DNA from: Desemzia incerta
GTDB taxonomy: Bacteria > Bacillota > Bacilli > Lactobacillales > Carnobacteriaceae
Direction: 5' to 3'
NCBI RefSeq assembly: GCF_900115825.1
Contig: NZ_FOXW01000006.1
Location: forward strand, 62,001-126,000
Length of the DNA: 64,000 nt
The position numbers were made by a program, and so were the translations under genes. Under the pieces are notes generated by a model. That model ran no database searches and had not been told where the DNA came from. It was given only the letters and a program-made list of their open reading frames with translations. Position 1 is the first letter of the stretch. Every line of letters starts with the position of its first letter. Of this stretch, positions 1 to 64,000 are shown in pieces.

Positions 1-103
1 TATCTTGGATCGAGGTTCCATCGTATCCTTTTTCTAAGAATAACTTTTCTGCTACTTCCAGAATTTTTTTCCTAGTTTCTTCTGGATACTTATTCCTTGC
101 CAT
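1..103 (-). CDS. TetR/AcrR family regulator, N-terminal part only (runs off left edge)
   Basis: The first 34 codons of a minus-strand gene are visible. They read as the start of a TetR-type DNA-binding domain: a basic N-terminus, then a helix with the pattern KKILEVAEKLFLEKGYDGTS, the usual first helix and turn of the family. The ATG at 103-101 is preceded by AAAGAGAGG at 119-111, a good ribosome binding site. The rest, including the ligand domain, lies outside the window, so the inducer and target cannot be named. Two operator-like palindromes lie just upstream, consistent with autoregulation. Confidence 0.85.
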   Translation of the reverse strand, partial: MARNKYPEETRKKILEVAEKLFLEKGYDGTSIQD

Positions 104-121
104 GAAATCACCTCTCTTTGA

Positions 122-162
122 ATACCAGTGGTATGTAATTACATAATACATACCACTGGTAT
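122..162. promoter_or_regulatory. Double TetR-type operator
   Basis: Two copies of a 13-bp palindrome of form ATACCA-N-TGGTAT lie at 122-134 and 150-162, with centres 28 bp apart. The whole block is itself a perfect inverted repeat with 16-bp arms (122-137 and 147-162). It sits 19 bp upstream of the TetR start codon. The symmetry is seen directly; binding by that TetR protein is inferred from position. Confidence 0.7.
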
Positions 163-353
163 CTATGTCAACTATTTTTGTTTTATACTGATATTTTTAA
201 GCACAAATTCTTCACTATCTTTATTATTGCTTATGACATATATTCCAACATTTCTTTTGCTGATTTACGGTATGATCAAAATTTTCTTGTAAAACTGGTT
301 TGAACTCTATAGTATGAACGATGAGACCAAAAAGAGGAAGAGGCCAATAATAC

Positions 354-800
354 ATGAAGATTATTAAAGAAGAACCCGCTAATATAGAAGAATTGAAAAT
401 CAAAGCCAACACAAAAGATGATTGGAAAGTCAGAATGGAAGCTGTAAAAGAATTAGCTAAGTATGACTGTCAAAAATCTAGATACATCTTAACTAAACTG
501 GCTACTAGCGACCGCGTTTTCGCTGTTAAAGAAGCTGCTTTTTATGCAGCTCGTTTTATGGGTGTTACTGAAAAAGGCGAGCAATTGCCAACACCAAGAA
601 AAAAAATAGGCTATACTAAGAAAGCTTACGCGAAAATTTTCAACCGTGTAAAACGTGATACACAAATGGAAGAGCTTGATTTAGCTGTATTTAAAAAACA
701 GTTCCAAGTTGTTTCTCCAGAGATGTATGACGTAATGCAATATGAAAAACAAGAAGATTTTGATGCTTGGATCGCTGATTCTTACGCAGAGTTCTGCTAA
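354..800 (+). CDS. HEAT-repeat domain protein
   Basis: A 148-residue soluble protein. Residues about 15-70 form paired amphipathic helices of HEAT type (pattern W+VR-EAVKELA followed by VKEAAFYAARFMG). The C-terminal half is charged and predicted helical, with no signal peptide or membrane segment. HEAT repeats are protein-interaction scaffolds, so no reaction can be assigned. A purine-rich AGAGGAAGAGG tract just upstream of the ATG serves as ribosome binding site. It is monocistronic; the next gene has its own promoter at about 925. Confidence 0.75.
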   Translation: MKIIKEEPANIEELKIKANTKDDWKVRMEAVKELAKYDCQKSRYILTKLATSDRVFAVKEAAFYAARFMGVTEKGEQLPTPRKKIGYTKKAYAKIFNRVKRDTQMEELDLAVFKKQFQVVSPEMYDVMQYEKQEDFDAWIADSYAEFC

Positions 801-924
801 ATTCTGCATCATCTTTATTGAAATAGTTTTACCTAAGAATCATTTGTCTACTACAAGGCAAGTGATTTTTTTATCTTCATCCAGTCATTAAATTCTTAAT
901 CTGCTATATTAAACCAACCTAAAT

Positions 925-953
925 TTGAAAACGTTTTCTTTTAGTGAGATAAT
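925..953 (+). promoter_or_regulatory. ceo promoter with overlapping cre-like site
   Basis: TTGAAA (925-930), a 17-bp spacer and GATAAT (948-953) form a near-consensus sigma-A promoter. The perfect 12-bp palindrome GAAAACGTTTTC at 927-938 overlaps the -35 box and matches the catabolite-responsive element consensus. CcpA binding here would be expected to repress. A short hairpin (ATCGACTT and AAGTTGAT arms, about 961-980) follows in the leader. Confidence 0.7.
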
Positions 954-1003
954 GAAGATAATCGACTTTTATAAGTTGATAACTATATTAGGGGGTCAGG
1001 ATA

Positions 1004-2029
1004 ATGAATTTAGAACAATTAAAAACTGTTGGATTTGTCAACAGTTCTAAAATGGGTGAAAAAAGAATAGCCTTGCTGCCTAAGGATATCGTCCAAATAG
1101 AGCATAGGGAAAACTTATTTTTTGAAGAAGGTTATGGAGCTAATCTAAACATTTCGGATACAGAGTATGCGGATCTAGGCTGCCAGATCGTATCTAAAGA
1201 AGTGGCTTTAGCACAAGATATCATTTGCGATCCTAAGATCGGTGATGCAGATTATTTAACCGATCTGCAACTAGGACAGACCTTGTTTGGCTGGGTCCAC
1301 GCCGTCCAGAGTAAAGAAGTGACAGATATCTTAGTCGCTAACGAATTATCTGCCTATGCTTGGGAAGATATGTATGAAGACAATCGACATTCTTATTGGC
1401 GTAATAATGAGCTGGCTGGTGAAGCAGCTGTAATGCATGCCTATCAACTAAATGGATCAATGCCTTATGAAACAAAAGCGGCTATCTTAGGTCGCGGCAA
1501 CACCGCTCGTGGAGCACAACGTATTTTGACCAGCTTAGGGGCTGAGGTTCGTGTTTATAACCGTCACCAAGAAAAACTGTTCCAAAAAGAAATAGCCGAA
1601 TTTGATGTGATCGTCAATGCAGTCTTATGGGATACTGCTCGTACAGATCATTTAGTCTATAAAACAGATTTAAAACGACTAAAACCAGGCACTATGATCA
1701 TTGATGTGAGTTGTGATGAGAATGGCGCTATTGAAACTACTAAACCAACTACTTTAAGTGATCCAATTTATGAGATCGACCACGTGATCCACTATGCAGT
1801 TGATCATACCCCTACTCTTTTTTACCGCACTTCTTCAAGTGCCATCTCAAATGAAACAGCTAAATATATAGATGATTTGATTGAAGGACGCACAAACCCC
1901 ATCTTAAAAGATGCCTTGATTATCGATAAAGGCAAAATCATTGATGAACGCATCAATCAATTCCAACAAAGGAATATTCCTGATTTATTCATAGAAACTG
2001 ACAAAACTGATCCGGCTTCAGCCGTTTGA
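1004..2029 (+). CDS. ceo: N5-(carboxyethyl)ornithine synthase
   Basis: A 341-residue cytosolic protein of the alanine dehydrogenase/transhydrogenase superfamily. The N-terminal half carries the family's KRIALLP segment (residues 20-26). The dinucleotide-binding loop GRGNTARG is at 163-170, followed by a strand with the pattern VRVYNRHQEK. Length and pattern fit Lactococcus CEO synthase, which reductively condenses pyruvate with ornithine (or lysine) using NADPH to give opine-like N-carboxyethyl amino acids. The ribosome binding site AGGGGG at 990-995 fixes the start. It is monocistronic, closed by a terminator at 2038. Alanine dehydrogenase is a less likely alternative because the family's usual N-terminal residues differ. 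Confidence 0.85.
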   Translation: MNLEQLKTVGFVNSSKMGEKRIALLPKDIVQIEHRENLFFEEGYGANLNISDTEYADLGCQIVSKEVALAQDIICDPKIGDADYLTDLQLGQTLFGWVHAVQSKEVTDILVANELSAYAWEDMYEDNRHSYWRNNELAGEAAVMHAYQLNGSMPYETKAAILGRGNTARGAQRILTSLGAEVRVYNRHQEKLFQKEIAEFDVIVNAVLWDTARTDHLVYKTDLKRLKPGTMIIDVSCDENGAIETTKPTTLSDPIYEIDHVIHYAVDHTPTLFYRTSSSAISNETAKYIDDLIEGRTNPILKDALIIDKGKIIDERINQFQQRNIPDLFIETDKTDPASAV

Positions 2030-2037
2030 TAAAAAAT

Positions 2038-2083
2038 AAACTGATGAGTATTCGAGATTGTTCTGAGTACTCATCAGTTTTTT
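2038..2083. terminator. Bidirectional terminator between ceo and the B3/4 gene
   Basis: Arms AAACTGATGAGTA (2038-2050) and TACTCATCAGTTT (2068-2080) are followed by T6 on the plus strand and preceded by an A-rich run that gives T residues on the minus strand. It can serve both convergent genes. Confidence 0.85.
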
Positions 2084-2088
2084 CGTTG

Positions 2089-2796
2089 TTATAGTGAGAC
2101 ACTAGTGCTAGGTTTGGCTATCTTTTCTATATGGCTTTCCGTTTCAAAATAAACATCTACCAATCGTTTTAATTCTTTTACAGCTTTATCTGCACGCTGA
2201 TGTTGTTCTGGATTGATGGATTCGATAACCAATACGGCATCGGTAGTCTCTTCCTTTAGCATCGTTCGCTGCGCTTCCCGCCAGTTCCAGCAACGGCAAA
2301 CAGCTCCCTTTTCATCTCCATAAATAATCTCTCCAGGTAAAGCCGGTGCATCTGACTCTGCCCCTAAAGGTAAAAAGCTCTCTCCTCCCGCTGCTACACC
2401 AAGATACAAATCTCCTTCAATAGACTGCAGGTCTTCTCCTCCGCATGGCAAAGCGTACGTTAACGAAATACTGTTATAAATATCTACCAAAGAATTGATT
2501 GGTTGAAAATCTCTGCCTTGATCAACACGTTTCAACAGTGCCTCAATGGAAGAACGGGCTCCTTTTTTGGTTTTAAAGGTGCTGAAGGCTTCTCGCCACT
2601 CTTTAATGACACTGTTCTGGCTGAAAACTTCTTCTGTTAAGTATCCTTTGGCAGCTTCTTTTCCATCTTTCAATAAGTCGATCAAATAACGCTCATCTTG
2701 TGGTTTGTGGTTATTGATTCCTTTCACCACCACTAGATGAAGCTGTGCTTCAGGGAACAACTTCCAAAAATCCTCTTCAACTCTAAACTGTTTCAT
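2089..2796 (-). CDS. B3/B4 tRNA-binding domain protein (COG3382 type)
   Basis: A 235-residue soluble protein of the B3/B4-domain family, related to the editing domain of phenylalanyl-tRNA synthetase beta subunit. Stand-alone members are thought to act on tRNA or in trans-editing, but the substrate is not established. The pattern is recognisable in the central segment (LYNSISLTYALPCGGEDLQ-like) and in the GEIIYGD...CRCWNWREA stretch. The ATG at 2796 is preferred because AGGGG lies 8 nt upstream; a GTG at 2805 would overlap the preceding stop. It is the last gene of a MarR-GNAT-B3/4 operon. Confidence 0.75.
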   Translation of the reverse strand: MKQFRVEEDFWKLFPEAQLHLVVVKGINNHKPQDERYLIDLLKDGKEAAKGYLTEEVFSQNSVIKEWREAFSTFKTKKGARSSIEALLKRVDQGRDFQPINSLVDIYNSISLTYALPCGGEDLQSIEGDLYLGVAAGGESFLPLGAESDAPALPGEIIYGDEKGAVCRCWNWREAQRTMLKEETTDAVLVIESINPEQHQRADKAVKELKRLVDVYFETESHIEKIAKPSTSVSL

Positions 2797-2801
2797 CGTT
2801 T

Positions 2802-3332
2802 TCACCCCTGCTCTTTCGTTAGATTTTTCGTTAAGATCAAATCTGTCTGCTCGTCTTCGCCCATAAAAAATGAATGAGCTCCAGTTTGAACGAATCCTAA
2901 CTTTTTATAAAAAGCCAAAGCAGCCTGGTTATGCTCCCAAACGCCTAGCCAAAGGGTTGTTTTTTGATGAAATCTTGCCCGTTCTATAGCTTGTTGAATC
3001 AGTATTTTACCTAACCCTTTCCCTTTGAACTCAGGCAAAACATAGATTCGTTCTATTTCTAAGGCATCTTCGCCGTTTGTTTCCGATTGGGCTTCATTGA
3101 TATTGATTTTTAAGTATCCTGCCAAGTCGTATTCATCATATATAAAATAAAATTCTGAATCTTGGTTCAACAACTCTGTTTTCAGCTGTTCAATAGTGTA
3201 TGCTTTTTCTAAATAGTTGCACAAATCTTCTTCGGTATTTTGGTCTTCGAAAGTATCTCGAAACGTTTCAATGCTTATACTTCGCAATGTTTGTACTTCT
3301 TCCACAGTACATTTTTCCACTTCAACAGCCAT
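2802..3332 (-). CDS. GNAT N-acetyltransferase, PaiA-like
   Basis: A 176-residue GNAT acetyltransferase. The acetyl-CoA loop with the pattern LPEFKGKGLGKILIQQA lies at about residues 97-113. The C-terminal segment LGVWEHNQAALAFYKKLGF is typical of the PaiA subgroup, whose Bacillus subtilis member acetylates polyamines. The N-terminal pattern ETFRDTF also fits PaiA. AAGGAG lies 8 nt before the ATG. It lies between a MarR regulator and a B3/4-domain gene with gaps of 12 bp or overlap, so the three are co-transcribed. The actual acceptor substrate is not known. Confidence 0.82.
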   Translation of the reverse strand: MAVEVEKCTVEEVQTLRSISIETFRDTFEDQNTEEDLCNYLEKAYTIEQLKTELLNQDSEFYFIYDEYDLAGYLKININEAQSETNGEDALEIERIYVLPEFKGKGLGKILIQQAIERARFHQKTTLWLGVWEHNQAALAFYKKLGFVQTGAHSFFMGEDEQTDLILTKNLTKEQG

Positions 3333-3344
3333 TATTCATTCTCC

Positions 3345-3803
3345 TTAATAGTTATAATTTCTTTTCTGCCCTTTCTTTACGGCATTCCAGTCTACTTCTA
3401 TATTTTCTCTCACTTTTTCCAGCAAATCAGAAAGGACTTCAGCTTCTTCTTTTGATAATCCGTTCAATGCAACTGCATTAGAATAAGCATTTTCAGCTAA
3501 AATGTATGGAGCTACTTCTTTCCCTTTATTGGTTGGAAACAGCCGTTTGATTTTTTTATTCTCTTCATCATCTTTCCGTTCGATGAAGCCATTCTCTTCC
3601 AACTTCTTGACGGCTCTAGCTGCTGTTGTTCGATCCACTTTGATCATTTCAGCAAGCTTTTCTTGGATGATGCCGGGTTGTTCATAGATACGTACTAAAT
3701 AAAGGTATTGTCCGCGAGTCAGATCGTATTGTTTGAACTCGATATTCGCAATGGAATCCAATGCTCTAGCAATCATTCCGATGTCCCTTAAAATCTCCGT
3801 CAT
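3345..3803 (-). CDS. MarR family transcriptional regulator
   Basis: A 152-residue winged-helix protein. The recognition-helix region with the pattern VDRTTAARAVKKLEENGFIERK lies at about residues 60-81 and is followed by the wing (KDDEENKKIKRLFPTNKG). The ribosome binding site GGAG lies 7 nt before the ATG. It is the first gene of an operon with the PaiA-like acetyltransferase and the B3/4 protein. A perfect 15-bp-arm palindrome over its promoter implies autorepression. The ligand is unknown. Confidence 0.9.
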   Translation of the reverse strand: MTEILRDIGMIARALDSIANIEFKQYDLTRGQYLYLVRIYEQPGIIQEKLAEMIKVDRTTAARAVKKLEENGFIERKDDEENKKIKRLFPTNKGKEVAPYILAENAYSNAVALNGLSKEEAEVLSDLLEKVRENIEVDWNAVKKGQKRNYNY

Positions 3804-3838
3804 CTGTTTTCTCCATCCTGCTGCATTTATTAACCTTT

Positions 3839-3877
3839 ATAGTAAAATATTTATGTTGCATTTGCAACATAAATATT
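3839..3877 (-). promoter_or_regulatory. MarR operon promoter covered by a perfect operator palindrome
   Basis: On the minus strand TTGCAA (3867-3862), a 17-bp spacer and TACTAT (3844-3839) form a promoter. A perfect inverted repeat with 15-bp arms (3846-3860 and 3863-3877) and a 2-bp centre covers the -35 box and the spacer. This is the expected position for a repressor site. Confidence 0.75.
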
Positions 3878-3994
3878 GAATTTCTTACTGCACTAAAAAA
3901 TGTATTTTTTAGTCTGATTGTTTTACAATAAAATAGTTCTATCTTAAAGTAGAATCCACAATATTTATAGTTCATTTAGAAAGGAGCAGCTTAC

Positions 3995-4366
3995 ATGTTC
4001 ATTATGTTTGATATCCGTTCATTCAATCAGCAACTGGATTTCAATCAACCTATGACTTGCCCTCATTGCGGTCATTTCGGTCGTTACGAAGTTTTTGTCA
4101 CAGGCAGTAGATTCCGGTTGTTTTTCGTTCCTCTATTTACCTTTGGAAAAAAATACTTGGCCCATACGACTTGCTGTGATTCTTGGTATGAGTTAGACAA
4201 GCAAACAGGAAAAGCGATCCAGAAGAAACAATCGGTGCATATCGAGGAAAGCGATTTAACGCAAATGTTGTCAAAAGGAACCTATACTTCAAAATGCCCT
4301 AATTGCGGACATCCAAATTCTCAAGAAACCAATTTTTGCCCGAATTGCGGTCAGCCGTTATCTTGA
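3995..4366 (+). CDS. Zinc-ribbon protein with two CxxC pairs at each end
   Basis: A 123-residue protein with a zinc ribbon near each end: CPHCGHFG at about residues 22-29, and CPNCGHPN...FCPNCGQ at the C-terminus. The middle contains an FFVPLFTFGKKY segment and a CC pair. Small zinc-ribbon proteins of this form are common in Firmicutes and of unknown function. AAGGAG lies 8 nt before the ATG; a second ATG three codons on is possible. A plausible promoter is TTTACA (3922) with TAAAGT (3945) at 17 bp. A terminator follows directly. Confidence 0.7.
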   Translation: MFIMFDIRSFNQQLDFNQPMTCPHCGHFGRYEVFVTGSRFRLFFVPLFTFGKKYLAHTTCCDSWYELDKQTGKAIQKKQSVHIEESDLTQMLSKGTYTSKCPNCGHPNSQETNFCPNCGQPLS

Positions 4367-4370
4367 TACT

Positions 4371-4412
4371 AAAAAAGTCGCATCAGCTCATGGAGCCTGA
4401 TACGACTTTTTT
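4371..4412 (+). terminator. Terminator after zinc-ribbon gene
   Basis: Stem arms AAAAGTCGCATCAG and CTGATACGACTTTT (one C-T mismatch) are followed by a T-rich run on the plus strand. Confidence 0.85.
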
Positions 4413-4498
4413 TATTGACTGAAAGTCTTTTTCTAACGTACTTTTACTTTCTGTGCACTTATTAAGCAGTGAATATATATTTAAGCAAACAGCATTTT

Positions 4499-5941
4499 TT
4501 AATCCTTATTTCGATAGAATCTTTTTAATTTTTGTACGTCAATTTCATCGATGAAATTTAAGCCAATCACTTCCAAAGCATCACCAGTTTTTATAAACAG
4601 ATTGATGTGTCCAATTTGTTTAGGGAACAGCCATCTCGTTGTTTGTTCAGAAAAGGATTGGACTTTTTGACGTTCGACAAAGGTTTGAACTTTTGAGAAC
4701 CATTCTATGTTTTGGATACATATTCGATGAGCGGTCTGAATCTGATAACCTTGGTGTTGTTCTTCAAGCCAAGAATTCAGCAGCAATATGAACATCACTG
4801 CTACAGCCGCTAATGCCAGCCAATAATTCAGAAATGCCAATCCTGCAGCGATCGGAATAAAGAGCAATTTCCATTTCCAGAAGTACCACAATTTTTTACG
4901 GGATACGAACTTTATTTCAGGACGAGTGAAGTTCCATTCCGGCAGTAATTCCGACAATGTCTCATAGAGCTGATGGTCAGAAATGATCGGCAAGATATAA
5001 AGCTTTTTGACGATTCCGCTTTCCCCTTCTGCTTCTTGCCCGCCTGCCAAAAGCAACTCAACAGTAGAGATCCCTAGTAATTTTCGAACCGGTTGCTGCC
5101 TGATCTTCAGACCTTGGATTTTTTCTACAGGAATCTTTTGGATTTTGCGTTCGAACAATCCACTTTCAATCGTTAACGTCTGATTTGTACGATTGACTTG
5201 AAAGTTATAGTACTGGATAAATGTCCTTAGAAGAGATAACAGCATGACGAAAACCAAACTAACGAATAAAATCGATAATGACGCCAACCATCCTGCTCGC
5301 AGCAAGCTTTCTGCCATTGAGGTAGTGGTAGTTATCCAATTTTCCGGAATAAATTCAGAAATGAAGATAATAACAGCGATCAATGTGGCCATGATACTCA
5401 AATCTGTCAGGGCAAATAAGACAATCTGACTGTTGGTGACTGTGTAGTCTGCAGAGCTTGATTCTTTTTGCATCTCCAGACCTGCTGAATGAATTTCACT
5501 TTCCGGCTGGTCTCCTTGGCGATACTTTTCAATCCATTCCCATACCTCAATGTTTACTGCAGGCATAGAGGCTTCTGCTTGCGTGCTTTCTCCCCCGGCA
5601 GTTTCGATCAAGAGCTGGATCACACCAAATGGTTTGAAGAAAAACCATTGGCGTTGCTTAATTGTTTGGATGCGTTCATAAGGAATGTCAGTTTCTCTCT
5701 TGCGAAAAACACCTCGGTAGAGGATGATTTTTTCAGAAGAAATCTGGTAAGTTTGAGAAAAATATTTCCACAGAGCTTGAATCAGCGACAATAAAACTAT
5801 CGCAGACAAAGCGATCAATCCAAAAAGGGTCATCAATTCTCCATTGAAAACTAATAAAAGAACTGCAAATGACCAACTCTTCAATCCCTTAAATAAATAA
5901 ATGAACACCGCCAAGGGATGAAATCTTTTCCGCTCAGACAT
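4499..5941 (-). CDS. ydbT: PH-domain membrane protein, YdbT-like
   Basis: A 480-residue membrane protein with several hydrophobic segments (about residues 15-55, 165-235 and 355-390) alternating with bacterial PH (DUF304) domains. Repeated motifs such as RETDIPYERIQTIKQRQ and RKIQKIPVEKIQGLKIRQQ are the signature of this family. In B. subtilis the ydbST pair belongs to the SigW envelope-stress regulon and contributes to resistance to a Bacillus bacteriocin. Its start overlaps the end of the upstream ydbS-like gene by 8 bp, so the two are translationally coupled. The stress role here is inferred from homology. Confidence 0.85.
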   Translation of the reverse strand: MSERKRFHPLAVFIYLFKGLKSWSFAVLLLVFNGELMTLFGLIALSAIVLLSLIQALWKYFSQTYQISSEKIILYRGVFRKRETDIPYERIQTIKQRQWFFFKPFGVIQLLIETAGGESTQAEASMPAVNIEVWEWIEKYRQGDQPESEIHSAGLEMQKESSSADYTVTNSQIVLFALTDLSIMATLIAVIIFISEFIPENWITTTTSMAESLLRAGWLASLSILFVSLVFVMLLSLLRTFIQYYNFQVNRTNQTLTIESGLFERKIQKIPVEKIQGLKIRQQPVRKLLGISTVELLLAGGQEAEGESGIVKKLYILPIISDHQLYETLSELLPEWNFTRPEIKFVSRKKLWYFWKWKLLFIPIAAGLAFLNYWLALAAVAVMFILLLNSWLEEQHQGYQIQTAHRICIQNIEWFSKVQTFVERQKVQSFSEQTTRWLFPKQIGHINLFIKTGDALEVIGLNFIDEIDVQKLKRFYRNKD

Positions 5942-6425
5942 CCTCTTTCGCCACCTTTACCAATTCAATGATTTGTTGGCGCAATTGAACGGCTTCTTCT
6001 ACGTCTAATCCCGATATATGGTGACTTGAGGCTGCTGTATGTATGACGATCTCCATTAATTTTTCTTTGCGTAAAAAGGGTCCTTGCTCTGTTTCGATAT
6101 GTTGGATCCGGTTGATGGGTACATGAGTAATAGTTCTGAAAATGTAACCATCTTGAAAAGATAAATCTTCAGGCGTGATTTCATATCGATGGAATTGGTA
6201 CCGATAAGGAATCAACAGCATCGCAATAATCGACCAGATAAGAACAACGGCAAAGTAAATCCCCATGCTCCACACCCATACTCCTTCTAACACATCCAGC
6301 CAATTTAGAAAAGCCGTCACCCCGATTCCGATGATCAAAAAAATTCCTGTTGTCACCAGATTGCTTTTCTTCCACACTTTTTTGATTCGCTCGGGCATTT
6401 GTTTTGGTAATAATGGATAGTCCAT
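5934..6425 (-). CDS. ydbS: PH-domain membrane protein, YdbS-like
   Basis: A 163-residue protein with two membrane segments (about residues 25-45 and 52-72) followed by a single bacterial PH domain containing the pattern THVPINRIQHIETEQGPF. This is the usual length and order for YdbS, the partner of YdbT. GGAGG lies upstream of the ATG. First gene of the two-gene operon. Its role in envelope defence is inferred from the B. subtilis pair. Confidence 0.85.
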   Translation of the reverse strand: MDYPLLPKQMPERIKKVWKKSNLVTTGIFLIIGIGVTAFLNWLDVLEGVWVWSMGIYFAVVLIWSIIAMLLIPYRYQFHRYEITPEDLSFQDGYIFRTITHVPINRIQHIETEQGPFLRKEKLMEIVIHTAASSHHISGLDVEEAVQLRQQIIELVKVAKEDV

Positions 6426-6494
6426 TCTATTCCTCCTCTATAATTTTTTCTTCTTTTATTCTTTCTAGAAAGTCCTGCTTGCTGTAAGTTTTTA

Positions 6495-6945
6495 TCACAG
6501 TGATTTTGACAGCCGGATCATGTCGCGGCACAGAATCCCATTTTCCATCAATTCTCCTTCATAATGCTCCGTGAAAAAGTCTCTGTCCACACTTGTGATC
6601 CTGAAGCCGCGTTTTTGATAAAACGCCAACTGTGCAATACTGGAATTCCCTGTTCCAACTTCTATCGTTTGAAAACCTTGGTCTTTCGTTTTTTCCAAAG
6701 CATGACTGATCAATTGTTTTCCGATCCCTTTACTTTGAAAATCTTCTCGTACGACTATATTTACCAGCTCAACCGTTTCAGGTCTAGTTGGCAGTAAGAC
6801 ATATGTACCGATAACTTGATTCTGGTTTTCCATCACAAAGCACTCCGCTCTTTTTAAATAAGCTTCAATGATTTTTTTGAGAAGGATCTGCCAGCAACAA
6901 TAAATCCATGGGCGGCGCTTCATCTGGTTGCAATTTTCTGATCAT
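6495..6945 (-). pseudogene. GNAT acetyltransferase, frameshifted in a poly-A tract
   Basis: The natural start is ATG at 6945, with AAGGAG 8 nt upstream. From there the frame reads MIRKLQPDEAPPMDLLLLAD and then stops. The rest of the protein (KIIEAYLKRAECFV onwards, with the GNAT loop VVREDFQSKGIGKQLI) continues in another frame. The break lies in a run of seven A residues (plus-strand T run 6872-6878); six would restore one open frame of about 149 residues. It is therefore a one-base insertion: a true pseudogene, a slippage-controlled gene or a sequencing error. The 142-residue open frame beginning inside it lacks a ribosome binding site. Confidence 0.75.
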
Positions 6946-6998
6946 CTAATTTGCTCCTTAACTTATTTTAAAGGATCTTGATTCATTATAACTGAAAG

Positions 6999-7033
6999 AA
7001 CCTGTCCGCAGAACTGCAGACAGGTTTTTTTGT
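6999..7033. terminator. Hairpin terminator
   Basis: Arms AACCTGTC (6999-7006) and GACAGGTT (7019-7026), with further pairing inside, are followed by a T7 run on the plus strand. On the minus strand the run is weaker (TTCTTTC), but the hairpin lies right behind the reconstructed stop of the small membrane gene. Confidence 0.65.
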
Positions 7034-7274
7034 TAAATAAATTTCAATACAAAATACGCTACAAAAACCCCAGATAAAACATACATGATTTTAAAAATAG
7101 CGGCATGTTTTCCTGAACATACTTTAAGGAATGTATAGAAAGTAAAGCACCGACAATGACAAGCAGCGCAGAAATGACCGCCATCGGAATCAAAACGATC
7201 GAAACAATCACTCCGAAAATAATCATCAGCAAGAAATTCACAAAAAAGACAGCTGTGCCAACAAAAATCGGCAC
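7033..7274 (-). pseudogene. Small membrane protein remnant, probably frameshifted
   Basis: Two reading frames join to give a plausible small membrane protein. The first, from about 7274 to 7135, is strongly hydrophobic (MIIFGVIVSIVLIPMAVISA, then LLVIVGALL). The second continues to a TAA at 7035-7033 and ends in another membrane segment (IMYVLSGVFVAYFVLKFI), directly before a terminator. One extra T near 7134 would join them. Staying in the first frame gives a 71-residue product with a less hydrophobic end. No good ribosome binding site is seen, and the first part overlaps a strong terminator. The family is not recognised. Confidence 0.45.
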
Positions 7275-7287
7275 AGCTGTCTTTTTT
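7242..7287. terminator. Strong bidirectional terminator after frmB
   Basis: A perfect 12-bp stem GACAGCTGTGCC (7248-7259) pairs with GGCACAGCTGTC (7270-7281) around a 10-nt loop. It is flanked by A6 and T6, so it works in both directions and ends the frmA-frmB transcript. Confidence 0.9.
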
Positions 7288-7301
7288 ACTTCATCATTGA
7301 T

Positions 7302-8150
7302 CTATTGACTATTTTTTAATTGGGACAAATGGAATTCCAAGTGTTCTTCAATAAATGTCGCGATCGTGTAATAACTGTGGTCATGCCCTTTTTGCATACG
7401 AACGGTTAACGGATAATCTTTCTCATCTGCCACTGTTGCAATTTTAGAGGGTTGTAATTGCTTTTCATAAAAAGAATCGGCATCTCCTTGGTCGATCAGG
7501 ACAGGGATTTCTTTCCCAGCATGATGCTTCAACAATTCCGTTGCATCCCATTCTTTCCATGTTTCTTGATCGTCGCCAAGATACTCAGTGAAGGCTTTTA
7601 CTCCCCAAGGCACTTCGATCGGGTTAACGATCGGCGCAAATGCAGAAATCGAACGGAAACGATCAGCGTTACGCAATCCGATTACTAAAGCGCCATGGCC
7701 GCCCATTGAATGACCTGAAATAAATTCTGGACCGTTCAATTGGAAGTGGTCATGAGCAATAGCGGATAACTCTTTAGTGATGTAATCATACATTTGATAA
7801 TGAGGTGCCCATGGTTTTTCCGTCGCGTTGAGGTAAAATCCGGCTCCCTGGCCTAAATCCCAATCCTCTGAATCAGCTATCTCTTCACCGCGAGGGCTGG
7901 TGTCCGGCATGATCATAGCCACTCCTAAACGAGCAGCTGCTTTTTGTGCCCCAGCTTTATGCGTAAAGTTATCATCGGTACACGTTAATCCAGACAACCA
8001 CCAAAATAAAGGCGGGTTGGAGAACGTTTCTTTATTCGGCAAAAACAAACTGAACGTCATCAGACAACCTAAAACGGTCGAATCGTGACGGTATTTGTAC
8101 TGTGTACCACCAAAAACAACGTGCTCTTCAAGTAATTCTAATTGAGACAT
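7302..8150 (-). CDS. frmB: S-formylglutathione hydrolase
   Basis: A 282-residue esterase D family enzyme that hydrolyses S-formylglutathione to formate and glutathione, the second step of thiol-dependent formaldehyde detoxification. The nucleophile elbow GHSMGG is at residues 146-151 (Ser148); likely partners are Asp223 (DQGDAD) and His256 (QKGHDH). The oxyanion segment WLSGLTCTDDNF is present. The start at 8150 is chosen because AGGAGG (8162-8157) is 6 nt upstream; a longer frame would run through that site. It follows the class III alcohol dehydrogenase by 37 bp, and the pair forms an operon. Confidence 0.92.
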   Translation of the reverse strand: MSQLELLEEHVVFGGTQYKYRHDSTVLGCLMTFSLFLPNKETFSNPPLFWWLSGLTCTDDNFTHKAGAQKAAARLGVAMIMPDTSPRGEEIADSEDWDLGQGAGFYLNATEKPWAPHYQMYDYITKELSAIAHDHFQLNGPEFISGHSMGGHGALVIGLRNADRFRSISAFAPIVNPIEVPWGVKAFTEYLGDDQETWKEWDATELLKHHAGKEIPVLIDQGDADSFYEKQLQPSKIATVADEKDYPLTVRMQKGHDHSYYTIATFIEEHLEFHLSQLKNSQ

Positions 8151-8187
8151 CCATATCCTCCTCATGTGAAATTAAATTGGACAATAA

Positions 8188-9345
<1,158 letters not shown>

Positions 9346-9395
9346 TTATACACCCTTACATACCTTGTTTCCCCCTATAAATGTATCTTACTCAA

Positions 9396-9465
9396 ATCAT
9401 AACATGATTATCTTTTTGCTACAACTTGCTTCGTTCGTATCTGCACCGACTTGCAGTCGGTGCAG
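9396..9465 (-). promoter_or_regulatory. frmA promoter with upstream palindrome
   Basis: TTGTAG (9424-9419), 17 bp and TATGAT (9401-9396) form the promoter on the minus strand. A perfect inverted repeat with 11-bp arms and a 3-nt centre lies at 9441-9465, centred about 63 bp upstream of the predicted start of transcription, a usual activator position. No T run follows it, so it is not a terminator. The rest of the 9466-9710 gap shows no gene I can support. Confidence 0.6.
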
Positions 9466-9710
9466 TTATCCTATAGCTGTGATGATCCGATATCTCAAGT
9501 AAGTGGTAGCTGAATCTACTTTGCAAAAATATGGTTTCCCTTGATGTTCAAACCGCAATATTCATCACCACGAGTCACGAACATAACCCCATAAAGCTAG
9601 GAGCAATTCAGGCCATACTCACACTGAGCAAGCGTTTTTGATGGAACAGTCAAGATGATTATGGGATGATACACATAAATATTATTTGACAGAACAAGGA
9701 GAAAACGATC

Positions 9711-11174
9711 ATGAAGAATAAGAAAGAGGAATATCGTATCTTAGCAACTAATATCATTCAACTAGTTGGGGGTGAAAAAAATATCGATAATGTCATCCAT
9801 TGTGTAACACGCCTTCGCTTTTATTTGAGAGATGACACCAAGCCTAACGAAGAAGAACTAAATGAATTAAAAGGCGTCATGGGCGTGGTGAAAGCAGGCG
9901 GCCAATACCAAGTAGTGGTCGGTCAAGCTGTCGAGGACATCCATAAAGAAATCCTCTTACAACTAGGCATCTCTGACGACCAACCACAACACACAGCATC
10001 TACAACTGGTCTGTCTGAAAACAGCACGGCTTTTGAAAAACTCAAACACAGTGGAAACCAGCTGATCGGTGTTATAACGGGTTCAGTGATGCCGATCATC
10101 AATATTCTAGCTGCTTCCGGTATCATCAAAAGTCTTTTGGCTGTATTGACTGCCTCAAATCTGGTGTCCGAAACAAGTAGTGCTTATTTGATTATTAGCG
10201 CCATGGCTGATGCAGTTTTTTACTTTTTGCCTATAATGATCGGGTTTAACGCTGCTAAACGCTTAGGCGGAAATCCTCTGTTAACAGCAGTAATTGGCGG
10301 TGTTATCATTCACCCCACTGTTCTTGAAGCAGCAAACAACGGCTTGAACATTTTATCTATCGGTGCATTTGATTTCCCTTATGTTGCTTACACGTATTCC
10401 ATTTTTCCGATGATCGTAGCTGCCTGGTTAGTAAAGAGATTAGAAACTTGGCTGAAAAATTGGGTCCCTACATATATCCAAGCGATTTTTGTTCCAATCG
10501 TTACCATTGGAGTTGTAGTTTCGATCACCTTTTTGATTACCGGCCCCGTCATTACTTGGCTCTCTTTTGGTCTAGCAAATGGCCTACAATCCTTGCTCAG
10601 CTTGAATGCACCTATTTTCGGAGCTGTTATTAACGGTTTTTACCAATTGCTGGTTATTTTCGGTTTGCATTGGGGTATCATCCCTATCTACGTCAACGAC
10701 TTCGCAACTCTAGGGCATAGTTATTTGTCAGCGATAGTGAGCGTAACAATCGTTGCACAAGGCGGTGCAGCTCTGGCAGTAGCGGTAAAGTCAAAAAAAC
10801 AAGATGTAAAAGAATTGGGTTATGCAGGAGCGGTCTCCGCTTTTTGTGGCATTACTGAACCGGCGATTTATGGAATCAACTTACGGTTCCGCAGGCCTTT
10901 TGTATGTGCAAGCATCGCTAGTGCTGTCGGTGGATTCCTTACTGGAGTGTTCAACGTAAATATGTGGAGTATTATCGGATCCATCATCGGGCTGCCTTCA
11001 TTTATCGATCCTGAGAACGGCATAACAGCTAACTTTTGGTACGCCATCCTGGTAACAGCTGTAACGTTATTTGTATCATTTGCCCTTACCTATGTTTGGG
11101 GATACAAAGATACAATGAAAATGCATGAAAAGCGCAGCAAACCTAAAAACCCAGCAAAAGAAAGACTAGCTTAA
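9711..11174 (+). CDS. PTS enzyme IIBC, beta-glucoside/sucrose/trehalose type, without IIA
   Basis: A 487-residue sugar phosphotransferase permease. The IIB domain (about residues 8-85) carries the phosphocysteine Cys31 in VIHCVTRLRF. The IIC domain (about 110-470) has ten or so membrane segments and the family motif FCGITEPAIYGIN. The IIA domain found at the C-terminus of BglP-type enzymes is absent, so IIA must come from another protein. No hydrolase or antiterminator gene lies beside it, so the sugar cannot be fixed. The 6-phospho-beta-glucosidase at 43019 is a possible but distant partner. AAGGAG upstream of the ATG supports the start. Confidence 0.85.
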   Translation: MKNKKEEYRILATNIIQLVGGEKNIDNVIHCVTRLRFYLRDDTKPNEEELNELKGVMGVVKAGGQYQVVVGQAVEDIHKEILLQLGISDDQPQHTASTTGLSENSTAFEKLKHSGNQLIGVITGSVMPIINILAASGIIKSLLAVLTASNLVSETSSAYLIISAMADAVFYFLPIMIGFNAAKRLGGNPLLTAVIGGVIIHPTVLEAANNGLNILSIGAFDFPYVAYTYSIFPMIVAAWLVKRLETWLKNWVPTYIQAIFVPIVTIGVVVSITFLITGPVITWLSFGLANGLQSLLSLNAPIFGAVINGFYQLLVIFGLHWGIIPIYVNDFATLGHSYLSAIVSVTIVAQGGAALAVAVKSKKQDVKELGYAGAVSAFCGITEPAIYGINLRFRRPFVCASIASAVGGFLTGVFNVNMWSIIGSIIGLPSFIDPENGITANFWYAILVTAVTLFVSFALTYVWGYKDTMKMHEKRSKPKNPAKERLA

Positions 11175-11205
11175 CGTTCAACAGATCTGTAACCCTTATA
11201 AATAC

Positions 11206-11245
11206 AAATAAACCTCCCTATCACATTCAACAGGGAGGTTTATTT
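11206..11245. terminator. Terminator after PTS IIBC
   Basis: Perfect arms AAATAAACCTCCCT (11206-11219) and AGGGAGGTTTATTT (11232-11245), A-rich before and T-rich after; usable in both directions. Confidence 0.85.
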
Positions 11246-11324
11246 ACGTTTTACTAAATGAAATCAAGTATTTTGGATTAAAGGACATTATTTCCAAGGA
11301 ATTCTTTTATATTCTATAGTTACT

Positions 11325-12596
11325 TCAGCGGCTGAATTGCACAGGTTCCTCAAATCCATCTACCAAAGTCCAAGTCTCGCTCAGCTTAGTTTCTGCAATT
11401 TTTTCACCGCGTCTGTAAGAATAGCGGACCGGTACTTGTCGGCGGATAGCTTCGTATTCATTCTCAGCTGGCAGCACAATAAAATCAGCCGGCTTCCCTT
11501 CTTCAATACCATAACGTTCTTCAATGTGCAGCGTTTTAGCGCTGTTGATCGTGATCAGATCCATAGCATTCATGATCTCTTCGTAGCCTGTCAACTGAGT
11601 GGCGTGCAGTCCCATCAGCAGAACCTGCAGCATATTTCCTGTTCCCAGAGGGTACCACGGATCATAAATATCGTCATGCCCGAAACAAACGGTTAAATCG
11701 GCTTCCAGCAATTCTTTCACACGTGTTAGTCCTCGACGTTTCGGATAAGTATCAAACCGCCCTTGCAAATGCATATTGACCAACGGATTGGATACAAAAC
11801 GAATATCAGATAATTTCAGTAAACGGAATAATTTAGACGTATACGCATTGTTGTACGATCCCATTGCTGTGGTATGACTGGCTGTTGTTCGCGAACCCAT
11901 CCCTCTTTCGTAAGCTTCTTTTGCCACTATTTCGACAAAACGCGATTGTTCGTCATCGATCTCATCACAGTGGATATCCACGAGGCGATCATATTTTTCT
12001 GCCAGATCAAAAGCAATCTTAAGTGATTCTACACCGTATTCTCTCGTGAATTCATAATGCGGGATGCCGCCTACTACATCAGCTCCCATTTTCAAGGCTT
12101 CTTCCAGCAGTTCTTTTCCATTTGGATAAGATAAGATGCCTTCTTGCGGAAAAGCAACAAGTTGAATGTCGACATACGGCGACAACTCTTCTTTCACTTC
12201 CAGCATGGCTTTTAAGGCTGTCAAATGAGGATCTGTCACGTCCACATGTGTACGCACATATTGTATTCCTTGAGCTATCTGCCATTGCAGGGCTTTTTTT
12301 GCACGCGTCTTAACATCTTCATGCGTTAGAGAAGTTTTGCGTTCAGACCAACGTTGAATACCTTCAAACAATGTCCCGCTTTGATTCCATTCCGGCTCGC
12401 CTGCTGTCAAAGTTGTGTCTAAATGAATATGCGGCTCAATAAATGGCGGAAGCACCAACGAACCGTTGACATCCAACTCATCCGCTGTTTTTCCTGCAAT
12501 TTCTGCTTGTGGTTCAATACCGGTAAACATTCCATCTTCTATCGTAATTTGCCAAAGACCTTTTTTTCCTCTTAATGCTGCGTTTTGAATCATCAT
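11325..12596 (-). CDS. codA: Cytosine deaminase
   Basis: A 423-residue amidohydrolase that converts cytosine to uracil for pyrimidine salvage. Metal ligands are visible: EPHIHLD (His56, His58), DIHCDEIDD in the middle and [10 protein letters not shown] near residue 310, all characteristic of bacterial CodA. Its ATG touches the stop codon of codB, and AAGGAG lies 12 nt upstream inside codB, so translation is coupled. A second ATG follows immediately and is equally possible. The operon is controlled by the leader at 13900-14089. Confidence 0.93.
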
Positions 12597-13862
12597 TTAT
12601 TCTGCACTCTCCTTAATTATTTTTTCAACTGTTAGTGCTGATTTAGGTTTCGGCAGTTTCATCAACCCTGTATAAACTACCGCTGTTCCGACTAGTGCAT
12701 TGAGTGGAGAGATCCCTGGTGCAAATTGAGCTAAAGCTACACCTATAACCCAAGCTAAAAGAGCTGTCCAGTTGATTGGTACAAAAGTTGCTTCTTCAAA
12801 CTTAGTATAGTTGCAGCGTTTTACAAAAAAGTAATCTGCAATAATGATTGCTCCAATTGAAGGGATAGCAGCACTCAGCAAGTTTAAAAATCCGACGAAG
12901 TTATTGTACATCCACATAGCCAAGACGGTTCCTACGATCCCGTTCACTAAAACCCAGAATTTCTTAGAGCTTTTCGTAATATTGGCAAATCCTAATCCAG
13001 AAGCGTAAAGCGCATTATCATTGGTTGTCCAGATATTCAACGCCAGTACCAAGATTGCCGGTATGGTCAGTCCTTGCAAAAATAGAACTTCTGAGATATC
13101 TGAAAGTCCGTAAACCATTGCCCCCACTGCTCCAAATAAGAACATCAGCGAGTTGCCTAAGAAGAAAGCTGTGGAAGTAGCCCCGATAGCAGAACGCGAT
13201 GTTTTTGCAAAGCGGGCAAAGTCAGCTGTCAATGTCCCGCCGCTGATAAATGATCCAATACAGATCGTCAAAGCAGCTGACATGGTGAGGCTTGCTTGCG
13301 GTTCATACTCAAAGAGAGCCGATAAACCACCCATGAATCGGGTTGCTTCGAAAGCGGAATAACTTCCTAAAATCGCAACTAAAGGAACGGCTATAAAACT
13401 TAAGATCACCAGCGATTTCATTCCGTAAAGAGAAGCCAATGTGATCATGGTCCCAAAGACAAAAATCAGTAAATAACTGTTCCAGCCCATTTCTCTTGCG
13501 ATCGGAACGGCGAACATTGCCACACCGACCCCGAACCAACCGACCTGAGTAAAGCCCAATAAGAAAGATGGCAAATGCGAACCTTTTTCACCAAACGAGT
13601 ACTTAGCCAACAAGTGAGTAGATAAACCAGTTTTAGCTGCGATATGCGCCAATGCACCTGTATACATACAGAGTGCCAAATTTCCCAGCAAAATGACGAG
13701 CAAAAATTGTGACAACGTCAAACTCAATCCCAATTGACCTCCTGCTAACATACTGGCTGAGAAAAAGGTAAACCCTAGCATTACCGCCATTGTTTTTGCA
13801 AAAGAATTACGGCTCGATTGCGGTACCGTTTGTAATGAAAACTCTGTGTCGATTTTCTTCAT
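12597..13862 (-). CDS. codB: Cytosine permease, NCS1 family
   Basis: A 421-residue transporter with about twelve membrane segments. The N-terminal region SLQTVPQSSRNSF and the WFGVGV motif are typical of NCS1 cytosine permeases. ATG at 13862 is chosen because GGGAGG lies 7 nt upstream; the longer frame would start within the ribosome binding site. It is directly followed by codA, so cytosine uptake and deamination are one transcription unit. Confidence 0.93.
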   Translation of the reverse strand: MKKIDTEFSLQTVPQSSRNSFAKTMAVMLGFTFFSASMLAGGQLGLSLTLSQFLLVILLGNLALCMYTGALAHIAAKTGLSTHLLAKYSFGEKGSHLPSFLLGFTQVGWFGVGVAMFAVPIAREMGWNSYLLIFVFGTMITLASLYGMKSLVILSFIAVPLVAILGSYSAFEATRFMGGLSALFEYEPQASLTMSAALTICIGSFISGGTLTADFARFAKTSRSAIGATSTAFFLGNSLMFLFGAVGAMVYGLSDISEVLFLQGLTIPAILVLALNIWTTNDNALYASGLGFANITKSSKKFWVLVNGIVGTVLAMWMYNNFVGFLNLLSAAIPSIGAIIIADYFFVKRCNYTKFEEATFVPINWTALLAWVIGVALAQFAPGISPLNALVGTAVVYTGLMKLPKPKSALTVEKIIKESAE

Positions 13863-13899
13863 TTTGTTTCCTCCCATTTCTATGGGTACCGAAAAGCAT

Positions 13900-14044
13900 A
13901 AAAAAGAGGCTGATCATCAGATTTCACCTGACAATCAGCCTCTTTTTAAATATAGGAAAATATGGCATGTACATTTGTACACACTACTCCCGTATTCTTT
14001 TCCGCTTCCTTGTCAGTCTCTCTGAACTGATTTAAAGGTACCTG
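13900..14044 (-). promoter_or_regulatory. codBA leader: PyrR-type RNA site and attenuator
   Basis: On the minus strand the leader RNA contains CAGUUCAGAGAGACUGACAA (14029-14010, then GG). It matches the PyrR-binding hairpin of Bacillus pyr leaders (UCCAGAGAGGCUG...AAGG), with one stem pair changed on both sides, C-G to U-A. Further on, a terminator forms from AAGAGGCUGAU and AUCAGCCUCUU (13944-13934 and 13914-13904) followed by U6. The segment CUGACA of the PyrR hairpin can instead pair with UGUCAG in the terminator, a possible antiterminator. PyrR bound to UMP would favour termination. A TGTACA pair at 13968-13981 lies between. Confidence 0.7.
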
Positions 14045-14060
14045 TTATTTGATTACACTT

Positions 14061-14089
14061 ATTATTCCAGAAAAGGTTTTCTCTGTCAA
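14061..14089 (-). promoter_or_regulatory. codBA promoter
   Basis: TTGACA (14089-14084), 17 bp and AATAAT (14066-14061) on the minus strand, about 200 bp before codB. This leaves room for the attenuator leader. Confidence 0.75.
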
Positions 14090-14109
14090 TCAAAAAAAAT
14101 GACCCGACT

Positions 14110-15330
14110 TTATTCTCCTTTCACTAGATAATCTTCAGCGATCGCCAAAAAGGCTCTCCCTGCTCGCAGCATAGCCGTTTCATCAATGTTAAAGCGAGGA
14201 TGATGATGTGGATAGGTTGCTTCCAATTCTTCATTGCCACCGCCGACATTGAAAAAGGTTCCTGGTTTCACTTTTAAGAAATAACCGAAATCTTCGCCAC
14301 CCATAGTAGGTTCGCGTTCGATCACTTCACTTTCACCAAATTTCCCTTTCATGACCTCTACAAAACGAGCCGTTTCTTTAGGATGATTATAGACGGAATC
14401 ATATCCCTTCGTGTAGATACATTCGGATGTTCCGTGGTACATAGCAGTGATGTTATCAGCCATTACTTTCATTTCTTGTTGAATGAGATCCCTTGTTTCC
14501 TCCTGATAAGTACGCACTGTTCCTTTAATCACTGCAGTATCCGCAATGATATTATTTGCTTCCCCGCCTGCATGGACTGCTGCGACAGTGACTACGGCTG
14601 GATGAAGAGGATTGATGACACGACTCACCAATGTTTGCAAAGCTTCTACGATTTTAGTGGCAATAATGACCGAATCGACCGTATCATGCGGATAAGCTCC
14701 ATGACCACCTTTTCCTTGAATACGGATCTCGAAGAAATCTGCGGCTGCCATGGCATATCCATTCACGTAAGCAATTTTCCCTGCCGGAACTGACGACTGT
14801 ACGTGTTGACCGAATACATAATCTACACCTTCCATCGCCCCAGCTTCCACCATGCTCTTTGCTCCACCTGGCAGCACTTCTTCGGCATTTTGGTGCAACA
14901 ATACAATATCTCCATACAAATCTTCTTTATGATTGTTTAATACTTTAGCCACACTGAGTAAGGTCGCTGTATGTGAATCGTGTCCACAAGCATGCATCAC
15001 ACCTGGATTTTGAGATTTGTACGCAACCTCATTTTCTTCTTGGATACGCAGTGCGTCAAAATCAGCACGAAAAGCGAGAGTCGGTCCAGGTTGAGCACCT
15101 TTTATTTTTGCAACGATTCCATATCCGTTTCCAACATTTTCTTTAATATCCGTTATACCATAGAATTTCAGTTGTTCCACGATAAATGCTGCCGTTTCTT
15201 TTTCTTCAAATGATGCTTCAGGATGTTGATGCAGGTAACGTCTCATTTTCACAGTTTCTTGATAATTGTTCTCCAATTCTTTTTCCCATACAGTATATTG
15301 TGTTTTCTCTTTCACGGTGCTGTTTTCCAT
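14110..15330 (-). CDS. M20 family amidohydrolase, N-acyl-amino acid/aminobenzoyl-glutamate type
   Basis: A 406-residue M20D metallopeptidase. Motifs in order: RADFDALR, MHACGHDSHTA (metal Cys/His), HQNAEEV (catalytic Glu), GHGAYPH in the dimerisation domain and TMGGEDFGYF near the C-terminus. The family removes acyl groups from amino acids or small peptides in the cytoplasm. It is the last gene of the peptide ABC transporter operon, after the oppF-like gene, so an imported acylated or peptide-linked substrate is likely. The exact substrate is unknown. Confidence 0.85.
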   Translation of the reverse strand: MENSTVKEKTQYTVWEKELENNYQETVKMRRYLHQHPEASFEEKETAAFIVEQLKFYGITDIKENVGNGYGIVAKIKGAQPGPTLAFRADFDALRIQEENEVAYKSQNPGVMHACGHDSHTATLLSVAKVLNNHKEDLYGDIVLLHQNAEEVLPGGAKSMVEAGAMEGVDYVFGQHVQSSVPAGKIAYVNGYAMAAADFFEIRIQGKGGHGAYPHDTVDSVIIATKIVEALQTLVSRVINPLHPAVVTVAAVHAGGEANNIIADTAVIKGTVRTYQEETRDLIQQEMKVMADNITAMYHGTSECIYTKGYDSVYNHPKETARFVEVMKGKFGESEVIEREPTMGGEDFGYFLKVKPGTFFNVGGGNEELEATYPHHHPRFNIDETAMLRAGRAFLAIAEDYLVKGE

Positions 15331-15357
15331 ATCATCCCTGCTTTCAATTCATTTTTA

Positions 15358-16329
15358 TTAGACTGCTAAGGCCTTGAGCGTCAACTTTTCATATTTTTTC
15401 TTCAGGAAAGGAACTTCTTCTTTCTTACAGTAAACAAAATGTTCTGGAGCGATTTCGTAAAGCCCTACTCCCGTGTCGTCTTCATAATGGTGAAAATTTT
15501 CATCATAGCTGATCCGTTTACGCTGACGTTCTACTTCTGGATCCGGCATCGGAACAGCTGATAATAGGGACTCTGTATAAGGATGCAGCGGAAAATTATA
15601 TAAGTCATTTGAAGGCGCAACTTCTAATAAACGACCGCCATTCATGACACCGATGCGGTCACTAATGTACTTCACCATCGATAGATCATGAGCAATAAAT
15701 AAACAGGTAAAATTGCGTTCTTCTTTGAGCTTCTTAAGAAGATTGACGATCTGTGCTTGAATCGACACATCTAAAGCCGAGATCGCTTCATCGGCAATGA
15801 TAAAAGAAGGATCAACAGCCAATGCACGAGCGATTCCAACACGCTGACACTGTCCACCTGAAAACTCCCGTGGATAGCGGGTGGCATATTCCGGACTGAG
15901 GCCAACCAGATTTAACAGTTCATAGACTTGAGCTTGTTTCTCTTTTTGATTCCTTGCTAGACCATGAACTTCCAATCCTCCTCCGATAATTTCCATCACG
16001 GTTTTTCGCGGGTTTAAGGATGCATAAGGATCTTGGAACACCATTTGCATGGATTTGCGGAAAGCACGGATGTCTTCTCGCTTCTTCAAACGACCGATCT
16101 CCTTGCCGCCGAAATGAATTTCACCGGATACAGCATCTTGGAGTTTTGCAATCAATTTTCCAGTTGTGGATTTTCCAGAGCCCGATTCGCCAACGAGACC
16201 AAATGTTTCTCCTTCATAGATATAGAAAGAAAGATCGTTGACGGCCCGAACTTCTGAAGGTCTCCCTGAATTAAAAACCTGATTCAGATGACTGATCTCC
16301 AATGCTTTTTCTCTCGATTGTGCGTTCAT
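15358..16329 (-). CDS. Peptide ABC transporter ATP-binding protein, OppF/DppF type
   Basis: A 323-residue ATPase. Walker A is GESGSGKST, the signature is FSGGQCQR and Walker B ends in IIADE. The C-terminal extension beyond residue 250 (LHPYTESLLSAVPMPDP) is the oligopeptide-binding-cassette tail typical of OppF/DppF. It overlaps the upstream OppD-type gene by 4 bp, so the two ATPases form a translationally coupled heterodimer. Confidence 0.92.
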   Translation of the reverse strand: MNAQSREKALEISHLNQVFNSGRPSEVRAVNDLSFYIYEGETFGLVGESGSGKSTTGKLIAKLQDAVSGEIHFGGKEIGRLKKREDIRAFRKSMQMVFQDPYASLNPRKTVMEIIGGGLEVHGLARNQKEKQAQVYELLNLVGLSPEYATRYPREFSGGQCQRVGIARALAVDPSFIIADEAISALDVSIQAQIVNLLKKLKEERNFTCLFIAHDLSMVKYISDRIGVMNGGRLLEVAPSNDLYNFPLHPYTESLLSAVPMPDPEVERQRKRISYDENFHHYEDDTGVGLYEIAPEHFVYCKKEEVPFLKKKYEKLTLKALAV

Positions 16330-17381
16330 ACATGTTCCCTCCTCATCAGTTTTTGATCAAACAGTTCTCTGCGTCGCTGAATTTCAGCAGGCGGAGTCAC
16401 TTTTGGCGCATCTGCATGCAGGAGCCAAGTTGCAGCGAAGTGAGTTTTAGATACGGGAAACACTTCAGGTTCTTTTTTAAAATCGATCTCCAATGCATAA
16501 GCATTACGTGGGGCAAATGCATCTCCCACTGGTGGACGAAGCAAGTTAGGAGGGCTCCCCGGAATCGTATAAAGACCATGTTCGAGGTTTTCCAAGGTCG
16601 GCATCGAAGCCAGAAGTCCCCATGTATATGGATGCTGTGGATTGTAAAATAATTCATCCACTGTTCCCCATTCCACAAGTTTGCCAGCATACATTACGGC
16701 TACACGATCTGCCATGTTCGCCACCACACCCAAATCATGAGTGATAAAAATGATAGAAGTATTGATTTTTTCCTTCAATTCATTCATTAATTCTAGAATT
16801 TGTGCTTGAATAGTTACATCCAACGCTGTTGTAGGTTCATCTGCAATCAAAATCTTGGGCTTGCAAGCAAGTGCGATGGCAATCATGACTCTTTGCCGCA
16901 TCCCACCAGAGAATTGATGAGGATAGTGATTCATTCGGCTCTTTGTGTTCTTTACACCCACCATCCCCAACATCTCTTCCGCTTGCTTCAACGCTTCATC
17001 CAAACTAACTCCTTGGTGCTGAATAATAGACTCTGCGATTTGCTTGCCTACTGTCATTGTGGGGTTCAATGAAGTCATCGGATCTTGGAAGATAGCCGCG
17101 ATTTCTTTCCCCCTCACTCCCTGCATCTCATCTTCACTCAGTTTCAACAAATCTTGTCCATAATAGAGGATCTCGCCACCCTTGATAAGCGTATTTTTCT
17201 TACCCAGCAGTCCCATAACTGCTTGAGTGGAGACTGATTTACCTGAACCCGATTCTCCCACAATAGCCAGCGTTTCACCTTCATACAAATCAAAGTTTAC
17301 TCCTCTGACAGCATGTACTTCGCCGGCATAAGTCTGGAAAGAAATCTCTAGATTTTTGACTTCCAATATTTTTTTCCGCAT
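16326..17381 (-). CDS. Peptide ABC transporter ATP-binding protein, OppD/DppD type
   Basis: A 351-residue ATPase with Walker A GESGSGKSV, signature FSGGMRQR, Walker B ILIADE and the OppD-type C-terminal tail (PYTWGLLASMPTLE, PGSPPNLLRPP). Partner of the downstream OppF-type protein. It lies between an M20 dipeptidase gene and the second ATPase gene. Substrate class is peptides, by family. Confidence 0.92.
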   Translation of the reverse strand: MRKKILEVKNLEISFQTYAGEVHAVRGVNFDLYEGETLAIVGESGSGKSVSTQAVMGLLGKKNTLIKGGEILYYGQDLLKLSEDEMQGVRGKEIAAIFQDPMTSLNPTMTVGKQIAESIIQHQGVSLDEALKQAEEMLGMVGVKNTKSRMNHYPHQFSGGMRQRVMIAIALACKPKILIADEPTTALDVTIQAQILELMNELKEKINTSIIFITHDLGVVANMADRVAVMYAGKLVEWGTVDELFYNPQHPYTWGLLASMPTLENLEHGLYTIPGSPPNLLRPPVGDAFAPRNAYALEIDFKKEPEVFPVSKTHFAATWLLHADAPKVTPPAEIQRRRELFDQKLMRREHV

Positions 17382-17397
17382 GATTTACCCCCGCTCT

Positions 17398-18789
17398 TTA
17401 ATTTTTTTCAACACCAAAGACTTTTATCAGTTCTACCATGTGAGCAATATTTTGGTAAAAATCGGCCAATCTGATATTTTCATTTGGTGCGTGTGCTCCC
17501 GAATAAGCCCAACCTGCCCCTACACCGGCAATCGGTAAATGCAAGTATTTTTCAAATAATTCACTTGGACCTGTACCTGCCATACTCGGAGATACAATGA
17601 CTGGATTTTCATCCCCGTATACTTTTTTAGCTGAGTTTACGACCGTTTCAATAAAAGGATCTTCTAAAGAGGTGCGCTGTGCTCCTTCTGCAGCAACCAT
17701 AGTCAGCGAAATGTCCCCATAGCCATGATCATCTAGATGCTGGCGGAGAGAGTCACGAACATGCTTTGGATTTTGTCCGGGTACAAGTCGACAATCTAAT
17801 TTTGCTTTGGCATTTTTTGGCAGTACGGTTTTGATACCTGGTCCTGTATATCCGCTCGAAAACCCACAAACTGTCATGGTTGGAGAATAAGCTAAAGCTT
17901 CCGCGGGAGTCACATCGGTTCCTTCAGTGATGAACTTTCCTGTTAGACCGTATTGCGCCTTAACTTCCTCTGCCTTGAAAGGTTGATTGGCGGCTGCTTC
18001 CTTATCTTTTTTGGACAAAGGAGCTATTCCATCATAAAATCCTTCAACAACAATCTCATTTTTCTCATTCTTCATGGAAGACAAAGCATGAATCAATCGC
18101 CATGCTGGATTATCCGCAATGGCAGCTATCGAGGAGTGGATATCAATGGCAGCCGTGGTGACTTCTAGATCGAAATACGCAATGCCTTTCATCCCTGCAC
18201 TTACGATATAATTTTCATATTTATCTTTTGACCCCGCTTCCCAGATACAGGCATCAGCTTGAAAGAGATCAGCGTATTTCTCGATATACAAACCTAGATT
18301 TGGACTGCCGATCTCTTCTTCTCCTTCCAAGAGAAACTTCACATTACAAGGGAAACCATCATTTGATTCCTTCAAAATGGATAAAGCATTCAAACGAGCC
18401 ATGAAATTAGCTTTATTATCAGATACACCACGGGCATATAACGTATTGTCGCGAACGGTGGGCTCAAACGGCTCCGTATGCCACTCATCTAAAGGATCTG
18501 CTGGCTGCACATCATAATGGTTGTAGAACAATAGCGTCCGATCGCTATTTCCACTCGAAGAAGCTGGGAAATAACCATAAATGACTGGATGACCACCCAA
18601 GTCATCCAACACCTTAACTTCTCCGCCTGTTTGTTCAATCAGGTCCTTCACATAGGCTACTGTTTCTGGAATTTGCTTGTGTTCTGTGGAAACTGACTCC
18701 AGTCTTAAGTAATCATAAAACTCATCTTTACGAACCTCTGCCATATGTCTAGCTTCTTCTAGTGTTTTTGTATTTTGAGTTACTGTCAT
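17398..18789 (-). CDS. M20 family dipeptidase
   Basis: A 463-residue M20 zinc peptidase. Metal-site motifs FYNHYDVQPAD and LEGEEEIGSPNLG are visible, with the dimerisation lid between. ATG at 18789 is preferred, with AGAGGGG about 8 nt upstream; the longer frame extends into the transporter lipoprotein gene. Its place inside the peptide transporter operon, between the binding protein and the ATPases, suggests that it cleaves the imported peptide in the cytoplasm. Confidence 0.88.
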   Translation of the reverse strand: MTVTQNTKTLEEARHMAEVRKDEFYDYLRLESVSTEHKQIPETVAYVKDLIEQTGGEVKVLDDLGGHPVIYGYFPASSSGNSDRTLLFYNHYDVQPADPLDEWHTEPFEPTVRDNTLYARGVSDNKANFMARLNALSILKESNDGFPCNVKFLLEGEEEIGSPNLGLYIEKYADLFQADACIWEAGSKDKYENYIVSAGMKGIAYFDLEVTTAAIDIHSSIAAIADNPAWRLIHALSSMKNEKNEIVVEGFYDGIAPLSKKDKEAAANQPFKAEEVKAQYGLTGKFITEGTDVTPAEALAYSPTMTVCGFSSGYTGPGIKTVLPKNAKAKLDCRLVPGQNPKHVRDSLRQHLDDHGYGDISLTMVAAEGAQRTSLEDPFIETVVNSAKKVYGDENPVIVSPSMAGTGPSELFEKYLHLPIAGVGAGWAYSGAHAPNENIRLADFYQNIAHMVELIKVFGVEKN

Positions 18790-18821
18790 TATTTTTTCCC
18801 CTCTCAGTTGGTTAGTGTCGT

Positions 18822-20432
18822 TTATTCCAATGTCCAGTCTTGTATGTTGTATAAAGAACCAGCCCAATATTCATTAATACCGCCGTTCAAGGAATCATTT
18901 TTGATAACGATATCGTTTTGAGAATAGAGCGGCAGCATGGGCGATTGTTCTTGTAGCATAAGTTGGAAATCATCATAGATTTCTTTGCGTTTTGTACTGT
19001 CGGTTTCCCATTTCCCTTTTTCCAGTAATACATCAATTTCTGCGTTCTCGATTTGCGAATAGTTGGAGCCACCTGTAGATCCAAAGTAACTGGCTAAATC
19101 TGGATCAACGGGAACAGAAATACCGCCAAGATAAAGATCGTAATCACCTAAACGCGCTTTTTCCAATGTCGTTGGGAAATCATAGGTGATTTGCTCAACA
19201 GTGAATCCAACTGCTTCCAGATCTTGTTCGATCAGGTTAGCAGATTGTTCGCGCACCTTGTTTCCTGTTGGGACCATCAGCTCAATTGGATCATTCATGT
19301 CATAGTCGGATTTCGCGATATATTCTTTAGCCTTTTCAGGATCATAGGCGATCGGTTCCAAATCTTCATCCATATAAGGACTAGCTGAAGTATAAGGTCC
19401 ATTGGTGACTTCTGCATTGCCTTTAAGTAAATTATCTACGATCGTATCGCGATTAACCGCATGAGACATCGCCAATCGGATATTTTGATCGAATTTCTCG
19501 TTATTATAATAAACAAATTGATTGGTCCAAGCAGGCTGTACATTGACAGATAGTCCATCTACATTTTTCATGGTTTCGATATCGGAAATAGAAATCTCAC
19601 CGATCCCGCCACTCGCATTCATTGTTGCTCCGCCAGTCTGCAATTCGGTAGCTAGATTGGTACCCGACATGATTCGGATGAATACGTTGGGAATTTCAGG
19701 AATACCTCTGTAATAAGTTTCATTTGCTTCAAGTTCCAGATAAGAGTCTTGGGCATACTCTACAAATTTATACGGTCCACTTGTTACGCTTGGCTTGTTA
19801 AAAACTTCAGATCCTGCTAGTTCATCTAAAGGTACACTTTCTACCACATGCTTAGGTTGGATAAAGATATTCGTTCCGATCATCTCTTTTACATAGTTTG
19901 GATCTAACGGCGTTTTAGTCTTGAAAGTAACGGTCGTATCATCTACTGCAATCAAATTAGGGATTTCTGTACCGCTCTCTAATTTGCCGGAACTATCTAC
20001 GCCTTCCAACTCAGTCAGATAAAGCCCTGTTGTTTCCACTTCTGGATTCGCGAAAAGATTCAACGTAAACACAACATCATCAGCTGTGATTGATTTCCCG
20101 TCTGTCCAGACTGCATCTGGATTTAATTTGATCGTGTAGTTTTGATTATCAGGCGTTTCGAAGGAATCAGCTAATTTCGGCTCAAATTCCAACGGACTGG
20201 TCATTTCCAGCAGCGTATCGAAGTAAAAACGTTGAGCCCATCTGGTGGAAACACTGCTCGCATTGATAGGACTGAGATTGCCCATGGGATTGGTAACTCC
20301 TACGTAAAGTGTATCTTTCGAGCTGTTGTCTGCGGAACTTGTATCTGCTGCATCCGTATTGCTGCACGCTGCTAGAATCATCACCATTGCCACGGTAAAA
20401 AAACTCATCAATTTTTTCTGGTATTCCTTCAT
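18822..20432 (-). CDS. Peptide ABC transporter substrate-binding lipoprotein (SBP family 5)
   Basis: A 536-residue extracellular lipoprotein with a signal peptide ending in the lipobox ILAAC (lipidated Cys23). The family 5 signature runs through the first 250 residues (DGKSITADDVVFTLN, for example). It delivers peptides to the two permeases encoded upstream. ATG at 20432 is chosen since GGAGG is 7 nt upstream; an ATG two codons earlier is too close to it. Confidence 0.92.
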   Translation of the reverse strand: MKEYQKKLMSFFTVAMVMILAACSNTDAADTSSADNSSKDTLYVGVTNPMGNLSPINASSVSTRWAQRFYFDTLLEMTSPLEFEPKLADSFETPDNQNYTIKLNPDAVWTDGKSITADDVVFTLNLFANPEVETTGLYLTELEGVDSSGKLESGTEIPNLIAVDDTTVTFKTKTPLDPNYVKEMIGTNIFIQPKHVVESVPLDELAGSEVFNKPSVTSGPYKFVEYAQDSYLELEANETYYRGIPEIPNVFIRIMSGTNLATELQTGGATMNASGGIGEISISDIETMKNVDGLSVNVQPAWTNQFVYYNNEKFDQNIRLAMSHAVNRDTIVDNLLKGNAEVTNGPYTSASPYMDEDLEPIAYDPEKAKEYIAKSDYDMNDPIELMVPTGNKVREQSANLIEQDLEAVGFTVEQITYDFPTTLEKARLGDYDLYLGGISVPVDPDLASYFGSTGGSNYSQIENAEIDVLLEKGKWETDSTKRKEIYDDFQLMLQEQSPMLPLYSQNDIVIKNDSLNGGINEYWAGSLYNIQDWTLE

Positions 20433-20450
20433 GTTCATTCCTCCAATATA

Positions 20451-21380
20451 CTAATTTATTGTTCCGTCAAAGGCATCCCGCAAACCATCTCCGATAAAGT
20501 TGATCGATAAAACAGCTAGTAAGATCATGATACCTGCTGGAATCCATAACCATGGCTGACTTGATAGGACAGTCAATGATTGTGCTTGAGATAAAATATT
20601 TCCCCAGCTTGAGGTGGGAGGCTGGATCCCCATCCCTAGAAAACTTAGTGAAGATTCTGTCAATATTGCGCTAGCCACTCCAAAAGTAGCATTCACAAAA
20701 ATACTGGACAGTACATTTGGCAAAGTTTCCCGGAAAAGAATGTGCGGTGTCGAGTAACCTATGGAAATCGCCGCTTGAATATACTCACTGCTTTTGATAG
20801 ACAATACATTCCCCCGAACAATACGACAAAGTCCTGGCCAGTTTAGAAAACCGAGAACCAGTGTAATGGTTCCTACCCCTGGTCCTATAATACTTACCAA
20901 TACCAAAATGACCATGAAGGAAGGAAAGGATTGAAAAATTTCAGTTATTCGCATGATCACACTGTCGATCTTTCCTCCAAAATACCCTGCAATCAATCCG
21001 AGCGTGGTTCCGATCATAACGTAGATGGCGACCGAACTTACACCAACAAACAAAGATATTCGTGAACCGTAAAGCAGTCGGCTGAATACATCTCGTCCGA
21101 CTTCATCCGTCCCCAACCAGTAAACACCATTTGGCGCAGCTTCGAAATCCGGTGTAATCACGGTTGGATCAAAAGGGGCAATAAGAGGCGCCAATACAGC
21201 CAACAAAACGAGAGTCGCAAACACAACGGAACCAATAACAGCAGGCTTGTGTTTTAGAAAACGTCTGAAAATCATTTTATGGTTGCTCTCTGTAGGCTTG
21301 TTTCCAGAAAATTGCTTTTCTTCCTGAAAAGTTTCGCTATTTTCATATACTAATTTGAAATCTGTACTTGTTGAACTCAT
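20451..21380 (-). CDS. Peptide ABC transporter permease, DppC/OppC type
   Basis: A 309-residue inner-membrane protein with an N-terminal cytoplasmic segment, an OppC-type first helix near residue 50 and five further helices. The ATPase-docking EAA loop lies around SIKSSEYIQAAISIGYSTPHIL. It works with the permease encoded just upstream. Confidence 0.92.
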   Translation of the reverse strand: MSSTSTDFKLVYENSETFQEEKQFSGNKPTESNHKMIFRRFLKHKPAVIGSVVFATLVLLAVLAPLIAPFDPTVITPDFEAAPNGVYWLGTDEVGRDVFSRLLYGSRISLFVGVSSVAIYVMIGTTLGLIAGYFGGKIDSVIMRITEIFQSFPSFMVILVLVSIIGPGVGTITLVLGFLNWPGLCRIVRGNVLSIKSSEYIQAAISIGYSTPHILFRETLPNVLSSIFVNATFGVASAILTESSLSFLGMGIQPPTSSWGNILSQAQSLTVLSSQPWLWIPAGIMILLAVLSINFIGDGLRDAFDGTIN

Positions 21381-21394
21381 CTTATTCCTCCTCT

Positions 21395-22351
21395 CTAATT
21401 CTCACTAAGACGAATACGCGGATCTGCCGCCGCATAGAAAACGTCCGTTAATATGTTGGCAAAAAGTACGGCAACTGCAGACAATAGTGTTATAGCCATT
21501 AGTACGTTATAATCACGAGCTTGGATAGATGAAATGGTCAATGCTCCCAATCCTGGCCACTGAAAAATCTGTTCCGTCACAATAGCACCGCCGATCAGCT
21601 TAGGAATATCTGTCCCTATAATCGTGATGATAGGAATCAATGCATTCCTTACACCATGTCTGAAAATGATTTTTTGAGGCTTCAATCCTTTTGCTTTGGC
21701 TGTACGTAAGTAATTTTCGCCGAAAACTTCAATCATGCTGGAGCGTACATAGCGGATCATATTTGCCGAGATGGTCGTGCCTATCACTAATACCGGTAAG
21801 ATCAAATGATGGATACGCTCCATGAATCCGCCATCTGATCCAAGTTCCTGCATGCCTCCAGTCGGAAACCATTCTAATTGGACAGCAAATACATAAATAA
21901 ACATCAGTCCTAAGAAGAAATTTGGAATCGATACTCCAAGAAAAGATGTTCCGGTAATGAAATAATCGATCCAGCTTTTTTGGTTCACGGCACTATAGAC
22001 TCCCAATGGAATCGCTATGAGGTAGGCAACTATCAACGAAGTTCCCATGAGCAGAAAAGTAGGACTTGCTCTTTCTAAAATCATATTCGCTACCGGCTGA
22101 CGGGTTGCAAATGAGATCCCGAGATCACCCTGAATGAAATTTTTTAACCAATACCCATAACGGACGAGCAGAGGTTCATTCAACCCTAGATTCTCACGTG
22201 TCTGCTCGAGCTGGGCATCGGTGGCATCAGAGCTCACATATAAAGTTGCTGGATCGCCTGGAGAGAAATTGATGATTAAAAAAGAAAGAAAAGTGATTAA
22301 AAGGAGAACCATCATCCCCACTAAAAAACGTTTCACAAGATATTTTTTCAT
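21395..22351 (-). CDS. Peptide ABC transporter permease, DppB/OppB type
   Basis: A 319-residue permease with the typical N-terminus (KKYLVKRFLVGM), six membrane segments and the EAA loop around ENYLRTAKAKGLKPQKIIF. ATG at 22351 has GGAGG 7 nt upstream. It is the first structural gene of a seven-gene operon (permease, permease, binding protein, dipeptidase, two ATPases, amidohydrolase) that follows the leader-peptide region. Confidence 0.92.
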   Translation of the reverse strand: MKKYLVKRFLVGMMVLLLITFLSFLIINFSPGDPATLYVSSDATDAQLEQTRENLGLNEPLLVRYGYWLKNFIQGDLGISFATRQPVANMILERASPTFLLMGTSLIVAYLIAIPLGVYSAVNQKSWIDYFITGTSFLGVSIPNFFLGLMFIYVFAVQLEWFPTGGMQELGSDGGFMERIHHLILPVLVIGTTISANMIRYVRSSMIEVFGENYLRTAKAKGLKPQKIIFRHGVRNALIPIITIIGTDIPKLIGGAIVTEQIFQWPGLGALTISSIQARDYNVLMAITLLSAVAVLFANILTDVFYAAADPRIRLSEN

Positions 22352-22456
22352 TTCGATACCTCCATAATGCAAATTTTTATTTGTAGTTATTTATGCTCGT
22401 TTTAACTGTTAAACCTTCACTCCTCTCTTCTAAAAAACTATTTTGGAAAAAGAAAA

Positions 22457-22541
22457 AGCCCCTCGCAATGAGGGGCTCTTGTTTTATCAAGCCCCCATGG
22501 TACAAAAACGAGGACTTAACTAATTGAATAGTCAAAGTCCT
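22457..22541 (-). promoter_or_regulatory. Leader hairpins and attenuator before the peptide transporter operon
   Basis: Directly after the leader-peptide stop, arms AGGACTT and AAGTCCT (22541-22535 and 22517-22511) with further inner pairs form a stem followed by CGTTTTTG. Then GGGGGCT (22496-22490) can pair with AGCCCC (22477-22472), or AGCCCCTC (22477-22470) with GAGGGGCT (22464-22457), the latter followed by T5. These pairings exclude one another, the mark of a terminator/antiterminator switch. The T runs point toward the transporter genes. The 22352-22456 stretch behind it contains an AGAGAGGAGTGAAGG tract with no start codon after it. Confidence 0.65.
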
Positions 22542-22614
22542 AGGGCTTAATGAATAAAATAATAGCGCGAGTGTTACTTAGATTATATGTTTTATACAGT
22601 TGTTTGTTTGTCAT
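22540..22614 (-). CDS. Leader peptide, 24 codons
   Basis: ATG at 22614, preceded by AAGGGGTG at a workable distance, opens a 24-residue frame that begins MTNKQLYKTY and ends ILFIKP. The C-terminal third is rich in Ile, Leu and Phe. The stop codon overlaps the first arm of the downstream hairpin. It sits between a strong promoter and an attenuator, so the peptide is probably a translation sensor rather than a functional product. No known leader is recognised. Confidence 0.6.
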   Translation of the reverse strand: MTNKQLYKTYNLSNTRAIILFIKP

Positions 22615-22652
22615 AAGTAACACCCCTTGTTTATGAAATTTAATGTATCACT

Positions 22653-22681
22653 ACCTTACTCAAAACAAATGAGATAGTCAA
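22653..22681 (-). promoter_or_regulatory. Promoter of the leader and peptide transporter operon
   Basis: TTGACT (22681-22676), 17 bp and TAAGGT (22658-22653) on the minus strand. Further upstream, GCGTATAATTATACGC at 22752-22767 is a perfect 16-bp palindrome, a possible regulator site. The remaining sequence up to the IS end at 22823 is AT-rich with no gene. Confidence 0.65.
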
Positions 22682-22822
22682 CCTTTAAATCTAATGTTTT
22701 TATCATTAACATAACCTAATTTTAATAGTTATCGGTTTCAATTACTGACCTGCGTATAATTATACGCTTTAAAATTATTTCAAAAAAACAAGCATTTTTA
22801 AATTATCGTAAATTTCAAGTTT

Positions 22823-24079
22823 AAGTTAGCCACTTGTAGTTACTCTGTTTTACATTTTAATATCTAGCTATCGAACTGTAATGAGTCCTGTTTGTTAAAA
22901 ATTCACGAATCAAGTGGCCATACGTTCTTGTTGGAATGCTTTCACGAAACAGTCATGTGGTGTTTGATAATCTAAGATTCTTCTAGGATAGTCATTCATC
23001 CATTGTTGAATTCGTAAGCATTGAGCTTCGTTCACATCAGTCATCGGCTTCCCTTTGGGAAGGAAACGGCGAATCAATTTATGCTGGTTCTCGCTTGTCC
23101 CGCGTTCCCATGAAGTATAAGGATGACTAAAATAGACATCCACTACATCTTGCAAGGCTTCGTGCAGTCCTGTGAATTCAGATCCATTGTCGGAGGTTAC
23201 CGTTTTAAACAGGCAGCTAAAGTGTTCATCAGCACGCTCTCGCAATACATGAACTGCCTGGTCAACTGAATGAGCGTCTTTTCCATTCAATTTTAAGATG
23301 ACTTCAAAACGTGTTTGCTTTTCGGCTAACGTCAGTAAAACGGCATCTGATTTCACCTTGTTTCCTACAACAGTATCGATTTCCCAATGGCCGAATGTTT
23401 CTCGAGTTCCGATGATTTCTGGACGCTCGTCTATGGATTTTCCTAATATGCGCTTGTTAAGATTCGATTTATGATTCTGTTTTTTTATTTTGCGAGACAG
23501 CTTTTCGAGCAAGTCTAAGTTCGTTGTTTTCATGATGCCTCGATCAATCCACTGATAAAGAGTGGTGGTGCAAGGAATGATTGAAGGATTGAACAATCCC
23601 TGATTTAAGGCAAAACCAATTACAACATCTGGGGACCACTTTTCATGGATCATCTTGTCATCAGCCCAGTTAGTAAAAGCATCTGTATCGGCCCATTTGG
23701 GCCGTCTACCAGAGTTCAGACGCTCTTTATCGTAGTGAGTTTGTCCTGCGTCAGCGCTATAAACAGAGTCATAATAGTCATACACTTTGCCATTTTGATT
23801 TTGGCGTTTTAATTGTGTAACTGTCCCTCTTTTGATTTCATTATGGATGGTTTGTGGAGCTCGCTCAATAACTCCAGAAATCTGTCGGTTTGAATAGCCT
23901 TCTTTTTTTAGAACCTCTATTTGGCAGCGTTCCGCATAAGAAAGGTGTTTTCCCTTACGTGAATCTATGTTATTCTTAGTTTGCGTCATGTGAATTCATC
24001 CTTGTCTATTGAGAGTTAGTGGTAACTTCAATATAACATGAAATTCACATGGCGTTTTTTAGTTAGCGGTGGCTAACTT
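22823..24079 (-). mobile_element. IS30-family insertion sequence
   Basis: A single transposase gene is framed by terminal inverted repeats. The left end, AAGTTAGCCAC at 22823, matches the right end (24079 read inward) for 11 bp and then partially, 15 of 20 in all. Total length is about 1257 bp, normal for IS30. I do not see a clear target duplication. A second similar sequence (GAAGTTACCACTAACTC) lies internally near 24010-24030. The element sits between helD and the leader of the peptide operon. Confidence 0.75.
22910..23989 (-). CDS. IS30-family transposase
   Basis: A 359-residue DDE transposase. The N-terminal helix-turn-helix has the pattern LSYAERCQIEVLKKEGYSNR. The catalytic core shows GHWEIDTVVG (first Asp), VTSDNGSEFTG (second Asp) and the ERGTSENQHKLIRRFLPKG block with the catalytic Glu, typical of IS30. 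Full length and intact, so the element may be active. Confidence 0.95.
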   Translation of the reverse strand: MTQTKNNIDSRKGKHLSYAERCQIEVLKKEGYSNRQISGVIERAPQTIHNEIKRGTVTQLKRQNQNGKVYDYYDSVYSADAGQTHYDKERLNSGRRPKWADTDAFTNWADDKMIHEKWSPDVVIGFALNQGLFNPSIIPCTTTLYQWIDRGIMKTTNLDLLEKLSRKIKKQNHKSNLNKRILGKSIDERPEIIGTRETFGHWEIDTVVGNKVKSDAVLLTLAEKQTRFEVILKLNGKDAHSVDQAVHVLRERADEHFSCLFKTVTSDNGSEFTGLHEALQDVVDVYFSHPYTSWERGTSENQHKLIRRFLPKGKPMTDVNEAQCLRIQQWMNDYPRRILDYQTPHDCFVKAFQQERMAT

Positions 24080-24131
24080 CATTATATAATCCACCTCCAA
24101 AAATTAGTTCTTTAAGGCACCCATTTAAAAC

Positions 24132-24184
24132 AATATGAGCTGATATGATTTCGGACTACCAGCGAAATCATATCAGCTCATATT
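24132..24184 (-). terminator. Long perfect hairpin after helD
   Basis: Perfect 22-bp arms (24132-24153 and 24163-24184) around a 9-nt loop, followed on the minus strand by GTTTTAAA. It is the likely terminator of helD, lying between helD and the IS right end. Confidence 0.75.
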
Positions 24185-24253
24185 TGTTTTATGGTGCTTC
24201 ATCATCTAACGTTGATAGAAAGTATAAGTTACTTAAATTCTAACTTTTAGAAA

Positions 24254-26413
24254 TTACTGGAGGAATTTACTTAAGTTCCCTTTATATGTCACAAATAAAT
24301 TCTGCATTCCTCTAGAAACTGCAGTATAAAGGATTCTTTGATCTCGTTCACTTTGATAGTTTTCTTCTGAAACATTATAAACAAGCACATTATCAAATTC
24401 CAATCCTTTAGATAAGCTGATTGGCAGAACTTTAATGGAAAACACAAAAGGAAGGTTTTCCTTAAGGTAATTAGACAACTCTTCTGCTTCTTGCTCGTTC
24501 TTTGTGATAATTGTTAACGATTTACCATCTAGTTCCATCAGGATTTGTTCAAGAATACCTTTGAAATCATCCTTGTCTGAGACTTCATATACTTTGGGCT
24601 CATTTCCTTGAGGACGTACAGGAATGATCTCGATTTTTTGATTTGCTGTTATCAGTTGACTGAAGACTTTTGTAATGGCTCCGCTAGATCGATAGCTGTT
24701 TACTAAATCATAGCGTTGAACGCTTTTCTGTTTATTTTCAATGATATCTGCAATTTCTTGGAACGTGATCGAAGAATTGAAGATCGCTTGATTTTCATCT
24801 CCTACCATCGTAAAGTCACTCTTCGTAAAGAGGTCAGACATTAAGCTCATTTGCGCTGGAGTGTAATCTTGCACTTCGTCGATCAGCACAAATCGCATCA
24901 ACGGAAACGAGATTCTCTCGACAAAAGTATTCATGATCAGCAAATAGATCACAGCTTCATCTACAGTTAGCACTTCTCTGGAATGAACATACGATTCTTT
25001 TTGATAGTGAAGGTACAAAGCATCAAAAATACGTGTGAGATCGACCCATTTATTTTGTTCGATCCCTTTCGTAACGCCTCGGTATTTCTTCCGCAGCAAC
25101 TGCTCCCCATATTCGATCACTTTCTCTTCGTTGTCTTCTGTGATCAATTCTCCAAAATGCTTCATCTGCATTTTTTCAGACATTTCCAAGATCTGATCTT
25201 GTATCGCGTGAGTCTTCGATTGAGCAATCAAGCGTCTTTCCCAATAGCTCGCCAGACGGCTTTTTGTTGCTTGGATTCTGTCTATCATGGGACTGGATTC
25301 TGGTGTCGTTTGGTAAATATCCATCATTTTTTCTTTTGAAATGATGATTTTCCCTTTGTGCATCAAATCTCTGAACAGATCACCTTCCGCAGCCACGACT
25401 TCATTAGCTTGCTTGATGAAATCTACAAATTCAAGACTTCTCAATACTGCCGTTTGCTTGTCGACAGTTGGTTGACTGATGCGCGAGAAGTATTCTTCTT
25501 CCGTTTCCATTTTCCAGTTGACCTGTTGCCCAACGAATTGCAGCAGCGTCATGTTCAATGGATTCTTCTCTCCTAAAGACGGCAGTACATTTGAAATGTA
25601 ATTGATAAATTGATTGTTAGGGGACAAAATCAATACATTATCCGAAGTGATTTCTTTACGTAAAGAATAGAGCAGATAAGCAATACGCTGCATGACGGTA
25701 GAGGTTTTCCCGCTTCCAGCAACTCCATTCACCAACAAAATTGGATGCTTAGTGTCTCGAATAATCACATTCTGCTCGTTTTGAATGGTCGCCGTGATGT
25801 CTTTCATTTGCTCAGTAGTATCTTGTTCCAAGGCTTCCAGCAGCACGTCATCTTGGATAGCCACTGTCGTATCAAAATAATTCAGCAGACGATTGGCTTC
25901 GACAATCAATTGTCGGCGGCTCTTGATCTCGACGTCTATCGTATGTTGGTTCACCTCATATGAGGAGTTTCCAAGAGTGTCGTTGTAGAACAATTCCGCA
26001 ATCGGCGAACGCCAGTCATAAATCAAGTTGTCTCCTTCTTCATCCGCAAATCCATTGATACCGATATAAAATCCTTCATTTGGCTCGTCATCCAAGAAAT
26101 CGACCGTTACTTTGCCAAAATAAGGCGATTGCAACAACCGTTCCACTTTTTCCAATAACGCAAGAGCGGCTTTCAGTTTGATGTTCATTTGGTCAATCTC
26201 ACGGCTCTTCATTTCCAACCCTAAAAAAGTATCCAAGTTGTCCAATGTACTATCAAAATTCAAGCTGGAATCTCCTGACATATTTTTCAATGCCGCGATT
26301 CCCTCTGTCTTATTTTGCTCTATCGAATCCCTAAGCGTCTGTTCCGTTGCCTCAAGTCTTTCGTACACAAACTGAAGGTATTCCTGTTCTTTCTTAAACT
26401 CGGTGTCGACCAT
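24254..26413 (-). CDS. helD: HelD-like superfamily 1 helicase, RNA polymerase recycling factor
   Basis: A 719-residue protein. An N-terminal coiled coil (about 1-110) is followed by the split SF1 helicase core: Walker A VAGSGKTSTV near residue 232, Walker B VLIDEVQDYT, the motif GDENQAIF and the C-terminal TAVSRGMQNL. This order matches B. subtilis HelD, which binds RNA polymerase and frees stalled complexes using ATP. The N-terminal arm reaches into the polymerase secondary channel. Length is slightly below the B. subtilis protein. It is monocistronic. UvrD-like DNA helicase is the alternative label but the coiled-coil N-terminus favours HelD. Confidence 0.88.
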   Translation of the reverse strand: MVDTEFKKEQEYLQFVYERLEATEQTLRDSIEQNKTEGIAALKNMSGDSSLNFDSTLDNLDTFLGLEMKSREIDQMNIKLKAALALLEKVERLLQSPYFGKVTVDFLDDEPNEGFYIGINGFADEEGDNLIYDWRSPIAELFYNDTLGNSSYEVNQHTIDVEIKSRRQLIVEANRLLNYFDTTVAIQDDVLLEALEQDTTEQMKDITATIQNEQNVIIRDTKHPILLVNGVAGSGKTSTVMQRIAYLLYSLRKEITSDNVLILSPNNQFINYISNVLPSLGEKNPLNMTLLQFVGQQVNWKMETEEEYFSRISQPTVDKQTAVLRSLEFVDFIKQANEVVAAEGDLFRDLMHKGKIIISKEKMMDIYQTTPESSPMIDRIQATKSRLASYWERRLIAQSKTHAIQDQILEMSEKMQMKHFGELITEDNEEKVIEYGEQLLRKKYRGVTKGIEQNKWVDLTRIFDALYLHYQKESYVHSREVLTVDEAVIYLLIMNTFVERISFPLMRFVLIDEVQDYTPAQMSLMSDLFTKSDFTMVGDENQAIFNSSITFQEIADIIENKQKSVQRYDLVNSYRSSGAITKVFSQLITANQKIEIIPVRPQGNEPKVYEVSDKDDFKGILEQILMELDGKSLTIITKNEQEAEELSNYLKENLPFVFSIKVLPISLSKGLEFDNVLVYNVSEENYQSERDQRILYTAVSRGMQNLFVTYKGNLSKFLQ

Positions 26414-26520
26414 CTGTGTTGCCCCCTGTCTGTTTTATAGCGAACAGTTATTGTACCGCCTTTTTGCTTAGTAATCAATAGGTTCATCATTAAAATACGT
26501 TTTAGAAATGTTGATTTTTT

Positions 26521-26617
26521 CTATTGATCAAATGAGCATCAATTATCGTCTCACTTGATCAATAGACCTATTCTATTAGTCAAGTGAACAATATTTCGAG
26601 CCGTACTTGATTAATAG
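26521..26617. repeat. Palindromic array, 52-bp pitch, two units (family 1)
   Basis: Two inverted-repeat units start at 26521 and 26573, exactly 52 bp apart. Each is a 14-bp arm of type CTATTGATCAAGTG, a 17-nt variable centre and a 14-bp arm of type CACTTGATTAATAG; a 7-nt gap separates the units. Each arm contains a near-palindromic core TTGATCAA. It lies between the start of helD and the terminator of the next gene, both on the minus strand. The same architecture recurs at 32233-32381. Confidence 0.9.
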
Positions 26618-26632
26618 CTCTTCTTATACTAC

Positions 26633-26673
26633 AAAAAGCCCTCTTGGAAACCATGGTAGTTTCCAATAAGGGC
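26633..26673 (-). terminator. Terminator of the glutathionyl reductase gene
   Basis: Stem GCCCTTATTGGAAAC with GTTTCCAAGAGGGC read on the minus strand, followed by T5. Confidence 0.85.
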
Positions 26674-26687
26674 GTATTCTAAGTTGT

Positions 26688-27647
26688 TTAGTCCAAGCTA
26701 AAATCCAATATCGGTCCGACTGGAACGATTCCTGTCGGGTTGATGTTTTTGTGGCTGCGGTAGTAATGTTCTTTGATATGCTTGAAGTTCACCGTCTCAG
26801 CGATTCCAGGCCAGTTGTATAATTCTCTCGTGTAGCGCCACAGGTTCTTATAGTCGCGGATTTGTCGGATGTTGCATTTGAAATGGCTGTAATACACGCT
26901 GTCAAAACGGATCAGTGTGGTAAATAAGCGCCAGTCTGCTTCTGTAATCTGATCGCCAACTAAGTAGCGCTGATTTTCTAAGCGAGCTTCTAATTGGTCC
27001 AACGTTTTGAATAACCTGCCTACTTCTTCTTGGTAGACTCCTTCATTAGTCGCAAAACCTGCTTTGTACACACCATTATTGACGTTATGGTAAACGAGTT
27101 CGTTGACCGCGTCGATTTCTTCCTGCAGCTCTTTCGGGTAATAATCGCCTTCCTTGGCTCCTACACCATAAAAAGCTGTATTCAGCATGCGCATGATCTC
27201 AGAAGATTCATTGTTTACGATTTTATTTTGCTTCAAATCATACAATATCGGTACTGTGACTCGCCCACTATAATTAGGGTCCACATGAGTGTACAATTCA
27301 TGCAAGTAAGTCGCGTTGATTACAGGATCCGGGATAACGCCCACTGCCGGCTCAAATGTCCACCCGTTTTCTGCCATCAATGGATTAACAACGGATACGG
27401 AAATCATGTCTTCCAATTTTTTTAATTTGCGCATAATCAAAGTTCGGTTCGCCCATGGACAAGCCATGGCTACATATAAATGGTACCGATTCGGTTCTGC
27501 TTTGAACCCGCCTTCACCGGTTGGACCGGGACTGCCGTCTGGAGTAATCCAATTACGGTACTGGGCTTCCGTACGAATAAAACGCCCTCCGTTTCCTTCC
27601 GTATCATACCACTGGTCGTGCCACTTTCCATCTACTAATAATCCCAT
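26688..27647 (-). CDS. Glutathionyl-hydroquinone reductase / omega-class glutathione transferase
   Basis: A 319-residue cytosolic protein of the Xi/omega GST group (YqjG, PcpF). The redox-active Cys63 lies in the diagnostic motif ACPWANRTL; the C-terminal half is the helical GST domain ending in a LWRYTRELYNWPGI stretch. The family reduces glutathionyl-hydroquinones and other glutathione conjugates. ATG at 27647 follows GGAAGGGG; the longer frame has no such site. It is monocistronic. Together with frmAB it points to glutathione use. Confidence 0.88.
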   Translation of the reverse strand: MGLLVDGKWHDQWYDTEGNGGRFIRTEAQYRNWITPDGSPGPTGEGGFKAEPNRYHLYVAMACPWANRTLIMRKLKKLEDMISVSVVNPLMAENGWTFEPAVGVIPDPVINATYLHELYTHVDPNYSGRVTVPILYDLKQNKIVNNESSEIMRMLNTAFYGVGAKEGDYYPKELQEEIDAVNELVYHNVNNGVYKAGFATNEGVYQEEVGRLFKTLDQLEARLENQRYLVGDQITEADWRLFTTLIRFDSVYYSHFKCNIRQIRDYKNLWRYTRELYNWPGIAETVNFKHIKEHYYRSHKNINPTGIVPVGPILDFSLD

Positions 27648-27866
27648 AATTTTCCCCTTCCGAATACCTTTTGATACTTCATTATCCAAGTGTTTTCTAT
27701 TTCAATTATAGAGGTATGATGAGCGATTAACAAATGAACAGCTGTCTCATCGTTATTTTTACAACTAATAAAGCCTTGACTGCTTTAATAAAAAGAATAG
27801 TTTATTTGTAGTATTTACTCTTTTAATCTCCCTTATTTGAGCGTAAATTAGTAGAGAGGTGAAAAA

Positions 27867-28559
27867 ATGAAAAAGTACAAACACTTAATTTTTGATTTAG
27901 ACAATACGTTGCTGGACTTTAATGATACAGAAGAACAAGCGCTTAAGAATGTATTTAAAACATTCAACGTTCCAGAAACTGCTGAATCCTTTGATACATA
28001 CAAATCAATCAATAAAAGCTTATGGTCTTCTTTAGAAAAAGGAACAATCGCTAGAGAAGATATTTTCAATACTCGATTTGCCTTATTTTTTAAGGAATAC
28101 AACTTGGATGTCGATGGAATAAAAGCAGAAAAACTATACCGTGGATTTTTGAATAACGGCTGCAAGACGATTAAAAATGCCGAGGTACTTTTGAGCAAAC
28201 TAAAGAAACGAAACTACCGGATCTATGCAGGTACCAATGGAATGGGCATCACTCAAAGAAAAAGATTAACGGATTCTGGACTGCTGAATTATTTTGATGA
28301 CCTGTTTATTTCAGAAGAAATCGGTTATGAAAAACCGGATCCTCGTTTCTTTGATACTCTGTTTGATTCGCTGCACATTACCGATAAAGAATCTTGCTTA
28401 ATGATAGGAGACAGCTTGTCTTCTGATATTTTAGGAGCTAAAAACGTCGAAATCGATAGCGTTCTTTATGACCCAGAACAAATCTTATCGTCATCAGCTG
28501 CAACTTATACTATAAGTGACTTATTGCAAATTTATTCTTTATTAGGAGAAGGGAAATAG
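27867..28559 (+). CDS. HAD family phosphatase, YjjG/YfnB type nucleotidase
   Basis: A 230-residue HAD hydrolase. Catalytic motif I DLDNTLLDF (Asp10, Asp12), motif II TNG, and motif IV GDSLSSDILGA. The block ITQRKRLTDSGL with FISEEIGYEKP is the mark of YjjG-type pyrimidine 5'-nucleotidases, which remove phosphate from dUMP, dTMP and non-canonical pyrimidine nucleotides. GAGAGGTG lies upstream of the ATG. Single gene facing the YhgE gene. Confidence 0.85.
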   Translation: MKKYKHLIFDLDNTLLDFNDTEEQALKNVFKTFNVPETAESFDTYKSINKSLWSSLEKGTIAREDIFNTRFALFFKEYNLDVDGIKAEKLYRGFLNNGCKTIKNAEVLLSKLKKRNYRIYAGTNGMGITQRKRLTDSGLLNYFDDLFISEEIGYEKPDPRFFDTLFDSLHITDKESCLMIGDSLSSDILGAKNVEIDSVLYDPEQILSSSAATYTISDLLQIYSLLGEGK

Positions 28560-28603
28560 TCGGCTAGACTATCTTTTATTTCTGCTAGTTTTAACAGTGT
28601 AAT

Positions 28604-31411
28604 CTATTTTTCTGTTGCTTCTTCGTTATCAAATGAGTAGCTCTTCTTTTTGATTCCAAAGTATATTATCATCAACCCATTGCTCACTAGCAATAATGCT
28701 GCAAACAACCACACTGCTGTCGTCATCGATCCGCCGATCGAGATCGCGTTTCTTAAAGCCTCGATCGCATAAGTCATCGGTAAGTACGGATAAATACTTT
28801 GGTAAAAACCATTTGATAGAATAATGGGATAGGTCCCTCCAGAACTTGCCAACTGCAAGATCATGAAAATCAGCATCAAGAAAGCACCTACTTTGCCTAA
28901 TACAACATTGAACAACGTCACCAATGACATAAAGGACATCGATTCAAGTATCAAGAAACCTAAAACTTTTCCAGGAGAGATCGGATCCATCCCCAATACA
29001 TAGATCAGCACGACAAAGACAATAATAGCCTGCAAGATGCTCACTAAGCCGAGAATCGACATTTTACTTGCCCACCAAGCGACACCTGAAGAGGGTTGGG
29101 TTTTCGGCTTATAAGCATCAAACATCATATTGGCTGTCAAAGTTCCTACAAATAACGCTACCGACATCATGTATGGTGCCATCGATGTTCCATTATTGGC
29201 TAGCTTATCTTTATCTGTGTGATGAGTCGTAACAGGATCTGAAACAGCTGCTGCTGCATCTTCTGTCGTATTCACTTCTCGGATCTGAGCTGCTCCATCA
29301 GCCAAACTGTCTGACATTGTTGCTAACCCTGCATTAACTTCTTCCAAGGATCCTGCAACTTTGGCTTCACCTTCTGCTAATTGTCCGCTTCCAGAAGAAA
29401 TTTGTTGAGCTCCATCGGATAATTGATCAGACCCCTCTACTAATTTACTGCTGTTACCCGACAATTGAGAAGTTCCATTGGCCAATGTTTGTGCTCCAGA
29501 CTGTAAAGCCGTTACGCCATTGCTTAATGTCGGGATTTTTTCCGCCACTGTTGAAAGCCCATTTGCTATGGCATCTGCTCCGCTTATCAAACCAGCGGAA
29601 TTTCGGTCCAATTGATCAGCTCCGTCAGCGATTTGACTAGAACCTTCAACTAATTGATCCACACCTGTCACTAAAGCTCCTGTTTTCTCATTCAAAGTCG
29701 TTAAGCCATTAGAAATTTGTGCTGCTCCGTTGTTTAACGTGTCATTTTTTTCTGTTAGTTCATTCGTACCTTCTAAAATCGTCTGGCTGCCTTCTTGCAG
29801 TTGTTGCAAGGAAGCAGTCAATACAGGCAATGATTGATTCAACTGTTCCGTAGCTGCAGCAATACTTTGAGCAACAGGAGCAGCTTTTTGGGAAAGAACA
29901 GATACATTATCCACGATTGCTGTCAAAGCTTGCGTTTGTGCATCTGTCACTCTCACTAGTTGCTCTGTAGCTGTTTTCAGATCTTGTTCTGCTTGACTAT
30001 TGGGCAACAGATTTTCTGCCGCTGTCAACGTTTGGCTATTTTGCTTTTGCATAGTTATTAAAACCAACGCTTGCTGTTCTTCTGTCAAATTCACTCCGCT
30101 ATCTGTTAAAGCTTGTATGACTGCATCAGCATTCACTGCTAAATCTGCTTCGTAACTCGCTTCGATAGGATCTGTATCAACCGAAGAATTTGAAGCTCCT
30201 AACACTTGTGAAACTTGTTTAACATACGATTGTACACCAGTCAAATATCGTTGCAATTGGTTTTTATTTTCTTCTGTTAAATTTACTCCCGTTAAGCTGT
30301 TGGCTAACTGGTTCGCCCCATCATTTAATTGTTGGACTTGTGTGGGCAGATTTTTTGTCTGATCAACCACTTGGGTCAACCCACCGTTCAGCTGTTCAGC
30401 ACCCTCGTTGACCGCACTCACGCCAGATGTGTATTGTTGGATACCATTTTTTAAACTGGATGCTCCAGTATCCAGATCACTAATTCCCGTTGTCAGCATC
30501 GGCAGCTGTCCTGAAAGTCCAAGAAGTCCGTTATTCAGCTGTGCCACACCAGCAGATAAAGAACCTACACCGTTTGTATATTGCAGGACTCCATTTGCCA
30601 AAGTAGTCCCACCACTGTTCAACTCATTGATACCCGTTGTTAAAGTAGGTAATTTCCCTGACAAAGCATCGATCCCTGTTGACAATTGACCCGCTCCATT
30701 GTCGATTTGAGCGACGCCGGCCACGTAGTCTTTCAATCCGATACTCAACGTTTGGCTGCCTTCTGCAAATTCCAGTGAGCTGGAAGCTAATGTTTCCAAA
30801 TTGGTTTGGATCAACGCGCTGGCGTCCGCTAATTGAGTCGTTCCATCTTTAAGTTTTTGACTCCCTTCTGACGCTTCTTCCATACCGGATCCTGCATTAC
30901 CAAATTGTTCTAATATAGTCGCAGTATACATTTCTGTGATTTGATTGGAGACTTGGCTTTTCAATTCGGTGATTGCTGAAGCCGCCATTTTAGAAGCTGT
31001 CAAATTTCTTCCTTGTGTTGTCTGGTAATCCACGACCATTTGCTTTGGATGGTCAGACAACAATGTGGTAGCATTCTGCGAAAAGTCCTCTGGAACAGTG
31101 ATTTTTAAGTAGTAATCTCCATCAGAGAGTCCCTCATTCGCTTCTTTTTCCGACACAAAATGAAAATCTAAGCTTTTACTCTCTTTCAAGTTATCTACCA
31201 GCTGATCTCCGATTTCCAACGTTTTTCCTTGAAACTCTACTACCTTATCTTTATTGACTACCGCTACAGGTAACTGATCGACATGTCCATAGGGATCCCA
31301 TAGAGCACCCAAGAAAATCAAATTATATAAAGCCGGTATCAGGGCTATAACACTCAATACAATGATAAGAAATTTATGTTGTGCGATAAATTTCCATTCT
31401 TTTTTTATCAT
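28604..31411 (-). CDS. YhgE/Pip membrane protein
   Basis: A 935-residue protein with one N-terminal membrane helix (about 12-32), a large extracytoplasmic region (to about 740) and five or six C-terminal helices with an ABC2-type permease look. The extracellular part is built of repeated eleven-residue-like patterns (AQLNNGL, ADGADQLD, LSDGAQQI), predicting a long helical coil. The family includes Lactococcus Pip, a phage receptor, and YhgE proteins often linked to secretion. The divergent TetR gene at 31600 is the likely regulator. No start problem: the frame opens at the membrane helix. Confidence 0.9.
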   Translation of the reverse strand: MIKKEWKFIAQHKFLIIVLSVIALIPALYNLIFLGALWDPYGHVDQLPVAVVNKDKVVEFQGKTLEIGDQLVDNLKESKSLDFHFVSEKEANEGLSDGDYYLKITVPEDFSQNATTLLSDHPKQMVVDYQTTQGRNLTASKMAASAITELKSQVSNQITEMYTATILEQFGNAGSGMEEASEGSQKLKDGTTQLADASALIQTNLETLASSSLEFAEGSQTLSIGLKDYVAGVAQIDNGAGQLSTGIDALSGKLPTLTTGINELNSGGTTLANGVLQYTNGVGSLSAGVAQLNNGLLGLSGQLPMLTTGISDLDTGASSLKNGIQQYTSGVSAVNEGAEQLNGGLTQVVDQTKNLPTQVQQLNDGANQLANSLTGVNLTEENKNQLQRYLTGVQSYVKQVSQVLGASNSSVDTDPIEASYEADLAVNADAVIQALTDSGVNLTEEQQALVLITMQKQNSQTLTAAENLLPNSQAEQDLKTATEQLVRVTDAQTQALTAIVDNVSVLSQKAAPVAQSIAAATEQLNQSLPVLTASLQQLQEGSQTILEGTNELTEKNDTLNNGAAQISNGLTTLNEKTGALVTGVDQLVEGSSQIADGADQLDRNSAGLISGADAIANGLSTVAEKIPTLSNGVTALQSGAQTLANGTSQLSGNSSKLVEGSDQLSDGAQQISSGSGQLAEGEAKVAGSLEEVNAGLATMSDSLADGAAQIREVNTTEDAAAAVSDPVTTHHTDKDKLANNGTSMAPYMMSVALFVGTLTANMMFDAYKPKTQPSSGVAWWASKMSILGLVSILQAIIVFVVLIYVLGMDPISPGKVLGFLILESMSFMSLVTLFNVVLGKVGAFLMLIFMILQLASSGGTYPIILSNGFYQSIYPYLPMTYAIEALRNAISIGGSMTTAVWLFAALLLVSNGLMIIYFGIKKKSYSFDNEEATEK

Positions 31412-31599
31412 GACACTATTTCCCTCTTTCTTTTGTCCTAACCTATGCCTAAATTATTTTCAACAGATCATTTTTAGACACTTGTAAAACTCATAAAGTC
31501 ATGATAGATTCTATTTGAAACGAAGGCAAGATACAGATTAAGTCCTGTGTTTAAATTTAGACAAAATCAAAAATCTGCAAATAAAAGAGGGGTAGTAAA

Positions 31600-32193
31600 A
31601 TGAAATATGACCTGTCAAAGAAACCGACCCGCGGCGCTCAACGAACGCTCGAAGCTTTCTCAAAAACCATGTTCAATCTGTTAGCTAAAAAGTCTTTTGA
31701 ATCGATCAGCGTGAATGAAATCTGCGAGATCAGCAATTTCCCTCGAGCTACTTTTTATAATTATTTTGACGACAAATACGATTTATTGAATTACTGTTGG
31801 CACTTATTGAGCAACCAGATCTATCTTAACGAACCATCCAATGTTGCTTCCGATAAAATACTCAGTACATTGTTTGATCGGACGTATTATTTACTATCCT
31901 CGCATAATGAACTATTGAACGATATTCTAAAGAACAATCCCAGCAACAGTTCTTTGATCAATCACTTCAGTAGTTACTTAAAACGTGTCATCCAAAATAT
32001 TTTCCATGAATACTTAGACTTCAGCAGCAAAGATATGCCGTTAGAGTTAGTCGTTGATCACTTCAGCAACACTGTGATGCTGATCTTAGAGGCTATTTTC
32101 TTGAAAAAACAACCTATCTCCCTTGAAGAAGCCCATAAATACTTAACCTTTTTGCTGGGACATTTAATAGTAGAATCTCCAGAAAATAATTAA
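31600..32193 (+). CDS. TetR/AcrR family regulator of the YhgE gene
   Basis: A 197-residue regulator. The TetR DNA-binding domain is at about residues 15-60 (SVNEICEISNFPRATFYNYFDDKYDLLNY), and the C-terminal half resembles the TetR_C_33 or similar ligand domain. AGAGGGG lies before the ATG. It is divergent from yhgE with 188 bp between; an imperfect palindrome TGTGTTTAAATTTAGACA at about 31549-31566 in this gap may be its operator. TetR-YhgE pairs are common in Lactobacillales; control of yhgE is inferred from that and the layout. Confidence 0.85.
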   Translation: MKYDLSKKPTRGAQRTLEAFSKTMFNLLAKKSFESISVNEICEISNFPRATFYNYFDDKYDLLNYCWHLLSNQIYLNEPSNVASDKILSTLFDRTYYLLSSHNELLNDILKNNPSNSSLINHFSSYLKRVIQNIFHEYLDFSSKDMPLELVVDHFSNTVMLILEAIFLKKQPISLEEAHKYLTFLLGHLIVESPENN

Positions 32194-32232
32194 CCGAGTC
32201 TTTTTTACTCTAGTTTGGTGAGCAAATTGGCT

Positions 32233-32381
32233 CTATTAATCAAGTGGAGAATATTCACTCCTTCACTTGATTAATAGATCGCTTCTATTGATCAAGTGAC
32301 CACTGCCAAATCCCTCACTTGATTAATAGATCACTTCTATTGATCAAGTGGCAATAATTCCAACCTTCACTTGACTAATAG
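32233..32381. repeat. Palindromic array, 52-bp pitch, three units (family 1)
   Basis: Three units start at 32233, 32285 and 32337, exactly 52 bp apart. Each unit is a 14-bp arm (CTATTAATCAAGTG or CTATTGATCAAGTG), a 17-nt centre that differs in every unit, and a 14-bp arm (CACTTGATTAATAG or CACTTGACTAATAG); 7-nt spacers follow. It occupies the gap between convergent tetR and deoC. No T run follows the units, so they are not ordinary terminators. Same family as 26521-26617. Confidence 0.92.
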
Positions 32382-32428
32382 AGTAACTTCCATTCCATTT
32401 CAGAGTACATAAATGACCTAAAAGCATT

Positions 32429-32460
32429 AAAAGAGCGAGGACTTTATCCTCTCTCTTTCT
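32429..32460. terminator. Terminator between tetR and deoC
   Basis: Arms AAGAGCGAGGA (32431-32441) and TCCTCTCTCTT (32447-32457), T-rich on both sides. It probably ends deoC. Confidence 0.65.
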
Positions 32461-32473
32461 TCTCATATCAAAA

Positions 32474-33166
32474 TCATAATTCTTTACTCATTGCCTTATA
32501 CTCTTCTACAATCTGTATCCCAGCACTCGTTCCCAAACGTTCCGCACCAGCTTCTATCATGGCTCTAGCAGCAGCAATGTCTCGAATACCTCCTGCTGCT
32601 TTCACTTTGACGTCAGAACCGACAATGTCTTTCATAAGTTTTACATCTTCCACAGTGGCGCCGCTCGTTCCAAAACCAGTAGACGTTTTTACGAAATCCG
32701 GTTGAACTTTTTTAGCTATTTGACACACAGCAGCTTTTTCTTCATTGGTCAGGTAGCAATTCTCTAAAATCACTTTACTCAAAATACCATGTTCTCGACA
32801 AACGCCTACGATTTCAGTCATTTCCTTCTCGATGTAATCCAGCTTTCCATCTTTCAATTCTCTGATATTGATGACATAGTCAATTTCATCGGCTCCATTT
32901 TTGATAGCGTCGTCAACTTCAAAAACTTTCACAGCGAGCGAAGTCTGACCTAAAGGAAAACCAATAGCCGCACCGATATGGACGGGACTATCTTTCAACA
33001 ATTCTTTACACATAGATACCGGCGCTGAATTGATCGCTACCATTTTAAACCCATATTCGTCGGCTTCCTGGCATAATTTCTCAAACCCTGCTTTTTGGGC
33101 ATCTGCTTTTAATAATGTATGATCCACCATATTTGCTAATTCTGCTACACTCAATTGAACTGTCAT
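32474..33166 (-). CDS. deoC: Deoxyribose-phosphate aldolase
   Basis: A 230-residue class I aldolase that splits 2-deoxyribose 5-phosphate into glyceraldehyde 3-phosphate and acetaldehyde. The Schiff-base Lys160 lies in VKTSTGFG; Lys131 and the VKAAGGIR phosphate loop are present. ATG at 33166 follows GAGGAGGAAGA; the longer frame has an unlikely N-terminus. It stands alone here, without the usual nucleoside phosphorylase neighbours. Confidence 0.93.
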   Translation of the reverse strand: MTVQLSVAELANMVDHTLLKADAQKAGFEKLCQEADEYGFKMVAINSAPVSMCKELLKDSPVHIGAAIGFPLGQTSLAVKVFEVDDAIKNGADEIDYVINIRELKDGKLDYIEKEMTEIVGVCREHGILSKVILENCYLTNEEKAAVCQIAKKVQPDFVKTSTGFGTSGATVEDVKLMKDIVGSDVKVKAAGGIRDIAAARAMIEAGAERLGTSAGIQIVEEYKAMSKEL

Positions 33167-33248
33167 TCTTCTTCCTCCTCTTGTTGAGTCCGGTTTCATT
33201 TTAACACAATACATCAGTTGATACATTACTAGTGTCGCGATGCTCTTC

Positions 33249-33419
33249 TCAAATAAACGAACCGCTATAACTGCTTACTGAAGGACTACATACAAAAGTA
33301 ACTAATCGCCCTAATTTTTCTGGTGGAATAACTCGTTGGATCAAAGAAGCACTGTGATTTTATGCCATAAAACGACATTCTTGTTCTTCAAAGCTGATGT
33401 TTTCTTCGCATTTAATCTT
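33249..33419 (-). pseudogene. Short-chain dehydrogenase remnant
   Basis: The minus strand holds about 57 codons resembling the C-terminal part of an SDR oxidoreductase: ENISFEEQECRFMA, a TAA stop, then NHSASLIQRVIPPEKLGRLV and TFVCSPSVSSYSG. The stop replaces what is normally Glu in such proteins, and the usual C-terminal substrate loop is missing. There is no start codon or ribosome binding site. It is the decayed end of a lost gene. Most of the 33167-33614 gap is otherwise empty. Confidence 0.6.
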
Positions 33420-33544
33420 ACAATGAATTACCGACATCGTTTGGCTTTTCTGATGGATTCTACTATCCTTGTAAAAAACGTATGAACATAATGTTCAGTA
33501 GGCATGACTTTATTTTTAAAAAAAGGAACATGAGAACCTGAATG

Positions 33545-33583
33545 GATAAGCAGCCGCTTATCTCATGCATTTTCCTATATAAT
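33545..33583 (+). promoter_or_regulatory. Possible promoter with inverted repeat for the Gfo/Idh genes
   Basis: TATAAT at 33578-33583 has no good -35 box. The inverted repeat GATAAGC (33545-33551) and GCTTATC (33556-33562) lies over the -35 region. The nearby RpiR regulator is a candidate binder. Position and symmetry are seen; the role is a guess. Confidence 0.4.
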
Positions 33584-33614
33584 CTAACTATTAGATATTA
33601 TAGGAGGTTTTTTT

Positions 33615-34631
33615 ATGTTAACAGTCGCTTATATCGGTAACGGAAAAAGTACGAATCGCTATCATCTGCCTTTTTCCTTAAAAACAAAGAACGTTAAAGT
33701 GAAAACAATCTATTCTCGTCATGAAAACAGCTCTTGGGATAAAGTTCCTGGAGTCCACTATACAACGAATTTAGAAGATGTTTGGAATGATCCGGAAATT
33801 CAATTGGTTGCGATTTGCCTTCCAGGTTCATTGCATTTTGAATTTGCAAAATTATCACTGGAAAAAGGGAAACATACGCTGGTTGAAAAACCGTTTACTG
33901 AAACTGCTGAAGAAGCAAGAGAACTATTTGAGTTGGCAAAATCAAAAAATTTACTCGTTCAATGCTACCAAAATAGACGCTACGATTCAGATTTCCTGAC
34001 GGCTCAAAAAGTCATCGAAAGCGGCGTGATAGGTGAATTACTGGAAGTCGAAATGCATTATGATTATTTCAGACCAGAAGTTCCAGAAAACAGCACCGAA
34101 TTTTCAGCATCTTCAAGCTATTTATATGGACATGGATGCCATACCATTGATCAAGTTCTCTCCTATTTTGGAGATCCAGATTCTATTCATTATGATGTAA
34201 GACAATTACTGGGATCTGATCGAATGAACGATTATTTCGATTTGGACTTTTATTATTCAAAAATCAAAGTTTCTGTTAAATCAAGTTACTTCAGAATCAA
34301 ACCGCGACCAAGTTTTGTTTTGTATGGTAAAAAAGGTATGTTCATCAAGCAAGAGAAAGATAGACAAGAAGAACATTTAAAATTATTCTATATGCCTACT
34401 AATGCTGATTTTGGCGTGGATACTCCAGATCATTATGGTACTGTGACCTATATGGACGCTGATGGTTTATACCATGAAGAAAAAGTTATTTCAGAAATCG
34501 GGGATTACAGTCACGTTTATGAAGGTTTGTACGAGTCGATTATCAATGGAAAAGATAAAACAGTGAAAGATGAAGAAACGATTCGCCAACTAGAGATCCT
34601 TGAAGAAGGTATTCAAAATATGAAACCTTAA
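33615..34631 (+). CDS. Gfo/Idh/MocA family oxidoreductase
   Basis: A 338-residue NAD(P)-dependent oxidoreductase. The N-terminal Rossmann fold starts AYIGNGKSTNRYHLPF, and the conserved EKPF motif (VEKPFTETAEEA) is near residue 93. The C-terminal domain includes GHGCHTIDQVLSYFG with the catalytic-type His. Resembles the YhhX/MviM branch. Substrates in this family are sugars, inositols or their derivatives; not identifiable here. AGGAGG precedes the ATG. It is followed 50 bp later by a second family member. Confidence 0.85.
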   Translation: MLTVAYIGNGKSTNRYHLPFSLKTKNVKVKTIYSRHENSSWDKVPGVHYTTNLEDVWNDPEIQLVAICLPGSLHFEFAKLSLEKGKHTLVEKPFTETAEEARELFELAKSKNLLVQCYQNRRYDSDFLTAQKVIESGVIGELLEVEMHYDYFRPEVPENSTEFSASSSYLYGHGCHTIDQVLSYFGDPDSIHYDVRQLLGSDRMNDYFDLDFYYSKIKVSVKSSYFRIKPRPSFVLYGKKGMFIKQEKDRQEEHLKLFYMPTNADFGVDTPDHYGTVTYMDADGLYHEEKVISEIGDYSHVYEGLYESIINGKDKTVKDEETIRQLEILEEGIQNMKP

Positions 34632-34681
34632 CTTGTCGAATCATAAAAACAAAAAAACTCTACTCAGAAAGAAGGTTTATA

Positions 34682-35659
34682 ATGAAACTTGCTATTATAG
34701 GTTCTGGAATGATCGTGAATGATTTTTTAACGATGGTTCATGCTATCCCCGGAATTCAGTTAGAAGCGATTGTGGGCACAGCTAGAAGCGTGGATAAAAT
34801 GGAGTTGTTAAAAAAAGACTATGGCATTGGCCAAGTCTCAACTGATTACGAAGATTGTTTGAATGATCAGAATATCGATACCGTTTATATCGCATTACCA
34901 AATCATCTTCATTTTTCTTTTGCCAAACAAGCCCTGCTCAACAAAAAAAATGTTATTTGTGAAAAGCCCTTTACCTTGAATGTATCCGAAATGAAAGAAC
35001 TGAGAGAACTGGCTTCAGCAAACAATGTTATGCTGTTAGAAGCCATAACCAATCAATATCTGACCAATTACAAAAAAATAAAAGAAGCAGTAAAAACAAT
35101 TGGAGATATCAAACTTATTGAATGCAATTATTCACAGTATTCGTCACGATACGATGCCTTCAAAAAAGGAGACATCTTACCGGCTTTCAATCCTAAAATG
35201 GGTGGTGGGGCTTTAATGGATATCAACATTTACAACATCCATTTTGTAACAGGGCTTTTTGGAGAACCACAAGAAATAAACTATTCGGCAAATGTGGAAA
35301 ACAGCATCGACACTTCTGGCATCCTAAGTCTTGATTACAAGGATAAAAAAGTAGTCTGTATAGGTGCTAAAGATTCCACAGCTCCAGTAAGAACCATCAT
35401 CCAGGGCAATAATGGCGCTATAGTTATTGAAGGACCTACTAGCACCATTGATCGGTTTACTGTAATAGACCATCAAAATAAGAGCCAAATAGTTGATTTT
35501 AAAGTGCATACACATCGGATGTATGAGGAATTTGTTGAATTTGAAAGAATCATTAGAGAGTCTGACTTTGAAACTATGACCAAACAACTTGATCACAGTG
35601 AACTAGTCATGTCTATTGTAGATAAAGGGTTAGAAACTGCAGGTATATCACTAGGATAA
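34682..35659 (+). CDS. Gfo/Idh/MocA family oxidoreductase
   Basis: A 325-residue member with N-terminal IGSGMIVNDFL, the motif CEKPFTLNVSEM near residue 97 and GGGALMDINIYNIHF in the C-terminal domain. GAAAGAAGG lies upstream of the ATG. Probably co-transcribed with the preceding oxidoreductase. The convergent RpiR regulator suggests a phosphosugar-responsive catabolic unit, but no kinase or transporter is adjacent. Confidence 0.85.
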   Translation: MKLAIIGSGMIVNDFLTMVHAIPGIQLEAIVGTARSVDKMELLKKDYGIGQVSTDYEDCLNDQNIDTVYIALPNHLHFSFAKQALLNKKNVICEKPFTLNVSEMKELRELASANNVMLLEAITNQYLTNYKKIKEAVKTIGDIKLIECNYSQYSSRYDAFKKGDILPAFNPKMGGGALMDINIYNIHFVTGLFGEPQEINYSANVENSIDTSGILSLDYKDKKVVCIGAKDSTAPVRTIIQGNNGAIVIEGPTSTIDRFTVIDHQNKSQIVDFKVHTHRMYEEFVEFERIIRESDFETMTKQLDHSELVMSIVDKGLETAGISLG

Positions 35660-35703
35660 TCTTAGAAAGTGAAAAACAGGTGCTTTTTCAATAGATGGTC
35701 GTA

Positions 35704-36573
35704 TCAAAGTTCTTCTGACAAAATTCCATTTTGAATTAGTAACTGTTTTTCTTTTAAATTTTCCACATTACTTCTATATTCTTTTGCATATAAAATAGAA
35801 TATAAAGTATCTAATACATATTGAAAGGCAACTTGTGAGGCGAAAGTTCCCACCTTTACAAAATCATATTCTTCCTGAACTATCACTATTGTTTCAGCAG
35901 CTAATGGAATCAAATCAGATTCTGTATTTCCGGTTATTAAAATAGTAGGGATATTTTTGTTGGAAAAATGTTGTAACATACGCTTATATTGCGGACTAGT
36001 TCCACTATAAGATAAAAACAGAGCACAGTCCTTTGCAGTAAGGTTAGAAGCATTCCATGCCTCGTCTGCATATTCTTCAGAGATAATTGCAAATTTATTG
36101 ATTTTTACTAATTTATTTTGAAAGCTTCTCGCTCGTATTTGTGAATCACCACGTGAAAACAGAAAAATATGCTTAGATTTGAACAGAATCTCTGCCACTG
36201 ATTGCAGCAACTCTTCATCTAATTGATTCAATGTTTTTTTTATGGTATCCATTGTTAAATTGGCGATATTCTTAGCAATATCCATGGTTAAATCTTCTTG
36301 TTTAAAAGGAAAGTTAGCATCCACTTCACTAGGTAAATGTAGCTGACTGTAGACAACACCTGAGATGGCATTCTTAAAACTTCTAAACCCATCATAACCC
36401 ATTTTTTTGCAGAGACGGATAATCGTCGAATGAGAAGTGTACGTTAGTTTTGCCAGATCCTCAATATATATCGTCGGAATTTTGGTGATATTCTGTATAA
36501 CATAATCCGCAACTCTCATTTCTGTATTTGTAAAATTTGTTTGGTCTTTCAACTTAGTCAATACTTGCACCAA
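35704..36573 (-). CDS. MurR/RpiR family transcriptional regulator
   Basis: A 289-residue regulator. The N-terminal HTH_6 domain (about 1-77) contains LTYTSHSTIIRLCKKMGYDG; the C-terminal SIS domain (about 125-265) binds phosphosugars and includes LFLSYSGTSPQYKRML. The start is a non-ATG codon: TTG at 36573 with AAGGAG 9 nt upstream, or the adjacent GTG. It faces the two Gfo/Idh genes and is the likely regulator of that cluster. Confidence 0.85.
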   Translation of the reverse strand: MVQVLTKLKDQTNFTNTEMRVADYVIQNITKIPTIYIEDLAKLTYTSHSTIIRLCKKMGYDGFRSFKNAISGVVYSQLHLPSEVDANFPFKQEDLTMDIAKNIANLTMDTIKKTLNQLDEELLQSVAEILFKSKHIFLFSRGDSQIRARSFQNKLVKINKFAIISEEYADEAWNASNLTAKDCALFLSYSGTSPQYKRMLQHFSNKNIPTILITGNTESDLIPLAAETIVIVQEEYDFVKVGTFASQVAFQYVLDTLYSILYAKEYRSNVENLKEKQLLIQNGILSEEL

Positions 36574-36811
36574 AGTAAACCACTCCTTTATAACCTGATT
36601 CTATATCATCTAGTTAACTTTTACTATACAAGCTCGCGTGTAAAATCAGCATTTCTGCCTAAACAAATTATTGAAATGAGGTATAAATCATCCTATCAAA
36701 AATAGACTGTGTATAATTTCAATCTTCCAGTCCTTTTTCTCAAAATATCTCTTTTGCCCTTTTCAAATTTATGAGATACTACTAAGCGTGACTGAAAACG
36801 GAGGTAACGAC

Positions 36812-37813
36812 ATGATTTATATAAAAGAAGCCATTTTGCATATCTTTGATGTGAACAGCGATGAACCAATTTTTTCCTTTGCCGGATTAGATATCTCGGA
36901 GAAATTTACGATGGATTACATCCACGCGATGATTGAAAAAGTGGAAGATTCGGACAATATGAAAAAAGGAGTCTTGGCTGAAGGTAATCCTATGATCTCG
37001 ACTTTTTCAACCTTAACAACAAATTTTATTGAAACCACAAAAGCTTTAACAGAGAAATTCTTTTCGATCACCAAATTAAACCCGGAAATACCCCCGGCTG
37101 ATTTGTTGTTTGTCTATTTTACAATGGATGAAGTGCCTCACTTGGGACTTTTCAAACTAAATTATTCCAACAGCATCACGCATCACATTTCTTATGAGTC
37201 TGAGCAGTTGACGAACCAATTAGTGGTCAATCAATCGATTCTGCCGAGTGCTCGTCAAGCGATCCAAGAAGGTATGGTCTTAAATTTGAATGTGATGGAA
37301 TACCATGTGATTGAGAAAAAACATTTGATCGACGAATTAGCTGAAAAAGTCTTTTATTTCACAGAAATGTTTTTAGAAGACAAACCTCAACCTAGTTTGA
37401 AAGAGAATATTGCTATCATCAAAAAAGCTGTTCAGAAAACTAGTAAAGCTTTCAATGAGGAAGAATTCCAAGTTCTTGCTGACACGAAAGACGCCATCGT
37501 TCACAGTATGACAGAAGAAAATGTCATCGATAACCAAATGATTGCCGAAACCCTTTACGGTGACAACTATGCTAAAAAGGAAAAGTTCTTTGAAGAAGTC
37601 CAAGAGATGGGCTATGTAGACCGCGCTCCTGCTGAAGTGGCGGTTGCCGGACCTAAGTATTCCAAACAAAAATTCCGTTTAGACAACGGAATCGAGATCA
37701 GTATCCCGATCGATTTGTACAAGGATCCTGAAGTTGTCGAGTTCATCAATAATCCAGACGGTACCACATCCGTTATGATCAAAAACATCGAAAAAATCAA
37801 AAACTTATTCTAA
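36812..37813 (+). CDS. Nucleoid-associated protein, YejK/NdpA family
   Basis: A 333-residue protein of the NdpA/YejK family (PF04245), abundant and nucleoid-bound in E. coli. The N-terminal IKEAILHIFDVN and the segment FVYFTMDEVPHLGLFKLNY fit the family. ATG at 36812 follows GGAGG; the ATG eight codons earlier lacks a site. Members in Gram-positives are often found in accessory regions, and the function is unsettled. Terminator follows at once. Confidence 0.8.
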   Translation: MIYIKEAILHIFDVNSDEPIFSFAGLDISEKFTMDYIHAMIEKVEDSDNMKKGVLAEGNPMISTFSTLTTNFIETTKALTEKFFSITKLNPEIPPADLLFVYFTMDEVPHLGLFKLNYSNSITHHISYESEQLTNQLVVNQSILPSARQAIQEGMVLNLNVMEYHVIEKKHLIDELAEKVFYFTEMFLEDKPQPSLKENIAIIKKAVQKTSKAFNEEEFQVLADTKDAIVHSMTEENVIDNQMIAETLYGDNYAKKEKFFEEVQEMGYVDRAPAEVAVAGPKYSKQKFRLDNGIEISIPIDLYKDPEVVEFINNPDGTTSVMIKNIEKIKNLF

Positions 37814-37815
37814 AA

Positions 37816-37863
37816 AAACTTCCTTTGTCTGAGCTTTTACTGCTCCGTACAAAGGAAGTTTTT
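37816..37863. terminator. Bidirectional terminator between yejK-like gene and nth-like gene
   Basis: Arms AAACTTCCTTTGT and ACAAAGGAAGTTT with A and T runs on the outer sides. Confidence 0.85.
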
Positions 37864-38506
37864 ATTTAACGTTGTTTTTAATTTCTTCCATGTTCTCATA
37901 CAACTGAGGAAACTCATGGCATCTTTTTATTCTAGACGTACAGATCTCTTTTCCAAATGAAATCATAGATTGATGTGCTCTGCCCCAGTATTTTGCTGGG
38001 ATAATTTCTGTCACACGCTCCTCGATTTGCTTAGGTGTAGCATCTTCTTCTACTATTTTATGGTGTTTGCAAATACGTGAGACGTGCGTATCCACCGCAA
38101 ATGCTACTTGATCAAAAGCAACACTCAACAAAATGTTAGCAGACTTAGGTCCGATTCCGGTTAACGATTGCAGTTCTTTGCGCGTATGTGGAACTTCTCC
38201 GTCAAACTTCTCAAGCAGCTCCTGGCTGCTTTTGTAAATATACTTTGCCTTATTTCGGTAAAGTCCAACCGTTTTGATGTAAGACTCAATTTCTTCAGGC
38301 GAAGATTCTATGACAGCTCGTGGACTTGGGTACCGCTCAAATAATCGGTCTGTTACTTTTGCGACTGACTCATCTGTTGCTTGAGCACTCAATATGACGA
38401 CCATCAACAATTGAAACGGATTCTGGTAACGCATCGTTGGTACAGCATCGGGATATAGTTTCATAATCTCATAAATCACATGTTGGGCAGCTTCTTTTGT
38501 CAGCAT
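37862..38506 (-). CDS. Endonuclease III family DNA glycosylase with incomplete iron-sulfur site
   Basis: A 214-residue base-excision repair glycosylase. The helix-hairpin-helix LTGIGPKSAN contains the catalytic Lys121, and VDTHVSRI holds Asp139. The normal C-terminal iron-sulfur loop is C-x6-C-x2-C-x5-C; here Cys189 and Cys196 are present but the third and fourth positions are Phe199 and Asn205. The cluster is therefore probably absent. It removes oxidised pyrimidines by family. It is likely a second Nth-type enzyme beside a canonical one elsewhere in the genome. Confidence 0.88.
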   Translation of the reverse strand: MLTKEAAQHVIYEIMKLYPDAVPTMRYQNPFQLLMVVILSAQATDESVAKVTDRLFERYPSPRAVIESSPEEIESYIKTVGLYRNKAKYIYKSSQELLEKFDGEVPHTRKELQSLTGIGPKSANILLSVAFDQVAFAVDTHVSRICKHHKIVEEDATPKQIEERVTEIIPAKYWGRAHQSMISFGKEICTSRIKRCHEFPQLYENMEEIKNNVK

Positions 38507-38751
38507 AAGTATTCCTTTCTTTGATTCTTTTCTTTCAATATATCATATTTTTATCAGCTGTTTTCAGATATGTCTATTACAAATAATGAATTTTGATATA
38601 ATAAGTAAAGCGATTTCTATTTTAATTAAGCTTGCAAGAAAGGTGCTATATCAACATGATACGAAACGTGTCGTCTTTATTTGATCAATGACACTTATAG
38701 TGGCTATCGTTTTCTTACAATTATCCTGATAATAATTACAGAGGTGATACG

Positions 38752-39516
38752 ATGAAAATTGGAGACAAGATTAAAGAAGAAAGATTAAGAAAGGAGTGGA
38801 CTCAAGAACAACTAGCCCAATTATTAAATGTGTCTCGTTCAACTGTTTCAAGCTGGGAAGTAGCTAGGAATTACCCAGATTTAGAAACAATTGTTGCAAT
38901 CAGCGATTTATTTGGTATCTCTCTAGACAGATTACTTAGGGAGGATAAACAAATGGCGAAAGATACGACAAAAAAATTAAAAAGAGGCCAATTATATAAA
39001 TATGCTTTAATAGCATTGAGCATAATTGTTCTGCTATATTTTGGCTACAATGCAAAGTTACGATTAGATGAACATACTTATAGAAGCAACTTAGAAGAAT
39101 ACGGGTGGGAAAACATTCAATCTTCTTCTCCTGCTCAATCGAAAGATGAAAGCAATGCTTACGAATTAGCAGAAAATGATATTACTTATAAGAGTCATCT
39201 TCTGACTGCAGAAGATTCAATTGGTTTTCCATTGCCAGAACAGAATATTTCAGTAATCACTACAAAAGATGATTTCGTAGTAGATGTTTCTTATGAAAAT
39301 GAAATCGGTGTGAGCATTTCACCCGAAAATGATCAGACTGTCAGTAAGCAATTTTACGTAACCGTTGACCGCAATGGTAATCTTGCTGAAAGTGACTCAA
39401 GTTGGTCCGAAGATGAAAGACAAGCAATCCTAAATTACCTTTCAACTTACCAAGATACACACCAAGAACTGATCGATAAAACACTTGAAAAAATAAGCGA
39501 GATCACAGGAAAATAA
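38752..39516 (+). CDS. XRE-family membrane-anchored regulator
   Basis: A 254-residue protein with an XRE helix-turn-helix at about residues 5-60 (WTQEQLAQLLNVSRSTVSSWE), one membrane helix at about 81-97 and an acidic extracellular domain of 150 residues. This build suggests a one-component sensor that reads a signal outside the membrane and binds DNA inside. The outer domain is not recognised. GAGGTG precedes the ATG. No target gene is apparent nearby. Confidence 0.8.
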   Translation: MKIGDKIKEERLRKEWTQEQLAQLLNVSRSTVSSWEVARNYPDLETIVAISDLFGISLDRLLREDKQMAKDTTKKLKRGQLYKYALIALSIIVLLYFGYNAKLRLDEHTYRSNLEEYGWENIQSSSPAQSKDESNAYELAENDITYKSHLLTAEDSIGFPLPEQNISVITTKDDFVVDVSYENEIGVSISPENDQTVSKQFYVTVDRNGNLAESDSSWSEDERQAILNYLSTYQDTHQELIDKTLEKISEITGK

Positions 39517-39546
39517 CACTATCTTCAGATTAATAGAAATAGAAAG

Positions 39547-39593
39547 ATTGGTAGCAATATCCATATATAATGGATGTCTCTACCAATTTTTTT
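39547..39593 (+). terminator. Terminator after the XRE membrane regulator
   Basis: ATTGGTAG (39547-39554) and CTACCAAT (39580-39587) with inner pairs ATCCAT/ATGGAT, then T6 or more. Confidence 0.85.
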
Positions 39594-39595
39594 AC

Positions 39596-40030
39596 TTAAC
39601 TACTACCAAAAGCGTTATAAAACTTTCTATGTAATTCAATCACTTCTTCGTGAGCAGTAATAAACAAAATGATCTCATCATCTTCTTCTATAAAAAAATC
39701 TATTGTAGCGTCGGCATCATTTTCACCATAATAATTAAGAATGTCATCCAATAGTTTAATAATATCTTTTTTATCTTTCGGTAACCAGTAGTAATCAATC
39801 TTGGCCTTTTTAGAACTGACTGTTCCTGGCCACTTCTTATTGTATTCTGTTTTTACCAACTTTCCAGCCATATTTTTTTTAACTTCTGGAATGAAGCCTT
39901 CTGATGGATAATATTCCACAACACCAATTAAACTATTCATTGCGATCAACTTAAGAAGTTTCCTAAAATTCTTTTTCAAATAAAAGGCGTCTATTGATTT
40001 CATTACCTCATACTTTGTAGTTTTGGTCAT
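39596..40030 (-). CDS. Uncharacterised protein, 144 residues
   Basis: A soluble protein not recognised. It starts MTKTTKYEVMKSIDAFY, with AAAGGAG 5 nt before the ATG at 40030. It contains a basic first half and an acidic second half (IDFFIEEDDEIILFITAH). No signal peptide or membrane helix. It forms a two-gene unit with the small membrane protein 16 bp upstream. No function can be assigned. Confidence 0.6.
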   Translation of the reverse strand: MTKTTKYEVMKSIDAFYLKKNFRKLLKLIAMNSLIGVVEYYPSEGFIPEVKKNMAGKLVKTEYNKKWPGTVSSKKAKIDYYWLPKDKKDIIKLLDDILNYYGENDADATIDFFIEEDDEIILFITAHEEVIELHRKFYNAFGSS

Positions 40031-40046
40031 ACAGTCTCCTTTCGAC

Positions 40047-40166
40047 TTATTCTTCATCCTTTTTATCTTCCAATAATCTTTGAATATTGTTCAGCACATT
40101 TACAATAGCTGAGCCATAATGAATCAAAATCATGAACACTGGTACCCAAGTTAAGAAATAAAACAT
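40047..40166 (-). CDS. Small membrane protein, 39 residues
   Basis: Starts at ATG 40166 with GAGGTGG upstream. One membrane helix (FYFLTWVPVFMILIHYG) is followed by a charged tail ending EDKKDEE. The upstream in-frame extension lacks a ribosome binding site. Likely co-expressed with the 144-residue protein. Function unknown. Confidence 0.55.
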   Translation of the reverse strand: MFYFLTWVPVFMILIHYGSAIVNVLNNIQRLLEDKKDEE

Positions 40167-40350
40167 TCTGCCACCTCTTTTGTTAAGCGTTTTCAAATTA
40201 TCCTTATACTGAATAATAACATAACAAATCATTTGTATAACTAAAAATCTTAATAAGTTTTTTTGAGTTCCAATAGTTCTTTGGCCCTACCTGCTGCGGT
40301 ATAATAGAAAAAACAGTTCCCAAAAAATAAACCTAAGGATGGTTCTTGAG

Positions 40351-41187
40351 ATGAAGCTAACGCAAGACGAAATACTCAATGCTATTTATAACCTGATCCT
40401 TAATCCTGGAACTCGAGACTGGGAGCGGTCTTTACTCTTGGAAGCCAGAAATGCCTTAGAGAACGGTGCGAATTTTGATACTCAGCTTTCGAAATTGGAA
40501 GCTGACTTGCGTCCATTGGCTCTCAGAAATAATTTAACACCTGACGTGACCGATTTTTATCATCACATTACGGATCAGACTACTTCTGATACTCCATTTG
40601 ATTTCAACAAGCACTCTCTTGACGATCCCGTTCATCAAGACTCTGCGATATTTGCTGGCGGTTGTTTTTGGTGTATGGTGGAACCATTTGAAAACCGGAA
40701 TGGAATCATTTCAGTTCTATCCGGCTACACTGGCGGAAAGGTAGACCATCCGACTTATGACCAAGTGAGCGGTCAGTATACAGGTCACGTAGAAGCTGTT
40801 GAGATCATATTTGATACACGGATCATTCAATACGCTGATTTAGTGGAGCTTTACTGGCAATTGACCGATCCGACTGATGCATCTGGTCAGTTTCAAGATC
40901 GAGGCAATCAGTATCACCCCATCATTTTTGTAAAAGACGAGCAGCAGCGTCAAATCGCTGAGGCTTCCAAACAACGATTAGCTGATTCAGGCAAATACAC
41001 GAAACCGATCGTTACCTCTATTGAACCTGCAACTGCATTTTGGCCGGCAGAAAACTACCATCAGCAGTTCTATCAAAAGAATCCTGAACGGTATAAAAGA
41101 ATCGAGCGATCACGCCGCCAACTCAAGGCTTATCAAGCTCTGCAAAGGAAACTTAGAGCTCCATTTCAAAAATCTAAACGCGATTAG
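40351..41187 (+). CDS. msrA: MsrA with an N-terminal bacteriocin-immunity-like domain
   Basis: A 278-residue protein. Residues about 1-75 form a helical domain ([15 protein letters not shown], then [20 protein letters not shown]) resembling the enterocin A immunity family found in lactic acid bacteria. Residues about 95-250 are peptide-methionine (S)-S-oxide reductase with catalytic GGCFWC and GYTGG. MsrA repairs oxidised methionine. The reason for the fusion is unknown. The ATG at 40351 is preferred because AAGGA is placed 11 nt upstream; the ATG at 40339 abuts it. A YdeI-like gene follows after 17 bp. Confidence 0.87.
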
Positions 41188-41204
41188 AAAGGAGCTGCTC
41201 AGAA

Positions 41205-41774
41205 ATGGATATGGAAAACGTGGTAAAGATACAAACGCGACAAGAGCTGAGAACCTGGCTTGAAACGCATTCCACCTCCAAAAGGTATTGTTGGGTCATT
41301 ACCGATTCAACCAAAGGAACTCACTCTGTTCCTTACCTCGATATCGTGGAAGAAGCCTTGTGTTTTGGCTGGATCGACGGTACAAAGAAAAAACTATCAG
41401 CTACTGATTCAGCGCAAAGGCTGTCTCCCAGAACGAAAAAAAGCCATTGGACAGAATTGAATAAGGAGAGGGTCAGAAGGCTGATTCGTTTGGGTTTGAT
41501 GACGGAAGAGGGATTGAAAGTCTTGCCTGATATGCGTATCGAATCATTCGTCATTGATAAAGAGATCGAAAGACGTTTGAAAGAAGACGAACACGTATAC
41601 CAGAACTATTTGGCTTTTCCAGAATTGTATCGAAGAATCCGAATCGACACCATCCAAAGTTACAAACATGATCCGCAGCTTTTCAACAAACGGTTAGATA
41701 AATTCATTGAGAATACAAGAAACAGCAAACAGTATGGTCAGTGGAATGACAACGGTCGTTTACTTGAGGATTGA
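41205..41774 (+). CDS. YdeI/OmpD-associated (OmdA) family protein
   Basis: A 189-residue protein of the group labelled bacteriocin-protection YdeI/OmpD-associated. Visible family motifs are YCWVITDSTKG...YLDIVEEALCFGWIDG, SPRTKKSHWTELNKERVRRL and the C-terminal FPELYRRIRIDTIQSYKHDP. Cytosolic, no signal peptide. AAAGGAG lies upstream of the ATG. It directly follows msrA and is probably co-transcribed, so two genes with immunity-like annotation adjoin. Its molecular activity is not established. Confidence 0.82.
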   Translation: MDMENVVKIQTRQELRTWLETHSTSKRYCWVITDSTKGTHSVPYLDIVEEALCFGWIDGTKKKLSATDSAQRLSPRTKKSHWTELNKERVRRLIRLGLMTEEGLKVLPDMRIESFVIDKEIERRLKEDEHVYQNYLAFPELYRRIRIDTIQSYKHDPQLFNKRLDKFIENTRNSKQYGQWNDNGRLLED

Positions 41775-41793
41775 CTGCTGGCTTTTAACACAT

Positions 41794-41833
41794 AAAACTC
41801 CTCCAAAAGATTAACTGATCTTTTGGAGGAGTT
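41794..41833. terminator. Terminator between YdeI-like gene and NAD(P)-binding protein gene
   Basis: Perfect 16-bp arms AACTCCTCCAAAAGAT (41796-41811) and ATCTTTTGGAGGAGTT (41818-41833). The T run is on the minus strand, ending the SDR gene; it may also stop the plus strand. Confidence 0.75.
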
Positions 41834-41861
41834 CATTGATTGATGAAACATTCACTTCGGA

Positions 41862-42512
41862 TTACAATTCGCTGACTGCTTCTTCAACCGTCTTGTCTCC
41901 AGCCAGAACTTCAAATTCTTTACGAAGGGTATTGTCATTTTTGAGTACAGAAATCAACGTGCGTGCCACATCTTGACGAGGAACTTCATTAATTTCTTGC
42001 CCCATGCCTACTTTGATTTGATCCGTACCATCTGTATCGACTAACATCCCTGGATGCACGATCGTCCAGTCTAATTGCGTACGGTTTTTCAACCATTCAT
42101 CCGCATAATTTTTTGCAATGGTGTAAATTTGCAGATCGTGTTCTTGTGACATGGCTTCGCGACCTGTACGGAACGTACTCACCATAACAAAACGTTTCAC
42201 ACCCGCTTGTTCTGCAGCTGTCATAGCTTTTACAGCCCCGTCTAGGTCAATCAAAATCGTTTTATCCAGTCCGCTTCCGCCGGCTCCTGCACTGAAAATA
42301 ACCGCGTCGGTACCTTTCATCGCTTCAGCTAATTCATCTATTGAGTTTTTGACCAAGTCCAAAAGAACTGTGTCTATTCCTCTTTCTTCGAAGAAACCTG
42401 CTTGTTCTGCTTTACGTATCATAGCCTTTTCGTCGATTGCACTGTCATCTTTTACAAAGTCGGCAAAATGACGAGCTACTTTTCCATTGGCACCTACTAC
42501 AAATACTTTCAT
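41862..42512 (-). CDS. NAD(P)-binding oxidoreductase, YwnB/YhfK type atypical SDR
   Basis: A 216-residue Rossmann protein starting MKVFVVGANGKVARHF, the dinucleotide loop of atypical SDRs, followed by DAVIFSAGAGGSG and FVMVSTFRTGRE. Members act as NAD(P)H-dependent reductases or redox sensors; substrate unknown. AAGGGG lies before the ATG. Monocistronic. Confidence 0.82.
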   Translation of the reverse strand: MKVFVVGANGKVARHFADFVKDDSAIDEKAMIRKAEQAGFFEERGIDTVLLDLVKNSIDELAEAMKGTDAVIFSAGAGGSGLDKTILIDLDGAVKAMTAAEQAGVKRFVMVSTFRTGREAMSQEHDLQIYTIAKNYADEWLKNRTQLDWTIVHPGMLVDTDGTDQIKVGMGQEINEVPRQDVARTLISVLKNDNTLRKEFEVLAGDKTVEEAVSEL

Positions 42513-42717
42513 TTGAAATCCCCTTTCGGTATTTAATGAACTGAGTTCAGCATAGCACGTGTCTTTTTATTTTTCCATTAGTTGATTTCTTTAATGATTC
42601 GAGCCGGTGTGCCAGCAAAAAATCTTCCATAAGAGCTCTACTAATCTCTCATTTTTTTGTATTCGTATTCCTAATTTCATGTCCACTTTGGAGAAATTTG
42701 TCTCAGTTTATTATTTT

Positions 42718-42857
42718 CGGCCATGAGCAACTATTTTTTCTCTCTCATGGCCGTCTTTGTTTCACTATTCAGCCATGAGGAGCCAAAATACAGTACTCAT
42801 GGCTTATGTAACCCCTTTTTTCGGCCATGAGATCCTTTTTCTTGAGCACCATGGCCG
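42718..42857. repeat. Palindromic array, 26/52-bp pitch, three units (family 2)
   Basis: Six 10-bp sites alternate in orientation at exact 26-bp steps: CGGCCATGAG at 42718, CTCATGGCCG at 42744, CAGCCATGAG at 42770, CTCATGGCTT at 42796, CGGCCATGAG at 42822 and ACCATGGCCG at 42848. The unit pitch is 52 bp, as in the two family 1 arrays, but the sequence is unrelated. It occupies the gap between the SDR and glucosidase genes. No T runs suited to termination follow most units. The rest of the 42513-43018 gap has a terminator and no gene. Confidence 0.92.
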
Positions 42858-42897
42858 AAACAAGCCTTATTTGCCTGATGAAAACTCCATCTCTAAA

Positions 42898-42934
42898 TAA
42901 AAAAGGAATGCAAATCAGATTTGCATTCCTTTTT
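42898..42934. terminator. Terminator after the GH1 gene region
   Basis: Arms AAAAGGAATGCAAA and TTTGCATTCCTTTT around TCAGA; A and T runs on both sides. It lies about 85 bp beyond the glucosidase stop on the minus strand. Confidence 0.8.
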
Positions 42935-43018
42935 GTCCTAATCTTTAATTAATAGGCACGTAAACTAAGTTTCGATACTTCATCAACCATTTGTGCAAAC
43001 GGATTGTTCTAAACAACC

Positions 43019-44458
<1,440 letters not shown>

Positions 44459-44507
44459 TCAAAGCCTAATTGCTTGGATATGCAGAATAGATTTCTATCC
44501 TATTATC

Positions 44508-44540
44508 AGTATACCCTTATCGAGGATAAAACGCTTACTT
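44508..44540 (-). promoter_or_regulatory. Possible bglA promoter with cre-like site
   Basis: TATACT (44513-44508) on the minus strand has a weak -35 region. The sequence ATAAAACGCTTACTT (44526-44540, plus strand) differs from the cre consensus by one main base and covers that -35 region. Carbon catabolite control would fit a beta-glucosidase. The remaining gap 44541-44732 shows nothing else. Confidence 0.4.
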
Positions 44541-44732
44541 ATTTGCCGTGTTTTAGAAAATAATATATCTCATGTAATAATGTTCTTGCCATTTTTTCCA
44601 TTTCCTTTACGTTTTTCATCTTATCTAAAAAGCTATAAAGATAGTGTTAATCTTTCAGGGATTTCTTTATGGTTTCTTCATACGAAGGTTAGGGGGGAAT
44701 AAATTCAGGAGATTATTCATGTAAAATAAACT

Positions 44733-44768
44733 TGACTTTAAGTCAAAACAACTTTACTATAAGTAAAA
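44733..44768 (+). promoter_or_regulatory. Promoter with two phased operators for the small XRE operon
   Basis: TTGACT (44733), 17 bp and TACTAT (44756) form the promoter. Two palindromes of 6-bp arms with 3-bp centres overlap it: TTGACT-TTA-AGTCAA (44733-44747) on the -35 box and TTTACT-ATA-AGTAAA (44754-44768) on the -10 box, 21 bp apart. A third TTTACT half-site lies a further 21 bp downstream, next to the ribosome binding site. Confidence 0.75.
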
Positions 44769-44796
44769 CAAGCTTTACTTAGGAGGCTGAATAAAC

Positions 44797-45015
44797 GTGA
44801 AACAGAGTAAAGTGTTGTCTAATAAAATTCCTCTTTTAAGGGCAGAACATAAGATGACACAAAAAGAATTGGCAGAAAAATCAGGTGTGAGCAGGCAAAC
44901 CATCATTTCAATCGAAAAAAATAGGTACACTCCCTCTTTGACATTAGCTTTTGATATTGCAAATGTCTTTGGTGAAGGAATAGAAAATGTATTTGAGTAT
45001 AAGGAGGAAAAATAA
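44797..45015 (+). CDS. Small XRE-family regulator
   Basis: A 72-residue helix-turn-helix protein of the YozG/Cro type: MTQKELAEKSGVSRQTIISIEKNRYTPS is the DNA-binding core. GTG start with AGGAGG upstream. It is followed after one base by a small membrane protein gene whose ribosome binding site lies in its last codons. Small XRE plus membrane protein is a recurring pair in Firmicutes; the phased operators at its promoter imply autorepression. Confidence 0.88.
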   Translation: MKQSKVLSNKIPLLRAEHKMTQKELAEKSGVSRQTIISIEKNRYTPSLTLAFDIANVFGEGIENVFEYKEEK

Positions 45016-45016
45016 T

Positions 45017-45295
45017 ATGTTGTTTACAGTGGCTTCTATTTTAATCATAATCAGTTTAGCTGTTTACCTAGCTTTCCTTGCAAATGAGGGAAAAGACGAA
45101 CGAGGACAGGCTATTCTTTCAAAATCTAGTCGGATAGCTTTTATGGTTATTCTTTTAGGGTACATATTTCAAAGTTTTTATTTCCAATTTGCAAGTCCAA
45201 CTATGGAACAAGTTAGAACGATGATTTACATTTGGATGGCACTTGTTTTTAGCAGCAATAGTCTAAGTATTAAGTTGCTTCAAAGAAAAATGTAA
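45017..45295 (+). CDS. Small membrane protein paired with the XRE regulator
   Basis: A 92-residue protein with a first membrane helix (LFTVASILIIISLAVYLAFL), a short charged loop, and two further helices around residues 40-58 and 68-84. AAGGAGG lies inside the end of the upstream gene, so translation is coupled. Function unknown; DUF2178-like membrane partners of YozG-type regulators are a possible family. Confidence 0.75.
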   Translation: MLFTVASILIIISLAVYLAFLANEGKDERGQAILSKSSRIAFMVILLGYIFQSFYFQFASPTMEQVRTMIYIWMALVFSSNSLSIKLLQRKM

Positions 45296-45352
45296 TCTCT
45301 GTTAAAGGTTTGCCTTCTTTCATTATGAAAGTTTACATCATTCTCTTAACGC

Positions 45353-45397
45353 AAAAATACACCTAAAAGTAATTTTTCTACTTTTAGGTGTATTTTT
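45353..45397. terminator. Bidirectional terminator
   Basis: Perfect 17-bp arms, AAATACACCTAAAAGTA (45355-45371) and TACTTTTAGGTGTATTT (45379-45395), around a short loop. It ends the XRE unit and any transcript from the minus-strand small ORF. Confidence 0.88.
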
Positions 45398-45590
45398 ATA
45401 GCATCTTTTTATGTTTGTGTTTCTTCAAATGATTCAAAACAACTTTGATGATTAATGACGACACTGCGACATAAACCAACCAAGTAATCAAAAAACTATT
45501 TAAAGTAAAATATCTAGGAACGAAATAAGGGTAACAAAAAAGAATGATAAGATTTATTGGAGCCACAATGTAATACATATATTTTTCCAT
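45396..45590 (-). CDS. Possible small membrane protein
   Basis: A 64-residue frame with two hydrophobic segments and a basic end (HLKKHKHKKML). The composition looks real and it ends at a terminator, but no convincing ribosome binding site is seen before either Met. Unrecognised. Confidence 0.4.
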   Translation of the reverse strand: MEKYMYYIVAPINLIILFCYPYFVPRYFTLNSFLITWLVYVAVSSLIIKVVLNHLKKHKHKKML

Positions 45591-45823
45591 ACTTAAAAAC
45601 CAGCTAACTCTTTTTATTCGTTTAGTTTGCTACTATAGGTTTGATTTTTCTAGCTACTACAATAATATAGCACATAAAACTTATATGAGAAATCGTTTTC
45701 AAAAATAGTTGTTGTGCTTAATATTTACAAAATTATAATTTCTTTATCTTAAAATAACCGACTCCTGTTTAATCTTAAGATTGAACTTATTTCTATTGGT
45801 CACTTTCGTTTTCTGCCCGCTCC

Positions 45824-45887
45824 TTTGCGTTCCCTATTTCCTAGATTATTTGAAAAAAGGGAACGCAAATTCAAATTACGTTCCCTT
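45824..45887. repeat. Overlapping inverted repeats in a gene gap
   Basis: TTTGCGTTCCCT (45824-45835) pairs with AGGGAACGCAAA (45858-45869), which can also pair with the following ACGTTCCCTT (45878-45887). Two alternative hairpins share the middle arm. The surrounding gap 45591-45904 has no gene. Confidence 0.6.
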
Positions 45888-45904
45888 AATGGTGAGTTCA
45901 CTCC

Positions 45905-45940
45905 GAAAAAGACACGCAAACACAATTTGCGTGTCTTTTT
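45905..45940. terminator. Terminator of the P-type ATPase gene
   Basis: GACACGCAAA and TTTGCGTGTC arms flanked by A5 and T5, usable in both directions. It lies 16 bp beyond the ATPase stop. Confidence 0.85.
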
Positions 45941-45955
45941 AAGCGTCAAATATCA

Positions 45956-47878
45956 TTAAAGGGTACGCAAAGGGGTTTTTACTACTTCATTTGAGCTGGA
46001 AGTGGTGTAACCAGACCGTCTTCTATTGCCGTTCAGTTGATATCTCAACAATCGCATGCCGTTAAAGATAACGACTAAGATACTGCCCTCGTGCACCAAC
46101 ATTCCGATCGACATATTCATCCATTCACTGAAAAAGACGCTGGCCATTAAGACTGCGACCACTCCAACTGCGATAATGATGTTTTGTTTCATATTCCGCG
46201 CAGTAGCTTTCGTCAACCCCAACGCATGAGGCAAGCGGCTGAAGTCAGAGTTCATTAAGACTACATCCGACGTCTCGATTGCTACGTCTGTCCCTTTCCC
46301 CATCGCAATTCCGATATCGGCTAAAGCTAAAGATGGACTATCGTTGACCCCGTCACCGACAAACGCGACGATTTGCCCTTGCTGCTGTAATTCTGCGATG
46401 TAAGCTGCTTTATCTTCCGGGAGCATATTTCCATGTGCTTCGGTCAACTCTAACTCGCGAGCTACTACATCCACCGTTCCTTGGTTGTCTCCTGAAAGAA
46501 CGATTAGATTTTTCACGCCTAGCTGCTTCAACTCTTCTAAATCCTTTTTGACTCCTACGCGAACCTGATCGCGAATCCCCATCAGAATCTTCAATTCGCC
46601 ATCGACCGCTGTCAACACCAGCGAATTGCCGTTTTTTCCAAATCGCCTGATATCTGCTTGTGCTTTTTGATCCATGAGCACGTGTTCTTGTTCCATCAAT
46701 GCTGCATTCCCAACCGCTACTCGGTGACCGTTCACTTGAGCTGTGATACCGCCGCCTTTAACAACTTTTGTATCTTCTACTATCGAAAAAGTCGTTTCTC
46801 CTATTTCCTGCAGAACGGCTTTTGCGAGCGGATGATCGGATTCCCGTTCTACACTGGCTAAATACCCAAGAACTTCCTCTGCCTGACCGTCGTAAAATTC
46901 CATTTCTGCCACAGCGGGGTTCCCTTGTGTCAACGTGCCCGTCTTATCAAATACAATCGTATCCACTCGGCTGAAGTCATGGATGACTTCACTTCCTTTG
47001 AGAAGAACTCCATTGCGCGCACCATTCCCAATGCCTGCAACATTAGAAACAGGCACCCCGATGACTAAAGCCCCAGGACAGCCTAGTACCAAGATCGTGA
47101 TCGCCAATTCGATATCTTGGCTGAACAGCCACACTGCAAAGGAAAGCACCAATACCGCCGGCGTATAGTATTTGGAAAAGCGATCGATAAAACGTTCCGC
47201 TTCCGACTTAGAATCTTGTGCTTCTTCCACCAGCTCAATGATTTTCCCAAATGTCGTATCCTCGCCCACTCGATCGGCGCGAATTTGTAAAGTGCCGTTT
47301 TCTAAAATCGTTCCGGCATACACTTCAGCACCCGCCGTCTTGTTCACCGGCACCGATTCGCCCGTGATACTAGCCTCATTGATGTGGCCTTCTCCTGACA
47401 AGACGGTGCCATCTACTGGAACTTTAGCTCCCGTTTTGACAAGTAGAATATCTCCTTCATCAACGGCATCTACCTCTACTTCTTCAAATGCTCCATCTTC
47501 CATTTGGCGCAGAGCACTTTCTGGTGCCATTTCCGTCAGCTCTTTGATCGCCGAACGAGTCTGATTCAATGTTCGCTGTTCCAAAAAATGCCCGAACAAA
47601 AATAAAAAGGTCACGATAGCTGATTCTTCATAGTTTTGGATCAAGAAAGCCCCAATGACCGCAATAGTGACCAAAACATCGATGCTGACCACTTTCACTT
47701 TCAACGCTTGAACGGCTTGAATAGCAATCGGCGCAACTCCTAGAATAGATGCCACGATCAATGCTCCTTCAGAAACCCACACATTTTTTAACACAAAGTG
47801 GCTGAAGAATCCAATGATGATCAACATTCCACTGATCCAAGTAATCTTACTTTTCTTACTTAATACATACTGTTGCAT
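45956..47878 (-). CDS. Heavy-metal P-type ATPase (P1B-like) with CPG motif
   Basis: A 640-residue metal pump. The phosphorylation motif DKTGTLT is at Asp311, with TGES and GDGVNDSPSLA in place. The transmembrane metal motif is Cys267-Pro268-Gly269, not the usual CPC, SPC or TPC. The N-terminal HMA domain is missing; a separate HMA protein is encoded upstream at 48346. The metal is uncertain (Zn, Cd, Fe and Co are candidates). GGAGGGG precedes the ATG. It has its own promoter with an FNR-type box. Confidence 0.88.
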   Translation of the reverse strand: MQQYVLSKKSKITWISGMLIIIGFFSHFVLKNVWVSEGALIVASILGVAPIAIQAVQALKVKVVSIDVLVTIAVIGAFLIQNYEESAIVTFLFLFGHFLEQRTLNQTRSAIKELTEMAPESALRQMEDGAFEEVEVDAVDEGDILLVKTGAKVPVDGTVLSGEGHINEASITGESVPVNKTAGAEVYAGTILENGTLQIRADRVGEDTTFGKIIELVEEAQDSKSEAERFIDRFSKYYTPAVLVLSFAVWLFSQDIELAITILVLGCPGALVIGVPVSNVAGIGNGARNGVLLKGSEVIHDFSRVDTIVFDKTGTLTQGNPAVAEMEFYDGQAEEVLGYLASVERESDHPLAKAVLQEIGETTFSIVEDTKVVKGGGITAQVNGHRVAVGNAALMEQEHVLMDQKAQADIRRFGKNGNSLVLTAVDGELKILMGIRDQVRVGVKKDLEELKQLGVKNLIVLSGDNQGTVDVVARELELTEAHGNMLPEDKAAYIAELQQQGQIVAFVGDGVNDSPSLALADIGIAMGKGTDVAIETSDVVLMNSDFSRLPHALGLTKATARNMKQNIIIAVGVVAVLMASVFFSEWMNMSIGMLVHEGSILVVIFNGMRLLRYQLNGNRRRSGYTTSSSNEVVKTPLRTL

Positions 47879-47909
47879 GATTTTCCCCTCCTATTTTATG
47901 GTTAAACCT

Positions 47910-47951
47910 AGTATAAAAGACTTCTTCAACTTAAAATTTGACTGCCATCAA
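47910..47951 (-). promoter_or_regulatory. ATPase promoter with CRP/FNR-type box
   Basis: On the minus strand TTGATGGCAGTCAA (47951-47938) matches TTGAT-N4-ATCAA with one change. It is followed by 22 bp and then TATACT (47915-47910). This gives a box centred near -41.5, the class II activator position. There is no good -35 box, so an activator is expected. Same spacing as at 48639-48680. Confidence 0.7.
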
Positions 47952-47979
47952 GTTTAAGAACCTTATTGCCTTTTAGCAT

Positions 47980-48009
47980 AAAAAAGATTCCAGAAAACTT
48001 TCTGGAATC
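47980..48009 (-). terminator. Terminator between the small gene at 48021 and the ATPase gene
   Basis: Arms GATTCCAGAA and TTCTGGAATC followed on the minus strand by T6. It splits the metal genes into two transcripts. Confidence 0.85.
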
Positions 48010-48020
48010 CACAAGATGGG

Positions 48021-48314
48021 TCACGCCTGATAAGCTCGATCTATCTCCGAAAGCATGTTGTACACTGCTGCATACGTTTCACACACATCGTCAGGAACAG
48101 CGTACTGATTTGTGACCTCGCGTAATTTTGAAAACTCTGTATCCAAATTGGGACTCGCAATCCCTGCTGCTTGTGTTTTTTCCTTTATCTTACTAAACAA
48201 TTCCCGCACTTCAAATGCTTCAGGATGGTTCTTTCCATGTGCACGAGTGATTGCTGACGTGAACAAATCTAATTGTTTAAAATGGTTGTTTGCGACTTCC
48301 TTAAATGCTGTCAT
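48021..48314 (-). CDS. Small all-alpha protein, weakly RIC/ScdA-like
   Basis: A 97-residue protein, mostly helical. The segment AHGKNHPEAFEVRELF resembles the His-containing segment of RIC/ScdA iron-sulfur repair proteins, but the full di-iron site is not present, so the relation is tentative. AAGGAA lies 7 nt before the ATG. It follows the HMA chaperone gene by 31 bp and ends at a terminator, so the two are one transcript under the FNR-type promoter. Function not established. Confidence 0.65.
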   Translation of the reverse strand: MTAFKEVANNHFKQLDLFTSAITRAHGKNHPEAFEVRELFSKIKEKTQAAGIASPNLDTEFSKLREVTNQYAVPDDVCETYAAVYNMLSEIDRAYQA

Positions 48315-48345
48315 AATAAGGTTCCTTCTTTCTTGAATAATAGTT

Positions 48346-48579
48346 TTAAGCAGATTTAACGGTTGTTTTAAGGACTGGATAACCCAAGTCTACAATCGCT
48401 TTTTCGATTTCATTGATAGAAAGGATCTGTTCGTCAAATTCCGTTTTTACTTTACTGGAATTAAATAAAACTTTGACGCTTTCTTTGTCGATCCCCTTCA
48501 ATCCTTTTACAGCACTCTCGATTTTTTGCAGGCAGCTTGGACAAGATAAGGTTTCTAAAGTCAAAACAGCTTTTGTCAT
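48346..48579 (-). CDS. HMA-domain metal chaperone
   Basis: A 77-residue ferredoxin-like metal-binding protein with the metal motif LSCPSC (Cys13, Cys16) and the typical GYPVLKTTV end. ATG at 48579 follows AAAGGAG by 9 nt; a longer frame runs through the promoter and is not used. It may serve as the missing N-terminal metal domain of the P-type ATPase encoded downstream. Confidence 0.87.
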   Translation of the reverse strand: MTKAVLTLETLSCPSCLQKIESAVKGLKGIDKESVKVLFNSSKVKTEFDEQILSINEIEKAIVDLGYPVLKTTVKSA

Positions 48580-48638
48580 GATGCATTTCTCCTTTATCGT
48601 TTTATTTGCAGAAGAGGATTTCTCTTCCTTACATCTGC

Positions 48639-48688
48639 AGTATAGCCAATTTGGTTGAATCAAAACTTGATCCTTATCAAGTTTTGAT
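48639..48688 (-). promoter_or_regulatory. HMA operon promoter with consensus FNR-type box
   Basis: TTGATCCTTATCAA at 48667-48680 is an exact TTGAT-N4-ATCAA box, inside a larger perfect inverted repeat with 13-bp arms (48659-48671, 48676-48688). TATACT lies at 48644-48639, 22 bp from the box, with no good -35. The centre is near -41.5, the class II activation geometry of CRP/FNR proteins. Confidence 0.8.
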
Positions 48689-48705
48689 AGTTTTCCTAAA
48701 ATAAA

Positions 48706-48742
48706 GAAACGACCTCCCAGATCTGTCTGGTGAGGCCGTTTC
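48706..48742. terminator. Terminator after cadD
   Basis: GAAACGACCTC and GAGGCCGTTTC arms with T-rich sequence on both strands beyond. Confidence 0.75.
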
Positions 48743-48754
48743 ACATTTTTTGAA

Positions 48755-49375
48755 TCAGGCAAACAAGTTGAGCAGTGCTTGAAAAGTTCCACTCTCTGCC
48801 ATAATATATAGTCCCAATCCGATAAAGACAACCGGGACAATGATCCGTTCATACTTTTCAAGCGTTTCAGAGACAAAAGAGACTTTTGCCAGTCGATAAC
48901 TGATATAACAAAGAAGTGCAATCGAAATAGCAAATACAACTAGAGCTACTCCAATTTCTAGAGCTGACAGAGCGGTAAAGTAAGGAATGTAAATGCCTAG
49001 ATTATCGCCACCTGAAGCAATCGTTATTAAAGCTACCGTCCAAAATAAACGGCTTGTGTCTCGAGTTTCCAGCTTTTCAACTACTTCATCTTCTTCTTCT
49101 TCTTCCTCCTCACCCACTAAGGCAACTCGCACCCCTAAATAAATCGGAATTAGCCCCAGAAGCCCGATCACCCAATCTTGAGGAATAAAGTTCAATACAT
49201 ATGCAGCAAATAAACTTACTGCCACTAAGATTCCTGTGCCGAGATATTGTCCCCAATAGATTTGACGGACACCTTTTTTGGTATAACTTTGCGAAAAAAT
49301 AATCAATAGGATAAATAGATAATCAATACTCGTGGAAATATAAACAGCTATAGCTGTAAAAATACTTTGCAACAA
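48755..49375 (-). CDS. cadD: CadD-family cadmium resistance transporter
   Basis: A 206-residue membrane protein with six predicted helices and a very acidic loop (GEEEEEEEDE) at about residues 90-100, typical of CadD. TTG start at 49375, 8 nt after GGAGG; the upstream in-frame codons overlap that site. Family members export or sequester cadmium. It is the second gene of cadC-cadD. Confidence 0.87.
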   Translation of the reverse strand: MLQSIFTAIAVYISTSIDYLFILLIIFSQSYTKKGVRQIYWGQYLGTGILVAVSLFAAYVLNFIPQDWVIGLLGLIPIYLGVRVALVGEEEEEEEDEVVEKLETRDTSRLFWTVALITIASGGDNLGIYIPYFTALSALEIGVALVVFAISIALLCYISYRLAKVSFVSETLEKYERIIVPVVFIGLGLYIMAESGTFQALLNLFA

Positions 49376-49402
49376 ACTTGTTTCCTCCAAACTAAAATTT
49401 CA

Positions 49403-49756
49403 TCATTTTGTTTCTGACATCTTGAAAAAAGCACGAATAGTCGAATGCACTTCTTCATTCGCTATAGAATAATAAACCATTTTTCCATCTTGCCGCGCTT
49501 TTGTCATTCCCTGCTTTTTTAAAAATCGTAAGTGGTGTGACGTTGTAGCTATACTTGCATCTAATACAGCCGCCAGATCACAAACACACATTTCCTTATA
49601 CGTTTCTAAAGCATAAAATATCTTAATCCTAGATATGTCTCCAAAGCATCTCCCTAATGCAAGTAAACGTGAAAAGTCGTTTTCGTCCAATCTATTTTTT
49701 ACATTTTCTACTTTTTCTTTATGTACGATATTCGCTTTACAAACTTCTATACTCAT
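49403..49756 (-). CDS. cadC: ArsR/SmtB family metal repressor CadC
   Basis: A 117-residue winged-helix repressor. Metal-site residues Cys6, Cys57 and Cys59 (MCVCDLA) match CadC; the fourth Cys found near position 11 in plasmid pI258 CadC is absent. The recognition helix region is ASIATTSHHLRFLKKQG. ATG at 49756 follows GAGGTGG. It should repress cadCD and release on cadmium, lead or zinc. Confidence 0.9.
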   Translation of the reverse strand: MSIEVCKANIVHKEKVENVKNRLDENDFSRLLALGRCFGDISRIKIFYALETYKEMCVCDLAAVLDASIATTSHHLRFLKKQGMTKARQDGKMVYYSIANEEVHSTIRAFFKMSETK

Positions 49757-49770
49757 TTTCTCCACCTCTC

Positions 49771-49790
49771 ATTCAAACTTTCATTTGAAT
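49771..49790. promoter_or_regulatory. CadC operator
   Basis: ATTCAAA (49771-49777) and TTTGAAT (49784-49790) form an inverted repeat just upstream of cadC, like known CadC/ArsR sites with the TCAAA...TTTGA core. Confidence 0.75.
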
Positions 49791-49870
49791 GAAGTATATC
49801 TCTTGAATTATCCTTTTGTCAATCGCCTCAACATGCCTAGTTTTCTTCTATCAGCACTGAAAGACGTCAC

Positions 49871-49905
49871 AAAAAAATCGTGCTGAAAGTCTGCACGATT
49901 TTTTG
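49871..49905. terminator. Bidirectional terminator after the YibE/F genes
   Basis: AAAATCGTGC and GCACGATTTT arms with A and T runs outside. Confidence 0.85.
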
Positions 49906-49928
49906 ACCTATCAAATATTTCTCTACTG

Positions 49929-50711
49929 TTATTCTGCCTCTCCGGAACGAACCTTGTCTTTGTATTTGACCATACTATACGCTGAAAGCCATGCTGTAAT
50001 CGGGATGATCAAAATAGCACCCGTTCCTGTATAAAAAATCGACATGGCTTCAGACGCGAACACTTTCGAATTTAAAACCTCGCCTAAAGAGTAGCCTAAA
50101 TCCTTAAACCAAATAATCAGAGCCAGATAACCGCCGATGAAAGCAAAGAATAACGTGTTTGTCGTTGTCCCAAGGATATCTTTTCCAACTGTCATCCCGG
50201 ACTTGAATAATTGGTACCGATCTAAAGTCGGATTGTGAAAGTAGATTTCGTTCATCGCAGAAGAAATCGAGATGGCTGTATCGGTTATAGCTCCGATCGT
50301 TCCCATGATGATCGTACAGATGATGATGTCGCCAAAATCGATCCCGACATAAAATGAAAACGACAGCAGCTCTTCAATTTCTTCTATCCCAAACCCTTGA
50401 ATTTTAGACTTCTCTACCAATACAAAAACAGCGAAAATCAACAAAATCAACGTAAGAATCGTTGAAACAAAGGCCGTAAGAGACTTAAAATTAAACTGAT
50501 TGATGTAAAATAAATTAATGCAGCTGATCAATATACAAGCAATGATCGTTAGAAGAATCGGATTGATTGCTTGGTCTGTCATAAGAATGATAGTAACCAG
50601 CATGATCCCGAAGTTGAAGAACAACGCCAGAAAAGAGCGCGTCCCTTTTTCCCCGCCGATCACTTTCATGAGGACAAATAAAATCAGTGCCAACAAAATC
50701 AGTACATTCAT
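49929..50711 (-). CDS. YibE/F family membrane protein (second of pair)
   Basis: A 260-residue protein with about seven membrane helices and the YibE/F pattern GTIGAITDTAISISSAMNEI. ATG overlaps the stop of the upstream partner by 4 bp. The family is widespread in Firmicutes and of unknown function. It lacks the extracytoplasmic domain of the first gene. Confidence 0.85.
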   Translation of the reverse strand: MNVLILLALILFVLMKVIGGEKGTRSFLALFFNFGIMLVTIILMTDQAINPILLTIIACILISCINLFYINQFNFKSLTAFVSTILTLILLIFAVFVLVEKSKIQGFGIEEIEELLSFSFYVGIDFGDIIICTIIMGTIGAITDTAISISSAMNEIYFHNPTLDRYQLFKSGMTVGKDILGTTTNTLFFAFIGGYLALIIWFKDLGYSLGEVLNSKVFASEAMSIFYTGTGAILIIPITAWLSAYSMVKYKDKVRSGEAE

Positions 50712-51823
50712 TTGATCACCCTCCCCTTACGGATAAAGTAAATGGCTGTATAGATGCTGATGGGAATCGTCAAGACGATCCCGATGCTTCCTACTAGCGC
50801 CCTCGTCAACTCTAACGACAAATTCATCGACAATGTATAATTCACTGCCATACCGTTTTTCAAATACAACAAGATCATCGGAATACTGCCGCTTACATAC
50901 GCAAAGAACAGCACATTAGACATGGTGCCCATAATGTCTTTGCCGATTTCTCTGCCGGATGTCTTCAAGTCTTTCAATGCGATCGCCTGATTTTTCTCCG
51001 TCAGCTCATACAGCGAGGAAGTGATCGTGATGGCAATGTCCATTGCCGCTCCTAGAGAACCGACTAAAAGGCTGGCTAAAAATACCGACTGCGGATTTCT
51101 GGTGATAAAAGCCATCTCTTCGTACCGCAGTCCTTCTCCAGCTGTCAATTTAATGACCGCATAAGCAATCAGCAACGACGAGAATGTCCCTGCCACAGTG
51201 GCTAAAATAGCCGCATGGGTCTTTTTGTTGTTTCCGCTCACCAACAACAATGAAAAGACTGTAAAGAAAAGCACCAGTCCGCTGCAGATCCAGAATAAAT
51301 TTACGTCTTCTCCCTCAGTGTAGTAATTCATCGCCAGCATCAATACCAAAACATTGACGACTAAACTGATCAATGAGTACAAACCGCTCTTTTTCCCAAC
51401 CCATAGGACCGTCACGATAAACAACCAAGCAGCAACTACGATAAACGTATCTCGTTTAGCCCCTTCGATATTTCCTGTCAAATGCGTTCCCTCATCGTTT
51501 TGAATACTCACGAAGATTTTATCTCCCATTTGATATTCGTGGTCCGCCGCACCGGATTCGGAGTATTGGTTTTCCATTAGAATCCGTTGCCCTTTATGGT
51601 CGCCGTTTTTGATTTCACCGATCACCGTTTGATCAATTACTTGATCTGTATTGCTCAGGGAATCTACCGTTTCTTCTTCATCCGTCACAGTAGTTTCTAT
51701 CACTTCTGCTATCGGCTTGTCGTATAAGTAAAAGTTATTTTGTACAAATAAGATGGATAACACCATACTGAGTAAAATCAATCCATAGGTTATAAACGTT
51801 TTATTTTTCCATTTGATATTCAT
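50708..51823 (-). CDS. YibE/F family membrane protein (first of pair)
   Basis: A 371-residue protein: N-terminal membrane helix, an extracellular domain of about 90 residues (residues 30-125), then six or so helices with the pattern GSLGAAMDIAITITSSLYEL. The outer domain carries a KGQRILMENQY beta-like motif. It is paired and translationally coupled with the shorter YibE/F gene; the two probably form a complex. Substrate unknown. Confidence 0.85.
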   Translation of the reverse strand: MNIKWKNKTFITYGLILLSMVLSILFVQNNFYLYDKPIAEVIETTVTDEEETVDSLSNTDQVIDQTVIGEIKNGDHKGQRILMENQYSESGAADHEYQMGDKIFVSIQNDEGTHLTGNIEGAKRDTFIVVAAWLFIVTVLWVGKKSGLYSLISLVVNVLVLMLAMNYYTEGEDVNLFWICSGLVLFFTVFSLLLVSGNNKKTHAAILATVAGTFSSLLIAYAVIKLTAGEGLRYEEMAFITRNPQSVFLASLLVGSLGAAMDIAITITSSLYELTEKNQAIALKDLKTSGREIGKDIMGTMSNVLFFAYVSGSIPMILLYLKNGMAVNYTLSMNLSLELTRALVGSIGIVLTIPISIYTAIYFIRKGRVIK

Positions 51824-51997
51824 CAGAATACCTCCAATTGAATGAGTATCTCAGTGTAGCCTATCACTTTTCGTTCTTCAGAGACAACCCTTTTTTAGCA
51901 TTTTAGCCCCTTATTTGAAGCTTTCATCCGCTTCATGTAAGATTGATGTAGAGAGTACGGCAAGTTTTAGGATAAAAACAAGAAGGAGCTAATTAGG

Positions 51998-53149
51998 ATG
52001 AGTGTTTTTACAGAGCAGCAAAAATTAACTATTTTAGAAGATCTTGTAGCTATCAACAGTGTCAACGAAAACGAGATCGAAGTAGCGGAATACCTGAAGA
52101 AATTGTTCGCAGAGTACGGTATCGACTCCACGATCGTTCCCGTTACAGAAACCAGGGTCAATTTGGTAGCGGAAATCGGTTCAGGATCGCCGGTATTTGG
52201 GATCTCAGGACATATGGATGTCGTCTCACCGGGGGATGTCTCCAACTGGTCGACAGACCCATTTGTGCTGACCGAAAAAGACGGCAAGCTTTATGGACGC
52301 GGGGCTAACGACATGAAATCAGGACTGGCTGCTTTAGCCATCGCTATGATTGAATTGAAAGAAAGCAACTCTTTAACAAAAGGTTCTGTCCGTTTCATGG
52401 CAACGACTGGTGAAGAAGTCGGCGGAGCTGGTTCGAAGAAATTATATGAAGAAGGCTACATGGACGATGTCGATGCTTTGATCGTCGCAGAACCCTCTCA
52501 AGACGTGATCGTTTATTCGCATAAAGGTTCCTTGAACTTCAAAGTCACTTCAAAAGGACAAGAAGCGCACAGTGCTATGCCGCATTTAGGTTACAACGCG
52601 ATCGATCCACTAGCTGAATTCATCACTCGAGTGAACGCAGAAGTACGCGACCCGAGCCGCTCAAATGAAACGCTGGGCGAATTGATCATGAACTGCACGA
52701 TCGTACAAGGCGGACAGCAAGTCAACTCGATTCCTGAGGTTGCTGCTGCAGAATTCAACGTGCGGACGATTCCTGAATACGATACGGAAGAAGTCATTGC
52801 CAAATTCAATGAGATTGCTGAAGAAATCAACAAGCAAAAAGATGCTAAGATTCATGTAGAAGTCACAATGGCTCTGCCGAGTGTGTTCACAGATGGAAAA
52901 TCTGAACTGGTAGAAATCGCTCAAGATTTAGGCGAGAAGTATTTCGGTGAAAAACCTGGAACGATTGGTTCTCCAGGAGTAACTGACGGATCCAACTTCC
53001 TGCGCTCTAAAGGCGACGAGTTCCCGTTCATGATGTTTGGACCCGGCTTAACTAAAATGGCTCACAAAATTGATGAGTACGTGCACAAAGATGTTTACTT
53101 GAAATTCATTGATTTGTACAAAGAAATGATTTTAGCATTTAATCAGTAA
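51998..53149 (+). CDS. ArgE/DapE family M20 deacylase/peptidase
   Basis: A 383-residue zinc metallohydrolase. Metal-site motifs GHMDVVSPGD, GRGANDMKSG, TTGEEVGG (catalytic Glu) and the late SPGVTDGSNF and GPGLTKMAHKIDEYV. Length and motifs fit Lactobacillales DapE/ArgE-like proteins annotated succinyl-diaminopimelate desuccinylase, which would make diaminopimelate for peptidoglycan. No dap genes adjoin, so a general deacylase is also possible. AGAAGGAGC before the ATG. Confidence 0.87.
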   Translation: MSVFTEQQKLTILEDLVAINSVNENEIEVAEYLKKLFAEYGIDSTIVPVTETRVNLVAEIGSGSPVFGISGHMDVVSPGDVSNWSTDPFVLTEKDGKLYGRGANDMKSGLAALAIAMIELKESNSLTKGSVRFMATTGEEVGGAGSKKLYEEGYMDDVDALIVAEPSQDVIVYSHKGSLNFKVTSKGQEAHSAMPHLGYNAIDPLAEFITRVNAEVRDPSRSNETLGELIMNCTIVQGGQQVNSIPEVAAAEFNVRTIPEYDTEEVIAKFNEIAEEINKQKDAKIHVEVTMALPSVFTDGKSELVEIAQDLGEKYFGEKPGTIGSPGVTDGSNFLRSKGDEFPFMMFGPGLTKMAHKIDEYVHKDVYLKFIDLYKEMILAFNQ

Positions 53150-53185
53150 AATCGTTTATTAGATAGATTTTTTTTGATCATACTA

Positions 53186-53221
53186 AATAAGACCTCTGCT
53201 GAATTCAGCGGAGGTCTTATT
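53186..53221. terminator. Palindromic terminator
   Basis: A 36-bp near-perfect palindrome (AATAAGACCTC...GAGGTCTTATT), with one mismatched pair, between two convergent genes. Confidence 0.75.
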
Positions 53222-53247
53222 GTATTGAAAGATTGAAGTCACTAGCT

Positions 53248-53670
53248 TTATTCATTCGGGTAAAGATTTTGATACGTTTCTACTGACTGTTCGATCAATT
53301 TTTTTAAAACTTGAGTGTCGATATCCGCTAGTTTATTGACATAGATACAAGCCTTTCCTGTCGTATGTTTGCCAAAGTTTTCCAGCATTTTTTCTCTTTC
53401 TTCACTTTCATAAGCTAAATAAAGACTGATCTTCGCTTTTCTTGGCGAGAATCCGGCTAAAGGTGCGTCCCCTTCATGTCCTGAAGCATACTTATAGTGA
53501 TAGCTGCCAAAACCGATGATACTCGGACCCCACATTTTCGCTTTAAAGCCTGTTACCTCTTCAAAAATGTCCAGCAACTGATAAGCATCAGCTTTTTTCT
53601 TTTCACTCTCTACACTTTCGATAAAGTCGATCACGCTATTATCATTTTCTTTCATTTTCGGTTCAGCCAT
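53248..53670 (-). CDS. DUF1801 domain protein
   Basis: A 140-residue protein of the DUF1801 (YdhG-like) group. Visible motifs: VTGFKAKMWGPSIIGFGSYHY and GFSPRKAKISLYL. Soluble, no catalytic residues known. Function unknown. Monocistronic. Confidence 0.8.
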   Translation of the reverse strand: MAEPKMKENDNSVIDFIESVESEKKKADAYQLLDIFEEVTGFKAKMWGPSIIGFGSYHYKYASGHEGDAPLAGFSPRKAKISLYLAYESEEREKMLENFGKHTTGKACIYVNKLADIDTQVLKKLIEQSVETYQNLYPNE

Positions 53671-53874
53671 ACAGTCACGCTCCTCTTCTTCGAATAGATG
53701 TTAGTTCCATTATGGCACTTTAAAAGTACAAGTACAATTCTCTGAAAAAGAGCTTCCATAGCTACAGTAACAAATAGAAATATTTTTTAAAAACATCATT
53801 TATTTAATCAGCTATTATGGTACACTTAGCTCAATTAAATTGTATCGTAACTGTTATATTTGAGGAGATGTAGG

Positions 53875-54414
53875 ATGAAAAGAAAAATAAGTCTTAAATG
53901 GATTTTCTTGCTTTTAGTTTCAGCTTTAATTGTTGTACTATCAGTTTACTTACTACATCTAAGGTCTGTAAAATACGAAGGCAGACCGTTAACTATTGCT
54001 GTTATAGGAGATTTTCCAGAGATCAAAGAAGAACAAGTCAGTTTTGAGGAAATCACTTTTGATGATGTCATGAATAATGATTTCGATTCTTATGATGCCG
54101 TTTTTATCATGCCCGAAAATTTATCGCAAGCCAGTGAAATTCCGTATGCAAAAATTTACTTAGATTATCCTATTCCGTTCTTTTTTATAGAGGCTAACAA
54201 CCATATTCCATTTACAGAAGCAGATTTAGATTTTGACGATGATTCCTGGGAAGATTGGGAATGGACAACAGGAACGAGTTATGCCAGCGGATTCTATGCT
54301 GAGACTGCCGATAGTTCAACAGCTTGGGAATTTTATTTGTACGATGACGAAAATACAGATGAAAACATAAAAGCAGTCTATTCAGAAATATTCAGATCCA
54401 TTACAGAGCTATGA
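53875..54414 (+). CDS. Membrane-anchored acidic protein, unrecognised
   Basis: A 179-residue protein with one N-terminal helix (WIFLLLVSALIVVLSVYLL) and an extracellular acidic domain rich in Asp, Glu and Trp (DFDDDSWEDWEW). It has no lipobox. The first part of the outer domain (LTIAVIGDFPEIKEEQVSFE) has an alternating strand-like pattern. AGGAG precedes the ATG at 53875. Family not recognised. Confidence 0.65.
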   Translation: MKRKISLKWIFLLLVSALIVVLSVYLLHLRSVKYEGRPLTIAVIGDFPEIKEEQVSFEEITFDDVMNNDFDSYDAVFIMPENLSQASEIPYAKIYLDYPIPFFFIEANNHIPFTEADLDFDDDSWEDWEWTTGTSYASGFYAETADSSTAWEFYLYDDENTDENIKAVYSEIFRSITEL

Positions 54415-54445
54415 CAATACCCATTTAAATAATTGATTAACCTAT

Positions 54446-54483
54446 CAAAAACTCGAGGCTATTTTATAAGCCTCGAGTTTTTG
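54446..54483. terminator. Terminator after the anchored acidic protein gene
   Basis: AAACTCGAGGCT and AGCCTCGAGTTT arms, A-rich before and T5 after. Confidence 0.88.
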
Positions 54484-54500
54484 CATCATTTAACACGCAC

Positions 54501-54525
54501 AAAAGCGGGAAGCTGATGCTCCCCG
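54501..54525 (-). terminator. Terminator of gap
   Basis: AGCGGGGAGC and GCTTCCCGCT arms on the minus strand followed by TTTTG. Confidence 0.75.
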
Positions 54526-54540
54526 CTAAATCAAACCTAT

Positions 54541-55554
54541 TTATTTAATATTTGCAAAGTGTTCTAACGTTCCGACCATGTTGGCTACAAAACCGTACTC
54601 GTTGTCGTACCAAGCAACTGTTTTGACCAATTGGCCGCTTTCGCCATCTATAACTTTCGTTTGAGTTGCGTCAAAGATAGAACCAGCCGGCACTCCGATA
54701 ACATCTGAAGATACGATGTCATCTTCATTGTATAAGAATGCATCTGTTGCAGCTTCTTTCATTGCCGCATTGACTTCATCTACGGTTACTTTTGTATTCA
54801 ATACTGAGTACAACTCTGTCATCGAACCTGTAACGGTTGGGATACGGACAGCTGTACCATCAATTTTACCTTCCAATTCAGGAATAACTTTTCCTACTGC
54901 TTTAGCAGCACCTGTTGAAGCTGGAATCGCATTTTGCGCTCCGGCACGGTTTTTACGTCCGCCAGGTGAATCTTGAAGCGCTTGAGTTGCTGTATAGGCA
55001 TGAATCGTTGACATCAATGCACTATTGATACCGTATTTTTTGTTCAACACATTTGCCATCGGTGCCAAGCAGTTCGTTGTACAAGAAGCTGCAGAAACGA
55101 TTTGATCATCTGCATCCAACGAATCATGGTTAACTCCGTAAACAATGGTTTTCGTGTTGTCTACTTCTGCTCCGGCAGCTTTAACTGGCGCAGAGATCAA
55201 TACACGTTTGGCTCCTGCATCCAAGTGAGCTTGAGATTTTTTCGCTGAAGTATAGAAACCAGTACATTCTAGAACGATGTCGATACCTAAGTCGCCCCAA
55301 GGCAATTGGCTCGCATCTTTTTCTTCGTATGCTTTGATTTCTTTTCCATCCACAATAATCGCGTCGTTCCCTACTTCTACCTCATAAGGGAAGCGTCCTT
55401 GAGCAGTATCGTATTTTAGCAAATAAACTAAGTCGTCATTATCCGTCAAGTCATTGATCGCAACTACCTCTAACTCTGTGTCCATTTCCAACATCCGGCG
55501 CAACGCCAAACGTCCGATACGTCCAAATCCATTAATCGCTACTTTTATTGACAT
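54541..55554 (-). CDS. gap: Glyceraldehyde-3-phosphate dehydrogenase, type I
   Basis: A 337-residue glycolytic enzyme. The Rossmann start [17 protein letters not shown], the catalytic SCTTNCLAP, and the C-terminal WYDNEYGF are all present. Asp after the second strand (AINDLTD) indicates NAD preference. AAGGAGG precedes the ATG. It is solitary, without a pgk-tpi cluster or CggR beside it. Confidence 0.96.
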
Positions 55555-55657
55555 GAATATTTCCTCCTTCTTTATTTGAATCTACTTTTATGGTAACGCT
55601 TATGAAGGAGAATTTCCAATTGTACGCATTAAAAAAGATAGACGCTCTCACAACAAA

Positions 55658-55696
55658 ACAGTACCTTGTATTCTCTATACGAAATCAAGGTACTGT
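55658..55696 (-). terminator. Terminator of amt
   Basis: ACAGTACCTTG and CAAGGTACTGT arms (11 bp) followed by TTTTGTTG on the minus strand. Confidence 0.7.
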
Positions 55697-55715
55697 CTCT
55701 AAAATCTTTCAATTA

Positions 55716-57479
55716 TTAAACAACCGTTTCTGCACTATCAGAGTAATCCAAAGCTGAAGAACCAGAATCACCCGTACTGATGCGGATCACATTTTCCACC
55801 TCATATACAAAAATCTTCCCATCTCCAACATGGCCCGTATAAAGAACCTTGCGTGCCGCTTCAACTACTCTTTCTACCGGAACACTGCTCACAATGATTT
55901 CTATGCGTGTTTTAGGCAGCAGGTTGGCATCCACTTCTGCTCCACGGTAATAAGTGGTGTGTCCCTTTTGTATCCCATAACCGTAAACATTTGTTACTGT
56001 CATTCCAGTAACACCGATTTTGTTCAGCTCATCTTTTAGTTCTTCAAATCGATCTTCATTAGCAATAATGTCGACTTTTGATATTTTTTCTTCTCCTGAA
56101 AGGGACCGTCCTAATTTCGGCAATTCAGGTTTTATTTCTGGGATCGTTTCTTCCGTATCAAAGTCTACATCCCCCAAGCCCATTCCAGCAAATGCCAGCT
56201 CTGCATCATTTGGTTGCTTATTGATTCCTCTAAATACAGGAACTTGGCCAAAAGGTACAGTAACAAAATCTCCGTAACTTGATTTTAAGCCATGTTCTGA
56301 GACGTCCATTCCGGCAATTTCCTCTTCTTTACTGACTCGCAGTCCAACCGTTTTATCAATCACAAGGAATGTAGCTGTCATCGTCACAGCCACCCACAAT
56401 GCAACTGCTGCAACTCCAAGTATTTGTACGCTAAGCAATTCAAAGTTTCCGCCATATAAAATTCCACCATCGACAGCGAATACGCCTACTAAAATCGTTC
56501 CTAAAGATCCCGCTATTCCATGAACTCCAAAAGCCCCAACCGGATCATCGATTTTTGCTTTATGTTCTATAAATTCTAAACCATAAACTAAAGCTATAGA
56601 AGAGAGTGCTCCGATCGCAACTGCTCCAATTGGCGAAACGACGGTACAACCAGCCGTGATTCCTACAAGACCAGCAAGCGAGCCGTTTAACGTCATTGAG
56701 ATGTCTGGTTTGCCGTATTTCATCCAAGTGATTGCCATAGCTACTAGCGTTGCGGTTGTTGCTGAAAGGTTTGTATTTAAAAAGATGGTTCCGATCAATG
56801 TCAACGTTTCATCTCCTGTAGCTGATACCGTTGACGCTCCATTAAAGCCAAACCAAGCAAACCAGAGAATGAACACTCCCAAAGCTCCCAGTGTTAAACT
56901 ATGACCAGGAATGGCACGTGCTTTTCCATCTTTGTCATATTTTCCAATACGAGCACCAAGTATTTTAGCTCCAATCAAAGCTGAGACGCCACCTACCATA
57001 TGAACTGCCGTTGAACCGGCAAAATCTATAAATCCTAATTCGGACAACCATCCTCCGCCCCAAATCCAGTGACCTGATACGGGGTAAACAATAGTTGAAA
57101 TGATCAACGTATAAATCAAATAAGAACTGAACTTTGTCCGCTCTGCCATTGCCCCTGAAACAATCGTAGCCGCAGTCGCAGCAAAGACTGTTTGAAACAT
57201 TAAAAACACATTTCCAGGAATCGTTGAATCGTAATTCCCTTGGACAAATAAATCAGGAGCTCCGATAAAACCTGCAATACTTGGTCCAAACATAATTCCA
57301 AAGCCAATGACCCAATACATCAAAGACCCCAATACAAAATCCAATAAGTTTTTCATAATGATATTCCCGGCATTTTTTGCCCGAGTAAACCCTGTCTCTA
57401 CCATTGCGAATCCCGCCTGCATAAAAAACACCAATACCGTCCCTACTAAAACCCATAGTGTATCTGTTGCTTCAAACAT
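55716..57479 (-). CDS. amt: Ammonium transporter fused to a PII signal domain
   Basis: A 587-residue fusion. Residues about 1-405 form an Amt channel of eleven helices (VETGFTRAKNAGNI near the start, and the pore-lining pattern HGIAGSLGTILVGVF). A linker of about 60 residues joins a C-terminal PII domain (about 465-570) with the T-loop YGIQKGHTTYYRGAEVD and the end motif GHVGDGKIFVYEVE. PII normally blocks Amt when nitrogen is ample; here it is tethered to the channel. The Tyr of the T-loop is kept. The gene is preceded by a GlnR box inside its promoter. Confidence 0.93.
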   Translation of the reverse strand: MFEATDTLWVLVGTVLVFFMQAGFAMVETGFTRAKNAGNIIMKNLLDFVLGSLMYWVIGFGIMFGPSIAGFIGAPDLFVQGNYDSTIPGNVFLMFQTVFAATAATIVSGAMAERTKFSSYLIYTLIISTIVYPVSGHWIWGGGWLSELGFIDFAGSTAVHMVGGVSALIGAKILGARIGKYDKDGKARAIPGHSLTLGALGVFILWFAWFGFNGASTVSATGDETLTLIGTIFLNTNLSATTATLVAMAITWMKYGKPDISMTLNGSLAGLVGITAGCTVVSPIGAVAIGALSSIALVYGLEFIEHKAKIDDPVGAFGVHGIAGSLGTILVGVFAVDGGILYGGNFELLSVQILGVAAVALWVAVTMTATFLVIDKTVGLRVSKEEEIAGMDVSEHGLKSSYGDFVTVPFGQVPVFRGINKQPNDAELAFAGMGLGDVDFDTEETIPEIKPELPKLGRSLSGEEKISKVDIIANEDRFEELKDELNKIGVTGMTVTNVYGYGIQKGHTTYYRGAEVDANLLPKTRIEIIVSSVPVERVVEAARKVLYTGHVGDGKIFVYEVENVIRISTGDSGSSALDYSDSAETVV

Positions 57480-57508
57480 CTTTAACTCCTCCTTTTGACC
57501 AGCTATTT

Positions 57509-57537
57509 TTATAACATGTTATAAAAACTAACATCAA
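57509..57537 (-). promoter_or_regulatory. amt promoter with GlnR/TnrA box
   Basis: TTGATG (57537-57532), 17 bp and TTATAA (57514-57509) form the promoter on the minus strand. TGTTAGTTTTTATAACA (57533-57517) is an exact TGTNA-N7-TNACA box and lies within the promoter core, so GlnR should repress here. Confidence 0.75.
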
Positions 57538-57540
57538 ATA

Positions 57541-57841
57541 ACGAAGGTTGCAACACATTTCATTCGATTTATCAAAATAATTTCCTAAACCTTACTTTGC
57601 ATGTCAGAACACCTAACATCAAATATGGTATATATTTGTATTTCGATATAAAAATTAATAAAAAACCTTTTATAAATAGTCTTTATAAATTATAAACTAA
57701 ACACTTTTATATATTGGTATATACTATAAAATGTTTATAAAAAACTTATAATTCATTAACCAAACTAACGAACGATATTATAAAAACAAATCATTATGTA
57801 CGTACTTTTCTCATCTAATCTCTTTTTCAATTAAAACAAAC
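57541..57841. other. Very AT-rich gap upstream of amt
   Basis: About 300 bp, roughly 80 percent or more A+T, with many TATAAA-like words. I see no gene, RNA or clear repeat in it. It may carry UP-element or bent DNA, but nothing specific. Confidence 0.4.
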
Positions 57842-57890
57842 AAAAAAACAGCACATACCCTTTTTCACTAAGGATATGCACTATTTTTAT
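57842..57890 (-). terminator. Terminator of the glutamine-type ABC operon
   Basis: AGTGCATATCC and GGGTATGTGCT arms (with mismatches) followed by T7 on the minus strand. Confidence 0.7.
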
Positions 57891-57904
57891 TCATGGTAGA
57901 TCCA

Positions 57905-58564
57905 TCACACATTTTCTGAATTTCTGCTATGCCAAGTTCTGACTAAAACAGACAAGGTAAAACAAATCAAGAAATACACTACAGCTAAGAAAGCATAGAT
58001 CATAAAAACTTCTGAGGTTTTAGTGACTTTCCCTAAAATCACTTGTCCGCTTCGAGTGAACTCCATGATTCCCAACCCTGCAAGGAATGAGGTATCTTTG
58101 ATGGTCGTAATCACTTGCGACAACAAAGACGGAATGATTTTTTTGAACGTTTGCGGCAAAATAATGTACCACAAAGTTTGGAAGAATGAGAATCCTTGAG
58201 AGTGAGCCGCTTCAAATTGTCCTTTTGGAATCGCGTTTAATCCCCCGCGAACGATTTCAGCTACTACTGCAGCAGTATATAGGAATAAAGCAAACGACCC
58301 TTTCAATAAGATCGTACTTCCTGGAATCAAGAAGGCGCAACCCAGCATCCACAGCAGCAACGGTGTATTACGAAACAACTCGATATAAAATCCGGCTAAT
58401 TTGCCGAAGATTTTTCTTTCATAGTTCCGCACTAATCCTAAAAGAGTTCCGAATAGGATGGAAAGAATGACCACTCCTAAAGAAATCAGTAAAGACGTTT
58501 TTAGACCGTCCAATAGAAAAAGAACATTAGGCTGAGTAAAAACGGTTTTTAGAGACTCGATCAT
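57905..58564 (-). CDS. Amino acid ABC transporter permease
   Basis: A 219-residue HisM-type permease. The ATPase-docking motif is GGLNAIPKGQFEAAHSQGFS. Five membrane helices. It overlaps the upstream permease gene by 4 bp; the two are the channel pair of one importer, probably for glutamine, glutamate or related amino acids. Confidence 0.9.
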   Translation of the reverse strand: MIESLKTVFTQPNVLFLLDGLKTSLLISLGVVILSILFGTLLGLVRNYERKIFGKLAGFYIELFRNTPLLLWMLGCAFLIPGSTILLKGSFALFLYTAAVVAEIVRGGLNAIPKGQFEAAHSQGFSFFQTLWYIILPQTFKKIIPSLLSQVITTIKDTSFLAGLGIMEFTRSGQVILGKVTKTSEVFMIYAFLAVVYFLICFTLSVLVRTWHSRNSENV

Positions 58565-59271
58565 TCCATCACCTCCGGAATATCCACTACTACGGAATCA
58601 TTTTTCTTCAATTTCTCTTCGTATTTCCGCGAGAAAGTAGCCAGCGGGAAGCACAATAAGAAATACAGCAGCCCCGCTATAACATAAGCCGGTCCATAAT
58701 TTAACGAATAAGACGCATAAGAGTCAGCTGCATACATCAAATCTGCTCCAGCGATGATCGCCAATACAGATGTGTTTTTGATCAAATTGACCGCCTGGTT
58801 CGTTAATGGCGGCAAAATACTTTTCACCATTTGCGGCAAGATGATATAGCGCATGGTTTGCGCGTAATTGAAACCTTGAGAATAGGCGGCCTCATGCTGA
58901 CCTTTTGGCATGGATAAAATACCGGCCCGCACGACTTCTCCTACATAAGCTCCATGATACAGCCCAACACCTACTACCCCAATAGTGAATTCACTCAATA
59001 CTAAACCAGCCATAGCCAACCCGTTGTACATAAAGAAAATCTGAATGACCAGCGGGATATTTTGGAAAATCTCCACGTACACCCGCGCAATAGAACGCGG
59101 CAGCCAGCTTTGAGCTGTGGAGAGAATACCAACGAATACCCCTATCACTAAAGACAGCAGCAAGGCTAAAACAGCGATTTGAAGCGTCCTAAAAAAACCA
59201 GCCCCAATACTGTCAAAGTTTTGAAACAGAGCCTCCCATCTCCAAAGAGCGAACGGATTTGTACTGTTCAT
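58561..59271 (-). CDS. Amino acid ABC transporter permease
   Basis: A 236-residue permease of the same family, with the EAA loop AGILSMPKGQHEAAYSQGF and five membrane helices. Its first base is shared with the last base of the binding-protein gene, implying coupled translation. Confidence 0.9.
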   Translation of the reverse strand: MNSTNPFALWRWEALFQNFDSIGAGFFRTLQIAVLALLLSLVIGVFVGILSTAQSWLPRSIARVYVEIFQNIPLVIQIFFMYNGLAMAGLVLSEFTIGVVGVGLYHGAYVGEVVRAGILSMPKGQHEAAYSQGFNYAQTMRYIILPQMVKSILPPLTNQAVNLIKNTSVLAIIAGADLMYAADSYASYSLNYGPAYVIAGLLYFLLCFPLATFSRKYEEKLKKNDSVVVDIPEVME

Positions 59272-60089
59272 TATTCATTCAGTCCCCACTCTGAAACCAA
59301 TCCATCAAGAGTACCATCTTCTCCCCATGTAGTGATCAACTCATTTACGTGCTCTGCTAACTCTGTATTAGATTTCTTCGTCGCAATTCCATAATCTTGA
59401 GTAGCAAAACGGTCTGGCAAGATCACAGTAGAATCATCCAAGTAACCAGCCAAGATCGATCTGTCCACACTAAACGCATCTACACGACCAGAATCTAAAG
59501 CCGCTTTGATTTCTGGATAAGTTGCGTATTCTGAAAAGTCCATTGTGATATCGTATTGTTCAGCTTCTGCTTTAATAGCATCGGCTGTTGTTGAACTTTG
59601 CGATACTCCGATAGTTGCTCCATCCATATCTTTCAAACCTTCATAATTTTTATCTTTTTTGACCAGCAAACCGACTGCGTCTTCATAATAAGCGTCAGTA
59701 AAATTGTAAGTTTCTTTTCGTTCATCGGTTACGGTAAAGGTAGCGATGATCATATCAACTTCACCGTTATCTAATAATGGACCACGTGTTTTTGCTGTAA
59801 CTGGCGTCAATTCGATAGCGTCTGGATCGCCTAAAATATCTTCGGCTAATTTCTTCGCAATATCGATTTCAAAACCTTCGATTTCTCCGGTCTCGGTATT
59901 TTTCAAACCAAAGTTTGGAACGTCTTCTTTGACTCCTACTTTCAATACGCCTGCATCTTTGATGGATTCAATGGTAACTTGATCCGCGCCGCTTGTCGGC
60001 TCAGTCGCTGAACCTTCATCTGACGAACAAGCTCCTAAAAACAACAAACTGGACAACATCAATGCAGCGAATAGATTTCTTTTTTTCAT
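59271..60089 (-). CDS. Amino acid ABC transporter substrate-binding lipoprotein
   Basis: A 272-residue family 3 binding protein. Signal peptide with lipobox FLGAC (Cys21). Ligand-site elements: DVPNFGLKNTETGEIEGFEIDIAKKLAEDI, GEVDMIIATFTVTDERK and the RVDAFSVD segment. It resembles glutamine/glutamate/aspartate binding proteins; the exact ligand is not fixed by sequence alone. Confidence 0.92.
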   Translation of the reverse strand: MKKRNLFAALMLSSLLFLGACSSDEGSATEPTSGADQVTIESIKDAGVLKVGVKEDVPNFGLKNTETGEIEGFEIDIAKKLAEDILGDPDAIELTPVTAKTRGPLLDNGEVDMIIATFTVTDERKETYNFTDAYYEDAVGLLVKKDKNYEGLKDMDGATIGVSQSSTTADAIKAEAEQYDITMDFSEYATYPEIKAALDSGRVDAFSVDRSILAGYLDDSTVILPDRFATQDYGIATKKSNTELAEHVNELITTWGEDGTLDGLVSEWGLNE

Positions 60090-60124
60090 CTCTTTTTCCC
60101 CCTAATTAGTTGATTATCCCTTTT

Positions 60125-60847
60125 TTATCGTAAAATTTTACTTAAAAATTCTTTCGTTCGTTCATGAGTCGGATTATCGAAGAAATGTTCCGGAGTCCCT
60201 ACTTCCAAAATCGTTCCTTCATCCATAAAAATAACTCGGTCTGCTACTTGCCTTGCAAAGCCCATTTCGTGTGTCACGACGACCATCGTAATATTCATAC
60301 TCGATAGTTGGATCATAACGTCCAGTACTTCTTGCACCGTTTCCGGATCCAAAGCTGATGTCGGTTCATCGAATAAAATGATTTTCGTTTCTGAACAAAG
60401 GGATCTCGCGATAGCGACCCTTTGCTGTTGTCCACCTGATAAAGTGGACGGATAAACATTGGCTTTCTCTCTCAGCCCTACGATATCTAAATACTTATAG
60501 GCTGTTTCTTCTGCTTCTTTTTTAGATTTTTTTTGCAGCTTTATTGGACCAATCGTCAGATTTTCCAACACCGTCATATGCGGATAGAGGTTGAACTGTT
60601 GAAAAACCATTGCAGAAGAATTGCGTACAACTTCTAATTTGTTTTTTGCAGTCACTTGTTTGCCTTCAATAAAAACTTCTCCTGATGTCGGTTCCTCAAG
60701 GAAGTTCATACATCGTACAGTCGTACTTTTACCAGAACCCGAAGGCCCGATAATAACGATTTTCTCCCCTTCCGCCACCTCTAGATTGATATCTTTCAGT
60801 ACATGGTGGTCTCCAAAATATTTATTTACATTTTGCAGCTTAATCAA
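60125..60847 (-). CDS. glnQ: Amino acid ABC transporter ATP-binding protein, GlnQ type
   Basis: A 240-residue ATPase with Walker [10 protein letters not shown], signature LSGGQQQR and Walker [13 protein letters not shown], closely fitting GlnQ. The start is TTG at 60847; AAGGAG lies 11 nt upstream, and GAGG 5 nt upstream. First gene of the four-gene importer operon. Confidence 0.93.
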
Positions 60848-60931
60848 CGTTGCCTCATCTCCTTTTGCAAAAAATTATGAACATTTCATTATTTTGAAGT
60901 ATTCACGCACTATTCTCTAGTACAAATTAAA

Positions 60932-60996
60932 ATTATAATGATGTTTAGATTAGAAAACAATTAAAATATGCAATATTTATGTAATGTTATCTTACA
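60932..60996 (-). promoter_or_regulatory. glnQ operon promoter and upstream GlnR/TnrA box
   Basis: TTGTTT (60960-60955), 17 bp and TATAAT (60937-60932) on the minus strand. TGTAAGATAACATTACA (60996-60980) is an exact TGTNA-N7-TNACA box about 20 bp upstream of the -35, near -63. The remaining gap to 61226 is AT-rich with no gene seen. Confidence 0.7.
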
Positions 60997-61226
60997 TGAA
61001 AATGATAGTTAGTATTTTTTACGTCTCAAAAGCTTATTCTAAAGCCACTTTCCGAAATTAGAGAACGTTCATTATTTTGTCATTAATTAGCAAAAACCTT
61101 TTTTATTTTGAGAGAGAAGCTTTTTTAAAATACGGTGATATACTACAAAATCTAATAACTGTTTATTACCTGAATAATTCATACTTTTTATAAACTACCA
61201 AATTTTATAATTATCTGTTTAGTTTT

Positions 61227-62228
61227 ATGCTCAATGGTTCTTTTTCTCAAAAATATTTTTCTCCTGAATTAGATAAATTAAATGATACTGAACGTAAAAT
61301 TTATGAATTAATTTTACTTAGAACAATTGCTATTTTTGAGAAGCCTTATCGCTATGAAGAAACAACTATTTTAACCAATGCGAATGGTATTGAGTTTAAA
61401 ACTACTGGAAAAGTGGAATTAGACAAAGGATTTAAACGTATTTTATCAGATAGTAAAGAAGATAAAGATGATAAGGAAGTATTACCAGCAGTCGCTAAAA
61501 GCGATACAGTTACCGCTAATTTTGAAACAAAACAAGGCGAAACAAAGCCACCAAAACCTTACACCGAAGGTACACTTTTAACAGCAATGAAGAATGTCGG
61601 AAGAACGTTAGAAGAAGAAAATGAACAAGATATATTGAAAGAAACAGAAGGTATCGGTACAGAAGCGACAAGAGCTAGTATAATCGAAAATATCAAAAAC
61701 AAAGGCTATATTCGATTAAATAAAAAATATTTAGAAGTAACCGAAAAAGGAATCACTTTATGTGAAATCATTAAAGATGACCCTATCGCAAACGCTTCAA
61801 TGACAGCACAATGGGAAAAATATTTAAACAAAATAAAAGAAGAACAAGGTACACAGGAAGCCTTTATTGATAGTATTGGACGATTTATTGAACATACGAT
61901 TAATACTGTACCTGATAATTTCAAAAATAGTGATATTCAAGTTCATGCAAAAAAAAAAATGGACGACAAAATGATTGGCACTTGTCCTAAATGCCAACAT
62001 CATATTGTAGATAAAGGGAAATTTTTGGGGTGTGATAATTATCCTGAATGTAAGTTTACTTTACCAAAAAAATGGAGTGGTAAAACGATACCTAAAAAGA
62101 ATATCCAAGAATTGCTGGAGAAAGGTACTACATCAGAAATTAAAGGGTTTAAAAGTAAAAAGGGTAAGAACTTTAATGCTAAATTGAAAATTGTTGAAAA
62201 TAGGGTAACTTTTGACTTTGACAAATAA
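61227..62228 (+). pseudogene. Topoisomerase III C-terminal fragment (TopB-like)
   Basis: A 333-residue open frame that corresponds to the C-terminal half of a type IA topoisomerase: ERKIYELILLRTIAIF, the gate-region block EGTLLTAMKNVGRTLEEE and GIGTEATRASIIENI, and a C-terminal zinc finger (CPKC...GCDNYPEC). The Toprim domain and the active-site Tyr region that should precede it are absent, and the ATG lacks a ribosome binding site. It is a truncated remnant of a mobile-element or plasmid-type TopB. The frame is otherwise intact. Confidence 0.75.
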
Positions 62229-62335
62229 AATAGACGCTGACAGGACGATTTAGAGCCATTTTAAAAGGATTAGGTGGTCAATTATGTATATCTGACCTAC
62301 AAATAAAAAGATTAAAACAATAAAACAAAAGGAAA

Positions 62336-62484
62336 GAGGCTGGGACAAAACTACTTTTGCGAAAAAAGTAGTCCCACTTTCGTTTATTTTTATAAAGATA
62401 TAGAAAAATACACTCCCACTACTGAACAAAAAAGTTCATAGTTTTGGGAGTGTATTTTTTTGAGAGACCTTTTGTCCCAGCCCC
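62336..62484. repeat. Composite inverted-repeat element bounded by GGCTGGGACAAAA
   Basis: Outer arms GGCTGGGACAAAA (62338-62350) and TTTTGTCCCAGCC (62470-62482) enclose two further hairpins: one from ACTACTTTT and AAAAAGTAGT, and one from AATACACTCCCA with TGGGAGTGTATT followed by T residues (about 62405-62460). The whole element is about 150 bp. Similar GGGACAAAA-bounded hairpins occur in intergenic DNA of enterococci and relatives. It also serves as a terminator zone between the topoisomerase fragment and hsdR. Confidence 0.75.
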
Positions 62485-62501
62485 TTCTTTGTTATTCATT
62501 T

Positions 62502-64000
62502 TTAGAAGTTTTTGTTCGTTAACGGGAGTATTTCGCTTTCGATTACATCGGTATACTCTTGTTTAGCGAATTTTTTCACTCTGAATTTCTTCTGTACTTT
62601 CTCCCGATTTTCTTCTAGATAACGGTCTTTATCCATATTCTCAAGGAGATTATTCTCACCAGTTTGTTTACCTGATTTATCAGGTTTGTAATTCTCGATT
62701 AAGTAATGCAAATCATCCTCTTGGACATGGAGGCTTTCCGTTAACCCATGAACCAATTCACTTACACGATCATCAATACGCTTTTCAATTTCATTCGCTA
62801 CATTAAGCGTGTCTTCTGTTGATGTTAGTTCATTACCATCCTTGATAGTTGAGAAGATATCTTCAATAATTTCACCTAATTTGGGGTTATTATCTTTAAA
62901 TTTCGTTAAGTAAGCTTCAGCGTCAACAATACGTTTGATACGATTTTGACTATTAGGTTCATTTACGATTGTTTGCATCAACAGCATTAAGTACTCGTAA
63001 TCAATTTGTTGCTTCCCTACTTCAGACAACTGGTAATCGAAGTCAATCGTTAAGTCATCTTCTTCATCTTCATCGATTTGTTCTCTAATTTTTTCTAAGG
63101 CGTTCTCATACTTACCATGGTAAGACTCTATTACTTCAGGACGTAAGCCATATTGTTGTTCAAACACCTCTTCATCAAACTCTGAATATACTTGGATAGC
63201 GCCTAAGCTCTTATCAAATTCTTGATAAGCTTTTACAAAGAGTTTAAGGGTATCGACATCGTCATTGACATCAATGCTCTCTGGACTAGGTGCGACAGAA
63301 ATTAAACGCTCATAAGCGTCCTGGAAGCGTCCGTATGACTCATTCCACCCTGGCGCCTGTATTGCGCTCTCTCCACCGTTAGAATACAAAATAAAGGCAT
63401 TTTCGACCGCTTCTTGATACTGACTTGGATATTGGAAAGTCATAATCTGGCCGTATTGTTTATCCTTGTCGTAGATACGATTTGTCCGTGAAAAAGCTTG
63501 AATTAAATGGTGCGGCTTTGCGGGTGGTCTATCCATGAATAAAATCGCTGTTGAAGGTGAATCGAAACCTGTTAATAGACGATCAACCACAATCACAATA
63601 TCTAATTGTTCACTACGTGTACGGTATATATCTTTTTTCCGTGCTAAACGATTATTTATGTCTTGGTTAAAAGCTCTAACCTGTTCTAGGTCATAATGTG
63701 TGTTGAACGTTTCATTATAATCTTGAATGATTTGTTTATATTGTGATTGACGTTCAAAAGAAGTTTCTTCTGTTTCATTTAAAGAATAAGTCACCGCTAC
63801 TTTCGGGAAGTCTGATACTAGACTCTTTGTTTTTTCACTTATCTTAACGCTTGATTTACCTTCTTTTACTTCATTAAACAGTTCATAATAGCGTTGTGCA
63901 TCAGGAATAGAACGTGTGGTTAAAATCGCACTATAGGTGTTCCCTGGGCCACGAGTGAGTTTGAATTTATGTCTTGAGTAATTAACGATTTGGTCAATGA
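62502..64000 (-). CDS. hsdR: Type I restriction enzyme HsdR subunit, C-terminal part (runs off right edge)
   Basis: At least 499 residues, open to the window edge. The helicase motifs are seen in order: TYSAILTTRSIPDAQRYYELF, then VIVVDRLLTGFDSPS (motif V) and HHLIQAFSRTNR (motif VI). The C-terminal helical region runs to ESEILPLTNKNF. HsdR provides ATP-driven translocation and cleavage in type I restriction. The N-terminal nuclease and Walker A parts, and hsdM and hsdS, lie outside. The frame is open from 64000 to the stop, so the GTG at 63794 is internal. Confidence 0.92.
   Translation of the reverse strand, partial: IDQIVNYSRHKFKLTRGPGNTYSAILTTRSIPDAQRYYELFNEVKEGKSSVKISEKTKSLVSDFPKVAVTYSLNETEETSFERQSQYKQIIQDYNETFNTHYDLEQVRAFNQDINNRLARKKDIYRTRSEQLDIVIVVDRLLTGFDSPSTAILFMDRPPAKPHHLIQAFSRTNRIYDKDKQYGQIMTFQYPSQYQEAVENAFILYSNGGESAIQAPGWNESYGRFQDAYERLISVAPSPESIDVNDDVDTLKLFVKAYQEFDKSLGAIQVYSEFDEEVFEQQYGLRPEVIESYHGKYENALEKIREQIDEDEEDDLTIDFDYQLSEVGKQQIDYEYLMLLMQTIVNEPNSQNRIKRIVDAEAYLTKFKDNNPKLGEIIEDIFSTIKDGNELTSTEDTLNVANEIEKRIDDRVSELVHGLTESLHVQEDDLHYLIENYKPDKSGKQTGENNLLENMDKDRYLEENREKVQKKFRVKKFAKQEYTDVIESEILPLTNKNF

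Follow-up and report, generated by a model that had tools for sequence, protein, structure and literature searches.

A common 51-52 bp pitch in intergenic arrays of alternating half-sites with unrelated sequences in Desemzia incerta and distant Firmicutes

The small repeats BOX, RUP and EFAR (the last from Enterococcus faecalis) consist of different modules or of single palindromes, and to our knowledge none of them presents a constant lattice of alternating half-sites at 51-52 bp. The nearest known architecture is that of the BIMEs, to which DNA gyrase and IHF bind in E. coli (PMC2817692), while REP sequences are defined as hairpin-forming palindromes of 20-40 bp with a GTAG or CGTC tag at one end (PMC3733652). 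A search of the open-access literature returned no description of a class of alternating half-sites at 51-52 bp. Here we report on arrays of this kind in the 2.33-Mb genome of Desemzia incerta, including a 64-kb stretch (C9:62001-126000) that is referred to throughout as the window.

The window harbors four such arrays, two of them belonging to the T family of half-sites, one to the G family and one to the A family (Table 1); the last of these, the fourth array of the window, was absent from the first-pass annotation. Direct reading of the sequence in the G array yields the half-sites CGGCCATGAG at 42718, CTCATGGCCG at 42744, CAGCCATGAG at 42770, CTCATGGCTT at 42796, CGGCCATGAG at 42822 and ACCATGGCCG at 42848, so that every step measures 26 bp and the orientation flips each time. 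Three of the six sites are perfect copies of CGGCCATGAG in one orientation or the other, and the remaining three differ from it by one or two mismatches. The earlier description of this array as six alternating 10-bp sites at 26-bp steps, free of slippage, is thus borne out at the same positions, and a repeat search of the window recovers it as a 40-bp family with spacings of 52 and 52. The array lies past the 3' end of a glycosyl hydrolase gene and upstream of an NAD(P)H-binding protein gene, and a terminator-like hairpin, similar to an A-family hairpin, sits between the end of the hydrolase gene and the array. An Rfam search of the window gave no match on any array.

Table 1. Arrays and neighboring features in the window, and arrays located elsewhere in Desemzia incerta and in other genomes
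Feature	Location	Strand	Description
T-family array	26521..26617		Four half-sites spaced 31/21/31 (two units of 52 bp)
T-family array	32233..32381		Six half-sites spaced 31/21 (three units of 52 bp)
NAD(P)H-binding protein gene (PF13460)	41862..42512	-	Flanks G array; array upstream of gene
G-family array	42718..42857		Six 10-bp half-sites, orientation alternating, three 52-bp units
Terminator-like hairpin	42900..42934		17-nt perfect arms, 1-nt loop, A and T runs
Glycosyl hydrolase family 1 (GH1) gene	43019..44446	-	Flanks G array
A-family array	45823..45972		GGAACGCAAAT half-sites in both orientations, six in all; pitch 51, spacing 37/14
Duplicated G arrays	L150:952-1891; L150:11286-11880; L151:4496-5126; L152:598-1389
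TTTGGYAGC arrays, STD2_184	L103:3050-3268; L237:15527-16096; L239:1044-1362; L247:18662-19528; L250:11664-12826
G049:C1 (L331), three arm sequences at 51 bp and 82-bp tandem repeat	1905-2120, 4250-4880, 18150-18280; 12990-13200

Elsewhere in the window, the Rfam search found only a PyrR binding site (RF00515; 13898-14042, minus strand), with a score barely above the gathering threshold. A single ORF (40339-41187) combines an enterocin A immunity-like domain (PF08951) with a peptide methionine sulfoxide reductase (PF01625), which may reflect a misplaced start or a fusion. Finally, about 100 bp at 24000-24107 are 88-100% identical to plasmids of Enterococcus, Staphylococcus and Carnobacterium, overlap an IS30 transposase feature in some of them, and are probably an IS remnant.

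The first-pass annotation had taken the use of one pitch by two unrelated sequences as the sign of a class of elements, a proposal that depends on palindrome spacings showing an excess at 52 bp. A blind lag scan, which counts direct 10-mer repeats enclosing an inverted copy and takes shuffled DNA as a control, was applied to 464 kb (20% of the genome, composed of 20 stretches and the window), and in this sample the excess is overwhelming. Lag 52 gathers 103 matches and lag 51 another 11 (114 together), and the double lag of 102-104 bp gathers 118, against three or fewer at nearly all remaining lags (the exception being lag 124, with 7) and 0-1 in shuffled DNA. Over the whole genome, the paired G pattern GCCATGAG-N16-CTCATGGC has 85 occurrences when as many as three mismatches are allowed, while its reversed control has 3, and the paired CTATTRATCAAGTG pattern of the T family occurs 25 times, against 0 in the control.

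Inspection of the places singled out by the blind scan revealed three families (A, B and C) beyond G and T, and the D. incerta genome holds at least five families of arms with unrelated sequences (G, GGCCATGAG; T, CTATTRRTCAAGTG; A, GGAACGCAAAT; B, TCTACTTGATA; C, CTCACTCACAAG). All of them present a pitch of 51-52 bp, as the first-pass annotation had noted for two families, but the sharing stops at the pitch, since each family divides its unit differently: the split is about 25/27 for G, 31/21 for T, 14/37 for A, 36/16 for B and 33/19 for C. The dyad axes lie 26 bp apart in all families as an automatic consequence of an alternating array. Elements mostly span about 140-200 bp, with half-sites of some 10-14 bp and, in G and T, loops of 16-17 nt; there are mostly six half-sites per array in G and in A, two, four or six in T and up to about 19 in B. 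At several places, whole G arrays have been tandemly duplicated three or four times together with some 90-120 bp of flank (Table 1), hinting at local recombination.

These local duplicates reveal where the constraint falls. Their arms differ at 28 of 808 positions (3.5%), as opposed to 161 of 1254 (12.8%) for loops and linkers (p=3e-14, with pairs of duplicated arrays that are not fully independent), and indels are almost absent, gaps amounting to about 0.2% of columns. Part of this arm conservation could stem from gene conversion between copies. Local duplicates excepted, loop similarity between separate G arrays is at chance level, and the neighboring units of most G and T arrays have common arms and differing loops, the centers of which are A/T-rich in register. 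Short conserved repeats separated by unrelated intervals of near-constant length are also found in CRISPR arrays, and the variable 16-17 bp loops might accordingly be regarded as acquired spacers. However, CRISPR repeats are direct and keep one orientation, whereas orientation alternates here in every family; the sites are only 10-14 bp long and the arrays are short, mostly of three units, and scattered over the genome. Acquired spacers would likewise sit poorly with the A/T-rich register of the loop centers and with duplicated arrays whose loops differ by point substitutions, and we find a CRISPR-like origin hardly credible.

The two arms of a unit, in turn, appear to evolve separately. When arms are shuffled between units (71 of G and 24 of T), the real partners prove to pair no better than the shuffled ones at any arm column. 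The lack of co-variation implies that each half-site mutates alone and that hairpin pairing is not the selected feature in G and T, for which a selected RNA hairpin can be rejected; independent arms are expected of protein half-sites, unlike those of a selected hairpin or cruciform. The first-pass annotation had suggested that the elements might be read either by structure or by a family of related proteins with different specificities and, for G and T, these results favor the proteins. The close hairpins of family A do present paired changes, located in the outer stem, and carry A and T runs on either side, although the co-variation statistics are inflated because many of the sequences are related copies. 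A units may thus double as bidirectional terminators, and RNA or cruciform structure may matter for this family.

All 27 arrays examined are intergenic. They are enriched between convergent genes (12 of 26; among 151 comparable gaps, 22 are convergent; p=0.0006) and fewer between divergent ones (3 of 26, against 54 of 151; p=0.013), and the order gene, terminator, array is observed at 19 of 26 resolved gene ends, including 11 of 11 for G, all these counts being approximate because genes were called by a simple longest-ORF rule and terminators by a simple hairpin rule. Some T and A arrays precede terminators or fall inside them. The clustering of arrays at gene 3' ends, taken together with the paired changes and A/T runs of the A-family hairpins, invites the explanation that they are RNA elements, that is, tandem hairpins in 3' untranslated regions working as terminators or as mRNA stabilisers. 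Family A does resemble intrinsic (bidirectional) terminators in having hairpins at gene ends with A and T runs flanking the stem, and the paired stem changes and T run typical of such terminators are largely present in it. In G and T they are absent: the loops are of 16-17 nt, there is no T run, the arms do not co-vary and, in all resolved cases, the G arrays lie past a separate terminator. Moreover, RNA hairpins do not require an exact pitch of 51-52 bp or loops nearly devoid of indels, and the arrays lack any Rfam match, which makes the RNA explanation improbable.

The genes flanking the examined arrays are ordinary, and no cognate protein was identified. The idea of a special gene beside the longest or the divergent arrays was discarded, their neighbors being tRNA ligase, MFS, GNAT, UvdE, ABC and DivIC genes.

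The distribution of the families across relatives is patchy. Matches to G and T are not above chance in 59 relatives, and a viral link was rejected, as the single exact G match present in each of 15 viral contigs is taken as chance and T has none. Family A comprises 14 paired units in D. incerta, 48 in its sister Desemzia sp. RIT 804 and 0 in 18 others, while family B, with 31 units in D. incerta, has 1 match in the sister. At 18 of 20 A loci read in the sister, six half-sites are spaced 37,14,37,14,37, with a pitch of 51 bp; of the remaining two, one has five sites that can be detected, all in that register, and the other has four. Twelve of these loci are near-copies (about 78-89% identical) of an element of about 195 bp, set in unrelated flanks and in both orientations, indicating that the A array spreads as a unit. 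This dispersal and the patchy, species-specific distribution of the families would both be accounted for by the main rival explanation, according to which the arrays are purely selfish, non-autonomous mobile elements (MITE-like) whose half-sites are recognized in trans by a transposase or a recombinase, with no host role. Nevertheless, the arms and pitch of G and T persist although their loops are at chance similarity, whereas dead copies would decay evenly, and visual inspection of the sister A copies where their homology ends revealed neither terminal inverted repeats nor target duplications. A recent copy-and-paste of G arrays was likewise rejected, given that the loops of separate arrays retain no residual similarity. 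Nor does the genome as a whole contain any match to the Y1/RAYT transposase (Y1_Tnp, PF01797), for which a control search was positive in E. coli, and the link to IS200-like proteins contemplated in the first-pass annotation is therefore not supported. Some species with REP sequences also lack RAYT. Overall, we consider a purely selfish nature unlikely, albeit a serious contender.

The same pitch reappears in distant genomes. The Lachnospiraceae MAG STD2_184 carries an alternating array at 51 bp (L103), and its TTTGGYAGC arrays maintain a pitch of exactly 51 bp over up to about 23 units, with some 273 units in this genome, whereas 119 further genomes from the same family have 0-2. A second family in STD2_184, TTGGGTAAG, presents a pitch of 83 bp (30+53) and is found in L238, L243, L247, L250 and L253. 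Among 20 genomes sampled across the Lactobacillales, one (G049, from another family of the order) holds a GGGTAACAACT array at 51 bp; TTTTCASTT arrays of two or three units, spaced exactly 51 bp and with unrelated loops, are present there at several loci and total 20 units (control, 2). In all, four genomes contain some ten families that are unrelated in sequence and have a pitch of 51-52 bp. Families A, B and C in D. incerta and the unrelated families at 51 bp in other genomes lend support to a class of elements with one pitch across sequence families. Further sampled genomes present ordinary tandem repeats with scattered periods. It could be argued that the arrays are themselves ordinary minisatellites, with units born of tandem duplication and a common pitch by coincidence, as the similar loops of adjacent units in the long B and Lachnospiraceae arrays and the local duplication of whole G arrays might suggest. 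Yet adjacent units in most G and T arrays combine common arms with differing loops, and the agreement of so many unrelated families on one pitch stands against the scattered periods of ordinary tandem repeats, so that such a coincidence seems very improbable.

Matches at lags 51-52 in L107, L184 and L177 seemed due to chance upon inspection. Enterococcus phoeniculicola presents an intergenic 51-bp tandem repeat past a terminator (L046:8330-8620) with weak inverted arms, and G036 presents CTGCTTAAG three times at exactly 51 bp (L326:12660-12800) with weak intervening inverted copies; both are suggestive and are uncounted among the families. Intergenic tandem repeats with internal palindromes were also observed at periods of 122 bp in G004 (L164:3150-4000) and 110 bp in Enterococcus larvae (L268:1700-2150).

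Half-sites and spacing are conserved, loops are free to change, arms mutate independently and the arrays mostly occupy putatively untranscribed positions; together, these features suggest that protein dimers are arrayed along the DNA. With 10.2-10.4 bp to each turn, 51-52 bp correspond to five helical turns and 83 bp to eight, a geometry that would place equivalent half-sites on one face of the helix. We thus envisage the arrays as BIME-like interspersed extragenic elements acting as helically phased protein-binding arrays, a reading that we judge to have an even chance of being correct. Each sequence family would be bound by its own DNA-binding protein under a geometry common to all, and the protein would occupy adjacent dimer sites, typically three, in a cooperative manner along one helix face. 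Lying mostly in putatively untranscribed gaps directly past terminators, often between convergent genes, a bound array could form a boundary, topological or transcriptional, at the ends of genes, a role postulated by analogy with BIMEs, for which it has also been proposed. The elements would spread as units, as observed in the sister species for family A, and also through local duplication in tandem, after which the loops would drift while half-sites and spacing would be retained.

The recurrence of the same spacing across unrelated sequences points to an undescribed DNA-binding architecture. We advance more tentatively, as possible but on balance doubtful, that gene ends in Firmicutes only distantly related to one another are marked by a fast-evolving family of DNA-binding proteins whose geometry is fixed and whose specificity changes. 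Dimers would then be laid on a five-turn repeat of 51-52 bp or on an eight-turn variant of 82-83 bp, the architecture being kept and the sequences being species-specific. Repeat families are normally defined by their sequence; here the sequence is swapped and the geometry stays constant. Should a single protein family impose the 51-52 bp pitch on unrelated bacteria, elements with no link visible to sequence searches would fall into one class, which could be found by autocorrelation. The function of species-specific intergenic repeats, a long-standing question, would then become testable.

With respect to known systems, the arrays are small, dispersed, intergenic and species-specific, like MITEs and the small repeats of Gram-positive bacteria such as pneumococcal BOX and RUP (PMC3049150), and family A spreads in the sister species as MITEs do. 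Unlike in MITEs, the loops of separate G arrays are unrelated. No terminal inverted repeats or target duplications were apparent by eye in the A copies. The resemblance to REP/BIME elements, especially BIME-2 (PMC2817692), extends to the extragenic location, the many dispersed copies and the tandem units with regularly spaced, alternating palindromic sites. BIMEs bind protein, and the Desemzia arrays would be expected to do so. On the other hand, G and T have arms of 10-14 bp and loops of 16-17 nt in place of a selected REP hairpin, no conserved GTAG or CGTC tag appears in the columns flanking their arms, and the genome lacks a RAYT gene; on these two features, tag or selected hairpin and RAYT gene, the arrays are not full members of the BIMEs. 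They also differ in that most G and A arrays comprise exactly three units. We file them as a variant of interspersed extragenic palindromic elements, the new part of which is a pitch of 51-52 bp common to unrelated sequences both within and between species.
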